DNA of 64,000 nt from the NCBI RefSeq assembly GCF_002804205.1, contig NZ_CP024962.1, forward strand, positions 620,001 to 684,000, given 5' to 3'. The notes below the pieces were generated by a model, which worked only from the letters and a program-made list of their open reading frames with translations, ran no database searches and was not told the DNA's origin. The translations under genes were made by a program, and so were the position numbers. Of this stretch, positions 1 to 64,000 are shown piece after piece (the stretch's first letter is position 1; each line of letters starts with the position of its first letter). The DNA is from Entomoplasma freundtii (GTDB lineage Bacteria > Bacillota_I > Bacilli_A > Mycoplasmatales > Mycoplasmataceae).

Positions 1-1
1 A

Positions 2-2158
2 AACGATTTAGCCAATAGGTTAAAAATTAAGTCTCGCTCAACTGAGGTAATGAAGACTGAAGTCGAAAATATAAATAATGATATTTCTCAAAACCAATTT
101 TATAACCAATATACCCAACGCATTGTTTTGGGAGGAATGTCTTTAGATGAAGAATTGAGTTTAGCTCCCGGCGATAAAGGAGACCTAACCTCCCTTAACC
201 CTGAAAAACTTCTCAAGAATACTCAACATCCAAAAGATGAAAATGTTTATTATCTTTATTTCAAAAAGGCGAACGACACTACTAATAATTGATTGCTTTG
301 ACAATATTGAGGAGAACATAATACTCCTAATGGCTCATTGGAACAATTACCTAATATAAATGATTTACAGATGGGGAAATTTATTGTTGTTAAAAACAAC
401 AATCCCGTTGACAAATTACCATCAAGTCTTGAAATTACTAATGATGATTTAACTAATTCGGCTAAATTATTTTGAAATTATTTTGGTGAAGATGATACTG
501 CCGACTGAAGTGATAGTGGAGATTATTATTCATTGGATGGTAAATCAGCTTTAATAATGGATGGTAAATCGGCTCTTCAATACCGTTTCCAAGAATACTT
601 TAAAGCTAAAATTATTAATAACTTTTATGAAAATGTTTTAACAATGACTTATCTAGAATCAAATCTTTTTAATATTGGTCGAAATATCAAAAATACTTTA
701 ACCAGCCAAGACTCTTATTTAAATATTAGTTCTGATTTGGCTAAAGCTACCCAAACTTGGAACCAAAATGATGGCTATAAATCTAAATTAAAGATGGTTT
801 GGGCCTTCAATCAAAATGATAAGACTGAACAAGATTTTGTTAAGGCTTGGTCTAAATTAAACGAAACTATCAAATTTAAAAATTCGGGAGAGTTTTTAAA
901 TTCAACTAGCACAAGTTTTCAAACTATTTCCAAAATTTTAGAAGACGCAACCGTTTTAGGACCAAATCAATCAGAATTGGGAACTGATCCTTTCTTAAAT
1001 TTGGCTGGTTATAATGGAATTGTTAAAAACGATGGCGATTCAATTTCTTCAGCAGATGGAACCTTAAGTATTGCTGAAGAAGCTAAAACAAAAATTGCTA
1101 AAGTTAATTCGCCAGCCATTATAACTAAGGACCAACTTGGGCAACCATTTACGGTTGATAACAACAAACAAGAAATTTATTTTGTTTTACCAATTTATTT
1201 AATTGATTTACTAAATGACACTACTAATGGTAGTCAAAATCGAAGTGCCTCTTCTGGAGCAATTAGTAGTTATGATTATGGTCAAACAACTACTGGATTC
1301 CTCCCTAAAACTGAAGATAAATGATTCGCTAGTTTTGGTGATTCATTGATTGCTAATGGCAAACAAATTACTCCATCAAAAGTAGACGTTATTACATCAC
1401 ATAAAGAGGAAGCTAATAAATCGGCTTATTATCTCTACGTTGATAACGTTGCCTACACAATTGATGACTTTAATGGTCTTTTTAATCCAACTACTAAAAT
1501 AACACCAGAAAATATTTGAGACCAAAATAAAACTATTGCGGCTAACGGTTATCAAGGTTTCCAATTTACAATGCTCAATTCATTTGAAGGCATCATTGGC
1601 AATGTTGGCATTGGGCAAGAAGTTTATTTAGGTAAGTTATCAGATACACCAATAAATAAACAAGGTATTACTTTTGAAAAGCGCAACGATGATTGATATG
1701 CCATTGTTGCTAATGATAAAAGTCTTGTTGGAACAGTAGTTGATTGCGGAACAGTTAAATTAAGTTTCGACGATGCTAAAAAAGGCAGCACTATCACTTT
1801 CGACGGAAGTATTGATGGTAAAAATAATTCTTTAAAAAATAAAGAGGGCCGTACTATTGGTTACCAAATTAATATGGGGCCTAATGCCGCCAAGCCAAAT
1901 ATGTACATCAATAACGGTACTTTCCATTATTATGAAGAAAATTTAGCTTCTTTGGACATCATCAATTTAGCCAGTGACCAAAAACAAAGTCTTTTACACC
2001 AATTGGAATACATTACTTCCAAAGATAGTGACGTCTCTAATGCAGCCGCTTCTGCTATCTATCCATTATTTATCGGTAGTGATCAAGTGCTCTACAAACC
2101 TCTTTACGAATCAATTCGTCGTTATATCGACACTGATGATAGTGGAGAATCAGATTAA
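2..2158 (+). CDS. Large surface-type protein, 3' part (5' end outside window); possible P80-like HinT partner
   Basis: The frame is open from the first bases, so the N-terminus, including any signal peptide or lipobox, is missing; 718 codons are visible. TGA is read as Trp at several places (for example 290-292, 1322-1324 and 1697-1699). The visible part is rich in Asn, Asp, Ser and Thr, has no obvious membrane segment, and ends in an acidic tail (DTDDSGESD). Residues encoded at 531-578 are a tandem repeat of an eight-residue unit. No enzyme motif was recognised. The TAA stop shares one base with the ATG of the HIT gene, so the two are translationally coupled. In Mycoplasma hominis HinT is encoded with the membrane proteins P60 and P80 (hit locus), and the position here suggests a P80-like partner. 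That is inference from context; an ordinary lipoprotein is the alternative. Confidence 0.75.
531..578 (+). repeat. Tandem duplication of a 24-bp unit inside the surface protein gene
   Basis: Two adjacent 24-base copies encode LDGKSALI and MDGKSALQ. They differ at only a few positions, mostly near codon third bases, which fits a fairly recent in-frame duplication. Confidence 0.7.
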
Positions 2159-2562
2159 TGGAAACTACTGATTGTCTTTTTTGTAAAATTGTTCGCAAAG
2201 AAATTCCAGCATCAATCATTTATGAAGATGATGCTACCTTGGCTTTCCTTGATATTCATCCGACCGATAATGGTCATACATTAGTGATTCCTAAAAAACA
2301 TACTTCTAGTTTTTCCAAAACTGATGAGTTAACCATTTGTGCAGTTACCAAAGCTAAAAAAGTGGTTGCTGAATTACTACAAACGAAATTAAAACCAAAT
2401 GGCTTTAATTTCGTAACTAATGATGGGGCAGAAGCTTTTCAAGAAGTTTTTCATTACCATGAGCATGTCATCCCAAAATACAAAAAAAACCAGGGGTATG
2501 CTCCAGAAAGACAACCATTTAAGGCCATGCCTTTAATGGAAGTTTGTGATAGAATTAAATAG
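2158..2562 (+). CDS. hinT: HinT-like HIT-family nucleotide hydrolase
   Basis: This 134-residue protein has the usual length of HinT-type purine nucleoside phosphoramidases, which hydrolyse AMP-lysine-type phosphoramidates. The N-terminal CLFCKIVRKEIPA block and the C-terminal histidine triad FHYHEHVIPKY (about residues 100-110) are both present; the middle triad His is the expected nucleophile. The ATG overlaps the TAA of the preceding gene by one base and no separate ribosome-binding site is needed. The operon pairing with a surface protein resembles the mycoplasma hit locus. The HIT family assignment is firm; the partner is inferred. Confidence 0.93.
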   Translation: METTDCLFCKIVRKEIPASIIYEDDATLAFLDIHPTDNGHTLVIPKKHTSSFSKTDELTICAVTKAKKVVAELLQTKLKPNGFNFVTNDGAEAFQEVFHYHEHVIPKYKKNQGYAPERQPFKAMPLMEVCDRIK

Positions 2563-2630
2563 CATTCGGAAGTGTCTTGCTTTTCATTTATTTGGGGGGC
2601 GAAGACACTTTCTTATTTAGAAAGGAAGAA

Positions 2631-4547
2631 ATGAAATTTATTAATCTAAAAAACTCAAAAAGAACTGAAAAAAATTTACCAGAAGTGATTACTAGTAATC
2701 AACAAGCAATTAACAAGCCATTAAAAAAGGTTAAAAGTTCTTTTTTTGGAATCGTTTTTAAAAACTACCGTCGTTTTAAATCGTTATCCATCCCAATGAT
2801 GTCTTTAGTTTTTTTAAGCGTACTTTGTTCAATCAGTTTGCCTTTATTAACTCAGCAAATGTCATTCGGAATTTCTAAGCATCTAGCAGAAATAAGCCAA
2901 GTTCCCGGGGCTAACCCTTGGGTTGATGTTACGGGACAATATTGAGGACTAGAATGATATGTCTCAATGTGAATCGCTATTGGGATTACATTCTTCAACA
3001 TGTTAGTAATGTATGTTACCCAATATTTAGCAATTTTATTATCAGTAAAAATTGAAGTTATTTTACGTCAAGATTCTTTGACTGCTTTAGCTAAACAAGA
3101 TATTTCTTATTATTCAGATAAAAAGATTGGGGAAATTTTGACTAAAGTAATTTCTGACACGCAAATTGTCGGAGAACAAGCAAGTCAAGTACCAACCACA
3201 ATTTTACAAGCCATCCTCACGATTTCAGGAACATTAGGTATGATGTTTTATTTTGAATGACATCTTGCTTTAGTGGTGATTGGTGTCTTTGTCATCTTAA
3301 TGACCATTTTAGGATGTTCATTTGGCTTTGTTCAAGGAAAAATCAAGAAAGTTCGTGAAGTACTTACCGATGTCAATGGTCAAGTAACTGATCGAATCAA
3401 TAACATTCGTTTGATTAAGTCTAATGGAACAGAAGATTACGAAACCAATCGTTTCAAAGAAGTCCATAAAGACTACCAAAAAGAATCCAATAAAATGGCA
3501 GGGGCAGCTGCCTTATTAGTTACCACCATCTTTGGTGGGATTGGTCTTCTTCAATTAGGTGTTGTCGCTAGTGCCATGCTAATTTATCAAAATAAACCAG
3601 TAGATGGGCCAGTTTTCTTTTCAACAACTTTTGCCTCTTTCACTCTTGCTCAAGGAGCAATGATTGGGGCCTTATTCCAAGTAGTTACAATTGCTTTAGG
3701 AATGGCCAAGGCCGGAGTTTCGGCAACGCGAATTGAAGAAACGATTAGTGCACCTTCTTTGATTAATCCTCACAACACCACTGGAGAAATTGTTGAAGGA
3801 ATTACGGGTAACATTGTTTTCAAAAACGTTAGCTTTGCTTATCCTGAAAAACCAACGAAAACGATTTTACCAAAATTTGATTTTACTTTTGAAAACGGGA
3901 AATCTTATGCCTTTGTTGGGGAAACTGGTTCAGGTAAATCAACAATCAGTAAATTACTCTTGCGTTACTATGACCCTACAGAAGGTGATATTTTCGTTAA
4001 CGAAAACCAAAACCTTAAAGATGTCGCTTTGGCTTCTTATTTAAATCATATTGGTTATGTGGAACAAGAGCCATCAATTCTCTTTGGCGATGTTTTTGAA
4101 AACATTCGTTATGGTAATTTTGCCGCTAGCGATGAAGAAGTAATGCTAGCCTGCCAAAAAGCCGAACTTCATGAGCTTATTATGGGTTGGCCTTTAGGTT
4201 ATAAAACTATCCTAGGCGAACATGGTTTCATGCTTAGTGGAGGTCAAAAACAACGCCTAGTCATTGCGAGAATGTTCTTAAAAAATCCGCAACTATTAAT
4301 TTTAGATGAGGCCACTTCGGCTTTAGATAATATTGTGGAAAAAGAAATTCAGAGCAAGCTAGATGAATTAATGAAGGGACGAACAACAATTACTATTGCC
4401 CACCGTCTTTCAACAATTAAAAATGCTGACCAAATTATTGTTCTTGGAGCTAATGCCGGTGGCGTTGTCCAAAAGGGTAGTTTTGAAGAATTACGTTCAA
4501 TACCAGGCCACTTCAAAAATCTTTATGAAGCAGGCTTAATGCAATAA
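2631..4547 (+). CDS. ABC exporter, fused transmembrane and ATPase domains
   Basis: A half-transporter of 638 residues of the MsbA/LmrA type. A hydrophilic N-terminal extension of about 50 residues is followed by a six-helix ABC membrane domain (about residues 55-370) and an ATPase domain with Walker A GETGSGKST, signature LSGGQKQR, Walker B LLILDEAT and a switch His in IAHRLST. TGA reads as Trp at 2943, 2952, 2970 and 3258. The ATG at 2631 was chosen because AAAGGAAGAA lies just upstream; an upstream TTG in frame lacks such a site. There is no C39 peptidase domain, so it is not a peptide-processing exporter. The substrate is unknown. It is followed by a strong hairpin terminator. Confidence 0.88.
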
Positions 4548-4548
4548 T

Positions 4549-4577
4549 AAAAAAGAACCTTTTGAAGGTTCTTTTTT
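4549..4577. terminator. Bidirectional intrinsic terminator between ABC exporter and helicase
   Basis: A 13-bp stem (arms 4549-4561 and 4565-4577, loop TTG) has A-runs and T-runs at its ends, so it can stop both converging transcripts. Confidence 0.85.
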
Positions 4578-4590
4578 ATTACCATTTTCG

Positions 4591-7500
4591 TTAACTAAGT
4601 AACTTATTCACGTCTTGGATAATTTGATCACGATTTAATAATCAATCAATTTCCTTGATTTTATAAATTGGATAACCTTTAAATTCCAAAAATTCTTGAT
4701 CAGACAAACTTGAAAGATAATGGTTAATATTTTCATTCCCTTGGTAATGAAAATCATCGACTTGAATACCAAGTTTAAAAGTATTAAAAACATCGATAAT
4801 TGCTAAATCAAGGTTTTTGCTTCCGACAGGATATTGGGTTTTAATTGTAATGTATTTATTAGCTAAAAGTTGGTTATTCAAAACCTCAAAGACTTCCTTC
4901 TTAAAACGAGAAATTGTTGGTGTAGCGTTTTGCTTAGGAGCAAACTCATACCCTTCTCAACTAGAATAAGTTTTTTGTTGGCTTTCTTGAAGATCAAGAA
5001 ATTCCAGTCACTTCTTAAAAATAGTCGTATCCTGATTTGTGGCAAATTTTATCTTATTTGCTGCGATTGATTTTACAACAATCATTTGTTCCCGAGCGCG
5101 TGAAATGGCGACATTTAAAGCATTTTTGCCGCCTGGTCGGGCTACATAAGTCGAACTAATATTTGTCTTATCATCGTAAACTACCGACATGATTACCAAA
5201 TCAGCTTCATCACCCTGAACATTTTCGATATTTCGGATAATGATTTTTTCGTTTTCAACCAAATCTAAAAGGTCAGGATAATTTTCATAAATAGTTTTTT
5301 CTAATAGTTGTTTTTGCAAAACATTAAAGGCTAAAACTAAAATGGTAGCGTATTTCTTCTTCTCTTGTTTGAGGATCTTCAATACTTCGTTAACTTCTTT
5401 TTGGTTAATCCCATTTTCCCATTTTCCATTCACGTTTTTGACTAAAATACGTTTTTGGTTTTTGACTTCTTTCATAACATTTTTATCGATTGTTTCAAGA
5501 TTAGAGTTATAGAAATGACGAGCCGAAAAAGACATCAAGGCCGCAGCGCTAGAACGGAAGTTTTGGTCTAACATCACTTGGTAAACACCCTTATCAAATG
5601 CATAGTTCAAAATCGAGACGGTATTTTCTGGAATATCAGTTTCGTTAGCATCACCTTGGTCCCGCGTGGCAAACCAATTCGAAGGTTGCATTTGTTGAGT
5701 ATCACCAGCCAAGATTTTTGTTTTAGCCAAGTAAAGTAACGGTAAACCGGTTTCGGCAAAAATTTGCGATGATTCATCAAGAATCACATAATCGAAAAAT
5801 TCTTTTTGTCAGCTAATAAATGAAGTTTCCGGGGTAGTGATGACAATTGGAAATAAATCATGAAGAATCACCTTGTGTTCATTAACAAATTTGTAAGGCA
5901 AACGACGACTTGCACGAACCGCGTTGGCAAAACGAGTGTAAGCTTCATATTTATCAACATCATGAATTTTCCAATTTTCAATTTTTGCTAAAAGACGGTT
6001 AGCTAAATAACCGACTAAATAATCACTATCAAGGTCTTGAGAATAATTACGACTAAAGGCTTGTGAGCTTTGACTTAAAGCCAATGTGCGTTCATAAGTT
6101 GTTTGTTGGGCAAAGCTTAGCAAGCTATTAACATCCAAGTGAGGGTTATTGCTCATAAGAGTGAAAGATTTTTGAGCTTGCAATTTAAAGTTCTTCGGAT
6201 ATTTACGAAAACTAAAATTATTTTTTTCTTTATCAAGATGATTAGAATTGGACAATACCTTTTGGTAATTCTTAAAATCAGCCGAATCACCAACACGTGG
6301 GTAAATGTAATTTTTGTCTAAGCTAAAGAAATCAAATAGCGTTTTTGGTTGGTAACCAAAAGCTTTGACTAATTCCATTGATGGCAAAAATGTTGCGGTT
6401 TCTTTGCAAACACGAATTGATTCTAGTGCTTGAAGTTCAGTCGCCGAAATAATCTTGCGTTTTCTTTTTAAGGGTACTGTTTGACTATACTCTACCAAAC
6501 TAATAAATTCCTTCAATGGTTTATAAAATTCTTCCTTGCTTAATTTGTTATCATTGAGAATAAATAACACAAATGGTGAAAGATTTTGTAAACGTTTTTT
6601 AAGTACATCTAGAGCCGCTTTCTTTTGAGACATAACGACTGCTGTTTTGTCATAAAATAAAATGTTAGCAATAATATTCGCAATGACTTGTGATTTTCCA
6701 GTTCCTGGGGGTCCCCAAATAATTGTGTCTTGAATCAAAGCAGAAATAAGGGCTTTATCTTGCGAAAAGTTACTATTTTGGACGCGTAAAAGTTTATCAG
6801 ATTGGTTTAAAATAAAATCTTCCACATGATTTTGGTAAATGCGTTTATTCGTTGCAGGACTTAAAATATTTTCTAATTCATCATTTTCAATGATTTCTAA
6901 CATCGTTCTTCTTAAGTGACCACCGGCTGGCTTAAACATTCCTAAAACCACTCCTGAATGAGCAATAAGATTATCGGTTTGGATTTCGATTGGCTCTAAG
7001 CCAACAAAGTTTCCAAACCAAGAATTAACCGAGGTGGGATCAAGGGGTAAAATTTTTAAGAGTTCGGTTTGGACTTCAAACGCAGTTTGGTCTTCACTAA
7101 AAACTAAGTTTTCATTGATTTTAAAACCAGATTCATTCAAGATAAAAATCAATTTTTCGTTTATCTTTCACGATCCTAAAGGTACTAAAAAGGGATGTTG
7201 GTCCTCAAAAATAATTTTTGTTTCGCGCAGTAATAACGGCGCATATAAAGTTTTTAATGGTGTTTTAACGCTCACAAAAAAGGTGGCAATATGCAATTGT
7301 CAAACATTATCTTGAATATTAGCATCCATGGCTTTCCGACGGTAAACCATTCATTTATTTTTACTTTGGGCAATTTTATTATTTAGTTCATCCAAAAGGA
7401 TATTTCTAGTAATGTCAAATTGCTTAACGTTTAATAAAGCCATTTTTTTAGTTTTTGCTAGACGTTCTTTTTTAGTTTTAAAAGCTTCAATAATTACTTC

Positions 7501-7749
7501 ACCATTAGGAGCTTTTTTAATTATTTTTGTCAATTCTTCCCAATTTGTTTCCCGCAAACTTATTTTAAAATCCTTACTTTCCAGTAATTTCCGAACATTA
7601 TCTTCACCTAATTTTGGCAATAAATCAAAATTAGTTGTTTGGTTAAGATGAGTAAAAAGTGCGGAATCATGAGGGTAGATGTTTAATAAATTATTTAAAA
7701 GCTTTTGGTATTTTTTGTATTTCGTCGTTGGTTCAAAATGTGAAATCAT
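4591..7749 (-). CDS. Superfamily 1 (Upf1-like, AAA_11/AAA_12) helicase with C-terminal Vsr-like nuclease domain
   Basis: One frame of 1052 codons once TGA is read as Trp. Residues 1-340 match no domain I recognise. Walker A GPPGTGKSQ lies near residue 347, the Walker B DESSQ near 658, and late helicase motifs (VQGDEADLVIMS and ALNVAISRARE) near 870-905. The last 100 residues (YPVGSKNLDLAIID, LGIQVDDFHY, GYPIYKIKEIDW) resemble the Vsr/MTES_1575-type endonuclease fold that ends many DUF4011/AAA_11 proteins, although the usual glutamate before the VD pair is Gln. Such proteins act on nucleic acids and some are linked to defence. The start is supported by AGGAAGAGGGG upstream. The helicase call is firm; nuclease activity is an inference. 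Confidence 0.85.
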
Positions 7750-7778
7750 TTTTATCCCCTCTTCCTTAACTTTTTAAT

Positions 7779-7784
7779 TTTATA
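7779..7784 (-). promoter_or_regulatory. Candidate -10 box for the helicase gene
   Basis: TATAAA on the minus strand, 30 bases before the ATG and downstream of the dgk terminator. No clear -35 box is visible, so this is tentative. Confidence 0.3.
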
Positions 7785-7847
7785 ACACTTTCAAAATTAA
7801 AAAATCTTTCCCGAGTGGAAACCAGATAAAATAAAATTTAAATCAAA

Positions 7848-7871
7848 AAAACAAAGCTTAGGCTTTGTTTT
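7848..7871 (-). terminator. Intrinsic terminator of the scpA-scpB-rluB-dgk operon
   Basis: A 10-bp stem (arms 7848-7857 and 7862-7871) with a four-base loop is followed on the minus strand by a T-run. The hairpin includes the dgk stop codon. Confidence 0.75.
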
Positions 7872-8502
7872 TATTTTTTTTAGTTGTGGTTTGTTTTTGG
7901 GTTTCCAAACTTTTGATTTTTTCTAAAATAATTTTCATTTTAGCATCCATATCATCAGTTTCAGCATCAACAACTAGGAAATTAAATTTATCTTTATTTT
8001 TTTGGTAGTATTCTTCATAATGTTTATTTAAAACATCCCAATAAGCTCGTTGCATATCAAGTTCTTCAATACGACCACGTTCTTTAATTCGTTCAATAGC
8101 CTTGTCTGTTGAAGCCTTAAGGTAAATTACTAAATCAAAATTAGCTCTTTCACCAAGAGAAGGCATAACTACATGATCGTAAAAGGAATTATAAGTTTTG
8201 AAATCCACATCATTCATATTTCCTAATTCATGATTGACCTTAACAAAAATCGGGTCTTCTAAAATGGTGCGATCAAAAATTACATTTTTCAATTGTTTTG
8301 CTTGGGTTAATTGCAAACTACGGGCTGTAAGCATATAAACTTGCATCTTGAAAACTGTGTTTTTCATATCCTTATAATATTCTTCAAAATAAGGGTTATC
8401 ATCAATCGGTTCAGGAAAAATTTCATATCCTAGTTCTTCGGAAATCCGTTTTGATACTGATGATTTTCCCACTCCAACTGTCCCAAAAATTGCTATTCTC
8501 AT
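7858..8502 (-). CDS. dgk: Deoxynucleoside kinase (deoxyguanosine/deoxyadenosine kinase family)
   Basis: A 214-residue dNK-family kinase that phosphorylates deoxynucleosides for nucleotide salvage, a pathway on which Mollicutes depend. The P-loop FGTVGVGKSS is at residues 6-15, the EPIDDNP substrate-site block near 31, FDRTILEDPIF near 75 (DR motif), and the LID arginines in ERIKERGRIEE near 138. The Lys/Asn/Thr-rich tail is poorly conserved. It lies 48 bases downstream of rluB and ends in the terminator hairpin. The specific base preferred cannot be read from the sequence. Confidence 0.88.
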   Translation of the reverse strand: MRIAIFGTVGVGKSSVSKRISEELGYEIFPEPIDDNPYFEEYYKDMKNTVFKMQVYMLTARSLQLTQAKQLKNVIFDRTILEDPIFVKVNHELGNMNDVDFKTYNSFYDHVVMPSLGERANFDLVIYLKASTDKAIERIKERGRIEELDMQRAYWDVLNKHYEEYYQKNKDKFNFLVVDAETDDMDAKMKIILEKIKSLETQKQTTTKKNKNKA

Positions 8503-8550
8503 TTAAAAACCTCTTTTGCTACTTTTTTATTTACTTTATATTTGTTAATT

Positions 8551-9300
8551 TTAGTCATCTTTCCGACGGTTAGCTTTGTAAATCCCATAAAATTGTTTTA
8601 CCTCATGAGGAGTTAAATCACGATAATGCCCTAAGTCTAAATTATCAAGCGTTAAAAATTCCACTTTTGTTCGTTTTAGCTTTAAGAGATTCATTCCGGC
8701 CGCTTCTAACATTTTTTTGACGTGATGCTTTTTACCTTCGGCAATTGTCAATTCCACCACTGATTGGTTAGTTTCTGGATTATAACTTAATAACTTGGCG
8801 GATACAGCTTGGGTGCGATAATCTTCATCAATGGTAACTCCCTTAATTAATTGCTTTACAGCCATAGGGGATACATTACCTTGGCAAAGAGCTTGGTAAG
8901 TCTTTAAAAATTCGTAACGGGGATGCATAACAAAGTTAGCGAAGTCGCCATCATTAGTCATAATTAATAACCCTGAAACATCGTAATCTAAACGTCCTAC
9001 GGGGTAAACACGCGCTGGAACATCTTTAAAAAAGTCTGCAACAGTTTTTCGACCTTTAGGATCATACATTGTTGTTAAAACAAAACGAGGTTTATTGAAT
9101 AAATAGTAGTATTTATCATTTTGTTTGACCACTTCGCGATTATCAATTTCAATAAAGGCATCAAGGTTTGTTTTGAAGCCTTTTTCGGTAATAACTTTAC
9201 CATCTACTTTAACTCTTCCGAGTTCAATCAGTGTCTCTGCCCGACGGCGAGAAACTGCTCCTCGGTTGGCAATAATTTTTTGTAAGCGCTCTTGTGGCAT
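8551..9300 (-). CDS. rluB: 23S rRNA pseudouridine synthase, RsuA/RluB family
   Basis: A 249-residue protein with an N-terminal S4 RNA-binding domain (ERLQKIIANRGAVSRRRAE, residues 4-22) and a pseudouridine synthase domain carrying the catalytic motif GRLDYDVSGL near residue 102. By family and by position after scpAB, as in Firmicutes, it most likely modifies helix 89 of 23S rRNA (RluB type); RsuA-type 16S activity cannot be excluded. The start lies four bases after the scpB stop, indicating one transcript with scpB. Confidence 0.9.
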   Translation of the reverse strand: MPQERLQKIIANRGAVSRRRAETLIELGRVKVDGKVITEKGFKTNLDAFIEIDNREVVKQNDKYYYLFNKPRFVLTTMYDPKGRKTVADFFKDVPARVYPVGRLDYDVSGLLIMTNDGDFANFVMHPRYEFLKTYQALCQGNVSPMAVKQLIKGVTIDEDYRTQAVSAKLLSYNPETNQSVVELTIAEGKKHHVKKMLEAAGMNLLKLKRTKVEFLTLDNLDLGHYRDLTPHEVKQFYGIYKANRRKDD

Positions 9301-9303
9301 ATT

Positions 9304-10011
9304 TTAATTTTCTCCTAAGTCTTCAATAAAGGTGTCATCAATGCTTTGGAATAATTGGTTCATGGTATTGCTATCATTAAGGTTTAAACCAACTTTTTCT
9401 GCATCATGAGATTGGTAAATTAGTTCATCATTTTGTTTTTGGGTTCGTAAAATAGCTTCGTAATCAATTTCTGGCAAATCAGTAGCTAAATCTTGTAAGT
9501 TAAATAATTTATAGAAACTATCAGTCACTTGATAAAGGTTAGCTCTAGTCTCTGGTTTGCGACCCACAACTTGAATCAAACGTAATTCTTTTAATTTTGC
9601 CAATTGGTAAGTGGAGTCTAACTGACGGACTAAATCAATTTCAGCTCTAGTTATTGGTCCTTGATAAGCAATAATCGCTAAAACCTCAATTGTTGTGATT
9701 GATAAACGGTTTTGACTTTGAATTGCTTCTGATTTTTGCAAAAAGGGATAAAGCACTTGTTTCGTATGCAAACGGTATTTGTTAGTCGCAAATTCTTGAA
9801 TCGCAAAAGCCGAACTCGAATCATTGCGGTATTTATTTTGCAAATTATTCAGTGCTTGTTTAATAGTGGATGGCTTTTCATTTTCAAGCATGGTTTCCAA
9901 AGTCTTTAAACTTAAGCCCTCATCACCATTTAAAAATAACAAGGCTTCGATAATTGCCAAAATCTCTGGCTGTGAAGTTTTATTCATAACTATCGTTTGT
10001 TTGGGTTTCAT
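9304..10011 (-). CDS. scpB: Segregation and condensation protein B
   Basis: The kleisin-associated winged-helix subunit of the Smc-ScpA-ScpB condensin. It is 235 residues long with two winged-helix domains; the hallmark EVLAIIAYQGPITRAEID is near residue 108 and the RANLYQVTDSFYKLFNL block near 160. A C-terminal tail of about 50 residues is variable. The ATG at 10011 is preferred over 9987 because GGAGATGA lies eight bases upstream; this makes the gene overlap the scpA end by 32 bases, a tight coupling typical of scpAB. Confidence 0.92.
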   Translation of the reverse strand: MKPKQTIVMNKTSQPEILAIIEALLFLNGDEGLSLKTLETMLENEKPSTIKQALNNLQNKYRNDSSSAFAIQEFATNKYRLHTKQVLYPFLQKSEAIQSQNRLSITTIEVLAIIAYQGPITRAEIDLVRQLDSTYQLAKLKELRLIQVVGRKPETRANLYQVTDSFYKLFNLQDLATDLPEIDYEAILRTQKQNDELIYQSHDAEKVGLNLNDSNTMNQLFQSIDDTFIEDLGEN

Positions 10012-10843
10012 GACTAATCATCTCCAATCGCGCTAATAAATTTTCATCCCTAATCGCCGTTTGAGTTAAACGGACTCAAAGCGTTTCGTCTTGTTGGGTA
10101 ATACGAGTAAACTGGTAGCGCACCAAATCTAAAACAGCTAGAAAAGTTGATACCAAATTTTTGAGATTGACTATCTCACCCGGAATTAAATCCTCTAATC
10201 TTCATGCTTTTAGCTTATCGGTTGACATAGATGTCAAAATCAATTTAGAAATTTCTTGAGGCGAAATAGTTTGGGTTTCAATAAAGTTAACCACTTGGTC
10301 ATCGAGTTCGCTTATATCCTCCAAAGCTAAGTCTACGTTTGGTTGTTGGCTCAGAAGACGACGATAAATATTAGCAAAGTCTTCCAAATCTAAATCTCCC
10401 AAGTCGATATCAAGGTCGGCTTCATGAGAAACTGTAGTAATGGTGCCTAATTTATTTTGCCCTAATAATTTAGTTGCGGGTTTGGAAAAAGTTTCTCAAT
10501 ATGTAATTTGTTTATCAGCAAGAAGAGTGGCAATTTTTTTAAATTGGTCATATTGATTTAATTGGCCAACTAAATCAAAATAGATTTCCTCACGAAGCGA
10601 CTTCGTGGTCTCTGGTAACAAGGATAATGATTTCATTTCAATCAATTGGGCTGCCATTGTTAAGTATTCGCTAGCAATTTCAATATCTAAAGCGGTTTGG
10701 CTTTGTAAGTAAGCCAAATATTGGTCAGTAACAGCCATCACGCTAATATCTTTTAAAGCCATTTTCTTTTCTCTAATTAAATTTAAAAGGAGATCCAGAG
10801 GCCCATTGAAGGAACCAAGATTTAATTCATCTCAATGTTGCAT
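9980..10843 (-). CDS. scpA: Segregation and condensation protein A (kleisin)
   Basis: A 287-residue kleisin that bridges the Smc heads. The N-terminus holds the signature NGPLDLLLNLIREKK (about residues 14-28), followed by ISVMAVTDQYLAYL, and the C-terminus has a short winged helix. TGA codes for Trp at several sites (for example 10076-10078 and 10202-10204), which breaks the frame under the standard code. The ATG at 10843 follows AGGAAAGGAAA and places the GPLDLLL motif at the usual distance from the N-terminus. First gene of scpA-scpB-rluB-dgk. Confidence 0.92.
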
Positions 10844-10885
10844 GATTTAGTTTTTCCTTTCCTAGAGGATATTTTTGCTTTGAAA

Positions 10886-10917
10886 AATGCACCAACAAGA
10901 AGAATGAGTGGTGCATT
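10886..10917 (-). terminator. Hairpin terminator between the argS unit and scpA
   Basis: Nine-base arms AATGCACCA (10886-10894) and TGGTGCATT (10909-10917), followed on the minus strand by a short T-run. It separates the argS transcript from scpA. Confidence 0.55.
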
Positions 10918-10948
10918 GTTTGGAAACTAAAAGATAAGCAAATTTTGA

Positions 10949-11218
10949 TTAATCAATTAATCTGTAAAAAATAATGGTAGGAATTGAGTTTTTGTTATAA
11001 ATTCAAAAAACAATATTCGCTAGTCAACCGGCAACGGTAATAAAAATCAAAAAAGTTAATAAACCGAAAAGGAAAAGGTTTAAACGCCCTTTTGGCAATG
11101 GTACTTTAAATAAACGTTCACCAAGAAGCGGTTTTTCTCATAACCAAAGGATGATATTTACTACAAAAATTGTTCCTATTCAATTTAATAAAGATGCTCA
11201 AGTCCGATTTCAATCCAT
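10949..11218 (-). CDS. Small membrane protein, unknown function
   Basis: An 89-codon frame visible only when TGA is read as Trp; it has an unusually high Trp content (nine or so residues, most encoded by TGA). Two hydrophobic segments are apparent, about residues 9-27 and 47-72, separated by a basic loop (VPLPKGRLN). The start follows GAGGTATAAAA and lies 40 bases after argS, so it is probably co-transcribed with argS. No family recognised. Confidence 0.6.
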
Positions 11219-11258
11219 TTTTTATACCTCTTGTTAATTATAAACCTTGAAACAAAGT

Positions 11259-12917
11259 TTACATTTTTTCTTTAGGACTGACTCCAATTAAGTCAAACGC
11301 ATTTGTTAAAACTTGTAAAGTAGCGGCCACCAAACCTAAACGAGCTTGACTAAGAGCGGGGTTGGTGTCATCAATAATTTGCGCATCAGCGTAATAAGAA
11401 TGGAATTGTTTAGCTAATTGTTGAATATAATCGGTAACCAATTGAGGAGCACGATTTTTAGAAGCAGAATGAATTACTTCCGAGAAATTATCCAAAGTGG
11501 CTAATAAAGCTAATTCGCGAGGTTGGTTAAGAAGAGAAGTTTGACTTCAAAGCGGTTCCAAACTTTTATTCTTAGCTTGGCGCAAAACAGAATTAGCTCG
11601 AGCAGTTGCATATTGAGCATAGTAAACTGGGTTTGAAGAATTTTTTTGTTGAATTAAATCCAAATCTAAATCCATATGTGATGATGGTGATTTTGAAGCC
11701 AACATATAACGTAACGAATCCTTGCCAACCATTTCCAAAATATCAATTAGCCAAACGGCTGTACCCTTTCGTTTTGACATTTTGTATTCTTGGCCATCTT
11801 TTATCAAGCGGACCATTTGCACAGTTTCGATATCCAAAATTTCTCGATCATTACCTAATAAAGCCAAACCAGCTCGTAAACGTGGAATGTACCCATGATG
11901 GTCTCCACCCCAAATGTTAATATATTTATCAGCATTGGTTCTTTGAACACGAATGTGATGAGTCGCCAAATCTGGCACGATGTATGTATAACTTCCATCA
12001 GATTTAATTAAGACACGATCCTTATCATCGCCGAAATCAGTCGTACGTAATCAAGTAGCTCCCTCTTTTTGGAAAAGAGCTCCTTTTTCTTCATATAAGG
12101 CAATTAATTTTTCAATTTCATGTTTATCGTACATTTCTTGCTCACTTGAGTAATGACCAATATGCACGTCTAAATCAGCTAATTGCGTTTTAATGATTTT
12201 TAAGAAATGTCGAGTAGCACGAACCCGGAATAATTGGTGAACTTCTTCATCTAAAATTTGTTTATCGTTAAATTTAACATCCTTAAATTTGTCGCCATAT
12301 TCATCAATAAATTTTTGGGCAACATCATTATAAGCATCACCAGCATAAGCCCCTTCAGGCTTCTCAGCTTTGATTCCCAAAAGATTTAAATAATGGACAA
12401 AGACTGTCACCGCCAAGATGTTAATTTGGTTACCAGCATCATTGGTATAATATTCCGTTTGGGTTGGGTAGCCATCCTTTTTCAAAATCCGGGTTAAAGA
12501 GTCACCAAACACAGCATTTCTAGCATGACCAATATGCAGTCAACCAGTAGGGTTAGCCGAAACTTCCTCCACATTGTAAATATAATCTTTGACCGGATTT
12601 TGCCCGTAGTTTTCTTTTTCATCATCAATATTAACCAAAACTTGAGAAAGAAATTCCGGTTTAAAAGTTACATTGATAAAGCCGGGTTTAACAATTTCCA
12701 CTGTTTCGTAATAGTCTTTTTTGTCAAGATGAGCTTTTATCACTTCAGCAATTTTAATTGGGGCTTGTTTTAAACTTTTAGCTCCTGCCAAAGCAACAGT
12801 AGTTGCATAACCACCAGCAATATTACTTTTATTAATTTCAACAACAGGTTGGGACTCAAGGCCCATGGAGTCTGTGCTCTCTTTTAAATCTGCTTTGAAA
12901 ACATCCACGATTTTCAT
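11259..12917 (-). CDS. argS: Arginyl-tRNA synthetase
   Basis: A class I aminoacyl-tRNA synthetase that charges tRNA-Arg, 552 residues. The HIGH motif appears as [14 protein letters not shown] near residue 125 (Trp encoded by TGA), the class I fold follows, a KMSK signature [11 protein letters not shown] is near residue 380, and the C-terminal DALR anticodon-binding domain ends in GVSPKEKM. Four in-frame TGA codons make it look fragmented under the standard code. It sits 148 bases downstream of frr with a possible promoter of its own. Confidence 0.95.
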
Positions 12918-12964
12918 TAAAAATATTACCTCTTAATATAATTATTTCTCGTTGGCCAAGTCCA

Positions 12965-12993
12965 AATAAATCGCTAGTTAAACTTGCTGTCAA
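12965..12993 (-). promoter_or_regulatory. Candidate promoter for argS
   Basis: Minus-strand TTGACA (12988-12993), a 17-base spacer and TTTATT (12965-12970), about 48 bases before the argS ATG. The -35 box is perfect and the -10 box is weak. Confidence 0.4.
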
Positions 12994-13065
12994 ACTATTT
13001 AATTTAAGGGAAGGTTGAAGAGAAACATATATTTCTTTCCGTTTAAACACTAAATTATTGACTAG

Positions 13066-13617
13066 TTAGATAGTCATTAAGGTTTTTTCTTTATCTTTGG
13101 TTTTATTATCAAGCATTTTAGTGTACTTGTTTGTCAAATCTTGAATATGTTTTTCAGCTTCTTTGACAACATCTTCACTTAAATCACTTTTTTTCACTTT
13201 ATCAATAAAATAGCGCCGTTCGTTACGGATATGAACTTTGAAATTTTCCAGTTCTTTTCACATCTTCTTAACTGAATCCTTACGGACTTGTTCAGTTAGT
13301 GGGGGGATTGTGATACGAATTATTTCTGCATCAGCTACAGGCGTTAACCCAAGATTAGCCCGGTTAATTCCACCTACAAACTCTGACATTTGTTGACGGT
13401 CATAAGGGCGAACAGTAATTATATTAGGTTCTGGAGTATTAACTTGCGCCAATTGTAATAATGGGGTTGGGGTTCCATAATAATTGACGATTACCGAGTC
13501 AAGCATTGAGTTATTAGCTTTACCGGTACGAATTTTGGCCATGTTTTTATCTCATGACTCAACCACTTGACTCATGGTCTTTTCTGAATTTTTTAATAAC
13601 TGATCTAAATTATCCAT
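13066..13617 (-). CDS. frr: Ribosome recycling factor
   Basis: A 183-residue protein that, with EF-G, splits the post-termination ribosome. It carries the RRF signature [13 protein letters not shown] near residue 28, then TPLLQLAQV and the [15 protein letters not shown] hinge region near 120. The first 25 and last 60 residues are recovered only with TGA as Trp. The ATG at 13617 is preceded by AAGGAG. It lies 14 bases after pyrH, the conserved pyrH-frr pair. Confidence 0.93.
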
Positions 13618-13631
13618 AAAATTTGAGCTCC

Positions 13632-14345
13632 TTATTCAATGATTGTGGATGGTAATTCGTTATGCATTACTTTAACAATATTGTTTGGTCCTTGCATGTC
13701 GAAAACCTCAATTTTTAGTTTGCCATCGCGAGCTAGTGTAGCGGCTGTTAAATCCATTACTCGTAAATCACGATCAGTAATATCTTTGTGGGTTAGCTTT
13801 TTATAAATTTTCGCATTTGGGTTTAATTTCGGGTCAGAATCATAGACTCCAGCCACACCATTTTTAGCCATCATTAGCGCATCAGCTCCAATTTCAATTG
13901 CTCTAATAGCAGCTCCAGTATCAGTTGTGAAATAACTATAGCCAGTACCAGCAGCAAAAATAACGATATAGCCAGCGCTTAGTTTCGCACGAGCTTCACG
14001 ATAACTATAAGGATCACTAATATTGCGAGTTTCTAAAGCCGAGTAAACTACCACTTTTGTATAGCCTAAGCGACTAATTGTCGTTTCTAAAGCCAAGGCA
14101 TTCATCATTGTAGCTAACATACCCATATAATCGGCATCAATTTGGGGCATTTTCATTGCCTGGCCCATTTTTCCTCGTCAGATGTTTCCACCACCAACAA
14201 CAATTCCAATCCTTAAACCTTCTTTAGCCAAGGAAACAATTTGTTTACCAACCCCCTCAAGGGCGGCTTCATCGTAGATTTCACTATCGCCTTTTAAGGC
14301 TTCTCCACTAATTTTGAGGAGAACGGTTTCGTACTTTAAGCTCAT
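13632..14345 (-). CDS. pyrH: Uridylate (UMP) kinase
   Basis: A hexameric amino-acid-kinase-family enzyme making UDP from UMP, 237 residues. It has the N-terminal KISGEALKGD motif, GIVVGGGNIWRG near 55, and the nucleotide-binding block ADALMMAKNGVAGVYDSDPK near 155. The ATG at 14345 was chosen because AAGGAGAG ends four bases upstream; an upstream in-frame alternative lacks this. It is preceded by a -10-like TATAAT after the terminator of the tsf unit. Confidence 0.94.
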
Positions 14346-14377
14346 GACTCTCCTTAACACTCCTTTAAATCATTTCT

Positions 14378-14383
14378 ATTATA
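14378..14383 (-). promoter_or_regulatory. Candidate -10 box for pyrH-frr
   Basis: A perfect TATAAT on the minus strand, 32 bases before the pyrH ATG and just downstream of a terminator. No good -35 box is visible. Confidence 0.5.
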
Positions 14384-14402
14384 CTTAACATTCCATAAAA
14401 AG

Positions 14403-14423
14403 AAGTAGGTGAGAAACCTACTT
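14403..14423 (-). terminator. Intrinsic terminator after the rpsB-tsf-membrane protein unit
   Basis: An eight-base-pair stem (14403-14410 with 14416-14423), followed on the minus strand by CTTTTTAT. It contains the stop codon of the membrane protein. Confidence 0.7.
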
Positions 14424-15101
14424 ATTATCATTTTCTGAGTTCTGAACGGAATTACTTTGTTTTTTACCGGGAATTAGCGAACGGAAATATTGATCCTCAT
14501 TGCCAACTCTTGGTTCAAAGCCTGATTCTGCCGCATGGGCTAAAACAAATTGACCTTCAACACTTTTTAAACTAAACTTTTGGCGTTTAAAACTTCGCTT
14601 TGTTTGTTGATAATTAATATAAATAGCCTCTTTTTCGTTATCAATAATGATTGCTTGAATTCGACTATAAGCGATGCTTTCTCCAATGTAAATGATACTG
14701 TCATTGGTAAAGGCCATCCCAAATTTTGGTAATAGCAATCACATCAACGCCATACTACTAAATAAAGCAACAAAGCCGATAACTAACAAAGCAATTTCAG
14801 TATCTTGCGCCATTTTAGCAGTCGTGAAGATTTTTTCCGCATCGCAGAAAAAGGCTAGTCCTAAAATTCATGAAAGCAACGCAATAAATTCTAAACCATA
14901 AAAAGTAATAATCATTGGATAACCAATAATTTTTGATTTAGCAACCGTGCGAATAAATTGGTATAGGTAATAAATACTTGCTCCAGTTAAGAGGGCCGAT
15001 ACCAAGGCCATGATAATGAATAAAGTTAGAATCGAGGTATTTTGGTTACCATCGATTCCTAAGCGACCATTGACAAAATCAGCAACCATTCAGTTAAACA
15101 T
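14418..15101 (-). CDS. Membrane protein between tsf and pyrH, unknown function
   Basis: A 227-residue protein with about four hydrophobic segments in the first 120 residues (around TLFIIMALVSALLTG, GYPMIITFYGLEFIALLS, IALLVIGFVALFSSMALM) and a charged C-terminal domain (from IIYIGESIAYSRIQAI onward) that ends in a Ser/Asn/Asp tail. Its ATG overlaps the tsf stop by one base, and GGAGGT lies within the tsf end. No family recognised; the coupling to tsf implies co-expression with translation genes. Confidence 0.8.
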
Positions 15102-15994
15102 TAATGACCTCCATTAAGTTGGGCGGCAACTTCACTTGCAAAGTCAGTCGACACCTTTTCAATTCCTTCTCCCACTTCGTAACGAATCATTTCTTTTAGA
15201 GTAACATTTTTAGCTTTTAAGAAATCACCAACTTTGAATTTTTCATCTAAAACATAAGTTTGGTCCAGTAAACTAATTTCCGATAAACGTTTACTTAATT
15301 TACCTTTTAGAATTCCTTCCAAAACATTTGCTGGTTTAGCTTGTAATTTTGGATCTTCGGCAGCAGTAGCACGAATAATACTTAATTCTTGGTTTTTTAA
15401 CTCTTCTGGAATATCATTCATTGCAATATATTGAGGTCCCATTGCAGCAACATGCATTGCCACATTGTAAGCGTCATCATTACTAATTGGTCCTTCAAAA
15501 TCTAATAAAACAGAAATTCGTTTATTTGCATGATTATAAAAACTTATATGGTTATTTGGTAATTTTTTAATCAAGTTAAAACGACGAAGTTCAATTTTTT
15601 CACCAATAGTAGCAGTTGCTGCGACTTGAGCTTCACGAATTGTTTGACCGTCAGCCATTTTGCTATTTAAAGCTTCTTCAATTGTTTTAGGAGTATGTTT
15701 CAAAATTGTATCGGCGATTTCATCAACCAATTTAACAAAGGCTTGGTTTTTAGCAGCAAAATCTGTTTCACTATTAACTTCAACGATTATTCCATAGTGA
15801 GCGTTATCTTTTGCTAAAGTGATTCCTTCCGCTGCTACACGATCAACTTTTTTAGCCGCTTTTACTAAACCATTTTCACGTAATCAAATTACAGCATCAT
15901 CTAGGTTGTCATTAGTAGCATCTAAAGCTTTTTTACAATCCATCATCCCAGCTTGGGTCATTTCTCTTAAGGTTTTGATTAACTTTGCATCCAT
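15101..15994 (-). CDS. tsf: Elongation factor Ts
   Basis: The nucleotide exchange factor for EF-Tu, 297 residues. The N-terminal UBA-like region [13 protein letters not shown] matches the EF-Ts signature, and [15 protein letters not shown] (about residues 75-90) is the second signature that contacts EF-Tu. A TGA-encoded Trp lies near residue 38. The ATG shares one base with the TAA of rpsB, and its own TAA shares one base with the next gene, so the three are translationally linked. Confidence 0.96.
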
Positions 15995-16935
15995 TATGCT
16001 ACGATTCCTTCCTTAAGTTCAGGTTTTTCTACATCTACTTGAGCAGTAGGACTAGTTTGGCTTGGGGCACTAACTACTTGAGTTGGAGTTGAGTTTTGGT
16101 ATTGGTTTTGGTGATCACGAGGCACGTAGTTAGGGTTATAACCATTCATATTGTAACGGTTATTGCGACCGCGATATCCTTCACGACGTTCCCCATCTTC
16201 TAATGGAGCTTTTTTAGGAGCAACCACTTTTAAAGCTGATGGGACTAAAGTTAAATTAGCAGCTTCAGCATAATTGTCAACTAAATTATTAATAATCAAG
16301 TTAATTGATTCCATTAAATCGTCATTAGCAGGAATACAAATATCTACTAGATCAGGATCAACATTAGTATCACAAATTCCGATTACTGGAATTTTCAATT
16401 TGCGTGCTTCTTTAACAGCGATTTCATCACCTTTAGGATCAACAACTACCAAAGCACTTGGCAGTTTACGCATTTGTTTAATTCCCCCAAGAGTTCTTTC
16501 TAAGTTTGCTTTTTCTTTAAGTGTTAAAATTTGTTCTTTTTTAGTACGGAGAGCTAAGCGACCATTAGCTTCTTCTTTTTCAATTTCTCAAAGTGCCTTA
16601 ATTCTTGAAGAAATGGTGCGCATATTAGTCAAGGTACCCCCTAATCAACGTTCGTTAACATAGTGGTTTCCAGTACGTAAAGCAGCTTCTTTGACTGCTA
16701 ATTTACCATTGCGTTTAGTACCAACGAAAAGCACCTTTTCATTTTTCTTTGCAACTTGTTGCATCAATTCATTTGCTAAAGCCAATTGAGCTAAAGTTTT
16801 TTGTAAATCAATGATATGAGTTTTGTTTTTTACTCCATAAATGTATGGGGCCATTTTAGGGTTTCAACGTTTAGTTTGGTGACCATATTGAGCACCAGCA
16901 AGTGATAATTCATCACGAGTTAATAATTTTGCCAT
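15994..16935 (-). CDS. rpsB: 30S ribosomal protein S2 with long C-terminal tail
   Basis: S2 binds the 30S body-head junction with S1-side contacts. The core ([25 protein letters not shown] at the start, broken here as encoded by 16860-16935; [34 protein letters not shown]) is standard and covers about 250 residues. The total of 313 residues exceeds the usual 235-260 because of an Asn/Tyr/Gln/Pro-rich tail of about 60 residues. AAGGAG precedes the ATG. The upstream region can fold into a leader that may serve autoregulation. Confidence 0.95.
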
Positions 16936-16975
16936 TAAGATTCTCCTTCTTTATTATTGTTATTTGTTAAACTTC

Positions 16976-17043
16976 CTTCTAGTTCCAAATCAGTCCACTC
17001 GTTTTATTAAAATTTGAGCACACGGACTAACAATTCCTAAAAG
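16976..17043 (-). promoter_or_regulatory. Structured 5' leader of rpsB (possible S2-responsive element)
   Basis: In the minus-strand transcript the seven bases at 17037-17043 pair with 16976-16982 (one U-G pair), enclosing a second stem AGUCC/GGACU (17024-17028 with 16992-16996). The element ends about 40 bases before the rpsB ATG. Autogenous control of rpsB by S2 is known in bacteria; its operation here is inferred. Confidence 0.4.
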
Positions 17044-17148
17044 TGTATTAATAATCTAAAGTTATAGTTTACTAACTTGTTGATTTTAGCATAACTCTTG
17101 ACATAAAAAAAGGTTTTTAAACACCAATAATAGTCAAGAAACAAATAA

Positions 17149-17186
17149 AAAACAGTTAATTATCCTTCGGGATAATTAACTGTTTT
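17149..17186 (-). terminator. Strong intrinsic terminator of pepV
   Basis: A perfect 17-bp stem (17149-17165 with 17170-17186) closed by a TTCG tetraloop, with a T-rich tail on the minus strand. Confidence 0.9.
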
Positions 17187-17191
17187 AAACA

Positions 17192-18547
17192 TTATTTTGT
17201 AAGGAGAATAATAGCCTTCGTATAGATTTCTAACATTTTTTGTAAATCTTTTAGCGAAACTCATTCATTATAAGCATGCATCGTTGACTTTTCATTATCA
17301 AATTCAGCACCAAAGGCTACTAAACCAGGCATCGCTTTGGCATAAGTGCCGCCACCAATGGCCAATGGTTTTGCTTTTGTATCCCCCGTTACTTCTTGGT
17401 ACACTTTCATAATTTTAGTAACCATTGGTGAATCTTTTGGCACGTAAACACTATCCTCAATAGCAATCGTTTTGCCATGCAAGCCATAACTTTCCACTTC
17501 TTTATTTAGTCGTGGAATAAAGATTTCTTTGGGGTTAGTCAAAACTGGGACACGATAATTGAAAGCCAATCGTTGGTTACCATTTTTGATGTCAACGATT
17601 CCTAAATTTTGGGTCAATTTGCCAGTTTCATCTTCGATATCATCAAATAATGGTGAGAGATTGAAATTTAAATGCATTGCGGCCAAAAATTTCACAACGG
17701 GATTATTAATGCCAACCGCCTCCATTGCTTTCCCCAAGTAAGTAGCAGCGTTTTCTCCTAACCAAGGTAAGCTTCCATGAGCCGCTTTACCTTTAACACC
17801 AAGTTTTCCTTCAACATCCTCAGTCATAATTTTATTTTTGTGGAGTCAATCGGCAATTTCAGTTTGTTTAGGTCCTTTGTAGGTTACATAATCATCAACC
17901 ACATTGTAGGCTTCACCACCGTGAATTTCAAAATCGGTTGGTAGATTACCTTCAACATCATAATCAACAATTCATTTTTCTGCATAAACCACTGGAAATT
18001 CACCATCAGGCACATAACCCATTTTTGCGGCCCCAAAATCTGCCAAATAGGCACGAATTGATTCTCAAGTTGTTTCTTCGGTTAACCCAAAAATGACCCT
18101 AATTTTGTAATCTTTGGGAACATAATGATGATCTTTTAGATACTTCAAAGCATAAAGGTTCATTACCGTGGGTCCTTTATCATCAAATGAACCTCGACCA
18201 ATTAATTTACCATCTTCTACAATTGGCGTAAAAGGATTGGTTTTTCATTCCTTTAAATTTCCGGGAGGAACTACATCCAAATGACAAAGAATGGCAAAAA
18301 TTTCTTTATCTTTATCACCATAATCTAGAAAGCCATAACGGTTTTTGGCATCTTGATAAGTTTCAAATCCAAGTTCTTTTCCTAAGGCTAACGTAGCCTC
18401 TAAAACCTCTTTGGTTGCCTTACCATAAGGAGCACCTGGTTCCGCTGCAGTTTTAAAAGAAGGAATTTTTACTAATTTTTTGGTAGCTTCCAATGCTTGT
18501 GGAAAATAAACATCCATTAATTCTTTGACATCAACTTTTAGTTCCAT
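17192..18547 (-). CDS. pepV: M20-family dipeptidase (PepV-like)
   Basis: A 451-residue zinc dipeptidase that cleaves imported or internally generated dipeptides in the cytoplasm. The metal-site motifs are visible: CHLDVVPPG near residue 90, FDDKGPTVMN near 125 and LTEETTWES near 160, where the second Glu is the general base; the lid and dimerisation domain follows, and a final HAYNEW contributes the last His. Several Trp codons are TGA. The length matches PepV (about 470). With the Opp importer in the same window it forms a peptide-use route. Confidence 0.9.
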
Positions 18548-18604
18548 AACTTCTCCTTGTTATTTGGTTAGTGAATAATTGCTAGTATTACTAACATATT
18601 TATT

Positions 18605-19528
18605 TTACATGTTCCTAATTTTTTTTAACAAATCATAGGCAGAGTTAATTTTTGCCATTTTTTCTTTGGCTTCTTGGCTTGGATTACGGTCAGGATGATA
18701 TTTTTTTGCCAATTTACGATAATTACTCTTTAATTCATCATCGGTAGCTTCTTGCTTAGTTTCCAAAGTTTTATAGGCTTGACCAACTTCGTCAAATTGC
18801 GCTTGGAATGAAGCTCCAGCAGAATGACTCTGGTTTCGAGCTTCATCACTTTGTCAAAAGAACTGAGCATATTGCGAACGAATTTCTTGATTCATACTAT
18901 CAATAATCTTATTAACATCATCATTTAAAATCATATAAAAGTAGTCCAAGGCTCCCTTAATATAATGATCATAACTTTGACCTTGGGGCATTACTTTTGG
19001 TTCCTCGTTGAGAGCACGACCAACTTCGGCAACTAAAATTTTATTTGCCAAATAATTGATTACTTCATGACGGAAAGCATCAAGGAAAAGATTGTAATAT
19101 TTTAAGGCAAACTCAGTTGCTTCTGGGCTAGTATTTAAACCCGCTTGGTCGAAAGCACGAAGGAGACGACGTTGTTGCTCGGTTCAGTAACGAGCCATCT
19201 GACTTTCGTAACCCTTCATACTTTTCATGAAATTTTGCATTTGCTTTGGACTAACATTCTTTTTGGCTAGAAAAGCTTCAGTTTCTTGGTAATTACTAAA
19301 AAATGGAAAATCAGTAAAGTTTTCTTGGTAATTATATTCTGGTATTGAAACGGTTTTTTGGGTATTAAATTGTCAAACCTTTTTATTGGCTTCAAAGGCT
19401 TGATGAGTTTGGCTTTGGTTTTGAGAGTAGTTACGTTTACGACGACTTTTGTAAGCCAAAAAGCCAGATCCTGAAGAAAAAAGTGAAAGCAAAATTAGAA
19501 TGAAAAAAATAATACCTACAATATTCAT
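18605..19528 (-). CDS. Membrane-anchored J-domain protein (DnaJ-like)
   Basis: A 307-residue frame. Residues 4-25 are a hydrophobic anchor (IVGIIFFILILLSLFSSGSG) followed by a basic stretch (KSRRKRN), so the rest should face the cytoplasm. The middle is a Gln-rich and helical region with no recognised domain. The last 65 residues form a J domain: DELKSNYRKLAKKYHPDRNP, containing the HPD tripeptide near residue 277 that stimulates DnaK ATPase. It has neither the zinc-finger nor the substrate-binding region of DnaJ, so it is a specialised co-chaperone at the membrane. Its client is unknown. Confidence 0.85.
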
Positions 19529-19701
19529 TCTTTGTCACTCCCATTTCCTGTCTTCTTCATCTTATTGGTTAATCCAATTAGGATTAATTGTTTACTTCTT
19601 TAGTTAAGTAAGTTTCATTTATAATCCGGTCTAATTTTACCATTTTGTTTCTAAAAAAGGGCAAATTTTCCTTACCGAGACTTGTTTACCAAACCCTAAA
19701 A

Positions 19702-19736
19702 AAACAAAAACCAAGGAAGAACCTTGGTTTTTGTTT
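19702..19736 (-). terminator. Intrinsic terminator of rplU-prp-rpmA
   Basis: A 15-bp stem (19702-19716 with 19722-19736), loop AAGAA, with A-run and T-run flanks; it lies 15 bases after the rpmA stop. Confidence 0.88.
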
Positions 19737-19751
19737 AACTTAATACTAAGA

Positions 19752-20048
19752 TTATTTAGTTTTTGCTTCTTGAGGAATAACTGTTACACGAGTGCGACCT
19801 TTGCCAAATTTTTCATATTTGACAATACCACTTACTAGCGCAAATAAAGTATCATCCCCGCCACGACCAACGTTGTGACCTGGGTGAATTTTAGTTCCCC
19901 GTTGGCGGAAAATAATTGATCCAGCGTTGGCAAATTGCCCATCCGCTTTTTTAGCTCCTAAACGTTTCGATTCTGAGTCACGACCATTTTTTGTTGATCC
20001 AACTCCTTTTTTCGAGGCGAAGAACTGTAAGCCTAATCAATATTTCAT
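19752..20048 (-). CDS. rpmA: 50S ribosomal protein L27 with cleavable N-terminal extension
   Basis: L27 reaches the peptidyl-transferase centre with its N-terminus. This 98-residue protein starts with [19 protein letters not shown], which contains the [13 protein letters not shown]-type site that the Prp protease removes in Firmicutes; the Trp is encoded by TGA. The mature part holds [15 protein letters not shown] and [12 protein letters not shown]. The gene lies three bases after prp, whose end carries AAGGAGG. Confidence 0.96.
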
Positions 20049-20049
20049 T

Positions 20050-20361
20050 TTAACCAACCTCCTTTATTTTGACATTTTTGGGATATTCATTAGCAATTGT
20101 TATTAACTGAATTGCTAACATTTCCATTAATAAATTAGTTTCGGCATTTGGGTGGATAACGACTATCACCACTTGATTACTTGTTACTTGGAAATCAAAG
20201 GCATTAGCATCTTTTTGGTGGAAAGCATTTAATGCTCCCGAGATAATTCCACTTAATGCAGCACAAACAAGATCCGAACCATTTGGACCGGCCCCGGCAT
20301 GACCTTGCATTGTTAATTTACGATAGGTTGTGTTTTGCTTGGTAATTTCAATTTTCACCAT
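20050..20361 (-). CDS. prp: Ribosomal-processing cysteine protease Prp
   Basis: A 103-residue YsxB-family cysteine protease that trims the N-terminal extension of L27. The catalytic His is in MQGHAGAGPNGSDLV and the catalytic Cys in VCAALSG (about residues 20-38), spaced as in the family. The ATG at 20361 (MVKIEITKQ) is favoured over an upstream in-frame codon because it gives the family's usual N-terminus and follows GGGAAG. Its place between rplU and rpmA is conserved. Confidence 0.93.
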   Translation of the reverse strand: MVKIEITKQNTTYRKLTMQGHAGAGPNGSDLVCAALSGIISGALNAFHQKDANAFDFQVTSNQVVIVVIHPNAETNLLMEMLAIQLITIANEYPKNVKIKEVG

Positions 20362-20415
20362 CACAATCACTTCCCTTCTCAATTACTGTTAAGTACACAA
20401 AATTACTCGCTAAAA

Positions 20416-20715
20416 TTAACCAATAATTTCTTGAATTTTAACTTTAGTATATGGTTGACGGTGACCATAAACTTTGTTGACATTCTTTTTGGGATGGTAA
20501 CGAACAACACGGATTTTCTTTTCTTTTCCTTGTTTTAAAATCACACCTGTTACTTTAGCTCCCGCAACAGTTGGGGTTCCAATTTTATCGTTGACCATCA
20601 AGACTTCATCAAAGGTAACAACATCATTTGCTTCACCTGGCAATAATTCCACAAAAATTTCTTGCCCTAGTTCTACTTTGATTTGTTTTCCTCCAGTTTT
20701 GATAATTGCAAACAT
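20416..20715 (-). CDS. rplU: 50S ribosomal protein L21
   Basis: A 99-residue L21 that binds 23S rRNA near L20. It begins [18 protein letters not shown], the family signature, and carries [28 protein letters not shown] at its end in a standard pattern. A CTGGAGG site precedes the ATG. It heads the rplU-prp-rpmA operon, downstream of a good promoter and a structured leader. Confidence 0.97.
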
Positions 20716-20741
20716 TTTTTCCTCCAGTCTAGACTCGCCTA

Positions 20742-20781
20742 GAAATGTGGAACAAATTCTTGTTCACTTGGAAAACATTTC
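20742..20781 (-). promoter_or_regulatory. Structured leader of rplU (L21-leader-like)
   Basis: GAAAUGU (20775-20781) pairs with ACAUUUC (20742-20748), enclosing GAACAA/UUGUUC (20760-20765 with 20750-20755). A small CUAG/CUAG hairpin lies between this and the ribosome-binding site. L21 leaders are known upstream of rplU in low-GC Gram-positives; membership of that family was not tested. Confidence 0.45.
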
Positions 20782-20808
20782 AAGAGCGGTTGAAACTTTA
20801 AGATTTCA

Positions 20809-20837
20809 ACTATAATAGTTTACATTATTTTTGGCAA
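20809..20837 (-). promoter_or_regulatory. Promoter of rplU-prp-rpmA
   Basis: Minus-strand TTGCCA (20832-20837), a 17-base spacer and TATAGT (20809-20814), about 95 bases before the rplU ATG. A shifted TATTAT is an alternative -10 box. Confidence 0.55.
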
Positions 20838-20845
20838 AAGACCAA

Positions 20846-20869
20846 GAAAAAATGCCGGTAAATCGGCAT
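20846..20869 (-). terminator. Intrinsic terminator after tRNA-Arg
   Basis: Stem ATGCCG/CGGCAT (20864-20869 with 20852-20857), followed on the minus strand by TTTTTTC. It separates the tRNA from the rplU promoter. Confidence 0.75.
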
Positions 20870-20880
20870 CATTTTCAAGT

Positions 20881-20956
20881 TGGTGTCCCTGAGCAGATTC
20901 AAACTGCTGACCTATAGCTTAGGAGGCTATTGCTCTATTCACTGAGCTACAGAGAC
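20881..20956 (-). tRNA. tRNA-Arg (anticodon CCU)
   Basis: A 76-base cloverleaf. The seven-base acceptor stem (GTCTCTG with CAGGGAC, one G-T pair), D arm with AGCTCAGT, anticodon stem ATAGC/GCTAT with loop CTCCTAA, and T arm with TTTGAATC are all visible, and the 3' CCA is encoded. The anticodon CCU reads AGG arginine codons. Confidence 0.95.
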
Positions 20957-20965
20957 AAAAAGTAA

Positions 20966-20989
20966 TGGGTTTCTTTTGCCAAGAACCCA
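20966..20989 (-). terminator. Hairpin between the peptide gene and tRNA-Arg
   Basis: TGGGTTCTT pairs with AAGAAACCCA (one bulge), followed on the minus strand by TTACTTTTT. It probably ends the rsmI/peptide transcript just before the tRNA. Confidence 0.5.
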
Positions 20990-21072
20990 CTTTTATTTAA
21001 ACTTAGCCAATATTAAAAGAGGTCTAGAGTTGCCACCTGAGTTGCGAGTTCGGTTTCTTGACTATAAACTCC

Positions 21073-21381
21073 CTATAATTTTACCACTTGAGAGTCGTGA
21101 GCCCAATGGTCAAAAACTTTCGTGTTGTCTCAACTAAAACTCATATTTTTATTGAACTTAAAATCTCCCTTAATTGCTTGTTCGGGTCCGGCTCCAGAAA
21201 AGGCAAAGCCAATCCCAGCCATACTGGTAATAAAATTGGTTGAAGCATCGATAAGGCTAGCAAGACCCCCTAAAAGTACCCCACTCAAACTTCCACCATC
21301 AACTTCTTTAAGTTCGTTCGGTGCCATTTTGGTCAATCCCTTTGGTATAGTTTTGTCATTAATTTCAAACTTATTTTGCAT
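21073..21381 (-). CDS. Small double-glycine-leader peptide, bacteriocin-like
   Basis: A 102-residue frame with TGA Trp codons near its end. The first 30 residues end in APNELKEVDGG, which matches the double-glycine leader pattern (L-x-x-[IV/E]-x-GG) cut by C39-type peptidases. The remaining 72 residues start SLSGVLLGGLASLID, are Gly/Ala-rich and hydrophobic up to about residue 65 (GIGFAFSGAG), and finish with a polar region containing two Trp and two His. AGGGGTGA precedes the ATG. It lies 24 bases after rsmI on the same strand and ends before a hairpin. A class II bacteriocin-like or signalling peptide is the best reading; no immunity or exporter gene is adjacent, so function is unproven. 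Confidence 0.6.
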
Positions 21382-21405
21382 TCATTCACCCCTAAGGGAT
21401 TCGGT

Positions 21406-22302
21406 TTATTTTTGTTTTTCAACCATTAATTGGTAAATTTTATTTTTTGGTCAACCCGATTCTAAACTAATAATACTAGCAGCCGCTTTTAAAGAGTGGC
21501 CTTCGCTAGTTAGTTTTTGGGTTGCTTGAACAATCTCGTCAAGAGTTCAATTTTTTGACCAATTGGTTTCTTTAGAAACCAAAACCACAAACTCTCCTTT
21601 TAACACCATTTGGTCTGCTGCCACGTAGGCTGCCAACTCACTTATCGGTCCTTGGATAATTTCTTCATTGGTTTTAGTCAGTTCACGCGCAATCATTACC
21701 GAGGTAGTTGGTGGCAAGATTTCAGCTAAAAAGGCTATTGTTTCTTTGATACGGTGAACTGATTCATAAAAAACGATTATGGTCTTTTCTGGTAAGGTCA
21801 TTAAGACATTAGTTAGTTCACGTTTTTTCGCTTCAAAACCACGACTTTTTAAAAAGCCATAGAAATAATGGTTGGGGCTTTCATAACCACTAGCGACCAA
21901 AGCGTGAATATAGGCGGGGCCGACATTCACTCCAGAAACATTAATCTGGTTTGGCAGGCGATGTAAAATCTCCCTAACAATCTTGGCTCCCGGATCAGAA
22001 ATAATCGGCACTCCTGCATCACTAACTAGGGCCATAGATTGCCCTGTCGCAAGGATTTGTTGCAATTTATCAACCCGACTTTGCTCGTTAAATTTATGGC
22101 AAGAAATTAATTTATTTTGAATACCATAATGCTTTAGTAATTGTTCTGTCGTGCGGGTATCTTCACAAAAAATCCAATCGACTTCTTGGAGGATTGTTTG
22201 CGCACGAGGCGATAAATCAGCCAAATTACCGATTGGAGTTCCAACTAAATAAAGAGTAGGTTTTGAAGTTGTCGACTTAAAAGTTTTTTGACAACGAATC
22301 AT
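21406..22302 (-). CDS. rsmI: 16S rRNA 2'-O-methyltransferase RsmI (C1402)
   Basis: A tetrapyrrole-methylase-fold enzyme of 298 residues that methylates C1402 of 16S rRNA in the decoding centre. It has LYLVGTPIGNLADLSPRA near residue 17, FCEDTRTTEQLLKHYGI near 45, LVSDAGVPIISDPG near 92 and VFYESVHRIKET near 175. A C-terminal helix-turn-helix appears only past an in-frame TGA at 21547. ATG 22302 is preferred to the GTG two codons upstream. Downstream of greA by about 40 bases. Confidence 0.93.
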
Positions 22303-22342
22303 AAGCACTTCATCTCATCTCTCTAATTTATTAAAGTTTTAA

Positions 22343-22813
22343 TTATTTAACTTGTTTAATGACAATTTTGTAAGGTACTTTCACTTCTTTAACTTCGACT
22401 ATGGTACCTTCATTGTGGCCCAGGATAGCTTTTGCTAATGGCGACTCATTAGATATTAACCCTTGAAAAGGATCTGCTTCTACAGCCCCAACAATTTTCA
22501 CCACTTGGTCAATATCACTACCTCTTTTGTGATAGGTAATAGTTGAACCAATTTTGGCTTCTCCCTTTTTGCTACTACGAGTATCGATAATCTTGGCCTG
22601 AGAAATCATAGCCTCTACTTCTTTAATTCGGGCTTCAACTTCCGCTTGGCGATTTCTGGCAGCATCATAATCTGCATTTTCACTTAAATCACCTTGGTTA
22701 CGGGCTTCAACTAATTCACGAATTACTTCGGGACGGACATCTTCAATCAAGTGTCTTAGCTCTTGTTTTTTTTCTTCGAGTCCTTCAATTGTCAAAATAA
22801 TTTCTTTACTCAT
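22343..22813 (-). CDS. greA: Transcription elongation factor GreA
   Basis: A 156-residue factor that rescues backtracked RNA polymerase by stimulating transcript cleavage. The N-terminal coiled coil carries the tip residues in NQGDLSENADYDAARN (about residues 38-53; the two acidic residues are the functional pair), and the C-terminal FKBP-like domain contains ISNESPLAKAILGH. Length and order match the family exactly. Part of ftsK-uvrC-greA-rsmI. Confidence 0.97.
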   Translation of the reverse strand: MSKEIILTIEGLEEKKQELRHLIEDVRPEVIRELVEARNQGDLSENADYDAARNRQAEVEARIKEVEAMISQAKIIDTRSSKKGEAKIGSTITYHKRGSDIDQVVKIVGAVEADPFQGLISNESPLAKAILGHNEGTIVEVKEVKVPYKIVIKQVK

Positions 22814-22842
22814 TTTTTAAACTTCCTTTTATAACTTAGTAA

Positions 22843-24636
22843 TTATACATTAATAGTTGCTAAAAAGGCCAGCAAATGCTCGGTTGTGGCGCGATTTTTA
22901 ACAATGCCATTAAGTTCTTCTGGAGTCGCTTTTGCCATCTCATAGATTGTCGGAAAACGTTTATAAAGTTCTTGGACTTTTTTAGGACCTAAACCGTTAA
23001 TGTTCAAGAGAGGACTAGTCGCAAATTTTTGTTTTTGTTTTTGGTGTAGGCCCAATTTTGCAAAGGCATCCACACGAATTTGGATAGCGCTTAAGAAATT
23101 ATAAAGAGGGGTATGGCGGTCTAAAGTAATGACCGTATCATTCGTCGTAATTAGTTGGTTAGTATTATGATGTTGGTCTTTTACTAACCCAATTACCGGC
23201 ACTTTTTCTAAATCGAGACTGGCAAGAAGCCGGCGCGCAAAATGAACATGAGTCATGCCTCCATCAATAATAACCAAATCTGGGAGTGGTCCTTGCTTAA
23301 CCAATGCGCTTTGGAAACGGCGATAAAGCATACTTTCTAAGCGATGAATATCATCAGGTATGGCAAGGTCAATATTATACTTTCGGAAGGCATTCCGATC
23401 CGGTTTTCCCTCTTTATAAACTACTTGGCTTCCCACCACTATTTTGTTGCCAAAATTGGCAATATCGTACATTTCTAGATGGTGAGGATAACGACTTAAG
23501 TTGGCAATCGTCTGCAATTCTTCAAGGACTTTTTGTTCTTGGTGGTGAACGGTTTGGGCATTTAAAAGGCCTTGGCGAAGGCTTTCGTTGGCATTGCTTT
23601 GAGCAAGTTGATATAGCCGCTGTTCGACCCTTGTAATCGGCGCAGTGGCAATTCTTTTGAAGGATGAATCAAGAAATTCAAAAGCTAAATCCTCTGGCAA
23701 AATTAATTGGTCAGGTAACATATTTCGTTTGTAAATTTGAGCTAAGTAACTCCCGACTAAATCTTCGATTTCTTGCTCATTATAGGCCATAAGAAATTCA
23801 TCTTTCATTAATAACTTACCACCACGATAAAAGAGCAAGGTGATTGCTAGTAAATCTGAGGCTAGGGAAAACGCCAGGATATCCCGGTTAACTTTATCAT
23901 GGAGTTCCACATGGTTCGTCTTTTCAGCAAGTTGCAAGGAACGGAGCAAATCTTTCATTCGTTGAGCTTCTTCAAATTGCAAATTATTTGCCGCTTGCTC
24001 CATTTTATTAGTTAAAAGTTCATGAACTTCACGGGTATTTCCTTTAAAAAACTGTGAAAGCGGTTTCAACTTCTCTTCATAATAGTTTCAAGGTACTTCT
24101 TTAAAGCACGCTCCAGAGCATTGACCAAGATGGTAATACAAACAAGGTTTGCCTAAATTTCCTTTACACCGGCGCAAAGGAAAAACCCTTTGTAAAGTTA
24201 TTAATAGTTGGCGAGCCCCTGACCCAATTGGTAATGGTCCGTAGCTTTTTAAAGCTTTTTTGTCATAACGGCGAACATATTTATATTCAGGGTTTTTTTC
24301 ATTAGTAACAATGATGTAGGGGTAAGCACGGTCATCATTTAATAAAACATTAAATTTAGGACGATACTTTTTAATTAAATTATCTTCAAGCAAAAGTGCT
24401 TCTTTTTCGTTAGTGACAACAAAATATTCTAAATCGGTAATTTCTTTTAGTAATCGCGTGGTTTTGAAATCATGGGTTTTGGTAAAGTAAGTTGTCACGC
24501 GTTTTCTTAAATCTTTGGCTTTTCCTACATAAATCACTTGCCCTTGGGCATTTTTGTAAATATAGCAGCCTGGTCGATGGGGAAGATTTTTTACTTTTTC
24601 TTGTAAAGACATATTTGTCGTTATTTTTGTTGTCAT
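22843..24636 (-). CDS. uvrC: Excinuclease ABC subunit C
   Basis: The nuclease of nucleotide excision repair, 597 residues. A GIY-YIG domain (PGCYIYKN, VIYVGKAKDLRKR) occupies residues 20-100, the Cys-rich FPLRRCKGNLGKPCLYYHLGQC follows near 155 (written here only as a motif region), then a UVR domain (QAANNLQFEEAQRMKDLL), the RNase H-like endonuclease core (LVIIDGG near 415) and a helix-hairpin-helix end (NINGLGPKKVQELY). The frame is joined through TGA codons at 24070-24087. AAGGTGGTG precedes the ATG. Confidence 0.95.
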
Positions 24637-24696
24637 CTACTGAGCACCACCTTCATCAAAACATTTATTTGATTAGTTTAATCGAAGTTTATGAGG

Positions 24697-27621
24697 TTAT
24701 GAGTTATTTTTTCATTCTGTCTCAGGGCCAGGAATATAGCGAATATCATATTGTGGTTCACCTTGTTGGCAAACGGCTGCTACCACATCTTCAATTTCAT
24801 TATCAGTTAAATAAGCTCCTTGGGCGCGAATCATTTCTTTCGAACCAGGATAAACAAATAACATATCACCACGGCCAATTAGTTTCTCGGCTCCAGAAAA
24901 ATCGATTATTGTGCGTGAGTCAATTGAAGAACTCACTGAAAAAGCAATTCGGGTTGGCACGTTAGTTTTGATTGTTCCGGTAAGAACATCGACACTTGGT
25001 CTTTGGGTGGCGAGAACTAAATGAATCCCAGCGGCACGTGCCATTTGGGCTAAGCGCATGATGGCCTCTTCAACAACCTTTCGCTCATCGCCAGCCATCA
25101 AATCAGCCAATTCATCAATAATCACCACAATAAATGGTAATTTTTTTTGGTCTGGTTTTAATTTGCGGTTATAACTTTCAATATTTCTTGCTCCAACCTT
25201 GGCGAATTTATCGTAGCGCTCTTCCATAACTTCCACTAATTCTTGTAAGGCATAAGCAGCTTCTTTTGGTCTATTGATGACTGGAGTTAAGATATGAGGA
25301 ATTTGTGAATAAATCGCCAGTTCAACCCGTTTTGGATCAATCATTAAAAAGCGCACTTCATCGGGAGCAGTTCGCATCAATAAGGAAATAATCAAGGAAT
25401 TAATCATCATTGATTTCCCTGACCCCGTTGAGCCAGCAATTAAAAGGTGAGGCATGCTTTCTAGGTTCGCAGTTAGCGGATCGCCCGACACCTTTTTACC
25501 CAAGACAAAAAGCAATTTATGGTGGGTTTTTGTTGGCGGAATGGTCGTAATAATTTCTTTTAAACTGACTTTCGTTAAAGCTTGGTTAGGGATTTCTAAA
25601 CCAATCAAATTTTTTCCGGGAATTGGTGTTTCAAGACGAATTAACGTGGAAGCTAAAGCTAGTTTTAAGTCATTTTCTAAGGCTGTAAAAGCACTCACTT
25701 TAGTTCCAACGCCTGCTTGGATTTCAAACTTTGTCACGGAAGGACCAATCATCCATTTTACCACCTTGGCTTTTACACCAAATTGTTCAAAAACTTGGTC
25801 AATTTTTGTGGCATTTTCACGAGCCATTAAATCATTTTTTTGTTGGTTAGCAACTTGATTACCAATCTCTTGTAATAAATCTTGAGAGGGCAAGGTATAA
25901 CGATTGCTTTTGAAGTTTATTTCGTGCTCTGCTTCTTTTAAAAGGTCAGACACATCAATAGTTTCTTCATTAACAGTGGCATATAAAGTTTTTAAAAAAT
26001 CAACTTCATCGTCTTGGTTAAAGAAAATATTTGGTTCTTCCTTACGCTCAACCTCGCTTTGGTCTGAACTAACTCCTTGATGACCATGACCATGGCCAAA
26101 GCCAAAAGGGGTTATTTTAGTTTCTTCACTAAAAATTTCTCGCGCTTTTAGAGGGTCCAAGTCACCATATTGACCATGAATTGGCATAGGATTCAGAATA
26201 GCCTCTTCGCTAGACAAACCGTCAAAATTAGTCAAATCTTCCTTATCGATAATTGGTTTGATAGGTTGAGTGCTTTCTTGTTTGGCATGCATCTTGCTGA
26301 AAGGAATTTCAGATGATAATGATACCTTAGTAAAATCATTTTCTTTACTAGTGAGAGCTCGACGCGATTGGTAAATTAAGGGACTAGCGGCGGCTTGGTG
26401 GTTTTGCTTCGAAGGTTTCTCATTCTTCTTCAATTCCTGTGACTCATGCAGCATCTTTTCTTCAAGAGGCTCCTGCATTTGGTTTTGCCATTCCTTAGTC
26501 AGTTTTTCAAAATGAGGAAACGTTTTTGGACTAGTTTTTTGTGCCTCAGGACGTAAACGCCGTGGCTCAAAGATAGGAAATGAGCGGCTTTTATCAGTGG
26601 CAGGAGTCGACTTATCGAGAGTCGCAATGTCATCAGTTAGACTATTAAAAACTTGGGCTTCTTGGGCTACCTTTTGCAAATCGGCAATTTCATCATGAGT
26701 ATTAAACTGATAAGAAGGCATTTTGATTGTCAAATCAGAATCAACGATTGCCTGATCAACGGCTTGATTATGATGAGCAGTGCTCTCGACCGAGATTTGG
26801 TTTGGTTTTGGAGTTTTGACTTTCTTTTTTAATTTATTGGGATTATTTTTAGCTTTTAAAGAAAGGATTCGTAACGCTTTTCCGCGGCGTTTATGTTTGG
26901 GCTTAAAAAGGTAAAAAACATCTCCAGTCAACACTCACACCATCAAAAGAAAAGTAACTATCGCAAAAACAGCAAAAGCCCCAGGGATACTCAAATAAGC
27001 AGTACTACTTGCAATAAAAGTACCTAATAATCCACCCCCAGCATATAAAGTCACATAACCACGAGCGCAAATTAAAAAATCCATTTTGTCAGTTTCGGCA
27101 TACTGAGCTCCGAAAATGGAATTATCTAACCAATTAAATCAATAAATTTTAAAACTATCAGGAAAGAATGTTTTTGATCATAAGCCTTTGATTGTCGTGT
27201 CGTGAAACATGATACCTTGATCATAAATATAAGTAAACAGGATTAAACTTATCCCTCAACAAAGTAGGGCCGAACTACAAGCAATCATCGCTAAAAACCG
27301 CTTTTTGAATTTAAAACGAACTCCGAAATAAATTGCTAAATCAACTCCTAAAAGTAAGAGGTAAACAGGAAACTTGAATCAACCAAAAATTAAATTGAAA
27401 ATCGCATCATCAAAAAACTGGCCAACAATTGTTAATCGCCCAGCAGAAAGCATAGTAAAGAAGAACAGCAGTAAACCGGCAATGAGTCACCCAATACTAT
27501 CTTTTTGGTGTTGTTTTTTTAAGGTCGTGAAAACCATTGTTCTTTCCTCATTAAAATCGTGAGGAGCATAAATCTGGTTTCCTTCAAAAGTGTCAGTGGT
27601 GAATAAAGATTTTTTGGACAT
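24697..27621 (-). CDS. ftsK: DNA translocase FtsK/SpoIIIE, lacking the gamma domain
   Basis: A 974-residue protein. The first 230 residues contain about four membrane helices. A linker of about 270 residues follows, rich in Lys, Glu, Gln and His (HGHGHQG near 280). The motor comes next, with Walker A GSTGSGKSM near residue 730, Walker B FIVVIIDELADLM near 830 and LATQRPSVDVLTG near 870. FtsK pumps DNA at the division site during segregation. The protein stops soon after the motor (PQYDIRYIPGPETEWKNNS), so the usual C-terminal winged-helix gamma domain that reads polar DNA sites is absent. The N-terminal part appears only with TGA as Trp. Start at 27621. Confidence 0.93.
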
Positions 27622-27704
27622 GTTTAGCTCTCCATTCCAGTGCTTATCTTAAAATTAATTTTATCATTTTCCCATTTTTGAAAAGGTAGTAATTCTTTCA
27701 AAAG

Positions 27705-27738
27705 AAAAATCCCAACACTTTAAAAGCTTGGGATTTTT
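27705..27738 (-). terminator. Intrinsic terminator of the opp operon
   Basis: An 11-bp stem (27705-27715 with 27728-27738), followed by a T-rich tail on the minus strand, four bases after the oppA stop. Confidence 0.8.
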
Positions 27739-27740
27739 GG

Positions 27741-30359
27741 TTATTTTGAGGCTTGTCAATCACCATCGATAACAGTTTTATACTCACCATTAGCATCGGG
27801 ATACATAGCCTTATAGGCTTTTTTGCCATTCTCTCACTCACTACGTTTTGCTTTGAAAGTAGTTTGGTCTCATAATTGACTAGTCATTTCAACACCGATA
27901 AAACGATATAGGGCTTGACCTGATGAGAAAGTGGAACGACTAAATGGGTTAACATAACTTAAGAAAGCTACATCATCTAAAAATTCAATTTGTAAAGGCA
28001 ACATCAAGATTGATTCCATGATTGCATAGTTTTCAACCTTAGCAAAGCCTTCGTAACGAGGTTTTTGTTCTGCTTGATGTAGGTCAATCTTATTAGATTC
28101 ATCCATAAAAAGCGAGACACGGTTTAGCAAATCATCAAAAGCTTTTGATGTGTTGTCAATCGCCTGATTATCACCAGGTTCTTGATTGGTATTACTTGGG
28201 AAGTTCTTAGATTTTAGTCCAGTTTGGGCATTTAAATCACCATCCATAAATAATGTATGTAAAAAACCAAAAGGATCACTATAGTCTGGTACTCACCCGG
28301 TAATTACCATCGAATACTCACCACTTTGTTGTTGTTGGACAAAATCAGAAGCATCAGTAGTTTCACGGGGTACTATTTGAATTAAATCATTGCCACCAAT
28401 ATCCTCGAAAGAATGAATAGCATTTTTAATATAGTTATTGATTCCTGTTGAGTTGGCCCCATTGATTAATCATGGCAATTGGACTTTACCAGTAACACCA
28501 ACTTCTTTTAAGTCATCTCTAGCTTGCTCTTTCAATAACTTGAATTTTGCATTATTTGCAGACTCGCTATAGTTTCCAATTAGATTGACATATTTACTTA
28601 CGCGTTCCGGTGACTTAATAGGAGCCACAGTCCCTTCTTTAGTAGTAAAACGATCTCCATCAATGAAAGATAGCAAACCTAACAAGTCATTATTAAAGTA
28701 AGGGTCACGCCCATCATCAAGAGGATGAGAATCATCTTTTTGGACACCAAAACTATTCGATCATTGGTTAATTTGGTCATCACTAATTGGAATATCATTT
28801 TGTATTAAGGTATCAATTAGTCAACCAATTTGGTTGTTGCCAACTATTTTATTATCTTTATCTACTTGTAAAAATTCATCTTGCAGATAACGAGCATAAT
28901 CTTTACCCTCTTTGTCAGTGGCTACGTTCTTTGAAGTTCAAGTATTTCGTAAGTTATGAGAAGTTCTTGAGCCCCCATCCATCGCACGAGAGTAGAAAGA
29001 AGAAACTTCCGAACGATTTAAACTAAAACGAATTAGGTTTCGCACTGAACGTTGTGCCAAAGCTTTATTTCGTCTATCAAGTTCATCTTGTCCATCAGGA
29101 AATTTACTTTTTGTTGCTCCATAGTTAAAGAAAAGACCATAGGTATTAGCTTGGGGACGACTAACTTTATTTAGTCCACTAAAACGTGGTTTATCATAAT
29201 TGTCACCAACATATTTTTTTCAACCATAAGCATCATTGGAACTAATTGCTACTTCACTTAAGTCACCACTTTCAAAAAAGAAACGTTGACGAGAAGTAGA
29301 TACATTCCCTACATAAGAATACTTTAGTTTCTCAATCTTAACATTTGCTTTATTATAGTAATTTTGACTTTTCACTAATTCGATATTTTGGGTTGGGTTA
29401 TAAGTGTTAACAACATAAGCTCCAGAATACCAAATATTTTGGTAACCCATTGTTTTACCTATTGGTAAACCATAACTAATTCCTGATTTTGTGGTACTTC
29501 CATAATTAATAGCCACATCTGGTAATGGGGCAAATGAAAGGAAGGCTGCCATTGATTCAAAATAAGGAGCTGGTTTTAGAAGGTGGTAATGTAAATTAAA
29601 GCCTTCACTAGACTCATCACTTCCACTAATAATTTTGCCTTCGTTAAAGGATTTTTTAGCTAGTGAATCAACCCCATTTTCATCAAAAGTTGACAAACCA
29701 TTTAGGGCTAAATCACGTGCCGCTTTAGGGTCATCAGGATAAAGATTAAAAGCTAAAATCGCGCGGTCAATATAGTTATTCGTCAAAACTGTATTCTCTT
29801 TAGTATCACGCTTTGTAAAACGAACATCATAAAGGTCGTTGTCCTTATCACGAATGTTTTCTATGAATGTTACTAATTGTCCACCGTTATAGATAATTTG
29901 TTGCCAAACCCCTCCAGCTTGGGAAGCATTATTTGGGTTAAAAATAAAACGGAAAGTATTGAAAAAGTCTGAAGGCTTAATCGCTTTTTCTTTAATTTGG
30001 TTTTTACCTTCTAAACGTGTTCAATAAGCAGCATTTTTTCCTTGGCGAATATGGAAGGATCATGATGTCATATTATCTTTATGTTCTCAAGCATCAGCCA
30101 ATGCCCCTTCAAAGTTATTGTAGTGGTCAGTAGCTAATAATGAATCTTGAAGATTAGTTAAAATCATGGAGTCAGTATTTTGCATAGTAGAAGCTGAAGA
30201 CCAAGTTGTCATTGGCATCTTATAAGCACCACGATAAACTTGAGGGTCAACTTTTCGAGCTAGAAGTTTGGTAAAGGTAATTGGGCCACAAGAAACAACA
30301 CTACTAGCAGCAGTGGTAATTAAGGCTAAGGCTAATAAGCCACTAAGATACTTTTTCAT
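27741..30359 (-). CDS. oppA: Oligopeptide-binding lipoprotein OppA
   Basis: The extracellular substrate-binding subunit of the oligopeptide importer, 872 residues. A lipoprotein signal peptide is clear: MKKY, then a hydrophobic stretch and the lipobox VVSC with the lipid-bearing Cys at residue 24. The rest has the composition of large Mollicute SBP_bac_5-type proteins, with [34 protein letters not shown]-type blocks typical of OppA. Many TGA codons read as Trp. The start overlaps the end of oppF by 17 bases. It is last in oppBCDFA, an order seen in mycoplasmas. Confidence 0.88.
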
Positions 30360-32262
30360 GTTGATCCTTTCTAATTTTCGAAGCTAAAATTTGACGATAT
30401 TTTTTGACTTCCCGTTGGTTTCCATAAACATAATGGTTTGGTCCGACCTCGACCCATTCTGGAAAGTCAATTAGGTAATCTTGGTGCTCAATTTCTGGTT
30501 GATATTTAAAAGGAATTTTCGCTTTTTCCAATTTTGGATCAGGTAAAGGGATGGCACTCAAGAGTGATTTGGTATAAGGGTGAAGTGGATTATCAAAGAG
30601 TTCATTTGCTTCAGCTAACTCAACAATATCTCCACGATAAATAACTGCGATTCGGTTGGCAACAAACTTTACAATTGAAAGATCATGCGCAATAAAGATA
30701 TAAGTCAAGTCAAATTCTTTTTGAAATTTGGCTAATAAGTTCATTACTTGCGCTCTGATGGATACGTCTAAAGCTGAAATTGGTTCATCGGCGACAATAA
30801 AACTTGGTCGCATTACTAGGGCTCGAGCAATTCCAATCCTTTGACGTTGACCTCCCGAGAATTCGTGAGGATAACGGGAAAGATGCTCTGGAAGCATTCC
30901 GATTGTCGTTAGTAATTGCAAAATCAAGAAATGTTTGACATCTTTTGGTTGTACTTTGTCCAAGGTTAATTGGTGTTCAGCATTATGATTATCGTTATAC
31001 CAATCAAGGTAAGTTTGACAAGTTTCGGGATTCTTATAAAGTTCTGGAAAGTTATCTAAACCTTCTGCAATAATACCTTCAATCGCCATACGGTCATTTA
31101 ATGAAGAACCAGGATCTTGGAAAATCATTTGCATTTTTTTCTTCAACTCACGAGTTTCCTCTTTAGTGGGATCCTTAAATGTTTCAGTAGCTTTGATTTG
31201 GGACACAAAGTCCTCTTTGCCAGTTTCTAAAACCTTTTCGTAACGTTTGTTTTCTAAATTTTCAGTCTCTTTAAAGTGTTTTGCTCTTGTCAAACGTTGT
31301 TTAATTTCGTTAGCAAAGGGTTGTTTTTGTTTTATTGGGGCCACTAGGTAAAGAGCCACTATTTGTTCTTCTAGGGCAGTTTCTAAAAGTGGACTAATTG
31401 ATTTATGGTTCGCAATTACTTGTTCTAAATGACGACCCATCACTTCAAAGTATTGAATAACTGATTTATGCTTACCGCTAAGTACTTGTTGACGAATATC
31501 ATTCATTAAATCGACGATAATATAGATTTCGTTTTCCAGGTCTTTTACTTGTTGAATTAAACCTAGAACTTTTTTTTGACTTTCGTTAATTTCGGTTTCC
31601 AAAGTTAAAGAAACAGTTGTGAAATTAGAAATAGCAGTCGAGAATTTTAAAGCCTTATTTTCCAAACGAATAATTTTTAATAAATGTTTTAGGTTGTCTC
31701 GGATGGCCTCGGTAACAATTGTTAAATTAGCATCCTTCTTACTACGAATTAGTTTTGTGTCTTTTAGGTTGGTCCCTTCAGCAATAAGCCGTGATTGACC
31801 ATCGGGATAAGCACGTAGTTCACGAGTTTTAAAATCGTAATATTTCGATTGAGTATATTTGTAAAAGACACGCTTAAATTCGTTAAGGTAATCATTTAGG
31901 CAATTGGTGGTAGTACTTTGGTTTTTAACCATTGTTTGTAAATGTCTTAAAAGTTTTAAATTTATTTTGTGTAAGTCCGGTGCTTCCCCATAAATTAGGC
32001 GTTCATTAAAGTAAACGGCCCCTTTATTAACGGGTTGGATCCCCATGACAGCACGACCAATAGTTGTTTTACCAGACCCAGATTCACCGACTAAACCAAA
32101 TGTTTCACCACGATAAACATCAAAAGTAACGCCCTTAACGGCTTTAACTTTTTTCTTACCAGACCCAAATTCAATTACCAAGTCACGGACTTTCAGTGTA
32201 ATGTCACGAGCTAACTCAGTGTCATGTTGGTTTTGTAAACCGTTTTTTTGTGATTGTGACAT
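30343..32262 (-). CDS. oppF: Oligopeptide ABC importer ATPase OppF, with large insertion
   Basis: A cytoplasmic ATPase subunit of 639 residues, about twice the usual length. Walker [10 protein letters not shown] is near residue 58. An insert of about 270 residues, predicted helical and charged, separates it from the Q-loop block [14 protein letters not shown] near 385. Then come [27 protein letters not shown] and the C-terminal OppF extension. TAG stop. Mycoplasma OppF proteins are known to be long. The ATG shares a base with the oppD stop. Confidence 0.92.
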
Positions 32263-33971
32263 TAAACTTCACCTCCTACTTGGGCAGCTTCAACGGCCGC
32301 GCTTAAAGAATTTAATTCTTTCGGACGCTTAACTTTTGGTGCCCGAGGGTCCAAGAGCCAAGTTTTAGCTGAGTGAGTTGGCGAAACTTCAAAAAACGGT
32401 GGTTCAAATTTGTAATCGACCGCTAAGGCATATTGGTTACGAGGAGCAAAAGCATCTCCAATGATTTCATTAAATAATGAAGGTGGTGAACCAGGAATTG
32501 AGTAAAGTTCTTGACCTTTTTCTCCTAATTGAGGAAGTGATGATAATAAAGCTCAAGTATAAGGGTGTTGAGCATTAAAGAAAACTTCTTCTGTTTCTCC
32601 ATACTCAATAATTTGACCAGCGTAGACAACCGCCACACGGTCAGCAATATTGGCAACAACTCCTAAATCATGGGTAATAAAGATAACTGTAAAACCATAT
32701 TCTTTTTTCAAGCTACGAATTAGTTCTAAAATTTGTGCCTGAATTGTAACATCTAAAGCCGTAGTTGGCTCATCACAAATTAGTACTTTTGGTTTGGCAG
32801 CCAAAGCAACAGCAATAACAATTCTTTGACGCATCCCTCCAGAATATTTACTTGGTAAATCATGATAACGTTGTTCAGCTTTTGGAATCCCCACTTTTTG
32901 CATTAGTTTAATCGCTTCTGCTTTGGCTTCAGCATGGTTCAAGCCTTGATGAGCTCTTAGAACTTCACTAATTTGGTAACCAACAGTTAATAAGGGGTTT
33001 AAAGAAGTCATAGGATCTTGAAAGATAGTGGCGATTGTTCCCCCACGCAAATGTTTTAGGTTTTTTCTAGCTTTGGCGCGAATCGTTGCCCCAACTTTCC
33101 TAAAGTATTTTCAAGTCTCATTGACTGTTTCTAGTTCTTGACTAGTAATTGCCATTCCACTATGGAATTTTTGTAAAATTTCTCATAATGAGAATTCAAA
33201 ATCATTTTTGTAAGTTACTTTGGCTAACGAATCATAAGCTTTATTTAAAAGAGCCTTTACTTTCGTATTGTTTGGCTCATCTGCCAAGGTATTAAAAGCC
33301 ATCATTACCAATGTGTAATGTAATTTCTTTCAAACTGGCACCAAATTAAAGTTGGCAGTTTCTTGTTTAGCTTGAGCAATCTCCATCTCCAGTTTTTCAA
33401 TTTCTTGAGCTAGTAGTGAAGGTTGCGTAGCTAATTTGATAGATTGTTTAACTTTATTTAAATCACTTTGAAGGGCATCTTTTTGTTTTAATTTACGATT
33501 ATTAGTGGCACTAAATTCAAATGTTTCAAAACTAGCTAGTTTTGTTTCTAAGCTAGCGGCCTTTTGAGATAACTTTTCTAAGTTTAAGTTTTCAAAACTC
33601 TTAATATTCGAACAAGCATTTTTAATTTTTAAATGGTTATATTTCCGAATACCCTTTCGAGATTCCGGCTCCATAGCTCCTTTATGAAGTTGAACAAGAT
33701 CTAAATTATCCTTGAAATAAGCTTCAGCCTGGCTTGCTTCATTCGGATAATAAAAAATTGCTCCATTGGCAATATACCCATTACTTTCAAGCATATTAGT
33801 TAAGGTTTTTGTTAAAACAGATTTTCCAGAACCCGATTCACCAACAATTGCTACAGTCTCTCCATCATAAATATCAAAAGAAACGTTACGAATCGAAGTT
33901 AAAACGCGTGAACGAACACGAAATTTAACGACTAAGTTCTGAATTGATAGAATCACTTTTTTTTGTTCCAT
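32262..33971 (-). CDS. oppD: Oligopeptide ABC importer ATPase OppD, with large insertion
   Basis: The second ATPase subunit, 569 residues. Walker [10 protein letters not shown] is near residue 43. Like OppF it carries an insertion (roughly residues 80-310, coiled-coil-like, rich in Lys, Glu, Leu) before the Q-loop [11 protein letters not shown]. The signature [15 protein letters not shown] and Walker [11 protein letters not shown] follow, and the C-terminal region has the peptide-importer extension. ATG 33971 was chosen over an in-frame TTG at 33977 since AAAGGA sits 11 bases upstream. Trp codons include TGA. Confidence 0.92.
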
Positions 33972-34013
33972 AGGCAAACCATTCCTTTCTTGTTTGTTTA
34001 TTTGTTTACTTGA

Positions 34014-35000
34014 CTAACGGTGATTTTTGGGATCAAGTGAATCAGCAAAGACTTTAGCAACCAAGAAGAAAATGATTGAAATCATACTGATAAAAATGAT
34101 AGGGATAATTAACAAGTGAGGAAACACTTGTCAATCGGTATCGGGCATGATGTTATTTAAAATTTTTCCTAATGATGTTTTTTTAACCCCATCAACAAAA
34201 CCGAAGTTTAAGAAGGTTAAAGTTGCATCCACAGAAATAGCATTCGGAATAGCAAATATTCCTGCTTGGACAATTCCTGGTAAAATCTTTGGCAAAATGT
34301 TTTTGTGAATAATTCGGGTTGAACTTGAACCTAAAGTTAACGAGGCAACATTATAGTCAGTATTTTTTACCAACATAATTTGTACCCTGACAGTTGAAGC
34401 AATTGAAATTCAAGCTTGGAGAGAAACCCCTAAAACAATTGGTCAGAAGCCAACATTAAAGACGAAAATAATAAATAATAATAAAATTAGTTGTGGTACC
34501 AAAGTTAAGAAGTTAGTTAATTGGATGAAGAAGATATCTGTTTGACGGAAGTAACCCCAAATCGAACCTAATAGTACTCCAATCGCTAATTGAATGAATG
34601 CTAAAGTAAAAGCTAAGATTAGGGTTGTTCTAATTCCAAGCCACATTTCGATTCAAAAATCTTCACCGAACATCCCAAGACCAAAGATATGGCCTTTGCT
34701 TGGCGCCGCTGGTCCAACACCTGGGCGGTTGGTTGGAACTGCTTGTTTTCCTCAAGGGACAATGATTGATAAGGCAATAATGATAACTAATAAAGTGGCA
34801 CAAATAATAAATGTCCAATTAGTGAATAATAGTTTAGCAACGGCCTTTCAATAACTATAAGGCTTGCTAGCTAATTGCTCTGATTCACTTTTTCTAATTC
34901 CAACAACTTCAAATAACGAACTATCGATTTCCGAAACTGCTAAATTATTTTTAGCCACAAGAGGGCTAGTATTTGTATTTTTATTTTGGTGGTTAGACAT
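34014..35000 (-). CDS. oppC: Oligopeptide ABC importer permease OppC
   Basis: An inner permease subunit of 328 residues. A charged N-terminal stretch of about 55 residues is followed by the first membrane helix (FIICATLLVIIIALSII) and then the permease domain, with the EAA-like loop ASLTLGSSSTRIIHKNILPKI (split across residues 225-245) that contacts the ATPases. Start at 35000 after a GGGAGGG-type site; 17 bases separate it from oppB. TAG stop. Confidence 0.92.
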
Positions 35001-35017
35001 AACTTAACCCTCCCTTT

Positions 35018-36292
35018 CTATTTAGTTAATTTGACACGTGGATCTAGACCAACCATTAAAAGGTCTGAAATCAAAGAAGAGAACACGGTAACAAAGGCAG
35101 CAAATGAGACATACCCAAGGATAACAAAAGAATCTTTATCACCGGAAACAGCCGAGACAATATAGCGCCCCATTCCCGGAATGCCTCATTGTTGTTCGGT
35201 TAAAATCGAGGCCCCAAATAAGGTAACAGCCAAGTCTAATGGAAATTGTTTTAAAATGCGGATTCCAGCATTACGGAAGATGTGAACATAATAAACTTTA
35301 TTATTTGTCATCCCCTTTGAAAGGGCAAAACGAGCATAATCAGAAGTCATTTCATCAACAACGTAACGGCGAGTTAACACAACCGTTGATGGCATCATCA
35401 TTAACACCAGAACTACGATAGGTCAAAAACGTGTGGCAAAGGCACCGGAACTAAAGAGACCTGAATTATTAAATCCAGCAACCGATAATAGATAAATACC
35501 AATAACGATGACTACTGCTGGTACTGCAATCAAAGTGATTGAAGAAGCATTGATAATTGAATCTGATGGTTTACCTTTTTTCTTCGCTGCTTCAATTCCC
35601 AAAGGAATTCCAATTAAGTAAGAAATAACTACAGCAATTGACCCAAAGACAAATGAGTAAGGAATGGCTTTATTGAATAAAGTCATTACATCAGTACTTG
35701 AATCAGCAATTGATGGCGATGAAGTAACTCCAAGGTAAACTCAACGGCGTTCAAATATTTCTTCCCAATAAACGATGCTTGATCCATCCGGTGAGAATTC
35801 ATAGTAGTCGAAAACTAGAATATCTTTAGGAATGAAAGGACATAGGTTACGCAAATAATTGGCAAGTTGTTGTCCCATTGGGCCATAAACGCCAAATAAC
35901 TTCATTCTATTCACCAATAATTCCTCAAGTTGTTTATCTGATAATTTGAGAGATTGGTAATTGGCTGGCAAGTATTGAATATCATTTGTCACTGAACGAA
36001 TAATGATAAACAAAAGGATAATTGCTATAAGTAAAGTAATCAACCCATAAATTATTCGTCGAAATGAATAACCAATTAGTGGATGTTGAAGAAAGAACTT
36101 GTTTGTACCACTCCAAAAATCAGAGTACCGATAACGGAATTCTTGGATTCTTGACGGTTTATAACGTGCTAGTTCAAAGTCTAAATTAAATGCCTCTGAT
36201 TCAAGATTTAAATTTGTTTGAATCACTTGTAATTGCTCCAGTTGAGACGACTCTTCTATGGAGGAGGAAATTGTAGAATTATTTTGTGACAT
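35018..36292 (-). CDS. oppB: Oligopeptide ABC importer permease OppB
   Basis: A permease subunit of 424 residues, longer than the usual 310-350 because of an N-terminal cytoplasmic extension of about 80 residues (Ser/Gln/Glu-rich, then ARYKPSRIQEFRYRY). The first helix is near LITLLIAIILLFIIIRS and the EAA loop is ARFALSKGMTNNKVYYVHIFRNAG near residue 315. GGAAAGGAAA precedes the ATG. First gene of oppBCDFA, behind a consensus promoter. Confidence 0.92.
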
Positions 36293-36415
36293 GATAATCG
36301 TTTCCTTTCCAAACGCGTCATTAATGCAATGGCGATTTTTAGGGGAAATGAACGCGATTTTGTATTTTGTAAGCTATTGATTATAATTAGAATTAATGTT
36401 TCAAAAGCAAAAAGC

Positions 36416-36443
36416 AATATAAGTTTAAAGTGGAACTTGTCAA
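36416..36443 (-). promoter_or_regulatory. Promoter of the opp operon
   Basis: Minus-strand TTGACA (36438-36443), a 16-base spacer and TATATT (36416-36421), about 125 bases before oppB. The intervening leader shows no clear regulatory structure. Confidence 0.65.
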
Positions 36444-36535
36444 GGCCCCTAAAACTCAAAAAGCGAAGCCCACTTAACATATTTATATAGTATACACTAT
36501 ATTACGCAATCTTGAAACCCAGAAAGGAGGCAATT

Positions 36536-37012
36536 ATGGCTCATAAAGACTTAAAGGCATTAAGAAAAAACCAAAAATTGGTTCATAACAAAGAGACAGC
36601 CGAAATCTTAACTGAAACTGATAAAATACAACACCAGGCCGGCCATAAAAGTGAATACAAAGCCACTTCACGCCTGCGTTGGTTTGATTGATTAATTTCT
36701 GCCATTATCCTTTTGGTAGGTATCGGCATGAGTTTCTTGGTTGGCTACCTCACTTTAAAATCCAAACAAACTCCGAACTGGTGAGGGGCATCATACTTTG
36801 CTTTTGCCTATCTATTTGTTCTGATTCTTATTTGGTGAATGCTTGGTTATTGAAAAAATAAAGCAGCAGAAAAATACTTTAATGATAAACGGCGTCGTTA
36901 CCAAAAAACCTATACCTTAGAAGAAGCAAAATATCGTCGTTTCCGGAACCTTATTTTGGTAAGTTGATTACCATTTGCCCTATTTGCGACTTTAATAACT
37001 ATTCTGCTCTAG
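36536..37012 (+). CDS. Small membrane protein with basic flanks, unknown function
   Basis: A 158-residue frame with six TGA-encoded Trp, so it is invisible under the standard code. The layout is a hydrophilic Lys/Gln-rich N-terminus (residues 1-50), two close membrane helices (about 51-75 and 84-105), a highly basic loop (KYFNDKRRRYQKTYT) and a final helix (LILVSWLPFALFATLITILL). AGAAAGGAGG precedes the ATG. It is divergent from opp and faces rnj across a shared terminator. No family recognised. Confidence 0.7.
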
Positions 37013-37023
37013 CTTTGTAAAAT

Positions 37024-37049
37024 AAAAAATCTCCCTAAGGAGATTTTTT
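37024..37049. terminator. Bidirectional terminator between the small membrane gene and rnj
   Basis: An 11-bp stem AAAAAATCTCC/GGAGATTTTTT with loop CTAA. It serves both converging genes and its right arm runs into the rnj stop codon. Confidence 0.85.
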
Positions 37050-38823
37050 ATTTCTTTGGTTTAGAGTTAGTGGTTTTGTTCAATCAATAACGATTACCAC
37101 CAGTTTTTAAATTTTTGCTTGGTCGCACAAATGGCGTAAAGTCTTTTTCATTAATTTCATTAGCAATTGCTAGAACCATTGGTTGCTTACCAGATTCTTG
37201 TTTAATGACGCTACGAACTTTAGTAATGATTTCCTTTTTGATTTCATTTAAATCATAGCTACTTGGGTTAGTTCGATAATCACTTTGGCCTTTTGTCATA
37301 ATATCAGCAATTTGCTTTTGCAATGTTTTGAAAATCGTGTTTTCTTCTTTGATATAAATCACGCCACGCATTTGAATATCAATTGATGACACTAGAGCTT
37401 TACTGCGACTATCAATTGATACTCCAACAATAATCACACCGTCACTTGCCAATTGCTTTCTTTCATTTAAAACAACATTACCAATATCACCGATACCAAG
37501 ACCATCAACATAAGTATCACCATTCTTAATAGTACGGTCAGTGACGGCTAATTGACGTCCCGCTAGATTCAATACTTGACCATTGTCAATAATGCCAACA
37601 TTACCTGGTTTTACACCAGCACTTAGTGCTGCACTTTCAGCTTCTAAAAAGTCTTTATAAAGGGCCTTGATAGGAATAAAGTATTTAGGTTTGAAAATCG
37701 AAACCATTACCTTTAAGTCTTCATAGGAACTATTCATTGCCCAAATGTTGCGATCTGATAAGGCCATGATGCGAGCTTCGGTTCTCGCCAATTCATCAAG
37801 GATTTGCGCATGACGTTTTTCCACTCCGGGAGCTGGCGGTGTGGCTAAAATAACTAGATCATTTTCAGTAAAGTCCACTACCTCATCGTTATTATTAGCA
37901 ATTTTATTTAGTTTTGAGTAAAGTACTTCGGCATTACCAGAAATAATTAAGACTCCGTTTTCAGAAGTTTTATATTCTTCAGGAGACATCAAATCTTCCT
38001 TACGAACATTGAAATCAGCAAGTAGGTTTGAATCTAGCAAGGAACTCATTGTACGACCATAAACAGCAATTTTACGATTATTTTCTTGCGCAGCACGAAT
38101 AATTTCTCCAACTTTAAAGAGGTCCTCTTCAAAGATACCAATAATAATTCGCTTATGTTTTTCTTTAAACGGTGTAGCAATATAACTTTCGATTTTATGG
38201 TTAGGTGCTGTAAAACCGCGACGTGAAGCTGAAGCAGTATCACTAATTAAAGCCAAGACTCCACGCTCACTGATTTTTGCTAAATTAGCAAAATCAGTAG
38301 AAAATGATGATTGTTCTTGCCCATCGATAATGTAATCACCTAAATAAATTACCGCACCTTGTTTGGTGCTAAAAGCGAAGCCAAGGGTTTGCGGTGAAGA
38401 AGCTGTTAACCGAAATACCTCTACTTTTGTGGAAGTAAAATTAATTATTTCTTTATCATGAACGACATGATAATTACTATCGCGATTACGCATGCGTGCA
38501 CGTTGAGCTTTAATCTTTAGAACCTGGGCAGTAATGGGGTTACAGTAAACTGGTACATCGAGGTCTTTCAAAAGATAATTTGTTGCCCCCGAATTATAAG
38601 CCGAAGCATTAGTTAAGAAAATCGCCTTAACACGTTGACGATTATCTTTCAAATAATCAAAATTAGGAATCACCATGTCGACTCCTAAAATCCCTTTGTC
38701 CGGAAATTTTAGTCCAGCGTCGAGAACAAATAGTTCATCATCAATTTCCAAAACATAGAGGTTTTTACCCCGCTCATCTTGGCCACCTAGGGCCATGAAT
38801 TTAATATTTCCCATATTTTCCAT
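37048..38823 (-). CDS. rnjB: RNase J paralogue lacking metal-binding motifs (RNase J2-like, probably inactive)
   Basis: A 591-residue protein with the full RNase J domain order: metallo-beta-lactamase, beta-CASP and C-terminal domain. The frame (GGQDERGKN, VLDAGLKFP, PNFDYL) aligns with RNase J, but the Zn ligands are gone: the HGHEDH site reads NASAYN (residues 72-77), the later THSIPDS site reads TASSPQT, and the PIHGEY site reads PIKALY. It should therefore be a structural partner of an active RNase J1 encoded elsewhere, as proposed for J2 subunits. A TGA at 37084 is read through to a Lys-rich end. The fold is firm; lack of catalysis is inferred. Confidence 0.85.
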
Positions 38824-38924
38824 TCTTTCTTTTCATCTCTTTAAATACACTTTTTACTTGATAGCAAATTAAAAGCAGAAAAATTATTAATCTTTATTGT
38901 TTTATATTTCTACTACAGACATCA

Positions 38925-38930
38925 ATTATA
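38925..38930 (-). promoter_or_regulatory. Candidate -10 box for rnj
   Basis: A perfect minus-strand TATAAT about 100 bases before the rnj ATG. A second TATAAT lies about 15 bases upstream. The stretch 38824-39005 otherwise holds only a weak hairpin near 38955-38985 that may end the deoA transcript. Confidence 0.4.
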
Positions 38931-39005
38931 ACCGGATAGATTATAACAAAAAACAGCCCAAAGTTGGCGGGTACGCTCTTTGGTTTCGTTTAGTTAAAGG
39001 TTCTC

Positions 39006-40331
39006 TTAGTTAATAATTTTTTCAATAACTGGTTTTGGACGGTAAGCCTTATCAATCGTAAAACTTTTTTGCGCACGTTGAGTTCAACTTGCCAACGGTT
39101 CTTTGTTGGTTAATAGTTCCATCACCACATCTCCGGTTTTAACCAAAGAACCATCGGGTTGACAAATAATAATTCCGGCAGCGTAGTCAATCACATCTGT
39201 TTTGTGAAGACGCCCTCCTCCTAAATCAATATTTAAAAAGCCCAGGTTTAAGGCATCGTGATAACTAATGTAACCATCTTGATCAGCTTTGATTTGGACC
39301 TTATTTTTAGTTGGAAAGTGTTCATTATAATTTTCTAAAATGCTAATGTCACCACCTTGAGCAGTAATCAAAGTTTTAAAAAATGGTACAACTTGGCCAC
39401 TTTGGAGACGTGATAAAGCTGATTTTTTAGCAGTTTCAAAATTAGCAAAAACTTTTGCCTTAACAAGGGTCAAGGCCACCGCTGTCGTCGCAATTTCAAT
39501 CACATCCGCTTCACCATTACCATGCAAAGTTTCTCATGCTTCTTTTACTTCAAGTGCATTACCAATAGTTCTTCCAAGGGGTTTTTCCATATCTGTCAAA
39601 AGAACTTCCACATCACGATGATGGTGCTTACCAATATTAATCATTAATTTGGCCAAAGCAGTTGCTGACTCCTTATCTTTCATGAAAGCTCCTGAACCAA
39701 CTTTGACATCTAAAATAAGTGAGTTGGTCTTGATAGCCAATTTTTTAGCCATAATCGAAGCGGCGATTAGAGGCAGTGAGTCAATTAATTGGGTGGCATC
39801 TCGTAAGGCATAAATCTCTGCATCAGCCGGAGCTAAATCGTGATTGGCAGCAGCAATCACCATCCCATTTTCTTTAAGTAGGTTTTTAAATTGAGTTTCG
39901 CTTAAATCACTTCTAAACCCCGGAAAGGAATCAAGTTTATCTAAAGTACCACCAGTTTGGCCTAAAGCGCGCCCTGATAATTTTGCTACTTTAATACCAT
40001 ATGAAGCAGCTAAAGGGGTAAAAATAAGGGTGATTTTATCCCCAACTCCACCAGTGGAGTGTTTATCTGCTTTTCAACCCGGAACATCATCAAGGTTGTA
40101 AGTAATTCCTGAATTTAAGTAACTACTTGTTAGGTCTCCGACTTCCTTATCGGTCATTCCTTTGAAAAATATGGCTGCAATAAAAGCAGACATTTGGTAA
40201 TCCTTGATAACATCTTCCAAGTAGTTAGCGATGATTCAATCAAATTCACCTAAGGTTAAAACCTCACCGCGTTTTTTACGTTCCATGATTTCTTTAAATG
40301 TATACTTTTCATTTTTTGGTGTTAATGACAT
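39006..40331 (-). CDS. deoA: Pyrimidine-nucleoside (thymidine) phosphorylase
   Basis: Reversibly cleaves thymidine or uridine with phosphate, releasing the base and (deoxy)ribose 1-phosphate for salvage and carbon use. It has 441 residues. The glycosyltransferase family 3 signature KHSTGGVGDK is near residue 85, followed by KLSGRALGQTGGTLDKLDSFPGF (in part), DVKVGSGAFMKDKESA near 200 and a C-terminal domain ending RAQKSFTIDKAYRPKP. The frame needs TGA as Trp. It precedes rnj on the strand but is separated by 182 bases. Confidence 0.93.
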
Positions 40332-40374
40332 AAATATTGGTCCTCAAATTCTAAGTTAGTAATGGGCTAATAAT

Positions 40375-41178
40375 CTAGTTTTTTGTACGATCTTGAAGAA
40401 CAAAAATGCTCTTCAATAATTTAGTTTTGGTTATTTCTTCTGAAGAAAGCGACATCACTTTTACTTTCGCTTGACTTAATTTTACGATAATTAATGGGTC
40501 TTCAATTTTGATATCTTTAGTATCGATAGAAACCGCCACTTCTGGAGGTTTCTTTAAAACAATTGACAACGTTTGGTTTTTGGAAAAAATCATCGGTGCG
40601 TTAAGGGTACGGAATTTATTAGTTGATACTGGGAAAAGTTCAAGCATTTCGAAAATATCAATATTAGGGTAAATAATTGGCCCCCCAGCTGACTTAGCAA
40701 AACCAGTTGAACCAGAAGGGGTAGCAAAAACTAAACCGGTGCCACGGAAAGTTTCTAATTTTTCGTTATTAATAAGAACATCTAATTCTAAAGGACGAAT
40801 ATTATTAACGATTTTAATTTCATTTAAAGAATAATGAGTTTTACTGCCGTTAAGCAACTCGAGCAAACTATACTCAAAGTAATGATGGTTTTGGTCAAGA
40901 CCACTTTTTAAAATTAATTCTAAATCAGCCGTTGTATTATGGTTTGTATAAAAGCCAATCCCGCCAAATTTCATCGGAATAAACGTGGTGGTTTTTAAAT
41001 CATTTTCAAATAAATGAACCGCATTCAAGAAGGTTCCATCACCGCCAATAACAAATACATAATCTGGCTTAGTATGCACTTCCAAATAACTTGGGTTAAG
41101 CTTAATCATTTCCTTTAATTGGCTTTTTAAAGCAATTGATTCTGGATAATCATTTGTTACGATGGCATAAGTAATCAT
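40375..41178 (-). CDS. ppnK: NAD kinase
   Basis: Makes NADP from NAD and ATP, 267 residues. The GGDGTFLNAV motif near residue 46 is the conserved catalytic loop with its Asp, and the second block TPSGSTGFAKSAGGPIIYP near 155 binds NAD. The family length is 260-300. It is divergent from trpS and shows a TATAAT about 20 bases upstream of the ATG. The 43-base gap to deoA allows co-transcription. Confidence 0.95.
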   Translation of the reverse strand: MITYAIVTNDYPESIALKSQLKEMIKLNPSYLEVHTKPDYVFVIGGDGTFLNAVHLFENDLKTTTFIPMKFGGIGFYTNHNTTADLELILKSGLDQNHHYFEYSLLELLNGSKTHYSLNEIKIVNNIRPLELDVLINNEKLETFRGTGLVFATPSGSTGFAKSAGGPIIYPNIDIFEMLELFPVSTNKFRTLNAPMIFSKNQTLSIVLKKPPEVAVSIDTKDIKIEDPLIIVKLSQAKVKVMSLSSEEITKTKLLKSIFVLQDRTKN

Positions 41179-41306
41179 TATTAAAACCCCTTTTTAAGAT
41201 TATTATAATCAATTGTTAGCGCTGGCGTTGTTTCAGAAAGAAAATCATTTTTCTCATAAGTTAACTTTGGTCCGATTACTAAACAAGAATAAGCTAGTTA
41301 TTAGGC

Positions 41307-41312
41307 TATAAT
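41307..41312 (+). promoter_or_regulatory. Candidate -10 box for trpS
   Basis: A perfect TATAAT 47 bases before the trpS ATG, in the divergent ppnK/trpS gap. The -35 region is weak. Confidence 0.5.
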
Positions 41313-41359
41313 TTAAAAGAAATTATTACAATTGATTGGAAATAAAATAAAGGGGAACC

Positions 41360-42349
41360 ATGAAAAAAAGAATGATTACTGGCATTACGCCAAGCGGCAA
41401 GATGACTTTAGGTAATTACTTAGGTGTCGTGAAGAATTTAATTGATTGGCAAGATGAATATGATTTGTTTGTTTTTATTGCCAACCTTCACGCGATTACG
41501 TTACCTCAAAATCCCAAACAACTTAAACAAAATACCGAAGAAATTGCTGCTCTTTATTTGGCAGCAGGGTTAAACCCAGAAAATGTTGTTATTTTCAAGC
41601 AAAGTGAAGTGCCGGCTCACTCTGAGTTAGGCTGACTCTTAAATACCCAAACCTCAATGGGGGAATTATCGCGAATGACCCAATTTAAAGATAAAAGCCA
41701 AAAATTGGCCAATAAAAGTTCAATTCCGGCCGGTCTTTTTAACTACCCGACATTAATGGCAGCTGACATTTTGCTTTATGAACCAGATTTTGTTCCGGTT
41801 GGTGTTGACCAAAAACAACATGTTGAATTGGCACGTGACTTAGCTCTTAGGTTCAATAATAAGTATGGAGAAAACTTTAAAGTTCCGGAACCACTCTTAA
41901 CCAAAAACAAAATAAAAATCATGGATTTACAAGATCCTACTAAGAAAATGAGTAAATCTTCACTGAACCCGAAAGCGGTGCTTTATATTCTTGATGAACC
42001 AGCAATAATTCGTAAAAAAATTGCTAGTGCGCTCACAGATAGTGAGAATGTTGTTCGTTATGACCCAGAGAATAAACCTGGTGTTTCTAATTTAATGACT
42101 ATCTATGCTCTCTTAAAAAATACCACTCCTGAAAATATCGAACATCTTTGGGAAGGCAAAAACTATAAAGATTTCAAAGATGATGTGGCCGAAGAAATTA
42201 TTGCTATTTTAGAGCCAATTCAGAAAAATTACCAAGAGATTAAACGTAGCGGCAAACTAGAGACAATTTTAAATGAAGGCGCACTTCGAGCTAATCGAGT
42301 CGCCCAAAAAAAAGTGACCAAAACTAGAAAAAAAATGGGACTGAATTAA
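41360..42349 (+). CDS. trpS: Tryptophanyl-tRNA synthetase
   Basis: A class I synthetase of 329 residues. The HIGH-like motif is TPSGKMTLGNYLG near residue 10 and the KMSKS motif is KKMSKSSLNP near 195. In this code it supplies Trp for both UGG and UGA. Its own frame uses TGA at 41633 (LGWLLNTQ). AAAGGGG precedes the ATG. It ends in a palindromic terminator shared with the convergent gpsB-like gene. Confidence 0.96.
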
Positions 42350-42379
42350 AAAATCCAAGTTAATTAACTTGGATTTTTT
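42348..42379. terminator. Perfect palindromic terminator shared by trpS and gpsB
   Basis: Sixteen-base arms (42348-42363 and 42364-42379) form a perfect inverted repeat with A-run and T-run ends, and they contain the stop codons of both converging genes. Confidence 0.85.
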
Positions 42380-42722
42380 GTTCTAAGGCAGTCAGGACCT
42401 TATTTAAATTTTTTTCAATTTGGGAAATCCGGGCCATTACATCTGAGTTTGACAATTCGTTTTTAGCAACCTGGATACGTTGTTGGTCAAGTCAATCATT
42501 TTGCTCTTTTAAATTAATTTGGTTTTTTAATAATTTGTTATTTTCATCTTGTAATAAGGTTAGTTCATTTTGAAGGTCTGCCAAGATTGCAAGGAAGTGT
42601 AAATAATCTGCTTGGATTTCATCTAAAAAATCATTGACTTCTTCAACTTTATAACCTTTAATTTCAATCGTGAAATTTTTTTGTTGCAAATCTTCGGGGT
42701 TGAATTTATTCTTTAATTTCAT
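42360..42722 (-). CDS. DivIVA/GpsB-family cell-division coiled-coil protein
   Basis: A 120-residue protein. The N-terminal lipid-binding domain is recognisable (FTIEIKGYKVEEVNDFLDEIQADY, residues 17-40, the family core), followed by a coiled coil (LADLQNELTLLQDENNKLL) and a short C-terminal helical part found beyond a TGA at 42492. Family members gather at curved membranes and division sites; in a wall-less cell the role would be cytokinesis or polarity. GpsB and DivIVA cannot be told apart on this evidence. Confidence 0.82.
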
Positions 42723-42776
42723 GATTTTTCTCCTACCGTCATTTTAACATTTTCCGAATCTCTTTTAGGGAGGAAA

Positions 42777-43256
42777 ATGGTACCTTTAAATCAAAAGGGT
42801 TTGTTCTTAGAAACAATCCTTAATTTAACACATAAAAAATATAATGAGGAAAGACGGTGCACAGTTTACAAAATTCCTGTTCAACAAGGTTGAGATCCAA
42901 AAACACAACGACCATTTTTTATGAAACATTATGCCTGCGATTACATCGGCAATTACCAAGGAGCTTATTTTGAATTCGAAGCCAAGGAAACAGCTCAAGA
43001 ATATTTTGCCTGGAAACAAATTCGCCCAAGCCAACATGCTAAATTACAACAAATTTTAGCTACCAAGGGTTATGCTTTTTTAATAATTTATTTTGAAAGA
43101 ACTAACCAATTTTTCTTTGTTACTTACCAAGCTTTGGAAACTTATATCCTAAACAACACACAAAAAATTCCGTTGGGTTGGTTTCAAGAAACGCAAACGG
43201 AATTAAAGATTAATGAGGAATTAAAATTAAATTATCTAGCCTTATTGGATAAATAA
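42777..43256 (+). CDS. recU: Holliday junction resolvase RecU
   Basis: Cuts four-way junctions in recombination and repair. It has 159 residues. The start (MVPLNQKGLFLETILN) and the DYIGNYQGAYFEFEAKET block near residue 52-69 match RecU, including the D...E-x-K nuclease residues (D in ACDY, E and K in FEAKET), and the tail YAFLIIYFERTNQFFFVTYQ fits the family. The first 48 residues appear only with TGA as Trp at 42888. GGGAGG precedes the ATG at 42777. Confidence 0.92.
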
Positions 43257-43282
43257 AAAAATTGCTATGCAGCAATTTTTTT
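43255..43282. terminator. Bidirectional terminator between recU and hup
   Basis: Stem AAAAAAATTGCT/AGCAATTTTTTT with loop ATGC. It begins inside the recU stop codon and ends four bases before the hup stop. Confidence 0.85.
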
Positions 43283-43286
43283 ATTT

Positions 43287-43559
43287 TTATTGTAGACGTT
43301 CTCTTAGTTGTTTTGCTGCCTTAAATTTTGAAGCTTTTGAAGCGGGGATACGAATTTTTTCTTTAGTACTTGGATTCATCCCATCACGTTCAGGGCGATC
43401 AACAACACTAAATTTTCCGAATCCAGCAATAGCAACTTCGTGGCCGTTGCTTAAATATTTTGCAATATCATCAAAAACCAGAGCCACGATTCTTTCACTT
43501 TGGGCTTTACTTAAATCTTCTTTTTGCATCAAAGTTTCAGCAATTTCTTTTTTTGTCAT
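43287..43559 (-). CDS. hup: DNA-binding protein HU
   Basis: A 90-residue histone-like dimer that bends and packs DNA. MTKKEIAETLMQ at the start and the signature GFGKFSVVDRPERDGMNP near residue 45-62, with the beta-arm proline in RIPASK, are standard for HU. It lies 33 bases after gpsA's end on the opposite side of a terminator, with its own promoter not clearly visible. Confidence 0.96.
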   Translation of the reverse strand: MTKKEIAETLMQKEDLSKAQSERIVALVFDDIAKYLSNGHEVAIAGFGKFSVVDRPERDGMNPSTKEKIRIPASKASKFKAAKQLRERLQ

Positions 43560-43592
43560 GTGTGTCTCCTACTTTTCTTAACCAACTTTAAC

Positions 43593-44576
43593 TTATTTCA
43601 AAAAATTGTTTACGAGTACGATTGGTCGTTTAAAATTATACAATATTTCGTACAGATTTAGGAAAATCTCAGATGGTATGTGGTTTTTTTCGCAAAGTTG
43701 ATGCGCTATTTTCACCGCTTCCACACCTTCAGTTGTGGTTGACAAATTTTCCATCGTTTCTTTAGGGTTCCCTTCAATCGCGATCCGATGACCTAGAGAA
43801 TAGTTTCGTGATTTTGGTGAAGTGGCCGTCAACACCAAATCCCCGACACTAGCATAAGTTAAAACAGTTTCTAAACGCCCACCAAAAACTTGGCTAATTT
43901 CATAAATTTCTCTCAAGCCTTTGGCAATTAATGAAGCACGAGCATTATCTCCAGCATTTAAACCATCAAGAATTCCTGAACCAATAGCAATCCCATTCTT
44001 CAAGGCAGCTGCAATCTCACATCCCGCAAAATCATCACTTAAGCCAATAGCAAAGTACTCATTTTGAAAGTTATTGGCGATGGATTTAGCCAATTTCTTA
44101 TTTTTCATGACCAAGGTTACTCCAGTTGGCAGACGACGGACTACTTCACTAGCAATCGAAGGACCATAAAGGGCACCATAATCACTTACCATCGCGAAAT
44201 CATGTAAGTCCTTTTGGATATAGGTAGATAGCAAGTCGCCATTCGGTGCTAACCCCTTGGCAGTATTCAAAATGATTACCTCATGGGTTAAGGTAGCTTT
44301 TAATTGGGCGATGACAGAATGTAAAGCCTTTGTGGGAACCGCTAAGATTAGGATTTCCGTCTTAGCTAGGGCAGCTTCGAGATTGGTTGTTGCTAAAATA
44401 TTTTGGTTTAATTTAGCATCACCAAAGAATTGCGAATTTTGGTGCTTAAATTTAATATCATTGATTTCTGATTCACTAATACCATAAATAACCACTTCAT
44501 GACCATTATCTGCCAAGACGTTGGCTAGACAAGTGCCATAGGCTCCTGAACCAATAATTGTAAAATTTTTTTTCAT
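43593..44576 (-). CDS. gpsA: NAD(P)-dependent glycerol-3-phosphate dehydrogenase
   Basis: Reduces dihydroxyacetone phosphate to sn-glycerol 3-phosphate for lipids. It has 327 residues. The Rossmann motif IGSGAYGTCLANVLADNG opens the protein, followed by NTAKGLAPNGDLLS near 110, SVGDLVLTATSPKSRNYSLG near 245 and the conserved catalytic Lys in AALKNGIAIGSG near 187. It begins four bases after der, so the two are coupled in the cmk-der-gpsA run. Confidence 0.95.
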   Translation of the reverse strand: MKKNFTIIGSGAYGTCLANVLADNGHEVVIYGISESEINDIKFKHQNSQFFGDAKLNQNILATTNLEAALAKTEILILAVPTKALHSVIAQLKATLTHEVIILNTAKGLAPNGDLLSTYIQKDLHDFAMVSDYGALYGPSIASEVVRRLPTGVTLVMKNKKLAKSIANNFQNEYFAIGLSDDFAGCEIAAALKNGIAIGSGILDGLNAGDNARASLIAKGLREIYEISQVFGGRLETVLTYASVGDLVLTATSPKSRNYSLGHRIAIEGNPKETMENLSTTTEGVEAVKIAHQLCEKNHIPSEIFLNLYEILYNFKRPIVLVNNFLK

Positions 44577-44580
44577 TAGC

Positions 44581-45888
44581 TTACCTTCTTTCGCGGAAAA
44601 TTAAATTGATGGGAACCCCTTCAAAACCAAATTGTTCACGAATTTGGTTTTCTAAAAAACGTTTATATGAAAAGTGAACGTAATCAGGGTTATTAACAAA
44701 AATAACAAAAGTTGGTAAGTAAGCCTCAACTTGAGAACCATAATAAATTTTCAGTCTTCCCCCATTATGATCAGGAGCAGGATTTAGAAGTTGAGCACGG
44801 TTTAAAACTTCATTAAAAATTGATGTTTGGATTTTGCGTTTTAAACTAGCATCAACATCATCAATCGCTTGATAAATTTGTCCAATTTTTTGTTTTTCTA
44901 AAGCAGAAATAAAAATAATTTTGGCATATCTCAAGTATTTGAAATAGGCTCTTATTTCTGCTTCGCGTCTTTTTCGGTCTTTCATTTCTGTCGGTAATAA
45001 ATCCCATTTATTACCAATAATAATAATTGGCTTTTGGGCTTCAAAAGCCAAACCACCGATATTAGTATCTTGGTCAGAAATTGGTTCAGACATATCCATC
45101 ATCAAGAGCACAAAATCAGCTTTGTTAATAGCCCCCAATGACCTTAGGTAACTATATTTTTCTAAGCTCTCGATTTTCCCTTTGCGGCGAATTCCAGCTG
45201 TGTCTACAAAAAGATAATTTTTGCCGTTATATTTCACTAAACTATCCACAGCATCAATGGTTGTGCCAGGGATTGGTGAAACAATCATTCGTTGTTCACC
45301 AGTAAGGGTATTAATAAGCGAAGATTTTCCTACGTTAGGTTTCCCGATCAGGGCCACACTTGGATAAGGCGTTTGGTCTTGTTCTTTTGGTGAGGGTAAT
45401 TTGTGAATAATCTCATCAAGCAAGTCACCAATCCCAATCCCATGTGTTGACGAAATCAAAAATGGTTCGCCAAAACCAAGTGTCAAGTAATGATAAGTTT
45501 CATCTTGGTTCATTTTTCGATCATATTTATTAACTGCCAAAATGACAGGTTTTTTTGTTTTATACAATAATTTGGCAATCATTTCATCATCAGGCAATAA
45601 ACCTTCTTGGTGGTTAACAACAAAAACGATAACATCTGCTTCAGCCATCGCAATCTCTGCTTGCAATTTAATCTCTTTGGCAAAGGTGGCGTTTTCTAAA
45701 GTAATCCCCCCTGTATCAATCACAATAAAATCTCGAGTTAGTCAATCAGCGCTTCCATAAATCCGGTCACGAGTGACTCCAGGCCGATCTTCAATAATCG
45801 CTTTTTTTTCTTTAATAACCCGATTAAAAAGGGAAGATTTTCCAACATTCGGTCGGCCAATAATAGCAATAACGTTCTTCTTTTTCAT
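44581..45888 (-). CDS. der: Ribosome-assembly GTPase Der (EngA)
   Basis: A double-GTPase protein for 50S maturation, 435 residues. The first G domain starts [14 protein letters not shown] (residues 11-24), with DTGG near 60 and NKYDR near 120; the second starts [14 protein letters not shown] near 182, with DTAGIRRKG and GNKWDL; a KH-like domain ends the protein. The first 55 residues come from reading a TGA at 45724-45747 as Trp. Two bases separate it from cmk. Confidence 0.96.
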
Positions 45889-45890
45889 TT

Positions 45891-46562
45891 TTACTCCATT
45901 TGCTTAATTTTAGCGATAATTGTGTCCACGGTTTGGTCTAGTGACATTGTAGAATTATCCAAATATCAAGTGTTGTTAGTTAATACTAACGGACCGACAA
46001 GACGGTTTTTGTCACTCGCATCTCGTTCGGCCAAAGCTTTTTTAATAAAAGCTAAATCAGTGTTATTTGTCTTTTCATTCCGGGTTTCTTCATACCGGCG
46101 TTGAGCACGAGCGTCTAAAGAGGCATCAAGATAGATTTTTAGATCTGCTGTTGGCAAGACTACACTTGTGATATCCCGACCAATCATAATTATTCCCTCA
46201 TTTTGATTAGTCTGCGCTAATGCCCGTTGCTTTTGAACCATTAATTCACGAATTTCCGGAATAGGAGTAATGTCGTTAATATTTGCCAAAATTTCCGGAC
46301 TGGCTAATTTGTTGCTAACATCTTGGCCATTTAAAAAAACTTTATCTTTTTTGACAACATAGTCAAAATCGGGAATTAAGTTAATTAATTCTTGCGAGTT
46401 TTTAAAATCAACTTTTTTATTAAGTCCTAAAAGGGTGAAGGCGCGATACATTAAACCAGTATCAATAAAGGTATAGCCAATTTGTGTAGCTACTTTTTTC
46501 AAGGTTGCTGATTTGCCACTTCCGGCTGTTCCATCAACGGCAACAACAATTTTTTTCGACAT
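45891..46562 (-). CDS. cmk: Cytidylate kinase
   Basis: Phosphorylates CMP and dCMP, 223 residues. The P-loop [15 protein letters not shown] is at residues 9-23, [13 protein letters not shown] near 35, the long NMP-binding insert typical of CMP kinase follows, and [23 protein letters not shown] near 125 and the LID arginine block RRYEE near 148 are present. The last 25 residues are recovered past a TGA. First gene of cmk-der-gpsA. Confidence 0.94.
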
Positions 46563-46589
46563 TTATTAAATTCTCCTTTAAATACTTAA

Positions 46590-47276
46590 TTAAATAAAAA
46601 ACGGCAAAATTATTGCTAAAACTATCCCGATTAAAAGAATTGGAGCAACAATGAGAAATCATTTAAACTTAATTTTATAACGGTTTTTTTGTTCGTGAGT
46701 GGCTGTAATCTCTTTTTGCATTAGGTCGTGGGTAAATTTTAGGATAGCTAATGTATCATAATGTTCATTTTGTTTCATTAAACCAGTGAGAACTTGTGGT
46801 TCAAATTGGTTCCGAGTTAAAACCTTACCTTTTTCTTCTCATAAAGGCACCAAATCAGCTAGTTTTTGTGTATAACTTGTTTCAATGGCCTTTGAGGCCG
46901 CTATTTGTTGTTTGTATAAACTTGACGAGACTTCAATCACTCCATGGTTCAAACTATCATTTTGGTTTATTATTTTTTCTGAATCTAAACTCATACTCAT
47001 TAACTCTTGAATATGATTTTCTAAAAGATGAAGCACTTCGTTACTCATCCCATTTTTGTTTTTATCACTATCAAAATAATATTTATCAATGTCAAAGGTG
47101 CTACGCAAGTCTTGAATTAACTCATTGAAATATTCATAATCAATTTCTGTCAAAATTTTAATAATGGCCGATAGAAATTGCGTATCTCGAGTGCTATCTT
47201 GCAAACTCGTAATATCTCGATTGACTTGTTGAATTTCTTCGGCGTGCAACTCTTTGCGGGAAACAAATTTGCTCAT
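46590..47276 (-). CDS. Tail-anchored helical protein, unknown function
   Basis: A 228-residue protein, mostly helical and charged (EEIQQVNRDITSLQDST, EIDYEYFNELIQDL, MEKEITATHEQKNRYKIKF-type stretches), with one hydrophobic segment at the very C-terminus (LIVAPILLIGIVLAIILPF). That pattern suggests a cytoplasmic coiled-coil domain held at the membrane by a tail anchor. ATG 47276 was chosen because GAGGTG lies six bases upstream; an in-frame start eight codons earlier lacks this. It lies 28 bases upstream of cmk, so it may be co-transcribed. No family recognised. Confidence 0.75.
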
Positions 47277-47380
47277 TAACACCTCAATCACTCGTTTCAA
47301 TTATACTAAAACAAAAAAAATAGTTCCGAACAAGTTCGGGAACTATTAAGAATGTTTATTATCGAAAAAATCAAGTTCTT

Positions 47381-48283
47381 TTAACGATAACGGTGGTTTA
47401 GTGGACGAAGACGACCTTCAATGACTACAAAAAGCGAATAGGCAATTGCATAACGCAATAAGTTAATTCCAAAGATGGCAAAGAAGAAGTAAGCGACATT
47501 GCTTGTAATGTTACTTCAACCAACACTCGGTTTGCCTCCATGATCATGGTCATGGTGTTGTAATAAATCACTAAAATGATGGGCATGATCGTGATCGTGG
47601 TCATGAATACCTCAACCAGTTTTAGACTGAATATAAAGGGCTAAAAATAGTGAGGCAGTCGCAATCAAGGCAGCCAAAACAGAAAGGATAAAGGCCGGGG
47701 TAATTCGCTTTAACCAATCTTTTTTCTTATTCGGGTCACGGTGATAAGGAGAATTTCTAAATAGTAGGTAATAAATTGCTCAAGTTAAAAAGATGATGAT
47801 GACATTAGTTAAGGAATCCGTTAGAGGTTGGATTCACCCATGCTCCATCCCATGAATCAAGTTATGGAAAATAGGTTCAAGTAAGCCTACTAATGAACCA
47901 AATATTGGTCCCAAGACAGGTAAACCGATTAATAGAACAATAGTATCTAGGAAACGGAACGAAATATAAACTTGTCCAATAGGAAACATTAAAAATGATT
48001 CGAAAACAATGTCTAAGGCAGAGACAGCCACAGAAAGGGCTAAGACAACACCTGAGGCGGCTATTTTAAAGGTTAAGTTTTTTTTCGTATATTTAAAATA
48101 AGTTTTGGCTTTGAATTCGTTTGGGTCAATTTTGTCAGCATGACCGCTTTTATCGTAGTGAATTTTGCCATGATAATGGTCTTTATGATCGTTGCCATGA
48201 TCAGCTTCGTTTTCATGATGTGTTCGATGAAAATCTCGTTTCATCGAACTAAACATCTCTTTGGCGTTTTTATCTTTTTTCAT
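47381..48283 (-). CDS. Putative ECF transporter S subunit with histidine-rich regions
   Basis: A 300-residue membrane protein. Residues 20-50 are packed with His, Asp and Lys (HRTHHENEAD, HGNDHKDHYHGK). Several helices follow; the segment ASGVVLALSVAVSALD, then LIGLPVLGPIFGSLVG, resembles the core of ECF S components. A second His cluster (HDHDHDHAHH, HHDHDHGG) sits in a loop near residues 230-255. The C-terminal half appears only with TGA as Trp. His clusters suggest a transition metal, such as Ni, Co or Zn, but this is inference. It presumably works with EcfA1A2T of 54.9-58.1 kb. Confidence 0.68.
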
Positions 48284-48356
48284 ATATGATGTTTTCCTCT
48301 TTATAAAAATTATAAATAAGAAATTAATAAAAACAAGTTTTTGTTTAAAAAAAAAA

Positions 48357-49043
48357 TTAGATTTGATAATGTTTTAATAAAACAATAAGGACATTATATA
48401 AAGCAAAATAAAGCACACCGTTAATGGCACTCTTGGCAATATTTAATCCGAAAATCATGGCTAATAAACCCTTACTAGTAGGCACTAAATACCAATTCAA
48501 TAAAAAGGCTCAGTTCATTAATACAGCAAAACCAGCAGTGATGATGCTGATAATAATAAAGGCTACTATTTCAAAAATGAAAAGTTTCTTCAAATGGTTT
48601 TTCACTTGAAAAGTTACTTCTCACTTTTTAAAAAGAAAAACACTTAAAGCAAAGAAGACAAGAAAAAAACCGTCAATTAAATTCATGGCAATTAGTCCAA
48701 TTGGTTCACTTCCTAATAAAAACCGAAACCAAACAGTAATTTCAAAAAAAATAAACGTATAAAAGAAATTGGTCATCATTAAGAATAAGAGCACGGTGAA
48801 AAAAGAAATTTCAATGACAAAGAAGCCGCCAATTGGGGCCAAGCCTAAAACGTATTTGGAAAAAATAGTCATGATAATATTTAGAGCTAACATTAAGGCC
48901 ATTAGCACTATTTTTTTGGTAGTTAAATGAAAATAATCATGTCAAATTAAACTAGCGTTCCGATGGTTAATTTCAGAAAAATCAGTTTTATAACCTCAAA
49001 AGTAATTATGTCGTGATTTTAAAGGGGTCTTTTTTTTCTGCAT
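48357..49043 (-). CDS. Putative ECF transporter S subunit (second)
   Basis: A 228-residue protein with about six hydrophobic segments and a basic N-terminus (KKKTPLKSRHNY). Segments KKIVLMALMLALNIIMTIFSKYVLG and PIGLIAMNLIDGFFLVFFALS follow the S-subunit pattern of an AxxxA-like helix 1 and a helix-5 Pro/Gly turn. It neighbours another S-type protein, with a 73-base gap. Substrate unknown. The N-terminus and C-terminus appear only with TGA as Trp; start 49043. Confidence 0.6.
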
Positions 49044-49133
49044 TCCTATGCTCCTTATATTGAAAATTTTCAACATAAAATTAATATTATTATAAAATTA
49101 GGATAATCGAAAATAGTATAAGAGAGGAAAAAG

Positions 49134-49700
49134 ATGTCAAAAAATAATGTTATTCCCATGATTGTGGAAATTCCGAAAGGGTCATCAAATAAATATGAAG
49201 TAGATGGAGTAACCGGGCGAATTAAACTTGACCGAGTTTTATTCGGGGCTAACTTCTATCCCGGAGAATATGGAATGGTGGAAGAAACTTTAGATTGAGA
49301 TGGCGATCCATTGGATGTCATTTCGTTAGCTACATATCCAACTTTTCCTGGTGTCTCAGTAAATGTTCGAATTTTAGGCTCGATTAAAATGATTGATGCA
49401 GGTGAAATTGATACGAAATTGTTTGGGGTTTTTGCTGATGACCCACGTTTTAAAGACTTTAAATCTTTAAATGATGTTCCTCAACACTACCGTGATGAAA
49501 TCGAAGACTTCTTTTTGCAATATAAAACCTTGCAAAAGAAACATGTTGAAATTCATGGTTGAGGTGATGAAAAAGAAGCTTTTGAAGAATTAAAAGAATG
49601 TCGTGAACGTTACCAAAATTACAAGGATCGTTTAAATACCCCTGAAGGGCGTGAATCTATCCTAGCCGAATGAAAGGCTAAAGGTTGAGGCCAAGCCTAA
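49134..49700 (+). CDS. ppa: Inorganic pyrophosphatase
   Basis: A family I soluble PPase, 188 residues, that drives biosynthesis by hydrolysing pyrophosphate. Key pieces are VEIPKGSSNKYEVDG near residue 10, YPGEYGMVEET near 45, the metal-binding DWDGDPLDV near 58 (Trp by TGA) and EDFFLQYKTLQKK near 128. AGAGAGGAAAA precedes the ATG. It stands alone between two minus-strand genes and ends in a hairpin. Confidence 0.96.
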
Positions 49701-49712
49701 AAGACCAACTTT

Positions 49713-49745
49713 AAAAACCTAGGTGTTTCTTGCACCTAGGTTTTT
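49713..49745. terminator. Bidirectional terminator of ppa and the membrane protein gene
   Basis: A 13-bp stem (49713-49725 with 49733-49745) with A-run and T-run flanks. Confidence 0.85.
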
Positions 49746-49760
49746 AAATTAGACGGTTCG

Positions 49761-50540
49761 TTAATAAACAAAGGGACCAAGTCATTTATCTAAGCGGTTA
49801 CGAAAAGTGAAGGCATAAGGTAAACGCATTTCCTGAGCGTATTGGCGTGCTGCAAAAAAATCGAAGGTATAAAAATCTAAGATTTCTTTAACTAACGGTA
49901 CAACTTCTTTGTTATAAAGTTGCTCTACTTTCGTTTTTAAATCAAAGGCAATATAAAAGTTAAAGACTCATAAAGCGAAGAAGATAAATACTAAAAAGGC
50001 AAAAATAGGGTTCGTTCAAAGAAAATCAAGGGCCGAATTACTTAAGACTTCTTGTTGATTTAAGCCCAAAAAGAAAACCACGGTTTGGCCAATAAAGCAA
50101 AGACCGATTAATGCTAAGTAAAGATAAGGCAAAAATTTCACTACCCATTTATAAGTAATTAATAAACGGTTATGTTCTAGTTCTTTAGAAGCGATTCATA
50201 AGCGACTAATTAGATAATCAAGTTCGTAACCTACCGATGGAAAAATCCGTTTTGTAATGATAATCTTCTTTTCTCTTCGTTTGAGGTTTCAAAAAAGACG
50301 ACGCTCGTAATCATTATCTTGGAATTCAATAACATAATTAGTGAGGTTTAATTTCTTTTGAAAAGTCTCGACAAGTTGGCCCATGGTATGCGAATCAATT
50401 AGGTCATGACCACTATTGATTTCTAAAACTTTTCAATCGTGATACCATTTAGCAAACCAAAGGTAAAAACCGGAAATTCCGACCACGACACAAAGGTCTA
50501 AAATTCAAAGTACAAGGTTAATTCAAGTAAGAGCTGTCAT
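49761..50540 (-). CDS. Membrane protein, possibly a degenerate YugP-type peptidase
   Basis: A 259-residue frame visible only with TGA as Trp. It has an N-terminal helix (about residues 9-30), a soluble stretch of 100 residues (SGHDLIDSHTMGQLVETF, DNDYERRLF, KKIIITKRIF), two central helices (about 142-165 and 180-205) and a basic C-terminal part. The order of helices and the block near residues 40-130 resemble YugP-family zinc peptidases, but the HExxH site would read ASKELEHNR, so it could not bind zinc normally. The resemblance is weak. No adjacent gene on its strand. Otherwise unrecognised. Confidence 0.55.
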
Positions 50541-50733
50541 GGCTATCCTTTCAAAAACACACCCAACATTTCCATTTTTTTATTTTTGGTGCGTTAATAT
50601 TATTGTGCTCTTAAAAATTGTTTTTAGGCTTTTCTTTCTTTTAGGGCTTGCCAAAAGGGGTCTAAAAGCAAAATTAACTTAATTTTAAGACTGAATAATG
50701 ACTGAAACAACAAGTTAAGAAGGATGGAAACTA

Positions 50734-51390
50734 ATGAATATAATTCTACTCGGTGCCCCTGGTTCGGGAAAAGGAACCCAAGCTGAACTTTTAGTAAATC
50801 GTAACAAAATGATACAATTCTCTACTGGCGATATTTTTCGCAAAAATATCGCCGATGATACGACTTTAGGTCAAGAAGCGAAGCGTTACATGAATGACGG
50901 TAAATTAGTGCCCGATGAAATTGTTAACCAAATGGTTGAATGTGCCTTAGCAAAGATTCACGATAACTTAATCTTTGATGGTTACCCAAGAACTATTGAC
51001 CAAGCTGAAGCTTTAACGAAAATTTTGGCCAATTATAATGCTAAAGTCGATAAAGTTGTTTACCTAGAAGTGCCAGAATCTGTCTTGATTGAGCGAATCT
51101 CGGGACGCTGAATTTGTCCAAAATGTAAACGTAGTTATAATTTACAAAACCGTCCTCCAAAGGTGGCTGGAATTTGTGATTTTGATGGTACCAAATTAAT
51201 TCGTCGCCCTGATGACGAACCATCAAAAGTCAAAACGCGTTTAGAGGCTTACAATAAAGAAACTGCTCCCCTAATCGATTATTACAAAGCTAAAGAAATT
51301 ACTATTCATGTCTCTGCTCATGATAGTAATCCAGAAAATATTTATCAAGAGATAGTAAAGGAATTGAAACTGAATAATGGTGACAATTAA
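50734..51390 (+). CDS. adk: Adenylate kinase
   Basis: Equilibrates ATP, ADP and AMP, 218 residues. The P-loop LLGAPGSGKGTQAE is at residues 5-18, FDGYPRTIDQAE near 85, the zinc-type LID near 127-155 carries CPKC and CDFDG (three Cys and an Asp, a known variant), and RRPDDEP near 160. A TGA at 51111 supplies a Trp. Upstream AGGATGG precedes the ATG. It heads the adk-map-infA-rpmJ-rpsM-rpsK-rpoA-rplQ run. Confidence 0.97.
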
Positions 51391-52153
51391 AAATCCGGTC
51401 GAAATTATTAAAATGCGTAAAGCAGGACAAATTTTAGCTGAAGCGATTGAAATGCTTAAAAAGGAAACCCAAGTTGGGGTTAACTGTTTAGATCTCGATA
51501 AAAAATTCGCCGATTTTATTACCGAAAAAGGGGCGACATCTAACTTTTTAAACTATCATGGGTATCCCAACACAATTTGTATTTCCATTAATGACCAGCT
51601 TGTTCATGGGATTCCACAAAATCGAGTAATTCAAAATGGCGATATTGTGTCAATTGATTGTGGTTGCATCTATGATGGTTACCATGCCGATGCGGCTTTT
51701 ACAAAAATTTGTGGCTTCGCAAAAGAACCAAAACATGATATACTCGTTAAAGCGACTGAAGAAGCTTTAGCTAAAGCCATTGCAATTGTTCGACCCGGTA
51801 CTCGAATTGGAGATATCGGAGCAGAGATTCAAACTTATATCGAACAACTAGGCTTTGCTTTGCCCCGTGAGTATACTGGTCATGGAATTGGCCAAGAAAT
51901 GCATGAGGATCCCTACATTCCAAATTATGGAGTAGCAGGAACTGGCATGCGTCTCCAACCCGGAATGGTGATTGCGATTGAACCAATGGTTCAAATCGGC
52001 ACTCACAAAACCAAAGTTGGAGCAGACCATTGGACTGTCTCTTCAGCCGACAAAAGTATGGCTGCTCATTTTGAACACACATTGGTTGTTACCAATGATG
52101 GAGCTGAAGTTTTAACTAAACTATCAATTCCCAAAATGAACAAGGAAAATTAG
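51377..52153 (+). CDS. map: Type I methionine aminopeptidase
   Basis: Removes N-terminal Met from nascent proteins, 258 residues. The metal ligands appear in order: SIDCGCIYDGYHADAAFT (two Asp near residues 93 and 104), GHGIGQEMHEDP (His near 171), and MVIAIEPM and HFEHTLVV (Glu residues near 205 and 235). The gene overlaps adk by 14 bases, a translationally coupled arrangement common in this operon. Confidence 0.96.
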   Translation: MVTIKNPVEIIKMRKAGQILAEAIEMLKKETQVGVNCLDLDKKFADFITEKGATSNFLNYHGYPNTICISINDQLVHGIPQNRVIQNGDIVSIDCGCIYDGYHADAAFTKICGFAKEPKHDILVKATEEALAKAIAIVRPGTRIGDIGAEIQTYIEQLGFALPREYTGHGIGQEMHEDPYIPNYGVAGTGMRLQPGMVIAIEPMVQIGTHKTKVGADHWTVSSADKSMAAHFEHTLVVTNDGAEVLTKLSIPKMNKEN

Positions 52154-52168
52154 ACGAAGGAGACTTGA

Positions 52169-52387
52169 ATGGCAAGAGAAGACTTATTAGAAGTTGAAGG
52201 TACTGTGATTGAAGTTTTACCTAACGCAGTTTTCAAAGTGAAATTATCAAATGATATCGTTATCAATGCCCACGTGTCAGGTAAAATCCGTATGAATTAC
52301 ATCCGCATTTTACCTGGTGATCGCGTAACGGTAGCAATTTCCCCATACGATATGACACGTGGAAGAATTACTTATCGTTATAAGTAA
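52169..52387 (+). CDS. infA: Translation initiation factor IF-1
   Basis: A 72-residue S1/OB-fold protein that blocks the ribosomal A site during initiation. [40 protein letters not shown] and [10 protein letters not shown] (given as separate motifs) match IF-1 throughout. It begins 15 bases after map, with AAGGAG upstream. Confidence 0.96.
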
Positions 52388-52503
52388 AAGTGATGAAAAC
52401 TTATTTTTATAACTTAAGTAACATACATTAATAATCAAGGCTACTTAGGTTAACTAAGTTGTTTTTTGATTAAAAAGAAACGGAAAAACGGAGGTTGTGA
52501 ACG

Positions 52504-52617
52504 ATGAAAGTTAGATCATCTGTCAAAAAAATGTGCGATAACTGCCGCGTTATTCGCCGCAAAGGTCGCGTTATGATTATTTGTGCTCAACCCAAGCATA
52601 AACAACGTCAAGGTTAA
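52504..52617 (+). CDS. rpmJ: 50S ribosomal protein L36
   Basis: A 37-residue zinc-ribbon protein, too short for routine ORF lists. [19 protein letters not shown] starts it, with two Cys (residues 11 and 14), a third Cys near 27 and His 32 as the zinc ligands. AACGGAGG precedes the ATG. Position between infA and rpsM is conserved. Confidence 0.96.
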
Positions 52618-52645
52618 TTAGAAAAGTGAAAGGAATCATCGAAGC

Positions 52646-53011
52646 ATGGCTCGTATTAGTGGAGTAGAAATCCCCAATGATAAAAGAGTAGTAGTTGCTT
52701 TAACTTACATCTATGGAGTAAGTGTCCCAACCGCTACTAAAATTTTAGAAAAAACAAAAATTAGCGAAGATATTCGTGTAAAAGACTTGAGTGAAGAACA
52801 AATCAAAGCGATTTCAAACGAATTATCAACAATCAAAACTGAAGGAGAATTACGTCGCGAAACCGCTTTAAACATTAAACGTTTAATGGAAAACGGAAGC
52901 TATCGTGGTTTACGTCACCGTAAACACTTACCAGCACGTGGTCAATCTTCAAAAACTAATGCCCGTACAATCAAAGGGCCTCGCAAAACTGTTGCGAACA
53001 AGAAAAAATAG
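52646..53011 (+). CDS. rpsM: 30S ribosomal protein S13
   Basis: A 121-residue head protein of the 30S subunit that contacts tRNA and the 50S bridge. [16 protein letters not shown] opens it, a helix-two-turn-helix follows ([12 protein letters not shown]) and it ends in the basic [16 protein letters not shown] and [15 protein letters not shown] tail. Standard length. Confidence 0.97.
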
Positions 53012-53033
53012 GTAGAAGGAGAGAATTATAACA

Positions 53034-53423
53034 ATGGCTAATCCAAAACCACAAGGTAAGAAAAAAATCAAAAAAAATATTCCTAAAGGAATTGCTCACA
53101 TTCACTCAACTTTTAATAACACAATTGTCACAGTGAGTGATGAAAAAGGAAATGTTCTTTCATGATCAAGTGCTGGAGCGCTTGGTTTCAAAGGATCAAA
53201 AAAATCAACTCCTTATGCAGCCCAATTAATTGCTGAAGCAGCTGCTAAAGGAGCAATTGACCAAGGTGTTAAAACAGTTAAAGTCGAAGTTAAGGGTCCA
53301 GGCCCAGGTCGTGATGCTGCTGTTCGTAGTTTGCAAGCGACAGGTCTAGATATTACTGCTATTAAAGACACCACACCAATCCCACATAATGGAGTGCGTC
53401 CAAGAAAACGCCCAAGAGGTTAA
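53034..53423 (+). CDS. rpsK: 30S ribosomal protein S11
   Basis: A 129-residue platform protein. The N-terminus ([18 protein letters not shown]) and [17 protein letters not shown] near residue 23, with [18 protein letters not shown] near 92 and the RPRKRPRG-type end, are diagnostic. A TGA-encoded Trp (SWSSAG near residue 45) explains why it is split under the standard code. GGAGAGAA precedes the ATG. Confidence 0.96.
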
Positions 53424-53426
53424 TCG

Positions 53427-54380
53427 ATGAAACAATTTATGAGACCTGAATTTTCTCTTCTAATCGAAGAGCAAGACAAATCATTTGGAAAATTTATGGT
53501 AGAACCTTTAGAAAGAGGATTCGGAGTTACTCTGGGTAATGCTCTTCGTCGTACTTTGCTTGCTGCTACACCTGGAGCTGCCATTTACGCAATCAAAATT
53601 GAAGGTGCTGCTCATGAATTCACATCAATCCCTGGAATTGTTGAAAATGTTTCTCGCATTATTTTAAATTTAAAACAAATGGTTTTAAAAATTGATCCCA
53701 ACATGTTTCAAGATGAAGAAGTGGTGGAATTAAAAATTAAAACAGATGTCCAAGGTCCTGTTTTAGGTGGTGATTTAGAAGTTCCTGCCGGAGTCGAAGT
53801 ACTTAATAAAGACCTAGAAATCGCTACAATTAGCGAAGGTGGAGTCTTAAACTTAACCTTGTTTGCTAAAAACTCACGCGGTTACAAAACATTTAAAGAA
53901 AATAAAAAAGAAAAAGGTTTAGAAACTGGCGTTATTACAATTGATTCAAATTATTCGCCAATTAAAAAAGTGGCTTATCATGTTGAACAAACCAAAATTG
54001 GTCGTTCAATTGATTTGGAAAAATTAGAAATCGAAGTCCAAACTGATGGATCAGTTTCAGCCAAAGATGCTATTGCCATTGCTGCCAAAGTACTAGTTGC
54101 TCACTTAAATCTCTTTGTTGATTTAAAAGACCAACTAGACCACATTGAAGTAATTGGTACTATGAGTGAAGAAGAAAAAGAATTGGATAAACCAATTGAC
54201 GATTTAGACTTTACTCAACGTAGTTTGAATTGCTTGAAACGAGCAGGAATTGATACTTTACGTGAATTAATTTCGCATACTGAAGATGAAATTCAAGAAA
54301 TCCGTAATTTAGGACGCAAATCATTTAAAGAAATCAAAGATAAAGTAGCGCAATTAGAACTAAACTTTAAACAAGTCTAG
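53427..54380 (+). CDS. rpoA: RNA polymerase alpha subunit
   Basis: The assembly platform of RNA polymerase, 317 residues. The N-terminal domain carries EPLERGFGVTLGNALRRTLL near residue 25-45 and the C-terminal domain (about 245-310) carries RSLNCLKRAGIDTLREL and IRNLGRKSFKEIKDK, the helix-hairpin-helix that binds UP elements. It begins three bases after rpsK. Confidence 0.97.
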   Translation: MKQFMRPEFSLLIEEQDKSFGKFMVEPLERGFGVTLGNALRRTLLAATPGAAIYAIKIEGAAHEFTSIPGIVENVSRIILNLKQMVLKIDPNMFQDEEVVELKIKTDVQGPVLGGDLEVPAGVEVLNKDLEIATISEGGVLNLTLFAKNSRGYKTFKENKKEKGLETGVITIDSNYSPIKKVAYHVEQTKIGRSIDLEKLEIEVQTDGSVSAKDAIAIAAKVLVAHLNLFVDLKDQLDHIEVIGTMSEEEKELDKPIDDLDFTQRSLNCLKRAGIDTLRELISHTEDEIQEIRNLGRKSFKEIKDKVAQLELNFKQV

Positions 54381-54424
54381 ACTTACTTTTACTAGCTAGC
54401 AATATAGAAAGAGATAATTAGACA

Positions 54425-54784
54425 ATGTCATATATTCAAAAACGTGGAAAAAACACCGCTTGAGAACAAGCATTAATGCGCAACTTGACTACTGAACTAA
54501 TCATTAATGATCGTTTAGAAATCACCGAAACTCGTGCTAAAGAGTTGAGAAAACATGTCGACAAAATGATTACTTTGGGAAAACGTGGTGACTTACACGC
54601 TCGTCGTCAAGCAATTGCCTACCTTCGCAATGTCCAAGATGACAAAAATAAACAAGCAGTAGATAAACTATTTACCGATTTGGCCAAAAAATACCAAACT
54701 CGTAATGGTGGATATACTCGTATCTTAAAACTTGATAACCGTAAAGGTGATAATGCACCGATGGTTATCATTGAACTAGTTTAA
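54425..54784 (+). CDS. rplQ: 50S ribosomal protein L17
   Basis: A 119-residue protein at the exit tunnel region. [21 protein letters not shown] opens it, with the Trp encoded by TGA at 54461, so the true start is 51 bases before the first standard-code [18 protein letters not shown] and [20 protein letters not shown] are diagnostic. AGAAAGAGA precedes the ATG. It closes the run and is followed by a terminator. Confidence 0.96.
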
Positions 54785-54812
54785 AAATAAACCATTACTG
54801 GTTTATTTTTTT
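54785..54812 (+). terminator. Intrinsic terminator after rplQ
   Basis: Stem AAATAAACCA/TGGTTTATTT with loop TTAC and a T-run. It starts at the base after the rplQ stop. Confidence 0.85.
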
Positions 54813-54898
54813 TAATTCAACTTGCCCCCTATTTATAAATTGTATAAACTTATTAATATTGTGTAGCAAAAATAAAAGAGGGTTCTCAAGGAGTAAAA

Positions 54899-56116
54899 AT
54901 GGAATTAGACGAATTTTTAGTTAATAGACTAACAAATAAAGACCTTGAGGAATATGAAAAAATCCTCAACAAAGTTTATCATTACAAAATGTCGGCAAGT
55001 AATGATTTCTTTGAAGCAAAGCGCCAGTTTCTTGAAGATAAAATTAGCAAGGAACAATTTTTAAAAGCAAAAGAAGCTGAAAAAAAGGCCAAGAAAGAAT
55101 TTCTTGAGGTCTTACATAATAAGGCATTTAAAGTGAATTATAAGCAAGCCAAACGGAACTTGGAACGTCACCGAGTCGGTCATAAAGACCATGAGCTTTA
55201 TCTTCACGAATATCGTCAAGCAAAAAAGATTTACTATAAATTTAAAAGAATTGTTAGTGAACGGGGAAGAAATGCGAAGGTAGCCAAACTTAGCGATGTC
55301 GCGATTGCGGTAAATGATTTGTCATTCCGCTATTCACCTTCAACGCCTATCGTTTTAAAACATGTTAGCTTTCAAATTAAAGAAGGTGAATATGTTGCTG
55401 TGATTGGTCATAATGGTTCTGGTAAATCGACTCTTTCAAAACTATTAATTGGGGTTCTTAACCATAACCAAGGAACCATTGAAATGTTTGGTAACCTCGT
55501 GACAAGTCATAATATTGATCAAGTGCGCCAATTTTTAGGAATTGTGTTTCAAAACCCTGATAACCAATTTATTGGCTCAACAGTTCGTGCGGATATTGCG
55601 TTCGGTTTAGAAAATAAATGTGTTAATCCGAAAAAAATGGGCAAAATTATTAAGAATGCTGCCGAATTAGTGGGAATGGAAAAGTTTTTAGATTCAGAAC
55701 CGTTAAACCTAAGTGGAGGCCAAAAACAACGGGTAGCAATTGCAAGTGCTATTGCTCTTGACCCTTCAATTTTGATTTTTGATGAAGCAACGAGTATGTT
55801 AGACCCGAAAGGGAAGCGCGAAATCAAAGAAATTATGGTCAATTTACGTGACCAAGGAGATAAGACCATTCTTTCGGTAACTCATGATATGGATGAGATC
55901 CTTAACGCAGATAAGGTTTTAGTGATGAATCAAGGGGAAGCGATTAGATTTGGTACTCCTCACGAAATTATTGGTGATATTGGTTTTTTAGAATCAATCC
56001 ATTTAGGCATGCCTTTTGTTTATCAAGTGCAAGAGGCTTTTAAAAAGGCAGGCTTACCGTTAAAGAAAGCAAGCACAATGGATGAGTTGGTGGCGGAATT
56101 ATGACAAAAAAAATAA
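54899..56116 (+). CDS. ecfA1: ECF transporter ATPase EcfA1 with N-terminal helical extension
   Basis: One of two cytoplasmic ATPases of the energising module shared by several S subunits. It is 405 residues, longer than the usual 280 because of a charged helical N-terminus of about 130 residues. Walker A GHNGSGKST is near residue 170, signature LSGGQKQR near 268 and Walker B ILIFDEATSMLD near 288. The TGA at 56102-56104 reads as Trp, so the protein continues four codons to a TAA at 56114-56116 and overlaps ecfA2 by 16 bases. AAGGAGTAAAA precedes the ATG. Confidence 0.93.
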
Positions 56117-57060
56117 ATAAGAAAAAACATCTCCAACGCCAATGAATCAAAGAGGCTAAAGAAGCGCAAAGACATCACAAAAAATATGATTTTACCGGAA
56201 ACATAGTTTTAGAAAACGTTTCTTATACCTATTCTCCAAAAACTCCCTTCGAGTTTCATGCTTTAGATGAAGCGACTCTTGAATTCCTGAAGGGAAAGAT
56301 AACTTGTGTTATTGGTACAACTGGTTCTGGAAAATCAACTTTAATCCAATTAACAAACGGGTTGTTAATTACCGAAACAGGTCGCACAGTGATTGGTGAC
56401 TACCAAATCCCAGCAGGAATTAAAAAAATCTATGACGTCAAACAATTACGCAAAGAGATTGGCCTAGTCTTTCAGTTTCCTGAATACCAATTATTTCAGG
56501 AAACTGTGGAAAAGGATATTGCTTTTGGCCCAATCCACCTTGGTGAAAACAAAACCGAAGTTTTAAAACAAGTTCCTGAATTATTAAAGGTTGTTGATTT
56601 ACCAGCCAACCTTTTGACGCGTTCTCCTTTTGAACTTTCTGGAGGGCAAAAGCGACGTGTGGCCATTGCCGGAATTCTCGCCATGAATGGTAATACGCTT
56701 GTGCTGGATGAGCCAACCGGAGGGTTAGATCCTGAAGGAGAAGCAGAATTCATGCAACTTTTCTTACGCTTGAATAGGAATCAAGGAAAACGCATTATTA
56801 TGGTAACCCATAATATGGACCAAGTACTTCATCTAGCTGACGAAGTGGTCGTTATGAACAAAGGGAAGGTAATTAGTAAAGGAACTCCTTTTGAAATCTT
56901 TAGCGATAATAAGCTGTTAGAAAAAATCGAAATTGAACCACCAAAAATTTACCAATTACTTTACAAGCTTCGTGATCAAGGTTTAGATTTAACAAATCAC
57001 CAAATTCGAACAATTGATGACTTTGTTGAAGCTTATCAAAGTGAAACTAAAGACCACTAG
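56101..57060 (+). CDS. ecfA2: ECF transporter ATPase EcfA2
   Basis: The second energising ATPase, 319 residues. Walker [10 protein letters not shown] is near residue 75 (before the first standard-code ATG), followed by a Q-loop [10 protein letters not shown], signature [13 protein letters not shown] near 180 and Walker [12 protein letters not shown] near 202. A short Lys/Gln/His-rich N-terminus precedes the domain; one Trp there is TGA. ATG 56101 lies inside the ecfA1 end. Confidence 0.93.
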
Positions 57061-57076
57061 AAAGGGGAATAGTTAA

Positions 57077-58105
57077 ATGAGAGTTACTTTCGGACGATAT
57101 TTACCTCGTAATTCCGTAATCCATAAAATGGATCCACGTTTAAAATTTATTATGATTATTCTCTTGATAGTGGCCGTCTTTTTACCAATAGGTTATACCG
57201 GTTATCTTTTCTTAACTGCGGTTGTCTTAGGACTTTTTGCTTTATCGAAATTAAGTTGACGGACTCTTGGCCAACTTTTCGTGCCAGTATTATTTATTTT
57301 TGCCGTTATTTTATTAATTAACCTCTTCGTGATGCATCCCAATAATAATTTTCTTCAAACATTGGCGAATAGTAACTTGTTCGAAAATGGTAAAGACCTT
57401 ATCCTACATAAGCATAGCAACGGCACTATTAGCGGTTTTATTGGCCCTGATTTTCGAAATGCTTTAGAAGGTCAAACTGACCCCAATATTATTGATGCCA
57501 TTAATGGTTTAATTCCTTTAGGTCACTTTTTCAAATGAAAAGCAATGTGATTTAGTGAAAAGGCACTTTACTCTGCTTTTTTAATGGGTTGACGGATTTA
57601 CTTAATGATTACATTAACCACCATTTTAACAGGCTCAACTCAACCAATGGAACTGACTTTAGCTATCGAAGACTTGCTCTTCCCTTTAAAATTAATTGGG
57701 ATTCCAGTCTATATTATTTCGATGATTATTTCGATTGCTTTGAGAATGATTCCAACTCTAATTGATGAAGCGGGGCGAATTATGAAGGCCCAAGCTTCAC
57801 GCGGAATCGATATCAAAAATGGTAAATTCAAAGATAAAGTGCAAGGACTAACTTCGTTGATTATTCCGCTCTTGGTGTCTTCGTTCCAAAAGGCTGAGGA
57901 CTTAGCGTTTGCCATGGATGCTCGTGGTTATAATCCACACGGCAAAAGAACGCGTTATGTACAATTCAAATTTAATTGAAAAGATTGGTTAATTTTCTGT
58001 ATCAACGTTGCTTTTGTGGCTTGACTAATTGTCTACTTCAAAATCGCTCCAACTAGCCAACCTTGATTACATCTTCCATACATCGATCGTTTGCTTTCTT
58101 ACTAA
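57077..58105 (+). CDS. ecfT: ECF transporter transmembrane subunit EcfT
   Basis: The membrane scaffold that joins EcfA1A2 to interchangeable S subunits, 342 residues. MRVTFGRYLP and HKMDPRLKF begin it, several helices follow, and the two coupling motifs appear in MKAQASRGIDIKNG (SRG) and AMDARGYNPHGK (ARG) near residues 240 and 280. Five in-frame TGA codons occur. The last 45 residues after 57979 complete a final helix. It shares one base with truA. Confidence 0.92.
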
Positions 58106-58881
58106 TGAGTTGAAGTAAAGATACTACGAAACTCCTTTTGAGTTTGAGCTATGATGGAAGTGGCTATGCGGGCTGAATTATTCAACCACACCAACAAACG
58201 ATACAAGGAGCTTTAAATCAAGCAATAAAGAAAGTCACCAAAACAACGGACTTCAAAACCTTAGGAGCATCAAAAACTGATGCTGGAGTTCATGCCTTAG
58301 ACCAAAAAGTCGTTCTAACATGTGCTTTCCAACCACAAAATTTAGAAAGGTTTCAACACGCTTTAAATAAGGCCCTCCCGAAAGACTTACATATCCAAAA
58401 TATTGAAGTTGTCGATACCGATTTTAACCTTCACCAAATGGTCCAAGAAAAAACCTATCGTTATACTTTGAGTGAGTCTTGAGTGTTAAACCAACAACGA
58501 TATAGTTTACTTTGACACGGAAGAAAACTAGTGGCTGATGAACTACAAAGATTAGCCCAAGTTTTTATTGGTCATCATAACTTTCAAAATTTTTGTGGTT
58601 TAAGCCAAGCCGAAATTGCCCAGCAACCACAAGCCACTTGAAGAGAAATTAAAAATATTACCGTTGAACATCATGGTTCACAAATTAGTTTTTTAATTCA
58701 AGGTCCTACTTTCATTCGCTACCAAATTAGGATGATAGTGGGAGCCATTCTAGCGGTTTATGAAGGAAAAAAATATCAAGCGGCAGATTTAAGCAAATTT
58801 CTTGAAAATCCGCAGGTGCAAAAATTTCCTAAAGTTGCTCCTTCAGAAGGACTTTGCTTAGAAAAAATCATTCTCAAATAA
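58105..58881 (+). CDS. truA: tRNA pseudouridine(38-40) synthase TruA
   Basis: Modifies uridines at positions 38-40 of tRNA, 258 residues, visible only with TGA as Trp (about eight codons). LLLSLSYDGSGYAGWIIQPHQQTIQGAL-type blocks (given here in parts), ASKTDAGVHA near residue 55 with the catalytic Asp, and FIRYQIRMIVGAILAVYEGK near 205 mark the family. The ATG overlaps the ecfT stop by one base. Confidence 0.92.
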
Positions 58882-58917
58882 CTAATCCTTTTTTTAAAAG
58901 AAACTATGTTAGAATAA

Positions 58918-59070
58918 ACCCAGAAAGACAAACAATGTCACTTGGTTATTTGATATTTAGTTGCTTTTTTGGATAACGTAATAGTTTTATTAACTATTAC
59001 AAATAAGGAAAAATAACACGATATGAACTAATCACTTGTCTTTCGCGACCCCTTTTAGGGGTTTTTCTTT
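58918..59070 (+). ncRNA. Structured RNA candidate downstream of truA
   Basis: AAAGACAA (58924-58931) can pair with UUGUCUUU (59036-59043), closing about 120 bases. Inside is a perfect nine-base-pair hairpin (58978-58986 with 58992-59000, five-base loop). A terminator follows directly. A TAGAAT (58910-58915) could be its -10 box, with no clear -35. It lacks the marks of SRP RNA, tmRNA and RNase P RNA. It could also be just the untranslated tail of the ecf-truA message. Confidence 0.4.
59048..59070 (+). terminator. Intrinsic terminator after the RNA candidate
   Basis: Stem ACCCC/GGGGT with loop TTTTA, followed by TTTTCTTTTT. It also ends the ecf-truA transcript. Confidence 0.75.
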
Positions 59071-59089
59071 TTGAAAAGCACTTTTAAAG

Positions 59090-59118
59090 TTTTGTCTTGA
59101 AAGCACTTTTAGTATAAT
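59090..59118 (+). promoter_or_regulatory. Promoter of fruK-fruA
   Basis: TATAAT (59113-59118) in the context TAGTATAATAAAG, 178 bases before the fruK ATG. A -35-like TTTTGT lies 17 bases upstream. Confidence 0.6.
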
Positions 59119-59122
59119 AAAG

Positions 59123-59187
59123 TTTGGAAATCTATTTGTTGAGAAAAAATGTGCTTTTATTTTGGTTTCCAAAGCTTTTTTATTTTT
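59123..59187 (+). promoter_or_regulatory. fru leader hairpin, possible attenuator
   Basis: TTTGGAAA (59123-59130) pairs with TTTCCAAA (59166-59173), followed by GCTTTTTTATTTTT. The layout is that of a terminator within the 5' leader, before fruK. No antiterminator partner was established. Confidence 0.35.
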
Positions 59188-59296
59188 GGATGAAAATCCA
59201 CCTTATTTAGCTTAATTTAACTAACTATTGGTCAATTATTTACTAACACTTAATTAATTTAAACTAGCAATCTGAATCACCAAAAGGAGAATTATC

Positions 59297-60250
59297 ATGA
59301 TTTATACGATTACCGCAAACCCGGCGCTCGATTGTGCCATTGAATGTAATCAAATTGATTTGGGTGAAACTAATTATTATCAACACTCATATTCTTTAAT
59401 CGGCGGAAAGGGAATTAATGTTGCCATCGTATTAAACCGACTAGGAAGCCCAGTTTTGGCAACCGGTTTTTTAGGTAACAACAATAAAACGCTTTTTGAA
59501 GAGGATTTTGAAAAGGAAAAACTAAACCACGAATTTGTTTATTTCGATGGCGCAACAAGAATTAATTACAAAATTAAGAACCTTGCTGCTCACCAAGAAA
59601 CCGAATTAAATGGTTTAGGTGATGTAGTTTCTAATGAAGCGACAGAATCCCTTTTGAATTTCCTTCGTCATGAACTTAAAAAAGGTGATCTTGTCATTGC
59701 AGGAGGCAGTCTACCGCAAGGGGTAAATAAAAGCCTTTATTTAGAAATCGGTAATATTTGTCAAGCGAAAGAAGTTACTTACTTCTTAGATACCACCAAG
59801 GACCCTTTACGTTTAGGACTTCAAAGTAAACCATACTTGATCAAACCAAATTTGGCAGAAATCGCAGAAGTTTTAGAGCAACCAATTAAGCAAAGTTATT
59901 CATTTGTAGAAATTGAGAAAATGGTTGCTGAATTGCGTAGTTTAGGAGCTAACAACGTGCTTCTAAGTATGGGTGGCCAAGGGTCATATTATTTTGCTAA
60001 TAAAGGTAAAACTTACAAAATTGGCATTGCCAAAGGTAAGGTGGTCAATTCTGTTGGCGCCGGAGACTCGATGTTAGCTGGTTTTGCCTTTGGCTATTAC
60101 GAAAAATTATCAGTGGAAGAAACTTTAAAATATGCTGCTAGCGCTGGAGGAGCCACCGCTTTTGCTCCTTGGCTAGGTACTAAAAAAGCTATTGAAGCAC
60201 ATCTTAATGAAATTAGCATTCAACAATTAGAAGGAGAAAAATGGAAGTAA
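59297..60250 (+). CDS. fruK: 1-Phosphofructokinase
   Basis: Phosphorylates fructose 1-phosphate to fructose 1,6-bisphosphate, the step after FruA import. It is a PfkB-family enzyme of 317 residues with ANPALDCAIE near 8, GGKGINVAIVLNRLG near 36, GSLPQGVNKSLY near 137 and the catalytic GAGDSMLAGFAFG near 254. AAAGGAGAA precedes the ATG. It overlaps fruA by ten bases. LacC-type tagatose kinases are close relatives, but the fruA partner fixes the call. Confidence 0.93.
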   Translation: MIYTITANPALDCAIECNQIDLGETNYYQHSYSLIGGKGINVAIVLNRLGSPVLATGFLGNNNKTLFEEDFEKEKLNHEFVYFDGATRINYKIKNLAAHQETELNGLGDVVSNEATESLLNFLRHELKKGDLVIAGGSLPQGVNKSLYLEIGNICQAKEVTYFLDTTKDPLRLGLQSKPYLIKPNLAEIAEVLEQPIKQSYSFVEIEKMVAELRSLGANNVLLSMGGQGSYYFANKGKTYKIGIAKGKVVNSVGAGDSMLAGFAFGYYEKLSVEETLKYAASAGGATAFAPWLGTKKAIEAHLNEISIQQLEGEKWK

Positions 60251-62361
60251 AAGATTTATTTCATAAGGGAACATCTTTCTTTCACGAAGATTTAAAGTCA
60301 AAAGCTGAAGTTATCGACTTTTTAGCTGCGAAACTTAGCGAAGACAAAATCATTAGTAGTAAAACTGATTTTGTTAAAGCTATTAAAGCTCGTGAAAAGG
60401 AAGGTTCTACCGGAATGGGTGATGGTATTGCCATCCCCCATGCCTTGACCCCAACAGTCAAGAAATCAACCATCGCTTTCTTAAGTTTAAAACATCCTGT
60501 AGAATGAGAAAGTTTAGATGACAAACCAGTCGATTTAATCTTTATGATTGCTACTAATGGTGAAGACGGTGATGAACACTTACAAGCTTTAGCAGGACTT
60601 TCTGGTTATTTATTAAAACCAAAAGTTGTCGAAGCATTACGCAAAGCAGATAGTTTTGCTACTTTAGAAAAAGCTTTTAGCGTCCCTAAAGAAAAAGCAA
60701 ATACTGAGGCCAAAAAAGAAACCAATAAAAGTGGTCATTATGATGTAGTTGGAATTACTGCTTGTCCAACAGGAATTGCCCATACTTATTTAGCCCAAGA
60801 TAAATTGCTTGAGGCTGCTCATGACTTAGGGTTAACTGCTAAAGTGGAAACCCAAGGGCGTCGTGGAGTCGAAGATCGCTTAACTCAAGAAGATATCGAC
60901 AACGCAAAATACATTATTTTAGCTCACGATAAAGCAATTGAGGGTATGAGCCGTTTCAACGGTAAAAAGGTTATCGATACCAATACTAAAGATGTCATCT
61001 ATAAAGGTAAAGAAATCATTAAAGATTACAAAAATAACCCAAAATTAGTTGAAATTAAGGGTCTGAAAAAAGATGATGGTGAAGGTTTCGGCGATATGTC
61101 CTTGAAGAAATTCAAAGACGTTAAAGGGAACTTTTTAGCAGGGGTTTCTAAAATGCTACCCTTTGTAGTTGCTGGTGGAATCATTCTTGGAATCGCCTTC
61201 TTGATTGATTTTGCTGCTGGAAATTCTGATGCCAAAGGCGCATTCGGAGTTACAAATAAAGCTGCGGGTTGATTTGCAGCAATTGGGAAAATCTCAATGA
61301 TGATGATGGTGCCAATTCTTGGTGCTTATATCGCCTACACAATCGTAGGACCTCAAGGATTAATGCCCGGAATGGTTGCTGGTTTAATTGCCGATAATAC
61401 CGGTGGTTGAATGTATGGAACATATAACTATGTCCCTGGTATGGGTGGTAACCCTGCAGTGGGAAATCCATGGGGAGCCTTATGGTCACGTCTGTTCCCG
61501 CAAAATATTCCGATGACTTCCGGTTTCTTAGGAGCAATGGCCGGTGGATATATGGCAGCTCTTATCGTCTTTGGTTTAACTTTAGGAATGAAAAAATTCA
61601 AACGTTCATTCCAAGGAGTAAGAGATATTGTTTTCATCCCGGTTCTTTCGTTATTAGGTATTGGGATAACAATGTTTGCTATCAATATACCTTTAGGTTA
61701 TGCACTATGAGGGATTCAAGAAGGCTTAAGATGACTAGCAACTCATAATCTTTTAATAGTTCTTGGCGCTATAATTGGTCTCATGATGTGTATTGATATG
61801 GGTGGACCAATTAACAAAATTGCTTATGTTCTTGGAACCTTATCAGTTAATGGTGACTTGGGTCACGATCCATTAATTACAAATATTATGGCTGCAGCAA
61901 TGGCCGGTGGAATGGTTCCACCATTAGGAATCGCTTTATGTACAGTTATTTTCCGTAAGGAATGAACTGGACAAGAACGTGAAGCTGCAAAAGCTAACTG
62001 ACTAATGGGCGCATTCTTCATTACTGAAGGAGCAATTCCATTTATGGTTACTGATCCAAAACGTGTTCCAGTTTCAGCGATGGCTGGTGGTGTAGTTACT
62101 GGGGTTCTTGTTGGAGCCTTCAAAATTACTTTACCTGCGCCTCACGGAGGAATCTGTGTTTTCCCTCTTCTAGACTCGCATCTATTTAATGGAGCTGGAA
62201 TGCAAAAAGGCATGGGAGTTGTGCTTTATATAGCTGCTATCTTGGTTGGAGTAGGAATTATGGCTACAATTCTTGGTTTCTGAAAAAAATCAGACATCCG
62301 TCACGGAAAATTAAGCATTGTTAAAGAAGCAAAAGCTGAAAAAATTGATGCTGCAAAATAA
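60241..62361 (+). CDS. fruA: Fructose PTS transporter, EIIABC
   Basis: Imports fructose and phosphorylates it to fructose 1-phosphate. It has 706 residues in the order IIA-IIB-IIC. The IIA phospho-His is His67 in DGIAIPHAL; the IIB phospho-Cys is Cys175 in [13 protein letters not shown]; the IIC domain (about residues 285-690) has roughly nine helices with [11 protein letters not shown] and [12 protein letters not shown] motifs. Seven or more TGA codons break the standard-code frame. Starts inside the end of fruK. Confidence 0.96.
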
Positions 62362-62382
62362 TTTACCAAGAGATTAGAAAAC

Positions 62383-62411
62383 AAAAAAATTGGCTTAGAG
62401 CCAATTTTTTT
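62383..62411 (+). terminator. Intrinsic terminator of the fru operon
   Basis: A 13-bp stem AAAAAAATTGGCT/AGCCAATTTTTTT with loop TAG and a T-run, 22 bases after the fruA stop. Confidence 0.88.
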
Positions 62412-62452
62412 GTTTTCATTTAGTAAAATTGGAAGAAAGGGGGCTTCAAAAT

Positions 62453-62944
62453 ATGAAACGTGTCATCACTTTGGGGGCCGGCTGTTTTTGAGGACCACAA
62501 GCTTTCTTTGATCGCTTACCAGGTGTCATCAAAACGACAGTTGGTTATGCCAATGGTTGCGAAGACCATGTTACTTATGAACAAGTTTGTTCTGCAACCA
62601 CAAACTTTGTTGAAGCAGTGCAAATCGTTTTTGATGATGAAAAAATAACCTTGAATAAACTCTTAAATTATTTCTTTAATTCGATTGATCCCACCACATT
62701 AAATCGTCAAGGTCCCGATTGAGGGCGCCAATATCGCACTGGTGTTTATTATTTACCACAAGATAAAAGGGACTTTTTACCGTTAATTAAAGAGGTGGCT
62801 AATTATGAACAAAGAAAATATCATGAAAAAATTGTTACCGAAATTGAACCATTAGTTAAATTTATTCCTGCTGAAGAGTATCACCAAAAATATCTTGATA
62901 AAAATCCCCACCGCCAATGCCATTTTGGCTGACGCAAAAAATAA
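62453..62944 (+). CDS. msrA: Peptide methionine sulfoxide reductase MsrA
   Basis: Repairs S-methionine sulfoxide in proteins, 163 residues. The catalytic GAGCFWG motif puts the nucleophile at Cys11, with GYANG, VTYEQVCS and DWGRQYRTGVYY following in the order of the family; a C-terminal CHFGWRKK supplies a possible resolving Cys. Trp codons use TGA at four places, so no long standard-code frame exists. GAAAGGGGG precedes the ATG. Confidence 0.95.
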
Positions 62945-62997
62945 TTGCTAATCTGATTAAGAAATAAAAGGGAAGTTTAGAGGAAGAAGGCTTAAGG

Positions 62998-63804
62998 ATG
63001 AAGCTAAAATTTTGTTTAGATGAATCAGGCAATACTCGTACTGCTTTTTTTGCTGTGGGAGGCCTTTATTATTTCTTTGATGAGACCAACAACAAAAAAG
63101 GTGAACATATTCTTAATTATGAAAAAGAACGACAAATGTGAGCCAATTTAAAACGTTTATCACGCACTATTAAACGGACAAATCACTGACCAGACCTAAA
63201 AAGTGAATTAAAAGCTAATCAAACGAACCATCATAATAAAGTTTTCTTATTTTCGCGTTTACAAGATTATGGACAAAGAGCGATTTCAATTATTTGCAAT
63301 AACGAAGCTTGAGATCAGCACAAACGAAACCAAGCTGACCATAATCTAAACCTAAAATATAATTATCTTTTAAAGGTGATGCTTGGCCGTTGTCTCCAAA
63401 GTTTACTCCCAGAAATTAAGCTTAATTGTCCTGACAATCATTTAGAGATTGAATTAAAATGTGATGAAAGAGGCACTGGAACGCAATTTGCAAGAAGCCT
63501 TGAAAGTTATTTGAATGTTCAATTATCCACGGTCTTGCCTGGCTTCACCATTGCAATCCGAGTGCTATTTCTTAATTCTGAACATAATTATTCAATTCAA
63601 TATGCAGATTTTATTGTGAATTTAGTTTATCTTTCCAGTTATGCAATCTTCAATATTCCCAACCTTGTTTATAACGATACCGAAATTCTCGAGATTTATC
63701 GGTCAATGCATACGCAGTTTTTATGCCATTGGTGCCAAACATTTGAAATGGAAAAAAACCTTGTTTGCCTCACAAGTTCGCAATCGTCTCTAGATTTAGT
63801 ATAA
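62998..63804 (+). CDS. DUF3800-like protein, RNase H-like fold suspected
   Basis: A 268-residue frame. FCLDESGN at residues 5-12 and the late QYADFIVN near 202 follow the DUF3800 pattern, and a middle CDERGTG near 158 gives a third acidic site; spaced acidic residues of this sort fit an RNase H-like metal site. DUF3800 proteins occur in phage and genome-defence settings, but their activity is largely unproven. GAGGAAGAAGG precedes the ATG. TGA encodes Trp at several places. It lies 53 bases after msrA. A -10 box for a small RNA overlaps its stop codon. Confidence 0.65.
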
Positions 63805-63805
63805 T
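63800..63805 (+). promoter_or_regulatory. -10 box overlapping the DUF3800 stop codon
   Basis: A perfect TATAAT in the same TAGTATAATAAAG context as the fru promoter. The -35-like TTCGCA at 63777-63782 gives a 17-base spacer. Confidence 0.55.
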
Positions 63806-63811
63806 AAAGGT

Positions 63812-63909
63812 GGAAGATAAGACATTTGAGGGGCCAGTAAATCTTAAGCGTATTGTAAATACGTGGCTACAAATGCAAACCAAAAGAAGACTTTAGTCTT
63901 CTTTTTTTA
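63812..63909 (+). ncRNA. Structured small RNA candidate after the DUF3800 gene
   Basis: Nested stems: CAUUUG/CAAAUG (63823-63828 with 63870-63875), GCCA/UGGC (63833-63836 with 63864-63867), and CGUAUU/AAUACG (63849-63854 with 63858-63863, loop GUA), with an asymmetric internal loop GUAAAUCUUAAG. It has its own promoter and terminator, giving a transcript of about 95 bases. No long ORF. Not recognised as tRNA, SRP RNA, tmRNA or a riboswitch that I know; a riboswitch for a gene past the window is possible but the terminator precedes it. Confidence 0.5.
63885..63909 (+). terminator. Intrinsic terminator of the small RNA
   Basis: Stem AGAAGACT/AGTCTTCT (63885-63892 with 63895-63902) followed by seven T. 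Confidence 0.85.
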
Positions 63910-64000
63910 TGTTTGAACGAAGTCTAAATTGTTATTTTTGGTGAAAAAAGCCCTAAATATTTTTATTAAAGTTCAATATGGAAAATAAATAAGTACAATA

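Follow-up and report, generated by a model that had tools for sequence, protein, structure and literature searches.

The analysed stretch of DNA (64,000 nucleotides, hereafter the window) carries a small open reading frame between rsmI and rplU that starts with ATG and, under genetic code 4, encodes a peptide of 102 amino acids (Table 1). The peptide has the sequence, given in two parts, MQNKFEINDKTIPKGLTKMAPNELKEVDGG / SLSGVLLGGLASLIDASTNFITSMAGIGFAFSGAGPEQAIKGDFKFNKNMSFSWDNTKVFDHWAHDSQVVKL; the one TGA codon of the frame is read as tryptophan and lies within the conserved motif FSWDNT. About 25 nucleotides separate the end of the rsmI frame from the start of the peptide, and the Shine-Dalgarno sequence AGGGGTGA sits five nucleotides ahead of the ATG. 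The same Shine-Dalgarno sequence precedes the homologous genes at similar spacing, and translation therefore probably begins at the first ATG; an alternative start at Met19 was rejected, as the position of the ribosome-binding site favours the first ATG. At three loci of other genomes (L072 3022, L081 3154, L086 3248), the peptide genes seem to begin with ATC or ATT straight after GGGGTGATA and the usual start codon is absent there.

Table 1. Features of the peptide locus (window positions) and the unlinked C39 gene (genome positions)
Feature	Position	Strand	Remarks and basis
rplU, conserved downstream neighbour	20416..20778	minus	reading frame and synteny
tRNA-Arg (CCT), downstream of the peptide gene	20881..20956	minus	
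GG-leader peptide precursor gene	21073..21381	minus	102 codons and stop; ORF reading and homologues
Core codons, 72 residues	21076..21291	minus	hydrophobic Gly/Ala-rich part and conserved KG..K....WDN tail; alignment and profile comparison
Leader codons, 30 residues ending Gly29-Gly30	21292..21381	minus	alignment and leader-pattern match (genome 641293-641315)
Shine-Dalgarno sequence	21387..21394	minus	common to relatives at similar distance
rsmI, conserved upstream neighbour	21406..22308	minus	reading frame and synteny
C39-domain membrane protein, 678 amino acids	genome 430674-432710	minus	upstream of ybeY-era-recO-glyS

Leader and neighbourhood of the peptide gene

The preliminary description had read the N-terminus as a double-glycine (GG) leader, and this reading is borne out: the small frame has its own ribosome-binding site and its leader resembles those of class II bacteriocins and ComC/Blp peptides (TIGR01847) in the hydrophobic residue at position -12, the acidic residue at -8, the hydrophobic residues at -7 and -4 and the final GG. 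Also in common with the double-glycine leader peptides of Gram-positive bacteria are the small size of the precursor and the presence of a C39 partner in the genome. There are differences too: here, the precursor and the C39 gene are unlinked, no immunity gene is seen, and the gene is near-universal and vertically inherited, with a conserved KGxxK...WDN tail. The leaders of the homologues have 15 residues; in the alignment, the 30-residue leader of the window peptide is longer by about 15 residues at its N-terminus.

When the own genome was searched with a DNA pattern for E/D at -8, hydrophobic residues at -7 and -4 and GG, 19 matches were found, compared to 13 for the reversed pattern. Only one of the 19 is the N-terminus of a small open reading frame, namely the window peptide, and the search for further small genes with the same leader, suggested in the preliminary description, thus returned the window gene only; leaders without the acidic residue at -8 or the hydrophobic residues at -7 and -4 are missed by this pattern. 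The window peptide has no match in Pfam or NCBIfam, a PDB search with the peptide profile gave no match and PADLOC gave no matches; an AlphaFold prediction from a two-row alignment reached a pLDDT of 40 and was set aside.

In most genera of the family, the gene order is uvrC-greA-rsmI-peptide-rplU-prp-rpmA, and the window adds the tRNA-Arg between peptide gene and rplU. In genus g7, the peptide gene comes after greA and frequently has another GG peptide downstream of it. Several g7 genomes show this second GG-leader peptide, distinct from the first, in an arrangement like that of two-peptide systems (L082 3380-3601, L077 3302-3526, L088 3029-3265). Neither in the window nor in most of the loci read does the peptide gene adjoin a small gene that could be a candidate immunity gene, although an unlinked one is conceivable; no regulator or histidine kinase adjoins it in the loci read.

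A vertically inherited peptide family

Blast searches identified homologues of the peptide in 27 of 60 relatives, and a profile HMM built from 24 aligned homologues detected the peptide in 51 of the 60 family genomes. The expected conservation in relatives was found: the leader and the GG (or AG) are conserved in the alignment of 24 homologues. Over 298 genomes of the order, the same profile gave weaker matches, mostly in family f7, with peptides that have GG leaders and a KGEIK...KWDN tail and are in many cases encoded next to rplU/rpmA. In hhalign, the profiles of the own family and of f7 match each other along leader and tail with 98.5% (E 1.6e-15). Within genera, peptide pairs have a dN smaller than dS (dN 0.04-0.19, dS 0.17-1.4), with the exception of the near-identical pair G017/G023, which differs in two or so changes that are non-synonymous. 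The peptide belongs to a single-copy, syntenic and vertically inherited family that is found over much of the order.

The C39 protein and its co-decay with the peptide

The preliminary description had noted that the ABC exporter of the window has no peptidase domain and had placed a partner elsewhere in the genome, and both statements agree with our data: the exporter is probably the open reading frame at 2577-4547 (plus strand), which has Walker A and LSGGQ motifs, and exactly one match to Pfam Peptidase_C39 exists in the own genome (a single contig of 838,114 bp), at 432255-432665 (E 2e-24), in a membrane protein encoded 209 kb from the peptide gene. The position of the C39 gene upstream of ybeY, era, recO and glyS is shared by most family genomes examined, and the active-site residues Gln, Cys, His and Asp are present in every aligned homologue. 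The best NCBIfam match of this protein, and of the four other C39 proteins scanned, is the Mbov_0121 family peptidase domain-containing ABC transporter (NF045998), which it resembles in having a C39 domain and a transmembrane region. With 125.8 bits over residues 21-490, the score is below the curated cut-off of 500, and this is equally true for the other four (131-332 bits, with 332 and 249 for intact relatives). The own C39 domain also matches the solved peptidase-containing transporters ComA (8hf4, E 6.5e-5) and PCAT1 (4ry2, E 1.6e-4), but the match is confined to this domain, and ComA and PCAT1 are energised exporters.

Unlike members of NF045998, the C39 protein of the own clade has no ATPase motifs: Walker A and the acidic pair of Walker B are gone from the protein of the own genome and of genera g1, g2, g4 and g9, and the C39 protein of genus g10 has also lost Walker A. 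Walker A, Walker B and signature motifs are present in g7, g11 and g12 and in the examples from families f3 and f7. Pfam ABC_tran was found in a g7 protein (4e-16) and not in the two degenerate C39 proteins scanned. In three pairs of ATPase-less C39 proteins, dN was compared over three regions and is lowest in the C39 domain. Since the Walker A and B residues are missing in the own clade, one cannot take for granted that the peptide is secreted there by a normal peptidase-containing ABC exporter, and its translocation along the standard ABC route is in doubt. Where the ATPase domain is intact, a small transmembrane gene lies directly 3' of the C39 gene (L057 2980-3354, L060 7153-7509, L068 3148-3531); it matches no model of Pfam or NCBIfam above cut-off and is missing in the ATPase-less genera g1, g2, g4 and g9.

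Peptide and C39 genes co-occur. Both genes are present in 49 of the 60 family genomes and both are absent from eight, while one has only C39 (G022) and two have only the peptide (G010, G023); Fisher's test gives a p-value of 1.5e-7, which ignores kinship. Among 298 genomes of the order, the numbers are 216 (both), 29 (neither), 46 (C39 only) and seven (peptide only), again with no correction for kinship. Completeness is below 86% in five of the seven genomes that have the peptide only. Families f3, f5 and f9 have many genomes with C39 yet no peptide detected by the models used. On a greA tree with 17 rows, the presence of C39 changes at least five times.

The GG site decays together with the C39 gene. 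In G023, which has no C39, the GG of the peptide is changed to GV and a second peptide carries an in-frame stop; in G031, the C39 gene is broken into fragments and GG is changed to EV; and in G061, C39 is absent, the first peptide is lost and the second has RG where the close relative G028 has GG. In genomes with intact C39, all 31 family peptides read have GG or AG. There are exceptions: the G010 peptide retains GG without a detectable C39, and G064 retains GG although its C39 gene is broken, apparently by a transposon. G022, in turn, retains C39 without a detectable peptide. In G064, the pieces of the C39 gene lie beside a transposase-like open reading frame (L183 583-3245) and the peptide genes are intact, which looks like a recent loss.

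Possible functions of the peptide

The best explanation is that the single C39-domain membrane protein of the genome would recognise the 30-residue leader and cut after Gly30, freeing a peptide of about 72 residues that is probably membrane-associated and helical, with the conserved hydrophilic KGxxK...WDN tail. The freed peptide would most likely have a housekeeping function at the cell surface or membrane, or act in self-signalling, rather than kill competitors; these roles are favoured by the single-copy, syntenic and near-universal state of the pair, and it is this distribution that makes a housekeeping role of the pair most likely. We give a probability of about 0.78 to the reading that the resident C39 protein cuts the peptide, a GG precursor, which likely serves housekeeping.

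The peptide could instead be a class II-type bacteriocin that the C39 protein processes and exports and whose core inserts into the membranes of competing mollicutes. The canonical leader, the hydrophobic Gly-rich core and the tandem GG peptides of some genomes fit such a function, and two models are weakly matched by four members each, that of the class IIb bacteriocins lactobin A/cerein 7B (best E 1.5e-4) and that of the bacteriocin leader. However, the cores of the own family are mostly neutral or acidic and the peptide is under purifying selection. A strain-level bacteriocin is unlikely because the single-copy gene is vertically inherited, lies in a conserved gene order and occurs in almost all genomes of several families, and because an immunity gene was not seen next to it; for a single-copy family of this kind, the antagonistic peptide of the preliminary description, if taken as an accessory one, is not borne out.

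GG leaders also serve signalling peptides (ComC/Blp), and the presence of one peptide and one C39 protein per genome would suit a pheromone that is sensed, as cut core or as a fragment of it, by the same species. We regard this as rather unlikely: no histidine kinase or regulator adjoins the gene in the loci read and the core, with about 63-136 residues, is long for a known GG pheromone.

A different principal substrate or role of the C39 protein, with the peptide unrelated to it, is improbable. A lipoyl-related role has been proposed for gene 0401 of JCVI-syn3A (PMC6609329), and both the 46 order genomes with C39 and no detected peptide and the loss of the ATPase motifs in one clade are compatible with another role, but the co-occurrence of peptide and C39 and the three cases of a decayed GG site where C39 is lost or broken argue for a connection between the two. 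A chance open reading frame whose first 30 residues happen to end in GG, for which one could cite the short frame and the missing Pfam and NCBIfam matches of the window protein, is so improbable that we reject it: homologues, synteny, ribosome-binding site and selection put the gene beyond chance and the conservation found has already refuted this explanation.

The reading of the peptide as a C39 substrate with a likely housekeeping role touches on published work on the minimal cell. JCVI-syn3A gene 0401 encodes a C39 exporter that is kept in the minimal cell, and its likeness to the C39 partner described here is one of family resemblance, as described in PMC6609329. Breuer et al. (2019) identified no double-glycine peptide candidate for 0401 and cite Dirix 2004 for the same absence in other mycoplasmas; the lipoate role given to 0401 is speculative and was proposed because such C39 exporters were reported to lack a peptide substrate (PMC6609329). 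As the preliminary description had remarked, peptides of this type are little described in wall-less bacteria: they are nearly absent from the open-access literature searched, in which we found no report of GG-leader peptides in mollicutes (subscription journals were mostly outside this search). The peptide family is a likely substrate for the mycoplasma C39 protein that was previously reported to have none. Since the GG peptides decay along with the C39 gene, they provide a substrate that can be tested and suggest a possible role for two function-unassigned genes kept by very small genomes. It is also puzzling how a C39 protein that has kept its protease but not its ATPase motifs works without a motor. 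Tentatively, and with somewhat less than even odds, mollicutes may keep a core pair of GG peptide and C39 protein; in one large clade, the exporter would have lost its ATP motor, kept its protease and become an enzyme bound to the membrane that processes a housekeeping membrane peptide.

A literature search on MPN313/MPN571 gave nothing relevant. The small precursors of family f3, which belong to the MPN313 family (NF045747), can likewise be read as GG/AG leader peptides with a hydrophobic part. In contrast to the window family, MPN313 has a different core and C-terminus (RxSPxPxRSA), and the window peptide has no match to the NF045747 model. The similarity between the profiles of MPN313 and the window family spans the leader and hydrophobic part only, and common descent is therefore possible rather than shown. 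One MPN313-family gene adjoins mraZ/rsmH and reads as a GG-leader peptide (L163 1489-1797), and in several f3 genomes GG-leader peptide genes are arranged in tandem (L158 2415-3100, L160 2384-2941, L189 1491-1954).
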